A stretch of 21,899 bases of DNA, taken from positions 1-21,899 of the IMG/VR virus record IMGVR_UViG_3300010883_028703; one strand, 5' to 3'. Within the stretch, counting starts at the first letter, position 1, and the number at the start of each line of letters is the position of its first letter. Made by a program: the position numbers and the translations under genes. A model generated the notes under the pieces. The model saw only the letters and a list, made by a program, of their open reading frames with translations. It was not told the DNA's origin and searched no databases. Below are positions 1-21,899 of this stretch, one piece after another. This DNA is from a virus.

Positions 1-630
1 ATGAAAAAGCGCTATACTCAACTCAGACGGCGTTTCCTACTGTGGGTAATGGACACACGGATGTACAGCTACCTCTTGCGCCACGTCCTCCCCAAGGTAC
101 GCTTCACCACAACCCACGGAGGAATAGGCGGGCGTAAATTCTGGAAGATGTACGAACAACTCCAGCCGGGTGACATTGTTCTCAGTAAGGACTCCAAGAA
201 GCTAACTACCATGCTGATACCCGGTGTATGGAGCCACGCGGCTGTCTGCGTCAGTAAGAACAAGAACTTCGAGATAGCTGAGATGGTATCTACGGGGTAT
301 AAGCAGACAACCTTTATGGACTTCTGTGCTGAGGCAACACGGGTGTGTATCATTAGGGGCAAAAAGTTCGATAAGTACTACGTGCGGACTTTTATTAACA
401 ATACTTTAAGCTACCGTGGCACACCATACGACCAGAAGTTTAAGATAGGCGTTGGTGCCTTGTCCTGCTCTGAGCTGGTCTACATGGCTGATTCTGAGAA
501 GCGGCTAGAGTGCAGCCTAGAGGATATAGCCGGGATTGGACGACCCTATATCAGTCCGACAGGTATTTACCACTCTGAGGTAGAGGCCATCTCAGATTCT
601 GACGCAATCTGTGGTATAATAGTGGGATGA
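1..630 (+). CDS. Permuted papain-like amidase/peptidase (YiiX / NlpC-P60-like)
   Basis: This 209-residue protein has the motif order of circularly permuted NlpC/P60 (YiiX, DUF830-type) hydrolases. LQPGDIVL lies near residues 54-61, a histidine in WSHAAV at H79, acidic residues at E91 and E94, and the nucleophile candidate C156 in LSCSELVY. Such proteins cleave amide, peptide or lipid-linked bonds; the substrate here cannot be read. There is no signal peptide, although the N-terminus is very basic. The ATG is base 1 of the window, so the upstream context and a longer start cannot be excluded. Its TGA overlaps the ATG of the next gene (ATGA at 627-630). A role in lysis or envelope processing is inference from family and neighbours. 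The fold call is fairly sure; the function is not. Confidence 0.72.
   Translation: MKKRYTQLRRRFLLWVMDTRMYSYLLRHVLPKVRFTTTHGGIGGRKFWKMYEQLQPGDIVLSKDSKKLTTMLIPGVWSHAAVCVSKNKNFEIAEMVSTGYKQTTFMDFCAEATRVCIIRGKKFDKYYVRTFINNTLSYRGTPYDQKFKIGVGALSCSELVYMADSEKRLECSLEDIAGIGRPYISPTGIYHSEVEAISDSDAICGIIVG
612..620 (+). promoter_or_regulatory. Extended -10 promoter inside the end of gene 1
   Basis: TGGTATAAT is a perfect extended -10 (TGnTATAAT). Six bases (621-626) separate it from the ATG at 627, the same geometry as at five other genes in this window. No good -35 is present at 17-18 bases spacing. It would let the gene at 627 be transcribed independently and without a leader. Confidence 0.45.
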
Positions 631-1010
631 GCCAGTTCACACCAGAACAGATAGCGAAAGCTAAGAAGCAGATGAGAAGTAACATCCATCAGATGGCTAT
701 GCATAACCCCATGACTGACGAGCAGGTCAAGAGCGCCATCGAGCGTGGCGACCGAGTCATCGACAAGATGATGGCTCTGCCTGTCGAGGAAGTTGAGAGC
801 ATGTCTCAGACCGAAATGGTTGAGGAAGCTGTCGAGAAGCTCCCCGAAGTCAAGGTAGAGGATAGGGCGCGTATTGTCGTCAAGTCTAAGAAGATTCTGG
901 CTGACTTTGAGGCTCCCGGCGTTGACACTGCCATGCTCATCCTCACCATACTGTGTGTCGGACTCGGGCTTGGCCTGTGGTTCGTGGCAATCTACAGGGC
1001 AGTGGCGTGA
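627..1010 (+). CDS. Hypothetical protein with C-terminal membrane anchor
   Basis: This 127-residue protein is not one I recognise. Residues 1-100 are charged, Met-rich and mostly helical, with several E/K-rich stretches. Residues about 100-124 form one strong hydrophobic segment (AMLILTILCVGLGLGLWFVAIY). It therefore looks like a tail-anchored inner-membrane protein with a cytoplasmic N-terminal domain. The ATG overlaps the stop of the preceding amidase gene by four bases, and its own TGA overlaps a GTG start of the next gene (GTGA at 1007-1010), so the three plus-strand genes are coupled. There is no good Shine-Dalgarno, but a -10 box lies six bases upstream. A lysis-associated role is possible from context only. 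Confidence 0.7.
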   Translation: MSQFTPEQIAKAKKQMRSNIHQMAMHNPMTDEQVKSAIERGDRVIDKMMALPVEEVESMSQTEMVEEAVEKLPEVKVEDRARIVVKSKKILADFEAPGVDTAMLILTILCVGLGLGLWFVAIYRAVA

Positions 1011-1267
1011 CCGTCACTGAGCGTGCAAAATCATTTATCACTATCTGTGCTGCTATCGGACTCGTAGCTTCAATAGCTGCTGGAACCGCTAAGGCGTATG
1101 AGGCGAGCGTAGAGTTCGTTGATAAAGTCCAGAGCATCGAGGAGCTTCAAACGAAGCAAATTGAGAACACTCAAGCCATCGAGGAGATGGACGAGCGGTT
1201 AAATGGTAAACTGGACGACCTGCTGAGGGGCATGAGTCAGCTAGTAGCCCCGCCTCCCTCAAACTGA
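1007..1267 (+). CDS. Small membrane-anchored coiled-coil protein
   Basis: I take the GTG at 1007 as the start because it forms a GTGA overlap with the previous stop. An in-frame ATG exists at 953 but lies deep in the upstream gene. The 86-residue product has a short charged N-terminus, a hydrophobic segment near residues 9-28 (ITICAAIGLVASIAAG), then a helical Glu/Lys/Gln-rich coiled-coil-like stretch (about 35-75) and a Pro-rich tail. The last nine bases overlap the end of thyA on the opposite strand, and no terminator is visible at this convergent junction. The architecture resembles small phage accessory or lysis proteins, but there is no diagnostic motif. Confidence 0.6.
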   Translation: MTVTERAKSFITICAAIGLVASIAAGTAKAYEASVEFVDKVQSIEELQTKQIENTQAIEEMDERLNGKLDDLLRGMSQLVAPPPSN

Positions 1268-2068
1268 AATCTTTCCCCTGATACGCCTGTGGTACTTGTA
1301 GTCCACCACCTTGATATCGTGCGGGTAAGTAAAATCATCAATACACTCAATCTCAGGCCTTAACAGCACCGTAGGCGTGCTGTACAACACCTCCCTACGC
1401 TTTAGCTGTAGCTCCACCTGCTCACGGTGATTATTGTAGATATGGACATCACCTATCGTGTGGATGAACTCGTGTGCGCGCAACCCGGTTACATGAGCTA
1501 TCATGTGAGTCAAGAGACTGTAGGACGTGATGTTAAATGGAATTCCAAGGAAGGCATCTGCGCTACGCTGGTACAGGTGACAAGATAGCTGTCCGTCCCT
1601 GACATAGAACTGAAACAGGAGGTGGCAGGGTGGTAAAGCCATCTGGTCTAACTCACCGGGGTTCCACGCGCTGACTATGTGTCTTCGAGAGTACGGGTCG
1701 TCCTTGATGTTCTGGATGACGTTGGCTATCTGGTCAAGTCCGGGGGAATGCAGTTGCGCCCCCCAGCTTCTCCACTGATGGCCGTACACCTTGCCTAGCT
1801 CTCCCTGTGCGTCCGACCAAGCATCCCATATCTTAACCCCTCTCTCTGTGAGGTACTCGGTATTCGTGTCTCCCCTCAGGAACCACAGTAGTTCGTGAAT
1901 GACGCTGGGTAGGTGGATGAACTTACTGGTGACGACTGGCAGGTTGCTGTAGCTCAGGTCGTACCGGGTCTGAGTCCCGAAGATGCTGGTCGTGCCTGTT
2001 CCGGTGCGGTCATCGCTCTGGACGCCGTTAAGTAGTATGTTGTCTAGTAGCTCTAAGTAACCCTTCAT
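1259..2068 (-). CDS. thyA: Thymidylate synthase (ThyA type)
   Basis: This 269-residue protein matches ThyA along its whole length (E. coli ThyA has 264 residues). It makes dTMP from dUMP using methylene-tetrahydrofolate. Visible signatures are DRTGTGT near residues 20-26, HELLWFLRGDTN (59-70), IWDAWSD (80-86), YGHQWR (95-100), the catalytic Cys148 in LPPCHLLFQFY, QRSADAFLGIPFN (167-179) with the dUMP-discriminating Asn179, and DVHIYNNH (207-214). The Asn argues for dUMP rather than dCMP as substrate. A dUMP hydroxymethylase cannot be excluded from sequence alone and would matter because glycosyltransferases share the operon. It is the last gene of the minus-strand operon. The stop of a degraded membrane-protein copy overlaps its ATG (ATGA), which shows what the older gene order was. 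Confidence 0.96.
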   Translation of the reverse strand: MKGYLELLDNILLNGVQSDDRTGTGTTSIFGTQTRYDLSYSNLPVVTSKFIHLPSVIHELLWFLRGDTNTEYLTERGVKIWDAWSDAQGELGKVYGHQWRSWGAQLHSPGLDQIANVIQNIKDDPYSRRHIVSAWNPGELDQMALPPCHLLFQFYVRDGQLSCHLYQRSADAFLGIPFNITSYSLLTHMIAHVTGLRAHEFIHTIGDVHIYNNHREQVELQLKRREVLYSTPTVLLRPEIECIDDFTYPHDIKVVDYKYHRRIRGKISV

Positions 2069-2148
2069 CGTATGTGTACTATTACCCCTGTTATGTCAGT
2101 CACTAGTAAGACTGCGTCCAGTAGAGCTAAGCTCCAGATACGTGCCTT
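2065..2148 (-). pseudogene. Remnant of the small membrane protein gene (duplicated C-terminus)
   Basis: Read on the minus strand from 2148, this gives KARIWSLALLDAVLLVTD followed by ITGVIVHIR and a TGA that overlaps the thyA ATG. It nearly repeats the last 28 residues of the intact small membrane protein at 2685-2900. No start codon or N-terminal half is present. The sequence is reused in another frame as the end of the methyltransferase gene. This shows that the membrane-protein gene once ran directly into thyA before the methyltransferase gene was placed between them. Confidence 0.85.
2073..2148. repeat. 76-base direct repeat, copy 1
   Basis: This matches 2696-2771 at 71 of 76 positions, with a constant offset of 623 bases and no gaps. 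It covers the 3' end of the methyltransferase gene and the methyltransferase-thyA junction. Similarity stops abruptly at both ends. Confidence 0.95.
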
Positions 2149-2695
2149 TATGCGGTGCTTTTATCCCCCAGAAGTATAAGTCGCATGAGGGAGCATAAAA
2201 GCGAAACTGGTGGGAAGAGAAAATCCTATGAACGTCTAGGGCAGCTCTTACATCGACCTCGGTCAGGTTCTTATAGTAGTTCCCCCACTCTTCATCTCCT
2301 ATCTGGGTAGTCCCTGAGTTTTGCGGGCTTGTTCTTAACGTCCCATGCTCAGGTCGTCCCGTTGACGCGCAGGTGAACAGCAGTAGTCCTCCGGGCTTAA
2401 GTATCTTAACCGCATTTTGTAACGTAGCCTCGTAATACATATCGTGTTCAAAACACTCAGTCGAGACGACTACATCGCTCTGCTCTTCGGGCGCGTACTC
2501 GTGGCCCTTGCAGACCACATCGACGTTTCGGCCCGGTGCTGGGTCTATACCTATATAGCTACCTCCGGTGAAGAGATACCTATTGTTCCCGTTGATATCC
2601 ATGCTTCCGATATCAACTACATTGCTATCAGTGAAGAATGCAGGAAATTTCTCCTTAACTGAGATGCAAAACTTTTTCTGTGCGTTATGTGCCAT
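2096..2695 (-). CDS. Class I SAM-dependent methyltransferase
   Basis: This 199-residue protein has the class I Rossmann methyltransferase layout: motif I VVDIGS near 26-31, the acidic end of strand 2 at GID51, DVVVSTECFEH (74-84) and LKPGG (99-103) before LLLFTCAS. It belongs to the broad Methyltransf_11-like group often found beside glycosyltransferases. It probably methylates a sugar or another small acceptor; the substrate is not visible. The ATG lies inside the end of the upstream membrane-protein gene (11-base overlap). The last 16 residues (184-199) are encoded in copy 1 of the 76-base repeat, in a different frame from the membrane-protein fragment, so the C-terminus is overprinted. Methylation of DNA is unlikely because no DPPY/NPPY-type motif is present. 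Confidence 0.85.
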   Translation of the reverse strand: MAHNAQKKFCISVKEKFPAFFTDSNVVDIGSMDINGNNRYLFTGGSYIGIDPAPGRNVDVVCKGHEYAPEEQSDVVVSTECFEHDMYYEATLQNAVKILKPGGLLLFTCASTGRPEHGTLRTSPQNSGTTQIGDEEWGNYYKNLTEVDVRAALDVHRIFSSHQFRFYAPSCDLYFWGIKAPHKGTYLELSSTGRSLTSD

Positions 2696-2900
2696 TGTGT
2701 ACTATTACTCCTATTATGTCAGTGATTAGTAAAACTGCGTCCAGTAGAGCTAAGCTCCAGATACGTGCCTTGATACCGTAGGCCAGCCACAGTAAGTCGC
2801 CTGTCACGCTTACAGCGAACCCGATGTCCATGAGGCCATAGACAAAGAAAATCCTACCCGATAGCACACAGATAGTCCCGAGCCATCCAAGCCAGCTCAC
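2685..2900 (-). CDS. Small multi-pass membrane protein (SemiSWEET/PnuC-like topology)
   Basis: The GTG at 2900 forms a GTGA overlap with the upstream glycosyltransferase stop and gives a 71-residue product. The upstream in-frame extension is an Arg-rich shadow of the glycosyltransferase. It is almost entirely hydrophobic, with about three helices: WLGTICVLSGRIFFVYGL, IGFAVSVTGDLLWLAYGI and SLALLDAVLLITDIIGVIV. Small phage proteins with this WLAYGI-type pattern resemble half-size SWEET/PnuC transporters, but transport is inference. Its 3' end is copy 2 of the 76-base repeat. Confidence 0.7.
   Translation of the reverse strand: MSWLGWLGTICVLSGRIFFVYGLMDIGFAVSVTGDLLWLAYGIKARIWSLALLDAVLLITDIIGVIVHNGT
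2696..2771. repeat. 76-base direct repeat, copy 2
   Basis: This is the in-frame, intact copy. It encodes the C-terminus of the small membrane protein and the start-proximal junction with the methyltransferase gene. Five mismatches separate it from 2073-2148. Confidence 0.95.
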
Positions 2901-3589
2901 TTGTTCCACCCTTCGTAGTCGCCGTCCTCGTTGGCGTCTTTGCCGAGAACCGGGTCGTATGAGTTCCAAGCGCGATGTGTGCCTTTGGGCGGTAGGCGCT
3001 GGAGATATGTGGGAGGGGCGTTACAGACGGCGAGCGTCGCACCGTTCTTCTGCATGTTTGCCACCCAATAATAGTCATGTCCGTAGCTCTCGTTATGCTC
3101 TTCCTGTGACCTCGCTACGCTGGCGCGGACAATGATATTTCCGTGCCCAAACCCATCCATCCTGAGTTCAGTCGGCACTGTCTCAATCGGACTCCCTGCT
3201 GTCTCTTGGAGAATGTCAAAGAAGACTAAGTCTGCCTCAGCAGCCCCAGCCGCCTCATACCTCAACGAGCAGTGGTTAGTTCGGAGTAGGTCATCGTTTC
3301 CCATGAACAGGAGGTACTTACCTTTAGCGTTCTCGATAGCGTGCGTAACTAGGGGGGTTACGCCTCCGTGCGTGAACTGCTTCTCAACTACGGTGTTACC
3401 TTTGGCGATAAATTCATCTCTCTTAGTGGTGTAGTCTTCTGAGTCAACGAGCGCCTGCCAGTACCTACATCCGTCGCCGTAGAACAACAACTCAATGCCG
3501 TTCGTATCTTGTGCGAAGACAGACTCGACCGCCTCTATAGTAGAAGCAGGTCGGAGGTAGCAAGCGAGGAGTAGGCTAACCTTGGTCAT
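2897..3589 (-). CDS. Glycosyltransferase family 2-like
   Basis: This 230-residue GT-A fold protein starts TKVSLLLACYLRP and has TIEAVESVFAQD (residues 18-28), as in GT2 enzymes. GGVTPLVTHAIENAKGKYLLFMGNDDLL (75-102) carries the metal/nucleotide-binding acidic motif at N98-D99-D100. The ATG at 3589 is chosen because GGGAGG lies at a good distance upstream; the TTG six bases earlier does not fit that spacing. It overlaps the stop of the acyltransferase gene by 14 bases, and its own stop overlaps the next start. It would transfer a sugar from an activated donor to a glycan, lipid or protein. Donor and acceptor are unknown. It is shorter than typical GT2 enzymes and has no membrane helices. Confidence 0.85.
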   Translation of the reverse strand: MTKVSLLLACYLRPASTIEAVESVFAQDTNGIELLFYGDGCRYWQALVDSEDYTTKRDEFIAKGNTVVEKQFTHGGVTPLVTHAIENAKGKYLLFMGNDDLLRTNHCSLRYEAAGAAEADLVFFDILQETAGSPIETVPTELRMDGFGHGNIIVRASVARSQEEHNESYGHDYYWVANMQKNGATLAVCNAPPTYLQRLPPKGTHRAWNSYDPVLGKDANEDGDYEGWNK

Positions 3590-4166
3590 TAACAATCCTC
3601 CCTTCGATGACTGTGTGGTAATTGGTGTTCGGGCCTATGTCACGAGCAGGCGAACCCGCGTACTTGCGGCACTCCTCGGGTACAAGCCGCTTAGTAACCG
3701 TAGTGTTCATCCCGACCATGCAGTCCTTTGGCATGTAGCAGTACTGGTGCATGACAGCTCCTAGCCCGAAGTTACATCCGTCGTCTATCGCACAGTGCCC
3801 TCCTACTACTGCGTTGCAGCTCAATGTGATGTTGTTGTGGAGAACGGCGTCGTGCCCTATGTGTGCATTTTTGAGCATCCAGTTTTCGTTACCAACAATG
3901 GTGTCTCCTACCGTTCCTGCGTCAATGGTGACTTGTTTAGTGAATGTGTTACCATTACCGATGCGGACGGTGTTAGCGTTGTGGTTCTTCCAGTCGTCGC
4001 GGCTAGCCAGCTCCTCGTGGAAGTGTCCCTTGTGCTCACCGGGTTCTCCAATGATACAGTAGGGGCCAATGTAGTTGTTATCTCCAAGGACGACGTTACC
4101 GTGGACTATAGCTGTGGGGTGTATGAAATTTCCACTCCCTCGCTTACTGTCGATGTACATCTTCAT
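3576..4166 (-). CDS. LpxA-like hexapeptide-repeat acyltransferase
   Basis: This 196-residue protein is a left-handed beta-helix acyltransferase of the LpxA family. IHPTAIVHGNVVLGDNNYIG (15-34) and IIGEPGEHKG follow the LpxA pattern, and AHIGHD (101-106) places H105 at the catalytic His125 of E. coli LpxA. AVMHQ with H140 also matches. The helical C-terminal domain of true LpxA (262 residues) is missing or short. It therefore more likely acylates a nucleotide-sugar or glycan than makes lipid A. The ATG overlaps the upstream TGA (ATGA at 4163-4166). Flanked by two glycosyltransferases, it is part of a glycan-building cassette. Confidence 0.88.
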   Translation of the reverse strand: MKMYIDSKRGSGNFIHPTAIVHGNVVLGDNNYIGPYCIIGEPGEHKGHFHEELASRDDWKNHNANTVRIGNGNTFTKQVTIDAGTVGDTIVGNENWMLKNAHIGHDAVLHNNITLSCNAVVGGHCAIDDGCNFGLGAVMHQYCYMPKDCMVGMNTTVTKRLVPEECRKYAGSPARDIGPNTNYHTVIEGRIVNDQG

Positions 4167-4804
4167 GTAGTCCTAACCCCCGGCCACTTCCTACCAAATC
4201 TACCCCAGTACTTGTCGTATAAGCCCCATGCGTTGCCTACCTTGTTGATGGTAGCTGAGTGGTGGGCCAAGTACATCGTCTCTTGTGGCCGCCAGATACT
4301 CCCTCCCTCCGTCAGGATAGTGTAAACCCCCTTGTTGTGGGGTTCGTGGCTAATGGTGGCGCAGTAATCTTCGACATACAGGTGGAAGTCGTCAAAGGTC
4401 TCCTCGTCGAACAGGGGGCCGTTCTTTACTTGTACGACGATGAAGCAGGAGTCAAGGGTATCGACTGGTATAGCGGTGTCTACGTTCGCCCAATGGTAAA
4501 GTTTCTTCTCACCGGGCTGAGTGACACCTACCATGCCGAGTGCGCCAAAGTCTTCACCTACAACCGCAATCGTCATGTCTATGCGTTCCAGCAGGTCTTT
4601 GGTGAAGGTAACATCTTGGTGTGTGAGGATGAGATATTCCGTAGTGCAATCTTTAATCATTGCGTTGTAGTTATGGGCTGGGTGACACTCATCAGATGTG
4701 TACCCTATCTCAAACTCACCTTCTAGCCCTTTAATGCTTGGGCCGAGGTAGTGGTTGAACACTTCTTCATCATGGCTGATGAATCCTATGGAATATCGCT
4801 TCAC
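4163..4804 (-). CDS. Glycosyltransferase (Glyco_tranf_2_5-like)
   Basis: I start this at the GTG at 4804, with GAGGT just upstream and a GTGA overlap with the preceding microORF. The longer Arg-rich extension is a frame shadow. The 213-residue product begins MKRYSIGFISHDEEVF and has NYNAMIKDCTTEYLILTHQD followed by VTF, the conserved core of this GT-A family, in which HQD takes the place of the DXD motif. It also carries FHLYVEDYC and a basic C-terminus. It probably transfers a sugar to a surface or virion glycan. It is coupled to the acyltransferase gene by an ATGA overlap. Confidence 0.82.
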   Translation of the reverse strand: MKRYSIGFISHDEEVFNHYLGPSIKGLEGEFEIGYTSDECHPAHNYNAMIKDCTTEYLILTHQDVTFTKDLLERIDMTIAVVGEDFGALGMVGVTQPGEKKLYHWANVDTAIPVDTLDSCFIVVQVKNGPLFDEETFDDFHLYVEDYCATISHEPHNKGVYTILTEGGSIWRPQETMYLAHHSATINKVGNAWGLYDKYWGRFGRKWPGVRTT

Positions 4805-4890
4805 GCTACCTCGACGAAGTACAGGATGCGTGCGCGGGTGTACCACTCGTCGAGACCTTCGCCTCGTTCGCACTTATCACAGCGTACCAT
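4801..4890 (-). CDS. 29-residue CxxC microprotein, coupled at both ends
   Basis: An ATG overlaps the DUF3310 stop by one base (TAATG at 4892-4888), and the TGA overlaps the GTG of the glycosyltransferase (GTGA at 4804-4801). The product begins MVRCDKCERGEGLDEWYTRA and ends in ILYFVEVA. C4 and C7 form a zinc-knuckle half site. The perfect stop-start joints on both sides and the well-formed CxxC favour a real gene. Its other function could be to couple translation between its two neighbours. I know no family for it. Confidence 0.6.
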   Translation of the reverse strand: MVRCDKCERGEGLDEWYTRARILYFVEVA

Positions 4891-5417
4891 TACTTGTCCT
4901 CTTTACGTTCGTCTTCGCGCCTACGTATCTCCATCAAGTCCTCAAAGTAGCCGCGAATCTCTGGGTCGGCGGTCTCCATGCGCTTGGCAATGGCTTCCTC
5001 CAGCGAGATAGGCTCGGTTACGGCTGAGTCCACGTGGGGGTAGTAGCCCTTCCACCTTTCGGCGAGAGCTGTCCGGTGTGCGTCGTGAGCAGGCGTGGTC
5101 GAAACGCTTACCCAAGGCTTCCGCTCCGGTAAGCTGTTATCCTGACCGAGTTCCTCGTTCCAGTCGTCAAAGAGCGACGAGAAGGGCACCTCCTCTTCCT
5201 GCTCCTGCTCGTAGGAGAACAGCTCTGCCTCGTCGTACTCTTCTTCGTCGAGGAGGAACTGGAGGTACTCGATGGCCTTTATCAGGTCGTCCGTACCTCC
5301 CTTGTCGCGCCAGCGAGACACGTACTTGACTACGTTGCCTTCACAGAAGTCAAGGCCATTCGCCATTATGTACTCGATGGGTGAGATGGGTGTGTTGTAG
5401 TGGTCTGGTCTACTCAT
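4890..5417 (-). CDS. DUF3310 protein with acidic extension
   Basis: Residues 4-57 (PDHYN, SPIEYIMANGLDFCEGNVVKY and SRWRDKGG, then a helix) match DUF3310, a small phage domain often annotated as nucleotide-kinase-like or SaV-like; its biochemical role is unclear. Residues 58-175 add an acidic, low-complexity linker and a charged helical C-terminus, longer than usual for the family (175 residues in all). AGGAG lies about 10 bases upstream of the ATG. It is the first main gene of the minus-strand operon, served by a near-consensus promoter, and its ATG overlaps the stop of a 10-codon leader ORF. Confidence 0.82.
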   Translation of the reverse strand: MSRPDHYNTPISPIEYIMANGLDFCEGNVVKYVSRWRDKGGTDDLIKAIEYLQFLLDEEEYDEAELFSYEQEQEEEVPFSSLFDDWNEELGQDNSLPERKPWVSVSTTPAHDAHRTALAERWKGYYPHVDSAVTEPISLEEAIAKRMETADPEIRGYFEDLMEIRRREDERKEDK

Positions 5418-5446
5418 AATGTTGGGTCTCCTATTGTTTGACTCAT
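5414..5446 (-). CDS. Possible 10-residue leader peptide
   Basis: Six bases after the -10 box an ATG opens MSQTIGDPTL and stops at a TGA overlapping the ATG of the DUF3310 gene (ATGA). The Shine-Dalgarno of the DUF3310 gene lies inside it. If translated it would couple to the DUF3310 gene. It may instead be chance. Confidence 0.3.
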   Translation of the reverse strand: MSQTIGDPTL

Positions 5447-5452
5447 ACTGTT

Positions 5453-5482
5453 AGTATAGCACAAAGTGGGGGTGTGTGTCAA
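5453..5482 (-). promoter_or_regulatory. Strong sigma70-like promoter of the glycan/thyA operon
   Basis: TTGACA (5482-5477), an 18-base spacer and TATACT (5458-5453) with TGTGC directly before the -10. This is the best promoter in the window and lies between the operon and the upstream Cys4 gene. Confidence 0.88.
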
Positions 5483-5498
5483 GCTACTATACGCCTAT

Positions 5499-5783
5499 TT
5501 ACGATAATTGTTTCTGGTGTTCGCTGAGGCAGGCTAGGCTACAGAAGAAGGTTATCACCTCTTGTGCATCCTCTGCGAAGAAGATGGTTGGCTTACCTCT
5601 TTTCGTGACCTCCTGCTTGGCTCCGCAGCCGTAGCAGGTGGGTATGTGAGAGTGTGTGACTAGCTTCCTGATTATGATGGGGCGCTCCTTGTCGGTGGTG
5701 TCGAGCCAGTAAAAGCGCTCCGCGACACTCTTCTCTAGTGAGGAGGAGCGGCGGTAGTAAAGCCGATACAGGTTGTCTATCAT
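5499..5783 (-). CDS. Small Cys4 zinc-binding-like protein
   Basis: I choose the ATG at 5783, one base after the stop of the 57-residue membrane protein; a longer GTG start at 5825 would overlap it. The 94-residue product has CYGCG (C50, C53) and FCSLACLSEH (C81, C85), spaced like a treble-clef or zinc-ribbon site. No catalytic motif is visible. A role in protein or nucleic-acid binding is likely but not provable here. It ends the 7064-5499 gene run, just upstream of the operon promoter at 5453-5482. Confidence 0.65.
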   Translation of the reverse strand: MIDNLYRLYYRRSSSLEKSVAERFYWLDTTDKERPIIIRKLVTHSHIPTCYGCGAKQEVTKRGKPTIFFAEDAQEVITFFCSLACLSEHQKQLS

Positions 5784-5784
5784 C

Positions 5785-5958
5785 TTAGACAAAACTACGC
5801 ACTTTGTGGTAGAGGGCCATAACACCCCCCTTCAGTATCAAAACAATCTCTGCTGTGATTAGCACGATTGCAGTGGCTGTGCCGAAGATGAACAGGAACG
5901 CACCGTCGCTAAGTTGGCGCTGGTTATTCGCTTTCTGGAGCTTACTTCTTACGCTCAC
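5785..5958 (-). CDS. 57-residue single-pass membrane protein
   Basis: A GTG at 5958 inside the end of the metallopeptidase gene (17-base overlap) is preceded by GAGGAA with 6-7 bases spacing. It opens a 57-residue frame: basic N-terminus MSVRSKLQKANNQRQ, a strong membrane helix near 19-42 (GAFLFIFGTATAIVLITAEI), and a basic C-terminal tail. The next gene starts one base after its TAA. Its length and single helix suit a small holin-like or membrane accessory protein, but no family is recognised. Confidence 0.62.
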   Translation of the reverse strand: MSVRSKLQKANNQRQLSDGAFLFIFGTATAIVLITAEIVLILKGGVMALYHKVRSFV

Positions 5959-6358
5959 GTTTCTTCCTCACTATCTTGTTGATTATAGTCATAAGGTTGG
6001 GGTTGTCTATCAAGGCTCCTGCGAGTCCATTGCCTAGGGCTTGAACTACGTTCTCCTCTCTACCTAGCTTGAGGGACTCTCGGCAACCAGTCATCTCCAC
6101 TAGTACGTGGAGTATCTCGTGCAGCAGGGTCTCAAGGGCGATGGAGTCAGCCAGCTCACTGGACAGGGCTATCTCTAGCGTAGAGGGGTCGAAGTAACCG
6201 AAGGCGTGAGCTTTCTTGCCTAGCTCTGTCGCTGAGTCAACGTGGGACTTAGGTAGCGTCCACAGCTCCTTGCGTACTGAGACGGAGAGTTCGTGCGCTC
6301 CTATCTTCAGTGTCTTGCCGTCAAGCGGCCCGAGGACATTGTTCTTCTTACTCGGCAC
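5942..6358 (-). CDS. Small HEXXH zinc metallopeptidase-like protein
   Basis: This 138-residue protein has TLLHEILHVL with the zinc motif H80-E81-xx-H84. A likely third ligand is E101 or E102 in GREENVVQALGNGLAGALIDNP, the layout of minimal gluzincins that occur as small cytoplasmic phage proteins. There is no signal peptide. The start is GTG at 6358, overlapping the upstream stop by 11 bases, with AAGGTGA upstream. The substrate is unknown. The basic tail (RKKRERKK) may contact nucleic acid. It shares its operon with a nuclease fusion. Confidence 0.75.
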   Translation of the reverse strand: MPSKKNNVLGPLDGKTLKIGAHELSVSVRKELWTLPKSHVDSATELGKKAHAFGYFDPSTLEIALSSELADSIALETLLHEILHVLVEMTGCRESLKLGREENVVQALGNGLAGALIDNPNLMTIINKIVRKKRERKK

Positions 6359-7064
6359 TGGGAGTCACCTTGGGCTTGGCCTTCCTGCTCCCCCCACAAT
6401 ATGCTACCCCCAAGTGCTTAGCGGCGTGGTTGCCTGACGTTATGATGTCTACGTTGAGGAAGTCATCTCCTCCTCTGACGACGGAGAGTGCGCGTCCAAA
6501 TTTCCCGCGACCGAAGTATATGAGCTTGAGGTCTTTGTGTTCGTCGAACCACTTAATCGTGTATGCCTTGGCAACCTCTCCTTCGGGCTTCTCTGCTCCG
6601 CGTGTCTCCGGGGTGTCAACCCCTATGAGGCGAGTGCGTATAAGCGTGTAGGTATCGAGGCCGAGGTTTATGAGCAGGTCTTGGGTGTCTCCGTCCACAA
6701 TTCGCACCACACGCTCAACAGGGAAGATGCCTACGGGGTTCTTGCGGCAAGCTACGTCTGCGATGGTAGGCGAAGGGGGCACGGAGAGGGCGAAGGCTGG
6801 TGTGACGAAGGAGAGGGCCAGCAGCATAGCTACGACGGGCTTAGCGAGCCTGCGCTTGCTTTGGTAGTTCTGGTTCTTCTCTTTGACCTTGTCTTTGTTC
6901 TCGGAGGCCCAGTTGTTGTAGTATTCTGGGTTGTCTTTGCGCCATGCCTTCGCGTAGGTGCGTCGGCAGTCCTTACAGGGTTGGACGGGTTTACCCTTTA
7001 CAAGGTAGAACGCTTCCACGCTGTTAATCTCGTCACATTTACTGCACTTCTTACTCAGAGCCAT
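6348..7064 (-). CDS. Zinc-finger / membrane segment / thermonuclease (SNase) fusion
   Basis: This 238-residue protein has three parts. Residues 5-50 carry CSKC (C7, C10) and CKDC (C30, C33) followed by basic helices, the zinc-finger type often seen next to phage endonuclease VII/HNH domains. Residues about 75-94 are a hydrophobic segment ending TPAFA, like a signal peptide or membrane anchor. Residues 115-224 are a staphylococcal-nuclease domain: VDGDT (123-127), R145, DTPE (150-153) and GKFGRAL with R191, covering the known catalytic Asp/Arg/Asp/Glu/Arg set. ATG 7064 follows AGGAGG. The likely topology is zinc finger in the cytoplasm and nuclease outside, or an internally started secreted nuclease. 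Neither is proven. Confidence 0.85.
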   Translation of the reverse strand: MALSKKCSKCDEINSVEAFYLVKGKPVQPCKDCRRTYAKAWRKDNPEYYNNWASENKDKVKEKNQNYQSKRRLAKPVVAMLLALSFVTPAFALSVPPSPTIADVACRKNPVGIFPVERVVRIVDGDTQDLLINLGLDTYTLIRTRLIGVDTPETRGAEKPEGEVAKAYTIKWFDEHKDLKLIYFGRGKFGRALSVVRGGDDFLNVDIITSGNHAAKHLGVAYCGGSRKAKPKVTPSAE

Positions 7065-7092
7065 TAGTAATCCTCCTAAAGTCTATATGTCT

Positions 7093-7101
7093 ATTATACC
7101 A
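7093..7101 (-). promoter_or_regulatory. Extended -10 promoter of the nuclease-fusion gene
   Basis: TGGTATAAT lies in the short gap before the gene starting at 7064, with AGGAGG between. No convincing -35 is present. Confidence 0.5.
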
Positions 7102-7106
7102 CAGTT

Positions 7107-7673
7107 CTAGCAGAAATTGCGCCAATAATCAGTGTCAGACGAGGCCTCTATCAAGCGCAGGTGAGTAGGGCCGTTCCGAATCTTAGACTCGGGAGCGATG
7201 TAGCAGAATTCAATGATATAGGCTGTGGCACTCAGTATAACAGCCGGGGTGGGCTTGCTGCTCAGCTTAATGAGCAGTTCTGTCGCAGGCGGGAGTTCAG
7301 GCACCGACAGGCAGCCCAGCTCAGGGAAAGGGGCTTTACCGTGCTTACGGCAGGCTCTACCTTGGACACCCTCTACATCAATGGAGAAAAAGGGTCTAAT
7401 CTCTATCTGGGGGCGATACCTGTGGGTCGAGCCTCGCTCTGGGTATCGGGCGTTATACAGGTGGCTGTCCATGTCGAACAGCCGCCTCTGGTACTCGGTG
7501 TAGGTGGTGAAGCTCATGCTCATGTCGCCAAGGCTGTTCTCCATCAGTTGCTGGCCCCATGGCCCTCCTCCCTTCCGACCATTAGGGTCGGGGTACTGGG
7601 AGGCGGGAGTACGAACGCGGTACTCTGCGTACTCTTTCATGGTATCAATAGGTATCGGTTTTGCAGGAATCAC
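7107..7673 (-). CDS. Hypothetical protein
   Basis: This 188-residue protein is of no family I recognise. It has a Pro/Gly/Arg-rich N-terminal half (PDPNGRKGGGPWGQQL near 28-43), a Tyr- and Arg-rich middle, and a more hydrophobic C-terminal part (PAVILSATAYIIEFCYI). No signal peptide or catalytic motif is seen. The GTG at 7673 lies seven bases after a -10 box with no Shine-Dalgarno. An ATG 33 bases downstream (MKEYAEYR) is an alternative start, also without a Shine-Dalgarno. It sits between the terminase ATPase gene and the nuclease-fusion gene. Confidence 0.6.
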   Translation of the reverse strand: MIPAKPIPIDTMKEYAEYRVRTPASQYPDPNGRKGGGPWGQQLMENSLGDMSMSFTTYTEYQRRLFDMDSHLYNARYPERGSTHRYRPQIEIRPFFSIDVEGVQGRACRKHGKAPFPELGCLSVPELPPATELLIKLSSKPTPAVILSATAYIIEFCYIAPESKIRNGPTHLRLIEASSDTDYWRNFC

Positions 7674-7680
7674 TTCTTCT

Positions 7681-7709
7681 ATTATAGCACAAATATCGGC
7701 TTGTGTCTA
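7681..7709 (-). promoter_or_regulatory. Promoter overlapping the terminase ATPase stop
   Basis: TAGACA (7709-7704, one base off TTGACA), a 17-base spacer and TATAAT (7686-7681) preceded by TGTGC. The -35 contains the TAG stop of the upstream gene. Confidence 0.7.
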
Positions 7710-8582
7710 GCCTTCTACGTCTAACCTGATGTCGAAGCCGTCCATCGCCCTAGCGTAGGCTTCGGCGTACTTATCGCCTATGATGACCTCTTGCTCGATG
7801 CTCTCGAAGTCCTCACTGACGCGCTGGACGAGGACTCCCCACCTTTCACGGACTTCTGGGTCGTTGATTATCTCACCGGCTAGGTCACGCTCGTGCCACC
7901 GGGTAGCAATCATGATGGCGCTGCCTGTAGGCTCAATACGAGTCAGCCAGACAATCTTGAAGGTGTTGTTGATAGCGTCACGCTTGGCAGGTTGCGCGAT
8001 GACAGAGTTATAGTCTCCCAAGTCATCTGCGAGCAGGTAGTCACAACGACCACCAATACCTGTGGAGGTCACACCCTTCGCGTCGATGCTGGCATCCTTA
8101 GCGTTGGTTGTCCGCTCTACGAACAGTCTGTGCTTCGTCCACTCACGTCCCTCGTCAGGCTTCAGCTTAGGGAAGATAGCCTTGACGTCTTCGTCGTGCG
8201 CTATGTAGGTACGGATAGAGGCGAGCCTCTCCTTAGCTGAGTCATCTGACAGGCCGATGAGCTTGAGGCGTATGTTGGGGTTGGAACCTATGAGGTACAC
8301 TGGCAGGGCGATTCCAAAGAGCTGGGTCTTGCCGCTGCCCATTGGAGCCAGCACGAGACAGTTAAGCTCGTTCTCTAGGCAGAAGCGCATGTGGCCTATC
8401 CACGCCCTGTGTAGTGGCGCGAGCGTGATAGACTTCCCGGTTACCTCGTCCTTAATAGCCATCTCACAGAAGTCCTCGAACGACTCCCTTGCCCTCTGGA
8501 GCTTGCGCTCCTGCTGCATACCCTCAGCCTCAATGGCTAGAGCTTCTAGCTCTTCTAGGTCTTTGAGTTGCTGAGTCTTCAC
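7707..8582 (-). CDS. terL: Terminase large subunit, ATPase half (split)
   Basis: This 291-residue protein holds only the DNA-packaging motor ATPase. Walker A is APMGSGKT (80-86 region), Walker B DYLLADD (181-187) with the catalytic acidic residue at its end, and the coupling motif region is IATRWHERDLAGEI (225-238). A typical TerL runs another 200-250 residues into an RNase H-like nuclease. Here the frame stops soon after RWGVLVQRV at a TAG followed at once by a promoter. The missing half is encoded separately at 10336-11094; together the two give about 543 residues, a normal TerL size. The GTG start overlaps the upstream stop (GTGA at 8579-8582). The ATPase identity is sure; that the protein works with the separate nuclease is inference. 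Confidence 0.9.
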   Translation of the reverse strand: MKTQQLKDLEELEALAIEAEGMQQERKLQRARESFEDFCEMAIKDEVTGKSITLAPLHRAWIGHMRFCLENELNCLVLAPMGSGKTQLFGIALPVYLIGSNPNIRLKLIGLSDDSAKERLASIRTYIAHDEDVKAIFPKLKPDEGREWTKHRLFVERTTNAKDASIDAKGVTSTGIGGRCDYLLADDLGDYNSVIAQPAKRDAINNTFKIVWLTRIEPTGSAIMIATRWHERDLAGEIINDPEVRERWGVLVQRVSEDFESIEQEVIIGDKYAEAYARAMDGFDIRLDVEG

Positions 8583-9184
8583 CCCAGCGGCCTTTTTATC
8601 ATATCCTTCGCGGGTACGTCCTCTACGGTTTCAACTTCCACATCAATCGCGTTTAGCTTGTCCTGTGCTATCCTGACGCGCTCGTTGATGTCCTTCTCGC
8701 TCATGTTGCTGCTAACGTCGTGGTCGTGCGTATGCTCGACCTGTGTGACGTTGTCAGCGCCTACCATCCCCTGAATCAGCTTGAGGGCTTGCCCTATGCT
8801 GGCTGTCAGGTCTCTGACCGAGGCGACCTCAATCTTGTCACTGTCGAGCAGGGCTGTGGACGCGGCTTGGATGAACGTAGTGAGCTTGAGGACTGTTTCC
8901 TTCTTGCGGTCTTGGTAGAAGCGCATGAGTTCATCGTCGTCTTCGAAGACCTTGGGCAGCAGTCCCTTCTTGTAATCGCTGTATAATTTCCAAGACATAT
9001 CGGTTATGTCAGGGGCGCTACCGTACAGTGCGAGGTCGGTGAGTTGTTCGCCAGCCTCGTCTAGGTGCTTCTCCAACTCGTCAGCCTTCATTACAAGGTG
9101 TGAGTCGTCGGGCAGGTTGTCAAGGTCTATCTCGATAGTCTTCTTGTCGAGCTTCGGCCCTTTCTTCTTTGGTATCTTAGCCAT
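8579..9184 (-). CDS. Candidate small terminase subunit or packaging accessory protein
   Basis: This 201-residue, acidic, helix-rich protein lies directly upstream of the terminase ATPase gene with a GTGA overlap, the usual place for TerS. It has a basic start (MAKIPKKKGPKLDKK), a helical middle with YSDYKKGLLPKVFED and TTFIQAASTALLDSDKI, a His/Asp-rich stretch (VEHTHDHDV) and a helical C-terminus. I cannot see a clear helix-turn-helix, so TerS is a guess from position. Its ATG lies eight bases inside the upstream HNH-fragment gene. Confidence 0.5.
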   Translation of the reverse strand: MAKIPKKKGPKLDKKTIEIDLDNLPDDSHLVMKADELEKHLDEAGEQLTDLALYGSAPDITDMSWKLYSDYKKGLLPKVFEDDDELMRFYQDRKKETVLKLTTFIQAASTALLDSDKIEVASVRDLTASIGQALKLIQGMVGADNVTQVEHTHDHDVSSNMSEKDINERVRIAQDKLNAIDVEVETVEDVPAKDMIKRPLG

Positions 9185-9389
9185 TTTCTTTCCTCCAGTA
9201 ACGTTCGACTAGCTCGTGGACGCAAAAGGTTGTGTATTTGTGGTTACTGTAGAGACTGACCACTTCGTAGCCTTCGCTATTCACGCTAGTAGTTAGCTCA
9301 CCATTTCTCTGGGAGAATACGGTGCCAGATGCGGTAAGACAGTACTCAGGGTGAGACTCGATTGTCCTGACCGTTGCGTTCTTTCTCAT
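9177..9389 (-). CDS. Stand-alone HNH-endonuclease N-terminal-like fragment
   Basis: The 70 residues follow the start of phage HNH homing endonucleases: EYCLTASGTVFSQ, then GYEVVSLYSN and the helix FCVHELVERYW, as in the y.vs..G.v.s / GY..v.L / VHrLVa pattern. The HNH nuclease core that should follow is absent. The frame ends at RKENG where the candidate small-terminase gene begins. It may be a decayed homing endonuclease or a reused DNA-binding module. The ATG lies six bases after a TATAAT. Confidence 0.6.
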   Translation of the reverse strand: MRKNATVRTIESHPEYCLTASGTVFSQRNGELTTSVNSEGYEVVSLYSNHKYTTFCVHELVERYWRKENG

Positions 9390-9395
9390 ACTTCC

Positions 9396-9424
9396 ATTAT
9401 AGCATAGATTCTAAACGAACACAA
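9396..9424 (-). promoter_or_regulatory. Promoter of the HNH-fragment/TerS/ATPase operon
   Basis: TTGTGT (9424-9419), 17 bases, TATAAT (9401-9396) preceded by TGC; then GGAAGT and the ATG at 9389. The start codon falls at the expected transcription start. Confidence 0.65.
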
Positions 9425-9437
9425 GCCAAAATAGTAT

Positions 9438-10304
9438 TTATTCATAGGAGTCGGGTACGTTGGTGCAATACCCACACATGGGCTTGACCTTCTCTAGTCC
9501 GTTGTAGTCAAGGGGGGCAGCGTACCGCTGCTTAGTTCCAAGCGCGATGAACTTCCCGTCCAGTGTCCAGTACAGCTTCGTAGGCTTTGTCTGCCCACAG
9601 GTCGCGCTCTGACACTTGTCCTTCCAGAAGAGGTGCATGTAGTCGTCAAGGATGGCTTGGAGCCTAGGGATGTAGAAGCCATGTTCCATCGCACAGTCGT
9701 CGATAGTCTGCTGGCAGTTGAACCCTACGAGTCGCTGCGGGTGCTGGCCGGGGCCAGCGGGTATGATGTGGCAGGCTCTTGCGAATGCTTTCCACGTCTT
9801 CCTGACGTAGGTTCCGGCTATAACCTCTAGGTTGTCCACCGAGAGGTTGTGGGGGTTTCCGTCTTTGTAGCTGAAGCTGTCTACCACGCCAACGGGGAAG
9901 AAGTTATTAATCATCAGGTCGATGCCACGCACTTGATGCTGGTGTCCGTTCTGCTGCATCTTACGGCTAACACTAGCGCCAAGCCCTTTCATCTCCCATT
10001 CGAGAGGGGTTGGGTTGACTGCCTCGGGGTAATGGATTAGTTGGCCGCCTCGGGTGACTGCGTACTTGCTCCACCCTAGAGGAGAGTAGGCGGTGTTTTG
10101 TTGCTGTCTGGCGAAGGCTTCTCGGTGGGCTTGTCGCTGCACTACTTTTAGTGCTTCGGCACGCTCGAAGTTACCGTCTAGCTCTGCTGACATTATAGCT
10201 CCTCTAGCCAACGAGTCGAAGTCACTGTCGTCGCTGGCGAGGTCGGTAGGATACCAGACCTCGTTATACAACTTTACTGGTTTTGGTTCGACTACGTTCT
10301 TCAT
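9438..10304 (-). CDS. HNH-like DNA-binding/endonuclease-related protein
   Basis: This 288-residue protein has an N-terminal charged helical region, then YAVTRGGQLIHYPEA (81-95), a helix near 126-136 and YKDGNPHNLSVDNLEVIAG (146-164). The last element is the HNH_3 core pattern (H.dGnp.nn..dNLE). The first His of the HNH triad is replaced by Tyr146, so cleavage activity is doubtful. C231, C236, C277 and C280 form a possible C-terminal zinc site. It separates the two terminase halves. A former homing endonuclease that kept DNA binding is a reasonable reading. Confidence 0.65.
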   Translation of the reverse strand: MKNVVEPKPVKLYNEVWYPTDLASDDSDFDSLARGAIMSAELDGNFERAEALKVVQRQAHREAFARQQQNTAYSPLGWSKYAVTRGGQLIHYPEAVNPTPLEWEMKGLGASVSRKMQQNGHQHQVRGIDLMINNFFPVGVVDSFSYKDGNPHNLSVDNLEVIAGTYVRKTWKAFARACHIIPAGPGQHPQRLVGFNCQQTIDDCAMEHGFYIPRLQAILDDYMHLFWKDKCQSATCGQTKPTKLYWTLDGKFIALGTKQRYAAPLDYNGLEKVKPMCGYCTNVPDSYE

Positions 10305-10310
10305 CTTATG

Positions 10311-10339
10311 AGCGTATCACAAAGCAAGGCTTGTGTCAA
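10311..10339 (-). promoter_or_regulatory. Promoter of the HNH-like gene
   Basis: TTGACA (10339-10334) overlaps the stop of the nuclease gene; 17 bases; TACGCT (10316-10311) with TGA before it; then CATAAG and the ATG at 10304. The -10 is imperfect, the -35 perfect. Confidence 0.65.
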
Positions 10340-11094
10340 ATTACGCGAACGCGCTTGGCTGTGGATACCTTGACCTGAGTCGCGGCTATCCGTGAGAAGA
10401 ACAGCGCCATGAGAGCGTCGTCGTGTCTGGCGACCCCGTAGTTAATCATCTCGTTTTCGAGGATTTGCATTTGCTCCCTAGTTTTTCCTTCAGCCCAAGG
10501 GATAGTCCACTTGGTTTGCTCTATCTCAACGGCGAGGCGGGGGAGGCCACTCTCTAGGTTGTGCTTACTGATAGCTGAGGTGGCGAAGGGGTGGACGGGG
10601 ATAGACGTGGTTCTCTTGATTTCCTGCACGAACGCATCCTGATACGCCACGTTCTCCACACAGACGAGGGTAGGGTTGAACGCCTCGTCCCACTGCTCTA
10701 CTATCTCAAGCTGGGATTTGAACGTCAGACCCCTAGAGTGGTGCATGCCGATTATCCTACGCTTGAAGGATGGGCGCTCAACCGCTATAGCTATCAGGGT
10801 GAAAAAGTCACCGCCTGACTCAACGCCCGCTATGGCCAAATCCACTCCGAAGAAGACCGACCACTTCCCTTGGCTGAATATCTTGCAGTCGGGGTCGCCG
10901 GGGTAAAGTAGTTCGGCCTCGAAGTCCTTGCACTTGTCAACGTGGGCTGGCTGAATCAACATGTCGTCTGAGGATATGGCGCGCTGTCTCCAGCCCCTTG
11001 AGAACTCTCTTTCACCTATCTCTGCGCGCTTTCGTTTCAAGGCCACAGAATCCCATTTCGACCAAAGGTCTATCTCTTTCGTTAATCGAGCCAT
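10336..11094 (-). CDS. terL: Terminase large subunit, nuclease half (split)
   Basis: The 252-residue product lacks any Walker motif and corresponds to the C-terminal half of TerL. LWSKWDSVALKRKRAEIG (10-27) and FSRGWRQRAI match the linker after the ATPase. FFGVDLAIAG with D85, VCVENVAY with E147 and ARHDDALMALFF with D225/D226 give the acidic triad of the RNase H-like nuclease that cuts concatemers. The ATG at 11094 sits six bases after a -10 box; an in-frame extension to 11211 would run through the promoter and the repeat region and is rejected. In transcription order it precedes the ATPase gene, with three genes between: the reverse of the domain order in a fused TerL. Confidence 0.88.
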   Translation of the reverse strand: MARLTKEIDLWSKWDSVALKRKRAEIGEREFSRGWRQRAISSDDMLIQPAHVDKCKDFEAELLYPGDPDCKIFSQGKWSVFFGVDLAIAGVESGGDFFTLIAIAVERPSFKRRIIGMHHSRGLTFKSQLEIVEQWDEAFNPTLVCVENVAYQDAFVQEIKRTTSIPVHPFATSAISKHNLESGLPRLAVEIEQTKWTIPWAEGKTREQMQILENEMINYGVARHDDALMALFFSRIAATQVKVSTAKRVRVI

Positions 11095-11100
11095 ACTTAT

Positions 11101-11130
11101 ATTGTAGCATACATTTGCACCACCTGTCAA
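11101..11130 (-). promoter_or_regulatory. Promoter of the terminase nuclease gene
   Basis: TTGACA (11130-11125), 18-base spacer, TACAAT (11106-11101) preceded by TGC, then ATAAGT and the ATG at 11094. A leaderless transcript is predicted. Confidence 0.82.
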
Positions 11131-11153
11131 GTTATCTGAAAGATAATCGTACA

Positions 11154-11185
11154 CAAACTGACGAACTGTAGTACTATGGGGTGAC
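11154..11185. repeat. Imperfect inverted-repeat arm (partner 11364-11395)
   Basis: It starts with CAAACTGACGA and ends with GTACTATGGGGTGAC (11171-11185). The reverse complement of 11364-11395 matches at about 26 of 32 positions. Confidence 0.75.
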
Positions 11186-11200
11186 CCTATTTGACGAACT

Positions 11201-11219
11201 AGTCGGGGCAAACTAACGA
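11201..11219. repeat. Outer inverted repeat, left arm
   Basis: AGTCGGGGCAAACTAACGA, a perfect 19-base inverted match to 11435-11453. Confidence 0.97.
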
Positions 11220-11250
11220 AAGCTGATATTCTCTACAAGGGGGTGGGTGG

Positions 11251-11272
11251 CAGTAGGGGCAAACTGACGAAG
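11251..11272. repeat. Inner inverted repeat, left arm
   Basis: Twenty-two bases match the reverse complement of 11383-11404 with two mismatches. The core GGGGCAAACTGACGA (11256-11270) is exact. Confidence 0.95.
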
Positions 11273-11363
11273 TTGACTTAAACTCCTCCTACCCCCTATC
11301 CTTATTATTATTATTATCTAAGAATACTAGGGGGGGTATAAATGAAGAAGAATGACGCAGTGT

Positions 11364-11404
11364 GTCACCCTACAGTACCATACCTCGTCAGTTTGCCCCC
11401 ACTG
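11364..11404. repeat. Composite right arm of the inner and imperfect inverted repeats
   Basis: Bases 11383-11404 pair with 11251-11272, and 11364-11395 pair with 11154-11185; the two pairings share the TCGTCAGTTTG core. Confidence 0.85.
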
Positions 11405-11434
11405 TCGCATACCCCCCCTAAGCAGTACCCACTC

Positions 11435-11453
11435 TCGTTAGTTTGCCCCGACT
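11435..11453. repeat. Outer inverted repeat, right arm
   Basis: TCGTTAGTTTGCCCCGACT, the exact reverse complement of 11201-11219. Confidence 0.97.
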
Positions 11454-11482
11454 CCCCTCCTCAGAATACTGACCAGAAACTG

Positions 11483-11512
11483 TGATAAATCCCCAGAAAA
11501 CTATGCTATAAT
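11483..11512 (+). promoter_or_regulatory. Rightward promoter of the portal operon
   Basis: TGATAA-like -35 (11483-11488), 18 bases, and extended -10 TGCTATAAT (11504-11512). The leader continues to a GAGGAGG Shine-Dalgarno before the ATG at 11552. Confidence 0.72.
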
Positions 11513-11551
11513 AGATGTATAGTGTGGCTAAGGCTGCGAGGAGGATTACTA

Positions 11552-13036
11552 ATGGCTCTTATAGACCAAATACGAAAGATTACAGGCGTCCGACGAGCAG
11601 ACCGCCGTATCGCTTCGGTTGATACTGAAGAAAAATCCTCCGCTGCTGCTCGTCTTATACACGAGGACACGAACCACGGAGCCTCCAACATCTTCCAGCC
11701 CCCCTCCTCGGGACAGGGGTATGGCGACCTAGGCATCTCCGGCGACCAGAGCCATGACACCATGCTCGGTCAGTACGCCCGGAGTCTCTGGGTTTACATC
11801 GCCATCAACCGCATCACGAACGCGCTGAATCAGATTTCACTGAGAGTAGTAGACAAGCGCAAGAAAGGCAAAGCTAACGATGAGGTCAAGATAGGCCAAG
11901 GACTCGTTAAGCTCCTTGAACAGCCGAACCCTCATACAACTCGCGTTGAATTCCTTGAGACCATCATTCAGCACCTGCTGCTGACTGGAAATGCGTTCAT
12001 TGAAAAGGCCGAGACGGACAGCCGTGGCCGACCTCGCGAGTTGTACATCCTTAACCCCAAGAACATGGTCGTGATTCCTGACCGCAAGAACTTCATCAAG
12101 GGCTACCGATACGTAGTCAACGACAAGACTATATCCTTCCCCAAGGCAAGCATCATTCACATCAAGTTGCCTGACCCGCGTGGGGAGAGCAGATACGGAC
12201 TGTCACCCATACAGGCAGCCCGTAGCATGATTAACACTGACCACCAAGCAAGAAGCTGGAACACGTCGTATTTCAACAACGCGACGTGGCCCTCCGGTAT
12301 CATCACCTCGGAAGAGGCGATGAGTGAAACTGAGTTTAGGCGAATGAAACGCGAGCTGCGCCAGAACTATGAGGGCACCAGTAAGGTTGGTAAGGTACTG
12401 GTCTTAGAGGGAGGCTTGAACTGGCAGCAGACAACGCCGAACCCCAAAGACCTCGACTGGCTGAACACCCTGAAGAATGCACGTGAAGAGATTCTCTCGC
12501 TCTTCGGCGTGCCACCCTCAATCGCAGGCGTATTTAACCAAGAGTCTAGCAGTGGACGTAGCGCAGGTGTCCGCGACCAGTCCATGCAGTTCTGGACGAA
12601 TACTGTCAACCCGCTCCTAGAGCGCGTCCTCGTCAGGCTCAACCTTGAACTCTCAGACCTCTTTAGCGAGAACTACGAGATAGTAGGTGACACCGATAAG
12701 ATTCCCGCACTCAAGGATACCGTCGAGATGCAGCTTGGCAAGGCTGAGGCGTTCAAGACGCTGATAGACGCAGGCTGGCCGCTCAACGACGCGCTTGCCG
12801 AGTTCTACCCCTCAGTCAAACCTTTCAAGCACGGAGACAACCCTCTGCCCGCGCTCAACTTTAATGGTGAGGCAGACAAGGCTGCTGCTGACGCCGCGAG
12901 CGCTGCCGCTTCTGTCGCCACCGACTCTGCTGCTGTCGCCGCTGAGACCGCCGCAACTGCTGTTGCCGCCGCAGGTACAGGAGAGAAGCCTAAGAAGGAC
13001 AAGCCCAAGAAGGGTGAAGCGGATGGAGATAAGTAG
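11552..13036 (+). CDS. HK97-family portal protein
   Basis: The 494-residue protein matches HK97-type portals, the dodecameric ring through which DNA enters the head. It has SLWVYIAINRITNALNQI and KLLEQPNPHTTRVEFLETII, then LLTGNAFIEK, LPDPRGESRYGLSPIQAA, and SLFGVPPSIAGV with QFWTNTVNPLLERV. The ATG at 11552 is preceded by GAGGAGG at the right distance; a GTG 30 bases earlier lies in the leader. Residues about 440-494 are an Ala-rich then Lys-rich low-complexity tail, unusual for the family. The gene overlaps the next by 14 bases. Confidence 0.95.
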   Translation: MALIDQIRKITGVRRADRRIASVDTEEKSSAAARLIHEDTNHGASNIFQPPSSGQGYGDLGISGDQSHDTMLGQYARSLWVYIAINRITNALNQISLRVVDKRKKGKANDEVKIGQGLVKLLEQPNPHTTRVEFLETIIQHLLLTGNAFIEKAETDSRGRPRELYILNPKNMVVIPDRKNFIKGYRYVVNDKTISFPKASIIHIKLPDPRGESRYGLSPIQAARSMINTDHQARSWNTSYFNNATWPSGIITSEEAMSETEFRRMKRELRQNYEGTSKVGKVLVLEGGLNWQQTTPNPKDLDWLNTLKNAREEILSLFGVPPSIAGVFNQESSSGRSAGVRDQSMQFWTNTVNPLLERVLVRLNLELSDLFSENYEIVGDTDKIPALKDTVEMQLGKAEAFKTLIDAGWPLNDALAEFYPSVKPFKHGDNPLPALNFNGEADKAAADAASAAASVATDSAAVAAETAATAVAAAGTGEKPKKDKPKKGEADGDK

Positions 13037-13562
13037 TGTACTTGCCCTCGCAGTAGCTGGGGTATTAATTAAAGAGATAATCTCTACCTTCTTTGGTAAC
13101 AGAGACAAGGATAATAAAGCCCAGTATGACAAGCTCATCAAGGGCTATGAGGTTGTTCTCAAACAAGTTACAGCTAACTCAGAACAAGTTAAAGCTGCCC
13201 AAAACGCACTCATCAGCATTACCCAAAATCAGGTGACAGAGGCCCGAGGTAACGCAGCGGCCCAGACCAAGATAACTGAGATTCACACTACTGTTGCTGC
13301 GATTGCCGTGCTGCGAACCGCCGTCTCCGTCCTCCGCGCTACCGCGTATGAAGCACTCGAAATCAACAAAGAGCTGCTCACAATGCACCAACAGAAGGAC
13401 AATGACGGTATAGAAGTGTGGTATGCTGCCCCCTTCTACAGAATCCACGAGAAGAGCCTCGCGTCTGTCAAAGACGACGTCAAAGAGATTGACGACAAAG
13501 TAGAGGGGATAGCTAGGCAGGTCGCCACCCTCGTTCAGCACCACCGAAAGTCTAAGGAGTAG
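13023..13562 (+). CDS. Membrane-anchored coiled-coil protein in the head operon
   Basis: I choose the ATG at 13023, inside the portal's end, preceded by AAGGGTG; the longer frame is a portal shadow. The 179-residue product has an N-terminal hydrophobic helix (SSVLALAVAGVLIKEIISTF), then long Gln/Ala/Lys-rich helices likely to form a coiled coil, with a second mildly hydrophobic stretch (TVAAIAVLRTAVSVLRATAY). It ends VEGIARQVATLVQHHRKSKE. No family is recognised. A membrane-linked role in head assembly or a holin/spanin-like role is speculation. Confidence 0.72.
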   Translation: MEISSVLALAVAGVLIKEIISTFFGNRDKDNKAQYDKLIKGYEVVLKQVTANSEQVKAAQNALISITQNQVTEARGNAAAQTKITEIHTTVAAIAVLRTAVSVLRATAYEALEINKELLTMHQQKDNDGIEVWYAAPFYRIHEKSLASVKDDVKEIDDKVEGIARQVATLVQHHRKSKE

Positions 13563-13567
13563 TAAAC

Positions 13568-13597
13568 TGTAAAAACCGTCCTTTTCTGTGCTATAAT
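13568..13597 (+). promoter_or_regulatory. Rightward promoter of the prohead protease gene
   Basis: TGTAAA (13568-13573), 18 bases, and TATAAT (13592-13597) preceded by TGTGC. The leader contains GGGCAATGCCC and AAGGAGG. Confidence 0.8.
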
Positions 13598-13632
13598 AAT
13601 AGTACAGGGCAATGCCCAAGGAGGATTTTAGA

Positions 13633-14595
13633 ATGGCAGATTTCGAGACTAAAGCAGGAAGGATAATGTCGATTGGCGACATAACCATCAAGTCCTCACA
13701 CAAGGGTAAACGACTTATCAAAGGAATGGCTAACGCGAACACGGTTGACAGAAGTAACCAGCGTATCGAGCCTACTGCTTTTGCTGCGAGCATGACTCGC
13801 TTCATGAGCAACCCGGTTATGTTCCTCAACCACTCATGGAGCATCCCAGTAGGTAAGGTGGTAGACTTCTCTATTACACCCGAAGGACTGGAGATAACAG
13901 GAGAGATAGGCGAAGGCTGGGCAGAAGCCGACCTGACGTGGTCTATGATTGAGGGTGGTGCCATTCGCGCTTTCTCAGTTGGCCTCCGTCCTGAAGAGAT
14001 TGAAGAGGACGACAAAGGTGTCGAAGTCATCACATCTGCCGAACTACTGGAAGTCTCGGTCGTGGGTATCCCCATGAACGCCGAGAGCCTGTTCGACATA
14101 GCTGGAGACGGTTCGCTGAAAGGCATCCGTGTTCTGGTTGGCGACAAGGAGATGACCTACGAGGAGCTTTGCAAGAGCAATGAGCCTTCCAAGATTGACA
14201 TGGTCGTCACCGAGCAAGCAGCAGAGGAGAAATCTATGGAAACCATAGAAGAGACCACTGAGGCTACCGAAGAAGTGACTGAAGAACTCGAAGTCGAAGT
14301 CAAAGCTGACGAGACTGAAGAAGTTGAACTCAAAGTAGAGGAGACCGAAGAGGTCGAATTGGAGCTTGTGAGTGACGACATCGAGTTGAAGGGAGAAGCC
14401 GAAGTTGATACCGACGCTATTATGGAGCAGCAGGAGATGATGATTGGCCTCGTTAGCGAAGCCACTGAAAAACTTACTGCTCTGAACGGCGAGGTGGAAA
14501 CTTTGAAGCAGGAGAACGCTGACCTACAAGACGCTCTCAAAACCTTCATCAGTGACACGGTAGCATCAGCGGCCAAAAGCCTTTTTAGGCGCTAG
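13633..14595 (+). CDS. HK97-type prohead protease with scaffold-like C-terminus
   Basis: The 320-residue product has the U35 prohead-protease domain in residues 1-160. MFLNHSWSIPVGKV carries H67, IRAFSVGLRP carries Ser115, and LLEVSVVGIPMNA follows. It cleaves scaffold or delta domains during head maturation. Residues 190-320 are very acidic (many TEE/VEL repeats) and end in a coiled coil with KSLFRR, which looks like a fused scaffold. ATG 13633 follows AAGGAGG; the ATG at 13612 overlaps that Shine-Dalgarno and is rejected. Internal Met codons near 205-218 could make a separate scaffold. Confidence 0.93.
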   Translation: MADFETKAGRIMSIGDITIKSSHKGKRLIKGMANANTVDRSNQRIEPTAFAASMTRFMSNPVMFLNHSWSIPVGKVVDFSITPEGLEITGEIGEGWAEADLTWSMIEGGAIRAFSVGLRPEEIEEDDKGVEVITSAELLEVSVVGIPMNAESLFDIAGDGSLKGIRVLVGDKEMTYEELCKSNEPSKIDMVVTEQAAEEKSMETIEETTEATEEVTEELEVEVKADETEEVELKVEETEEVELELVSDDIELKGEAEVDTDAIMEQQEMMIGLVSEATEKLTALNGEVETLKQENADLQDALKTFISDTVASAAKSLFRR

Positions 14596-14601
14596 AATAA
14601 A

Positions 14602-14619
14602 TCGTACATTTTTGTACGA
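14602..14619. repeat. Short perfect hairpin/palindrome after the protease gene
   Basis: TCGTACA, a TTTT loop and TGTACGA. The stem is only seven base pairs with no T tract after it, so it may be an operator rather than a terminator. Confidence 0.55.
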
Positions 14620-14623
14620 CTTC

Positions 14624-14652
14624 TGTAATTGGCTGAGATTCCATGCTATACT
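14624..14652 (+). promoter_or_regulatory. Promoter of the metalloprotease-dockerin gene
   Basis: TGTAAT (14624-14629), 17 bases, and TATACT (14647-14652) preceded by TGC, then GGAAGT and the ATG at 14659. No Shine-Dalgarno is possible in a six-base gap, so a leaderless mRNA is predicted. Confidence 0.72.
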
Positions 14653-14658
14653 GGAAGT

Positions 14659-16452
14659 ATGAATAAAACAATACTCACCGTACTGAGCATCTTAGCCTCT
14701 GCCTCCGTCGCACATGCTTCGCTTACTGGCCCCGACGTAGTCGTGCCAACACAGAAGCTAGACGCTAACACTGGTCGCTACATCGAAGTGCTGGACGACG
14801 GCACGCATTCAATAGCAACCATTGAGTCCGACATCATCTACGAACGGGTTCAAACTGAGCCTGCTCACGGACGCACCCGCGTCAACGCCCTCCCGCCTGT
14901 GTGTGAGTGTTCAATTCCGAACATGGGTAGTAAGGGCGCTCGTGTTGACGTCATATACGTCCACGAAGACCCCACCGACCCTCTAACCCCTTTCAGAGAG
15001 TCAGTGTTCAACTGTGCGGCAGCCCGCATGACGAGCTTCTTTGACTCACCTATACCCATCCGCGTCTCCGTGACTTGGCGTGACATGGGCGGCTCGGCTG
15101 GTGGAGGCGTACTAGCCTCCTCTCAGACTGGTGGCTACGTCCGTGGCTTCCCTGAAGCCCCCGACCCCGACATCTACTACCACTGGTCACTCGCTAACGC
15201 TATCGCTGGGCGTGCAGTAATAGGTGGAGAGCTGACCAAAGACCTCATCCTAAACTTCAACACACGAGTAGACCGCCCCGGCTTCTTCGGAGACCGTGGC
15301 TGGGGTTACTCCTGCGACGGCACAGACGGCGGCAACCCTAGCTCCTTCGACCTACCTACCACTGTCTACCACGAGATAGCTCACTCTATGGGCTTCTCCT
15401 CTCTCGTACACAAAAGCACAGGCAAGTTTCCCACCTGCCCCGCTAACTCAGTCGATGGTTGCCCTGACGCTTATGGTAGATTCCTCGGTGTCAAGATGAA
15501 CATAGGAGGCGTACCAAGAACGTCAATGTTCCCTGACATGCCATCCCTTGACCGCGCCGCTGCTATCATCAGTGAGACCCTCGCCTTCATCTCCCCTGAG
15601 ACGGACGCCCTGTGTGCTGGCTATACGGCAGGTTGCACTGGTGGCCCTAGAGCCGCTGGTGTTATGCCTATCTACTCGCCCAACCCAGTAAGAGGTGGGT
15701 CGTCGGTCGCTCACTACGACACTATCTTAACCCCTAGCGAGGTGATGGAGCCGTTTGCCACTGGCATCGGCCACGACCTCCATGGTACTATAGTGCTGCT
15801 CGACAAGGTAGGCTGGTCTGGTACGCTAACAGAACTACCGCCCCCGCCTCCCCCGCCCCCGCCCGCGCCGGGAGGCACCTGTGGTGACCTCAACGACGAC
15901 GGACGGATTGGGGTTGGAGACGCGCTGAGCCTGCTCCAAGCCACCATAGCTCTCCCCGGCCCATGCGTGCCCTTCATCGACAAGCTGTGTGACGCAGACG
16001 GTAACGGTGTCCTCACCTTGAACGACGCCATCCGCGTGCTTAAGGTAGTAGTTGGTGTTCCCTTGGCCACACTAGACTGCCCGGTAGCACCTGTGATGGT
16101 CAACCGTGCGAGGGTCACCTCAAATGAACTGTTCGGTGGAGTCATGTTCAGGCTTGAGTACCCCAGCAACCGCACCCTGTCAGATTGTAACTACGCCATA
16201 GCAGGATGGGACATATCGGTAGAAGACCACAAACCCGGTAACGCCTTTAACGGCACCCCAGCCACCACTACTGTCGCTGCTATTAGCGTAGACGGTGTGC
16301 AAGGGCCAGTCACACTGGTAGAGTGTAACGAGATAACAGGAGCAGCAGGAGAGTTGAGAGGCAACCAAGTTGACCTGTTCTTACTCGAAGCGTTTAGTAC
16401 GGACGATACTTTGCTCTCGCCTAGTGTGCTGTTCGACGAGAGTCCTAAGTAG
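14659..16452 (+). CDS. Secreted zinc metalloprotease with dockerin-like domain
   Basis: This is a 597-residue modular protein. Residues 1-20 are a clear signal peptide (MNKTILTVLSILASASVAHA). Residues about 90-390 form a metalloprotease domain with YHEIAHSMGFSS: zinc ligands H238 and H242 and the following Gly-Phe of metzincin-like enzymes. HYDTILTPSEVMEP (352-365) supplies a plausible Met-turn region. A nine-proline linker (394-402) follows. Residues 408-466 hold two calcium-loop repeats, DLNDDGRIGVGD and DADGNGVLTLND, as in dockerin type I. A beta-rich, Cys-containing C-terminal domain (475-597) closes the protein. Many cysteines suggest disulfides outside the cell. It sits between the prohead protease and the capsid gene, under its own promoter. 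Whether it is a virion part or cargo is unknown. Confidence 0.88.
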   Translation: MNKTILTVLSILASASVAHASLTGPDVVVPTQKLDANTGRYIEVLDDGTHSIATIESDIIYERVQTEPAHGRTRVNALPPVCECSIPNMGSKGARVDVIYVHEDPTDPLTPFRESVFNCAAARMTSFFDSPIPIRVSVTWRDMGGSAGGGVLASSQTGGYVRGFPEAPDPDIYYHWSLANAIAGRAVIGGELTKDLILNFNTRVDRPGFFGDRGWGYSCDGTDGGNPSSFDLPTTVYHEIAHSMGFSSLVHKSTGKFPTCPANSVDGCPDAYGRFLGVKMNIGGVPRTSMFPDMPSLDRAAAIISETLAFISPETDALCAGYTAGCTGGPRAAGVMPIYSPNPVRGGSSVAHYDTILTPSEVMEPFATGIGHDLHGTIVLLDKVGWSGTLTELPPPPPPPPPAPGGTCGDLNDDGRIGVGDALSLLQATIALPGPCVPFIDKLCDADGNGVLTLNDAIRVLKVVVGVPLATLDCPVAPVMVNRARVTSNELFGGVMFRLEYPSNRTLSDCNYAIAGWDISVEDHKPGNAFNGTPATTTVAAISVDGVQGPVTLVECNEITGAAGELRGNQVDLFLLEAFSTDDTLLSPSVLFDESPK

Positions 16453-16487
16453 CTGTAATCGTTGAGGTCTATAGTCCATCACTGCGG

Positions 16488-16512
16488 AACTACCGAGCAT
16501 TTATCGGTAGTT
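16488..16512 (+). terminator. Hairpin before the capsid promoter
   Basis: AACTACCGA, seven-base loop, TCGGTAGTT: a perfect nine-base-pair stem. No T tract follows (GTAAAAAA), so termination is uncertain. It abuts the -35 of the next promoter and could be an operator. Confidence 0.5.
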
Positions 16513-16541
16513 GTAAAAAACGCTAATTATTGTGCTATACT
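16512..16541 (+). promoter_or_regulatory. Major capsid gene promoter
   Basis: TGTAAA (16512-16517), 18 bases, TATACT (16536-16541) preceded by TGTGC. Six bases later comes ATG TAG, a start-stop pair. The true gene starts 60 bases further on after AAGGAGA. Confidence 0.78.
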
Positions 16542-16607
16542 ATAAGTATGTAGCATTCTGCTACTGGTTTGTTTGGTTGCAAATCTAATTCAAGGAGAAT
16601 TACTAAC

Positions 16608-18065
16608 ATGGATACGACAGATAAGTCCGACGTCGCAGAAGCGACCGAAGACACAATCGAAGTTGATGTGAAATCTGGTGACACCTTCTCTGAGTTGGCC
16701 AAAGAAGTGAAAGCACTTCGTGAAGCCGCTGAGAGTGCTGACACCCGTGCCCGCGAGACTTCGGAATATCAGGAAAAGACTGATGCCATGACCTCGGAAA
16801 TCGAGAAGCTGCGTAAGCAGCTCTCCCGTGAGACCAAGAGCGCCCGTCAGGGCGAGTTCGAAGTCACCGACCGTGACGTCAATGTCCCCTCCTACTCGGG
16901 CAAGCAGCTCGATAAGCTCTTTTCACTGAAAGCTCAGGCTGGAAGTGACGTGGAGCGTATGCAACAGGGTAACGACATGCTCTACATAGCTAACACTATT
17001 CTCGGCGGGAATGCAATGAAGCACTCCGAGATAGCCAGCTACGTGAGCGAAGAGTACCCTGAGCTTGCGAAAGCAATGGATACCGGAGACAGCACTCAGG
17101 ACGTAACTACGTCTACAGGCTGGATTCCCACTGGCTTTTCAGCCAGTATGGTGGAAGCCGTGAGGTTGCAGCTTAACGTTGCTAACCTGCATGGTCGTTT
17201 CAACATGCCCACGAACCCGTACAAGCTGCCCATCGAAGGTGCTGACATCAGCGCTTACGTTGTGAGCGAAGCGACTACGGATATTGCAGACCACACTGAG
17301 TACGTGACTGCCCAGACATCCGACACGGCCAACGTTGTGTTCAACGCCAAGAAGATTGGCGTCCGCACCGTTGTTTCGACCGAGATGACTGAGGATAGTA
17401 TCGTTCCGGTGCTGCCTTACGTTCGTGACAAGATAGCGCTGGCGCTGGCCGAAGCTCAGGAGAACATCCTGATTAACGGCGACATCCGTACCTCGGGAGC
17501 CACTAACATTAGTGGTGTAACGTATGCTTCGGGTGGACAGCTTCAGGCGTGGGATGGCTACAGGCGTATGGCTCAGATTAGTGGCACGACCACTAACTTA
17601 GCTGGCACGTTCTCGTTGGCTAACCTGCGTAAGCTGCGGACTTCGATGGGTAAGTACGGTGTGAGTACCAGAAACCTTGCCTTCGTCGTTGGCATCAACG
17701 CGTACCACACCCTTCTGGACATCTCGGAAGTTGTGACTGTCGATAAAATCGGCAGCCGCGCAACTATCCTCGACGGCCAGATGGGTTCGATTGACGGCAT
17801 TCCGATTCTTATCAGCGAGTTCGTCGCTGAGGACTTGGACGTCGTTGGCGAAAACGATGGTGACGGTTCTACCACACAGATTCTGTGTGTGCGTACCGAC
17901 GCTATGCGCTTCGGCGACAGAAGGGGTATTACCCTGAAGTCTCGTGAGCAAATCGAAACCGACCAGAACGTCGTGGTGGCTTTACAGCGCCTTGACTTTC
18001 AGGCCGTCCAGAGCACGAGTGACCCGATTGTGGCCGCTGGTGTTGGAGTTGCCCTGAAGAGCTAA
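16608..18065 (+). CDS. Major capsid protein (HK97 fold)
   Basis: The 485-residue protein has an acidic, coiled-coil N-terminal delta-like region (about 1-95), likely removed by the upstream protease, then the HK97-type capsid core. Typical parts are TTSTGWIPTGFSASMVEAVR, the P-domain region FNAKKIGVRTVVSTEMTEDS, the long helix IALALAEAQENILINGD, and a C-terminal MGSIDGIPILISEF with FGDRRGITLKSREQIETDQ and VVVALQRLDFQAV. The ATG at 16608 follows AAGGAGA; a TTG 39 bases earlier is rejected. A strong hairpin follows the gene. It forms the icosahedral shell. Confidence 0.93.
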   Translation: MDTTDKSDVAEATEDTIEVDVKSGDTFSELAKEVKALREAAESADTRARETSEYQEKTDAMTSEIEKLRKQLSRETKSARQGEFEVTDRDVNVPSYSGKQLDKLFSLKAQAGSDVERMQQGNDMLYIANTILGGNAMKHSEIASYVSEEYPELAKAMDTGDSTQDVTTSTGWIPTGFSASMVEAVRLQLNVANLHGRFNMPTNPYKLPIEGADISAYVVSEATTDIADHTEYVTAQTSDTANVVFNAKKIGVRTVVSTEMTEDSIVPVLPYVRDKIALALAEAQENILINGDIRTSGATNISGVTYASGGQLQAWDGYRRMAQISGTTTNLAGTFSLANLRKLRTSMGKYGVSTRNLAFVVGINAYHTLLDISEVVTVDKIGSRATILDGQMGSIDGIPILISEFVAEDLDVVGENDGDGSTTQILCVRTDAMRFGDRRGITLKSREQIETDQNVVVALQRLDFQAVQSTSDPIVAAGVGVALKS

Positions 18066-18105
18066 TCTTCATAGTAACGTTCTGTTTGTTTACTCAAGCC
18101 TTTGG

Positions 18106-18129
18106 CCCTCCCGGCTCACGCCGGGGGGG
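18106..18129 (+). terminator. GC-rich hairpin after the capsid gene
   Basis: CCCTCCCGGC, TCAC loop, GCCGGGGGGG: a ten-base-pair stem with one G-T pair, followed by TCATTT. Probably an intrinsic terminator with a weak T tract. Confidence 0.75.
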
Positions 18130-18152
18130 TCATTTGCGTTTGGGACAATTAT

Positions 18153-18182
18153 TGTAGAAACCTTTAAAATATGTGCTATAAT
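18153..18182 (+). promoter_or_regulatory. Rightward promoter after the capsid gene
   Basis: TGTAGA (18153-18158), 18 bases, TATAAT (18177-18182) preceded by TGTGC. The leader holds AGGAGA before the ATG at 18236. Confidence 0.78.
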
Positions 18183-18235
18183 AGATGTAGGTGGAACGTA
18201 TAGTTCTACCGAGTTTATTTAGGAGAAATAATAGC

Positions 18236-18844
18236 ATGGCAAATAATGCCCCCTCAACACAGTTTATGCAGATTGCGACATCTACAGCCACTACAGCCGT
18301 AGATACCCCCGCCGAGCGTATCGCTATAGTTGGAACCACACTGGCTACCAACAACGGTACGACCGACACACAAGTTACCCCTTGGGATTTCGGCACAGTC
18401 GATATCTCAGCAGGAGCCGCTAACTCAGCGGTCTTCAACCTTATCTGGACGGTCACTGCCGACAACGGCAACACGACCGCTGACAACTTTCGCTTCTGGA
18501 TGTCCAATGATGGATTCGCCAGTACGACAGACCTGAAATACGCCTGTCTGTCTGGTGACGAAATCGGTACAACCACAGACGCCAACATCGACGCGGTTTA
18601 CGTGGCGAGTGCTACCACTGGTAGTTACACGTACCGTACCTCGAACGACGAAGGCGAAGGCGAGCCTACCGTGAACTTGGCTGCCGCAGACGATACTAAC
18701 AGCTTGACCCTGTCCACAGGCTCGACTGAAGGTATCCATATTGCAGCTTATTTTGCAGTGGTTGACGAAGAAAAGACAGGTACTTATCAGGGCACGACAG
18801 CGGGTTACGAGCTACAGTGTAGCTTGAAATTCGACTTCAGCTAA
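18236..18844 (+). CDS. Putative virion structural protein
   Basis: The 202-residue product is not recognised. It is Thr-, Ala- and Asn-rich, low in Lys, with many short beta-prone segments (AVFNLIWTVTADNGN, FRFWMSNDGFAST, GSYTYRTSNDEGEGEP, YELQCSLKFDF), the composition of phage decoration or tail beta-sandwich proteins. It follows the major capsid gene and has its own promoter and terminator, which suggests high expression. A head decoration protein is the best guess. The start follows AGGAGA; the longer GTG/TTG frame is rejected. Confidence 0.72.
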   Translation: MANNAPSTQFMQIATSTATTAVDTPAERIAIVGTTLATNNGTTDTQVTPWDFGTVDISAGAANSAVFNLIWTVTADNGNTTADNFRFWMSNDGFASTTDLKYACLSGDEIGTTTDANIDAVYVASATTGSYTYRTSNDEGEGEPTVNLAAADDTNSLTLSTGSTEGIHIAAYFAVVDEEKTGTYQGTTAGYELQCSLKFDFS

Positions 18845-18891
18845 CCTAGAAATCTACCTTGGGCCTTGGCCTCCAAAAGAGGCGACTGCTC

Positions 18892-18929
18892 TTAGCCTTC
18901 ACCCGGACTAACCTCCGGGTGAGGGCTAA
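18892..18929 (+). terminator. Long hairpin terminator candidate
   Basis: TTAGCCTTCACCCGG, an eight-base loop, CCGGGTGAGGGCTAA: a 15-base-pair stem with one mismatch, followed by ATTCT. It overlaps the next promoter's -35 region by five bases. Confidence 0.8.
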
Positions 18930-18954
18930 ATTCTGCGTGAAACCGTGCTATACT
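18925..18954 (+). promoter_or_regulatory. Rightward promoter of the last structural operon
   Basis: GCTAAA (18925-18930, weak), 18 bases, TATACT (18949-18954) preceded by TGC. An AAGGAGG lies before the ATG at 18986. Confidence 0.6.
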
Positions 18955-18985
18955 GGTAGTATAGACTATATTAAGGAGGATACCA

Positions 18986-19576
18986 ATGCCGGGGCCAGAG
19001 ATAAAACAGGGTTATATACAGTTTCTTTACATTCACCGCAATGGAGACGTAGAGTCTTCACGTGACTTCCACTGGCATGATATCGAAACCGAGACCTTGG
19101 TTCGTATTGAATGCTACTGGCGACGTGGTTCGTTCGTCCTAGACGTAGACGACCTACCCCTCGACTTCTTGGAGTTCGTATCCTACCGCTCGTCAGGCAC
19201 CACCAAGATTACACTAGCTGACGGCAGCTTAGCCATCGTCCCCCTCGACTCAATATCGTTCGGGTACACAAATGGCTCACAGGAGTTCCTTACTGAGTTC
19301 CACTACTTTGACGGAACCATCCTAAAGAACGACCTAGTCAACATACACGTATCTGACCCTCTGATAAACCTGACCCATTTCCACCCTCGCTCCATTCGCC
19401 TCATACCTGACTCTGTCAAAGGCAAAGGCCCGTTCCAAGCATGGGTGCCGGGTCAGGCCAAGCCTCCGTTCCCAGTCACACGCCCGACAGCAAGGCCGAG
19501 ACATGCGAGCAGCGTAGCAGGCGGGCCAGAAGGCAGACCAGACATTCAGGCCAAGCCCCAACGAAGGCGAGCTTAA
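18986..19576 (+). CDS. Hypothetical structural-region protein
   Basis: This 196-residue protein is of no family I recognise. ATG 18986 has a perfect AAGGAGG. Residues 1-150 are aromatic-rich and beta-prone (GYIQFLYIHRNGDVES, FHWHDIETETLVRIECYWRRGSF, ISFGYTNGSQEFLTEFHYFDGT), ending NLTHFHPRSIRLIPDS. Residues 155-196 are Pro/Arg/Gln-rich and probably disordered. It is followed three bases later by the next gene. A tail or adaptor protein is possible. Confidence 0.65.
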   Translation: MPGPEIKQGYIQFLYIHRNGDVESSRDFHWHDIETETLVRIECYWRRGSFVLDVDDLPLDFLEFVSYRSSGTTKITLADGSLAIVPLDSISFGYTNGSQEFLTEFHYFDGTILKNDLVNIHVSDPLINLTHFHPRSIRLIPDSVKGKGPFQAWVPGQAKPPFPVTRPTARPRHASSVAGGPEGRPDIQAKPQRRRA

Positions 19577-19579
19577 CCG

Positions 19580-19990
19580 ATGGCTGGTTTCGGCGGCATC
19601 ACAATCAACCACGATACCCTGACGGGTAGCGCGACAGCCGACGTAGCAGTACAGGACGGCCCGACAGTAGCAGCAGTAGAAACCATGGTGCAAGTCATGT
19701 CTACCGCAGCAGCCGAGAACACCGTCACACAGGCAGGCCAGACCATCACAGGTTCCGAGTCTGTCCTTTCAGCAAACAACAACCGCAAGAGCTTCGTTGT
19801 CCAGTCCTTCAGTATTGACGGCACTGGAGCTAACGACACCGTCTACATAGGCGATGCCTCGGTTTCAACCACAAACGGGTTAGCCCTACTTGATGGCGAC
19901 TCCTACACAGATGATAGGTGGACGGGCGTAGTTTACGCCGTGACTGCCAGTGGAGAGACCGCCTACGTGCGGTTTTGGGAAAGAGATTAA
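19580..19990 (+). CDS. Small beta-rich virion protein
   Basis: The 136-residue protein ends in SANNNRKSFVVQSFSIDGTG, NDTVYIGDASVSTTNGLALL, DGDSYTDDRWTGVVYAVTAS and VRFWERD. This is the pattern of a beta-sandwich domain common in phage head and tail proteins (v.iG...vt...G..l..g......vyai......v.v.e). The N-terminal half is Thr/Ala/Val-rich. It starts three bases after the previous stop and ends one base before the tail gene, so it belongs with the tail operon. Confidence 0.7.
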   Translation: MAGFGGITINHDTLTGSATADVAVQDGPTVAAVETMVQVMSTAAAENTVTQAGQTITGSESVLSANNNRKSFVVQSFSIDGTGANDTVYIGDASVSTTNGLALLDGDSYTDDRWTGVVYAVTASGETAYVRFWERD

Positions 19991-19991
19991 C

Positions 19992-21899
19992 ATGAAGAAC
20001 ATACGAAATAAAATAGTAGCAGCGTTATGCGCCGTTGCTATGGGCCTTACTATGGCTGCACCTGTAGAGGCTCAGCGCCTGAACCGAAGACAAGTAAACG
20101 TCAACCACCCCCAAGAACTTTGGGTGGCCACAGACGGGTCTGACAACGGCAAGTGCCGCAAAGAAGCCCCTTGCGCCACCATTCAGAACGCCATCATACA
20201 GGCGAACATCGACGGCCCTCCCAGCTCCACAGTCCCCTACACCATATACGTAGCAGCCGGTGAGTACAACGAGGACGGAATTCGCTTTACTGACGACGGC
20301 ACAGCCGCTGGAGCACCCGTAGACTGGGTAGCCATTCAGGGTGCAGGCCAGAAGCAGACCACGATTAACTCGACCGCTACAGGCAACCACGTCTTCAACT
20401 TTACTGGAGCGGGAAACTGTAGCCTATATGACTTAGCTGCTGACGGTTACGCCGAACAAGCTGTGGCTAACATTTACTTCGGCCCCGGTTGGCACAACAT
20501 CCGAATATGGAACGTTGAAGCTAACGTGGTATCGCAGTCAACCTCTTGGACAGGGCTGGAGGTAGCAGGCATAGGAACGACAGCTTGGCTCCGCAACTTT
20601 AACCCCTACAACCTTGCAGGCAGCGAACATGCTCCCTTGATGAAGCTGGAACTTGGTGGAGGAGGGACAGGCACAGCAGGTTTCTGTACGGTAGGTACGG
20701 ACTTTGGTGCGTGTCTCGTTGACGCTGACTGCGCTGACTCAGGCGGCACCTGTAAGCATAACGCCGGGGACTTCCTCGTAGAGAGAGGCTTCTTTCAGTC
20801 CGACGCGGCTGGTGTTCACATAACGGGCCTTAAATACTGCGGTGACGGACTGACCACGCTGACTGGCTCAATCAACCCCACGGCCTCTACGGCGGTAGTG
20901 GGTGTCGGCACGACCTTTACCACAGAAGTAGTAGTAGGCGAGATGATAACAGTAACCGGCGAGACAAGAACTGTTACGGCTATTACGGACAACACCAACC
21001 TCACCGTAAGCGTGGCCTTCACTGACGTAGCTAACGACGCTACCCCACAGGTTTCTAACGATGGCTGGTCTTGCTCTGTCGATGGCGACTGCGACACAGG
21101 CGGTAGCTGCTTCGAGGGACTGTGTTCCGGTGGAGGCTCCGCAACCCCCTGCACCGAGGCAGATGAAGTCTCTGACTGCGGGTCTAACAACTGCTTAGTA
21201 GGACAGGCTTTTAACAACATCTGGCTGGACAACAGGTTTCAACTACAGGGAACCGAGGGCGGCCTCTGCTCGGACGACCCCACAATCATGTGTGGGTCTG
21301 ACAATGCTGAGTGCGGAGCCTGCACAGTTGATGCAGACTGTAACGGCACGACGACAGGCGTTCTCCCCAGCGGCACTTGTGAAGCAAGCGTATGCTCCTG
21401 TGAGAGCGTAGGCGTCTTCATTGAGGGCGACAACCACATCATGTCAATGTCCCAGAACGACTTCGTATGTAACAGGAAAGGCAGCACCTGCACCGACCCA
21501 GACATCTACGTAGCATCCGTAGGTGGCGCACAGGTCAACCTTTGTGGCGTAGCAATCGAAGAGAACGCAACCTACCCAACTACCGTAATTACGCAGGACG
21601 GCGACACAGGAAGCATAACCGACATATGCGATAACGACTCCGTGAACGCCGACGACATGGCTGACGCTGACCACGGCGCTATCTCATGGACAAGTGGAGT
21701 AGCTACAGTGGAAGACCTCGCCTGTACGGATTGTGTAAACGCAACCGAGGTAGAGGACATATACGTATTTACAGCGGGCGACACGATGAGTGGCGACCTG
21801 ACCATACCTACGGGTGTGGACATCGTGGTACAGACGGGTGGAGACATCACACTAGCCGACGCACCTAGCGCAGCGACAGACGCAGTGAACAAGACCTAC
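19992..21899 (+). CDS. Tail fibre/spike protein, secreted-type, 3' truncated by window
   Basis: The frame is open for 636 codons to the end of the window. Residues 1-28 form a signal-peptide-like start (MKNIRNKIVAALCAVAMG then LTMAAPVEAQ). Residues 40-110 follow the opening of right-handed beta-helix proteins: ELWVATDGSDNG, APCATIQNAIIQAN, YTIYVAAGEYNEDGI and VAIQGAGQKQTTI. Three Cys-rich inserts share VDxDC...GxC: near 243-255 (VDADCADSGGTC), 361-373 (VDGDCDTGGSC) and 444-462 (VDADCNGTT). The last part has AGDTMSGDLTI and ATDAVNKTY, the hallmark of phage tail-fibre repeats. It likely binds or degrades a surface glycan. A signal peptide on a tail protein is unusual. Confidence 0.82.
   Translation, partial: MKNIRNKIVAALCAVAMGLTMAAPVEAQRLNRRQVNVNHPQELWVATDGSDNGKCRKEAPCATIQNAIIQANIDGPPSSTVPYTIYVAAGEYNEDGIRFTDDGTAAGAPVDWVAIQGAGQKQTTINSTATGNHVFNFTGAGNCSLYDLAADGYAEQAVANIYFGPGWHNIRIWNVEANVVSQSTSWTGLEVAGIGTTAWLRNFNPYNLAGSEHAPLMKLELGGGGTGTAGFCTVGTDFGACLVDADCADSGGTCKHNAGDFLVERGFFQSDAAGVHITGLKYCGDGLTTLTGSINPTASTAVVGVGTTFTTEVVVGEMITVTGETRTVTAITDNTNLTVSVAFTDVANDATPQVSNDGWSCSVDGDCDTGGSCFEGLCSGGGSATPCTEADEVSDCGSNNCLVGQAFNNIWLDNRFQLQGTEGGLCSDDPTIMCGSDNAECGACTVDADCNGTTTGVLPSGTCEASVCSCESVGVFIEGDNHIMSMSQNDFVCNRKGSTCTDPDIYVASVGGAQVNLCGVAIEENATYPTTVITQDGDTGSITDICDNDSVNADDMADADHGAISWTSGVATVEDLACTDCVNATEVEDIYVFTAGDTMSGDLTIPTGVDIVVQTGGDITLADAPSAATDAVNKTY

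What the first reader, a model, noticed from the sequence alone, without database searches (positions are those of the whole stretch)
7707..11094. Terminase large subunit split into two genes in inverted order
The ATPase half (7707-8582: Walker A, Walker B, coupling motif) and the nuclease half (10336-11094: D85, E147, D225/D226) are separate genes with their own promoters. On the minus strand the nuclease gene comes first and three genes lie between, so a simple frameshift, intron or intein cannot explain it. Together they make about 543 residues, one normal TerL. Two intervening genes are HNH-like, which suggests homing-endonuclease-driven breakage followed by rearrangement. A working two-protein motor would be a notable variant of the packaging machine.
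Basis: partly seen in the sequence, partly recalled or inferred. Interest (0 to 1): 0.85.

Follow-up and report, generated by a model that had tools for sequence, protein, structure and literature searches.

The report
Phage packaging motor split into genes
This uncultured phage makes the two working parts of its DNA-packaging motor, the ATP-driven engine and the DNA-cutting scissors, from two separate genes, and a sister phage carries the scissors gene on the opposite strand; this matters because the two parts are one chain in almost all tailed phages and must be joined in phage T4 for DNA to be moved.

Summary
The ATPase half (7707-8582, 291 aa) and nuclease half (10336-11094, 252 aa) of a large terminase are separate genes, nuclease first on the minus strand, with three genes between. 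They match adjacent, non-overlapping parts of one fused-TerL profile; the break lies in the interdomain hinge. Misassembly is very unlikely: contig L002 has the same split, order and strands at 72-84% DNA identity. L003 has the same split, but its nuclease gene lies on the portal's strand, in an operon behind an HNH endonuclease gene, and an intein interrupts Walker A of its ATPase half. Both halves keep all motifs and evolve under strong purifying selection. No fused TerL was found on the three contigs, though all are fragments. Best reading: a two-protein TerL acting in trans. It is not categorically new: Arthrobacter phages KellEzio and Kitkat have two TerL-related genes (ATPase first), and phage ctLwi270 appears to have a third kind. 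New here are the nuclease-first order, the strand flip between sister phages and the uncoupled expression signals. In T4 the hinge is essential for translocation, so a natural hinge-less motor makes that requirement testable. Breakage by homing endonucleases is plausible, not shown.

The parts
10336..11094 (-). TerL nuclease half (RNase H/RuvC-like), 252 aa, D85/E147/D225-D226; starts in the hinge just before the 'LWP' motif of fused TerLs
   Evidence: PHROG 31692 E 2.7e-14, PHROG 38 (positions 487-696) E 1.5e-11, Pfam Terminase_6C E 2e-7; alignment to fused TerLs; dN about 0.16 with dS saturated or 2.6 against relatives
11101..11130 (-). promoter-like TTGACA-18-TACAAT with TG before the -10 box; the -10 box ends 6 bases before the ATG, so the mRNA is probably leaderless
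   Evidence: pattern plus open frame found 2 times in the window, 0.13 expected in first-order Markov controls
9438..10304 (-). 288-aa conserved protein, HNH_3-like; the probable catalytic His is Tyr in the window and L002 but His in L003
   Evidence: L003 homologue hits PHROG 959 HNH endonuclease E 2.2e-6 and HNH_3 at E 0.026; alignment A3
9177..9389 (-). 70-aa HNH-family remnant (N-terminal part only); not seen at this place in L002 and L003
   Evidence: PHROG 959 E 1.3e-9, profile positions 4-70 of 138
8579..9184 (-). 201-aa protein, probable TerS (by position only); its stop codon overlaps the start of the ATPase gene
   Evidence: 84-87% identical in L002/L003; overlap GTGA/ATGA in all three; no trustworthy family match
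7707..8582 (-). TerL ATPase half, 291 aa: Walker A 82-86, Walker B about 183-187, coupling motif about 227-231, then a conserved C-terminal tail
   Evidence: PHROG 38 E 4.6e-35 and PHROG 4758 E 2e-20, NCBIfam T7-type TerL E 2e-11, below its cut-off; dN/dS about 0.05
11154..11445 (.). array of five CAAACTRACGA repeats, three on + and two on -, between the divergent nuclease and portal genes; six CAAACTRACRA copies in L002, none in the held part of L003's contig
   Evidence: 5 found, 0.04 expected
11522..13036 (+). portal protein, divergent from the nuclease half here, co-oriented with it in L003
   Evidence: Pfam Phage_portal E 1e-67

Best explanation
A two-gene large terminase working in trans. 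One TerL gene of an ancestor was cut in the hinge between its ATPase and nuclease domains; each half has proper start and stop signals and is kept by selection. The ATPase half is made in a translationally coupled pair with the probable small terminase; the nuclease half is made from its own leaderless promoter (window, L002) or in an operon with an HNH gene (L003). The two proteins are expected to meet at the portal, the ATPase ring pumping DNA and the nuclease subunit binding to it without a covalent link to make the cuts that start and end packaging. Shown: the split, its conservation, intact motifs, selection on both halves, the strand change of the nuclease gene. Inferred: co-assembly, non-covalent coupling and the role of the 201-aa protein as TerS.
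For: Consecutive matches to one TerL profile and a break exactly in the hinge. Same split in two further contigs, in both orientations of the nuclease gene. Strong purifying selection: ATPase dN 0.03-0.05 against dS 0.9-1.05; nuclease dN 0.06 against dS 0.66 for L002-L003, and dN 0.16 with dS saturated or 2.6 for the window pairs. An intein with both splice ends intact in Walker A of L003's ATPase half, expected only in a gene whose product is needed. No fused TerL on any of the three contigs. Both halves fall in the same broad group of TerLs (BSP7, phiH, SJC03, 268TH002, KellEzio type) in separate trees, as expected for halves of one ancestor, with modest support 86/93 and 71/95. Precedent in Arthrobacter phages.
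Against: All three contigs are incomplete, so a fused TerL elsewhere is not formally excluded. No protein or packaging data. In T4, ATPase and nuclease domains without the hinge keep their activities but lose translocation (PMC9958956), so a split motor must have another coupling that sequence cannot show. Structure predictions failed (pLDDT 41), so no interface could be examined. In a rank test the two halves had opposite nearest relatives (rho -0.67), though that set was chosen from hits to either half and is biased.
Confidence: 0.72

Rival explanations
1. The ATPase half packages alone and the nuclease half acts off the motor, as a free maturation nuclease or resolvase that cuts concatemers; there is no two-protein motor.
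For: Separate expression signals and even opposite strands; phi29-type motors translocate with an ATPase whose nuclease domain is vestigial (PMC7672431, title and abstract). The nuclease half diverges faster than the ATPase half (78% against 93% identity).
Against: The nuclease half keeps the hinge-side segment LWSKWDSVALKRKRAEIGEREF that belongs to TerL's interdomain region, and that segment is largely conserved in all three contigs.
Confidence: 0.2
2. The two halves are relics; a complete TerL works elsewhere in the genome.
For: The contigs are fragments of 12.9, 21.9 and 30.4 kb.
Against: Purifying selection on both halves and all catalytic residues kept; only half-matches in a PHROG 38 scan of all three records.
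Confidence: 0.05
3. Full-length TerL is rebuilt by trans-splicing of RNA or by a split intein.
For: HNH-type genes and, in L003, an intein lie at the locus.
Against: No intron family matched; the ends of the halves show no intein motifs and have ordinary stop and start codons; the start of the nuclease half is preceded by conserved initiation signals.
Confidence: 0.03
4. The halves come from two different TerL lineages, making a chimeric motor rather than a broken one.
For: Best relatives differ: ATPase half nearest to Sejanus/ReqiPine5 TerLs, nuclease half to SJC03 and KellEzio; grouping the window's nuclease with the Sejanus clade is rejected, p-AU 0.0003.
Against: In trees both halves fall with the same divergent group, and among true fused TerLs such mismatches occur too. 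Long branches make either placement unsure.
Confidence: 0.15
5. Assembly error.
For: None found.
Against: Two contigs from other samples give the same split; L002 is collinear with the window through the whole block.
Confidence: 0.01

Closest known systems
Arthrobacter phages KellEzio, Kitkat, BeatusComedenti, DanielleIgnace (cluster AT, Kelleziovirus and kin): separate 'terminase large subunit, ATPase domain' and 'nuclease domain' genes
   Same: TerL split into two genes at nearly the same place (nuclease half begins shortly before LWPE), with several small genes between; their nuclease halves are among the best annotated matches to the window's (E 4e-12; 6e-12 with L002)
   Different: ATPase gene comes first, all genes on one strand, one intervening gene is a RusA-like resolvase rather than HNH-like; ATPase halves only 21% identical. 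A single shared split is neither shown nor excluded (p-AU 0.29 on the nuclease, 0.05 on the ATPase)
Phage ctLwi270 (MW202554.1): two genes both annotated 'terminase large subunit'
   Same: ATPase part and Terminase_6C nuclease part in separate genes
   Different: ATPase first, one 62-aa gene between, an intein-like insert in the first gene (by eye), break after the linker rather than before it
Fused TerL of phage T4 (gp17), T7/Pam1/mycobacteriophage types
   Same: All ATPase and nuclease motifs
   Different: One polypeptide with a hinge that T4 needs for translocation (PMC9958956)
Phage ICP1 terL with intron and neighbouring homing endonuclease; nucleotide reductase gene split by a homing endonuclease (both in PMC10448857)
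   Same: Homing elements target terL; one essential gene is known to work as two peptides after such a split
   Different: ICP1 terL is rejoined by RNA splicing; here the parts are out of order and, in L003, on opposite strands

Membership tests
Phage large terminase (TerL) | Walker A, Walker B and coupling motif of the ATPase | tested here: met
Phage large terminase (TerL) | RNase H-like nuclease with the acidic triad | tested here: met
   Terminase_6C E 2e-7; D85, E147, D225 aligned with fused TerLs
Phage large terminase (TerL) | both domains in one polypeptide joined by a hinge | tested here: not met
   separate genes in three contigs; the pair is a split form of TerL
Phage large terminase (TerL) | DNA translocation and cutting activity at the portal | not testable with these tools
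   needs biochemistry
Kelleziovirus-type split TerL | two TerL genes, break at the hinge | tested here: met
Kelleziovirus-type split TerL | common descent of the split | tested here: inconclusive
   fused SJC03 groups with KellEzio type in the nuclease tree at 80/70; one clade of split forms not rejected there, p 0.29, borderline for the ATPase, p 0.05
Kelleziovirus-type split TerL | gene order ATPase then nuclease on one strand | tested here: not met
HNH homing endonuclease (window 288-aa and 70-aa genes) | complete HNH motif | tested here: not met
   70-aa gene covers half the profile; 288-aa protein has Tyr where L003 has His (position by eye)
HNH homing endonuclease (L003 6460-6912) | HNH domain above curated cut-off | tested here: met
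   Pfam HNH E 3.5e-13; homing activity not tested

The most novel reading that the evidence does not exclude
A natural DNA-packaging motor in which ATPase and nuclease are separate, independently regulated and genetically mobile subunits that couple without a covalent hinge, so that nuclease subunits could be exchanged between phages or be present at a different stoichiometry from the ATPase ring.
Probability: 0.35. Interest if true: 0.8.

Novelty: new variant of a known kind. Interest (0 to 1): 0.58.

Why it matters
In T4 the hinge joining the two domains of the motor protein is reported to be essential for translocation, and a leading model has the nuclease domain pull the DNA (PMC9958956). 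A phage group that lives with the domains on separate proteins, made from separate and even oppositely oriented genes, offers a natural test: either the domains couple without a covalent link, or the nuclease domain is not needed for pulling in these motors. It also offers a ready-made two-part terminase for in vitro work, and a case of an essential gene broken at a hot spot of homing elements without killing the phage.

Tried and rejected
AlphaFold2 on each half with its 2-3 relatives gave pLDDT 41 and was not used. Sequence search of solved structures found no TerL. Scans of genome contigs with the ATPase and the portal found no relative, so no host or prophage is known. Viral contigs gave only L002 and L003 as close relatives by four different proteins (with the single nuclease sequence found none), plus a distant portal relative (L014) whose TerL looks fused. 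No megablast match in 50,697 phage records. The chimera test by score ranks was set aside because the comparison set was selected on the halves themselves; trees were used instead. Intron search in Rfam was negative. Literature searches for a dedicated paper on split TerL found none in the held library; only one sentence in PMC5513430.

Full report
What is there. The window is itself the whole virus record, 21,899 bases. On the minus strand, in order of transcription, lie: a TerL nuclease half (11094-10336), a 288-aa protein (10304-9438), a 70-aa HNH-family fragment (9389-9177), a 201-aa protein (9184-8579) and a TerL ATPase half (8582-7707); the portal gene starts divergently near 11.5 kb, followed by prohead protease and capsid genes. 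The ATPase half matches PHROG 38 positions 254-470 and the nuclease half positions 487-696, so the two are neighbouring pieces of one TerL. Aligned with fused TerLs, the ATPase half runs through the stretch that follows the coupling motif (WGVLVQRVSED, compare Pam1 WEVLDLPAISE) and then ends in its own tail; the nuclease half begins just before the LWP motif (LWSKWDSVALKRKRAEIGEREF, compare Pam1 ALWPEWYPIEALERIKATVGPREW). The break is in the interdomain hinge, and no motif is lost.

Not an artefact. Two contigs from other samples hold relatives. L002 is collinear with the window through this block at 72-84% DNA identity and has the same order and strands, with three extra genes where the window has the 70-aa fragment. 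L003 has the split too, but its nuclease gene (6459-5701) points the other way: it follows an HNH endonuclease gene and precedes the portal by 61 bases on the portal's strand, while the 288-aa, 201-aa and ATPase genes keep their orientation relative to one another. The L002 and L003 nuclease halves are 91% identical, so the strand changed among close relatives. One inversion of the stretch between the 288-aa gene and the portal would explain it (inference).

Both halves are under selection. ATPase: dN 0.03-0.05, dS 0.9-1.05. Nuclease: dN 0.06, dS 0.66 between L002 and L003; dN 0.16 with dS saturated or 2.6 for the window pairs. L003's ATPase half is interrupted within Walker A (APMG/SGKT) by an intein with Hint and LAGLIDADG domains and intact Cys and His-Asn/Ser ends; such an insert is expected only where splicing restores a needed protein.

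Expression. The nuclease gene has TTGACA-18-TACAAT (TG before the -10 box) ending 6 bases before its ATG, so its mRNA is probably leaderless; the same arrangement precedes the 288-aa gene and, in relatives, the HNH gene, and is rare by chance. The ATPase gene has no such sequence; its start codon overlaps the stop of the 201-aa gene in all three contigs. In L003 the nuclease gene has no promoter-like sequence of its own and starts right after the HNH stop codon.

Origin. HNH-type genes flank the split in all three contigs (70-aa fragment and 288-aa protein in the window, 288-aa protein in L002, a full HNH gene plus the 288-aa protein in L003), and homing endonucleases are known to collect at terminase genes (35% of T5orf172 neighbourhoods in PMC10448857). 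That makes breakage by a homing element plausible. It is not shown: the window's HNH-like genes look decayed, and no intermediate was found.

Same ancestor or chimera. Score ranks gave the halves different nearest relatives, but the comparison set was biased by how it was drawn, and fused TerLs show such mismatches too. In separate maximum-likelihood trees both halves fall with the same group of divergent TerLs (BSP7, phiH, 268TH002, SJC03, KellEzio type; 86/93 for the ATPase, 71/95 for the nuclease), which favours one broken ancestor; long branches leave this open.

What is known. [quoted passage not shown] relatives are annotated with an ATPase-domain and a nuclease-domain gene, and the genome ends of KellEzio and Kitkat could not be determined. 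ctLwi270 has two TerL genes as well. So split TerLs exist in at least three arrangements. The present one differs in gene order, in the strand change between sister phages and in its homing-element setting. I found no paper in the held library that studies a split TerL experimentally.

Why it could matter. In T4 gp17, ATPase and nuclease domains without the hinge keep their own activities but lose translocation (PMC9958956). The phages here have no covalent hinge linking the two. Either they couple the domains without a covalent bond or they pump DNA without the nuclease domain. Both are testable.

Noticed in passing
window 11154-11445: Five CAAACTRACGA repeats in mirror arrangement around an AT-rich centre (TAATAATAATAATAA-like); six CAAACTRACRA copies in L002 at 1545-1895; none in the held part of L003's contig. 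Could be an origin, a packaging site or an operator.
   Followed up: partly
L003 8714-10630: Intein with LAGLIDADG endonuclease between Gly and Ser of the Walker A motif (APMG/SGKT) of the TerL ATPase half, within a few residues of known mycobacteriophage TerL intein sites (PMC5050341).
   Followed up: partly
L002 4180-4841: A heavy-metal-associated (HMA) protein and a MerT-like mercuric transport protein lie inside the phage's packaging block.
   Followed up: partly
window about 11101-11130 and 10311-10339; L002 about 1919-1948; L003 about 6919-6948 and 7126-7155: Near-identical leaderless promoter-like sequences (TTGACA-17/18-TGnTAnnnT, ATG six bases on; approximate ranges) before the nuclease, HNH and 288-aa genes; they could also serve as short homologies for rearrangement.
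   Followed up: partly
window 14629-16452: 607-aa protein with a HEIAHSMGF zinc-protease-like motif and dockerin-like repeats (by eye), between the prohead protease and major capsid genes; no Pfam match.
   Followed up: no
L019 2291-4828 (phage ctLwi270): An apparently unrecognised split TerL: ATPase part with an intein-like insert and a separate Terminase_6C nuclease gene.
   Followed up: partly
window 6348-7064: Staphylococcal-nuclease-like protein with an N-terminal endonuclease VII-like segment, conserved in L002 and L003.
   Followed up: no
L003 12868-13533 and 17160-17834: Two related genes, the first an HNH_3 plus helix-turn-helix protein with the same leaderless promoter; neither is seen at the matching place in the window.
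   Followed up: no
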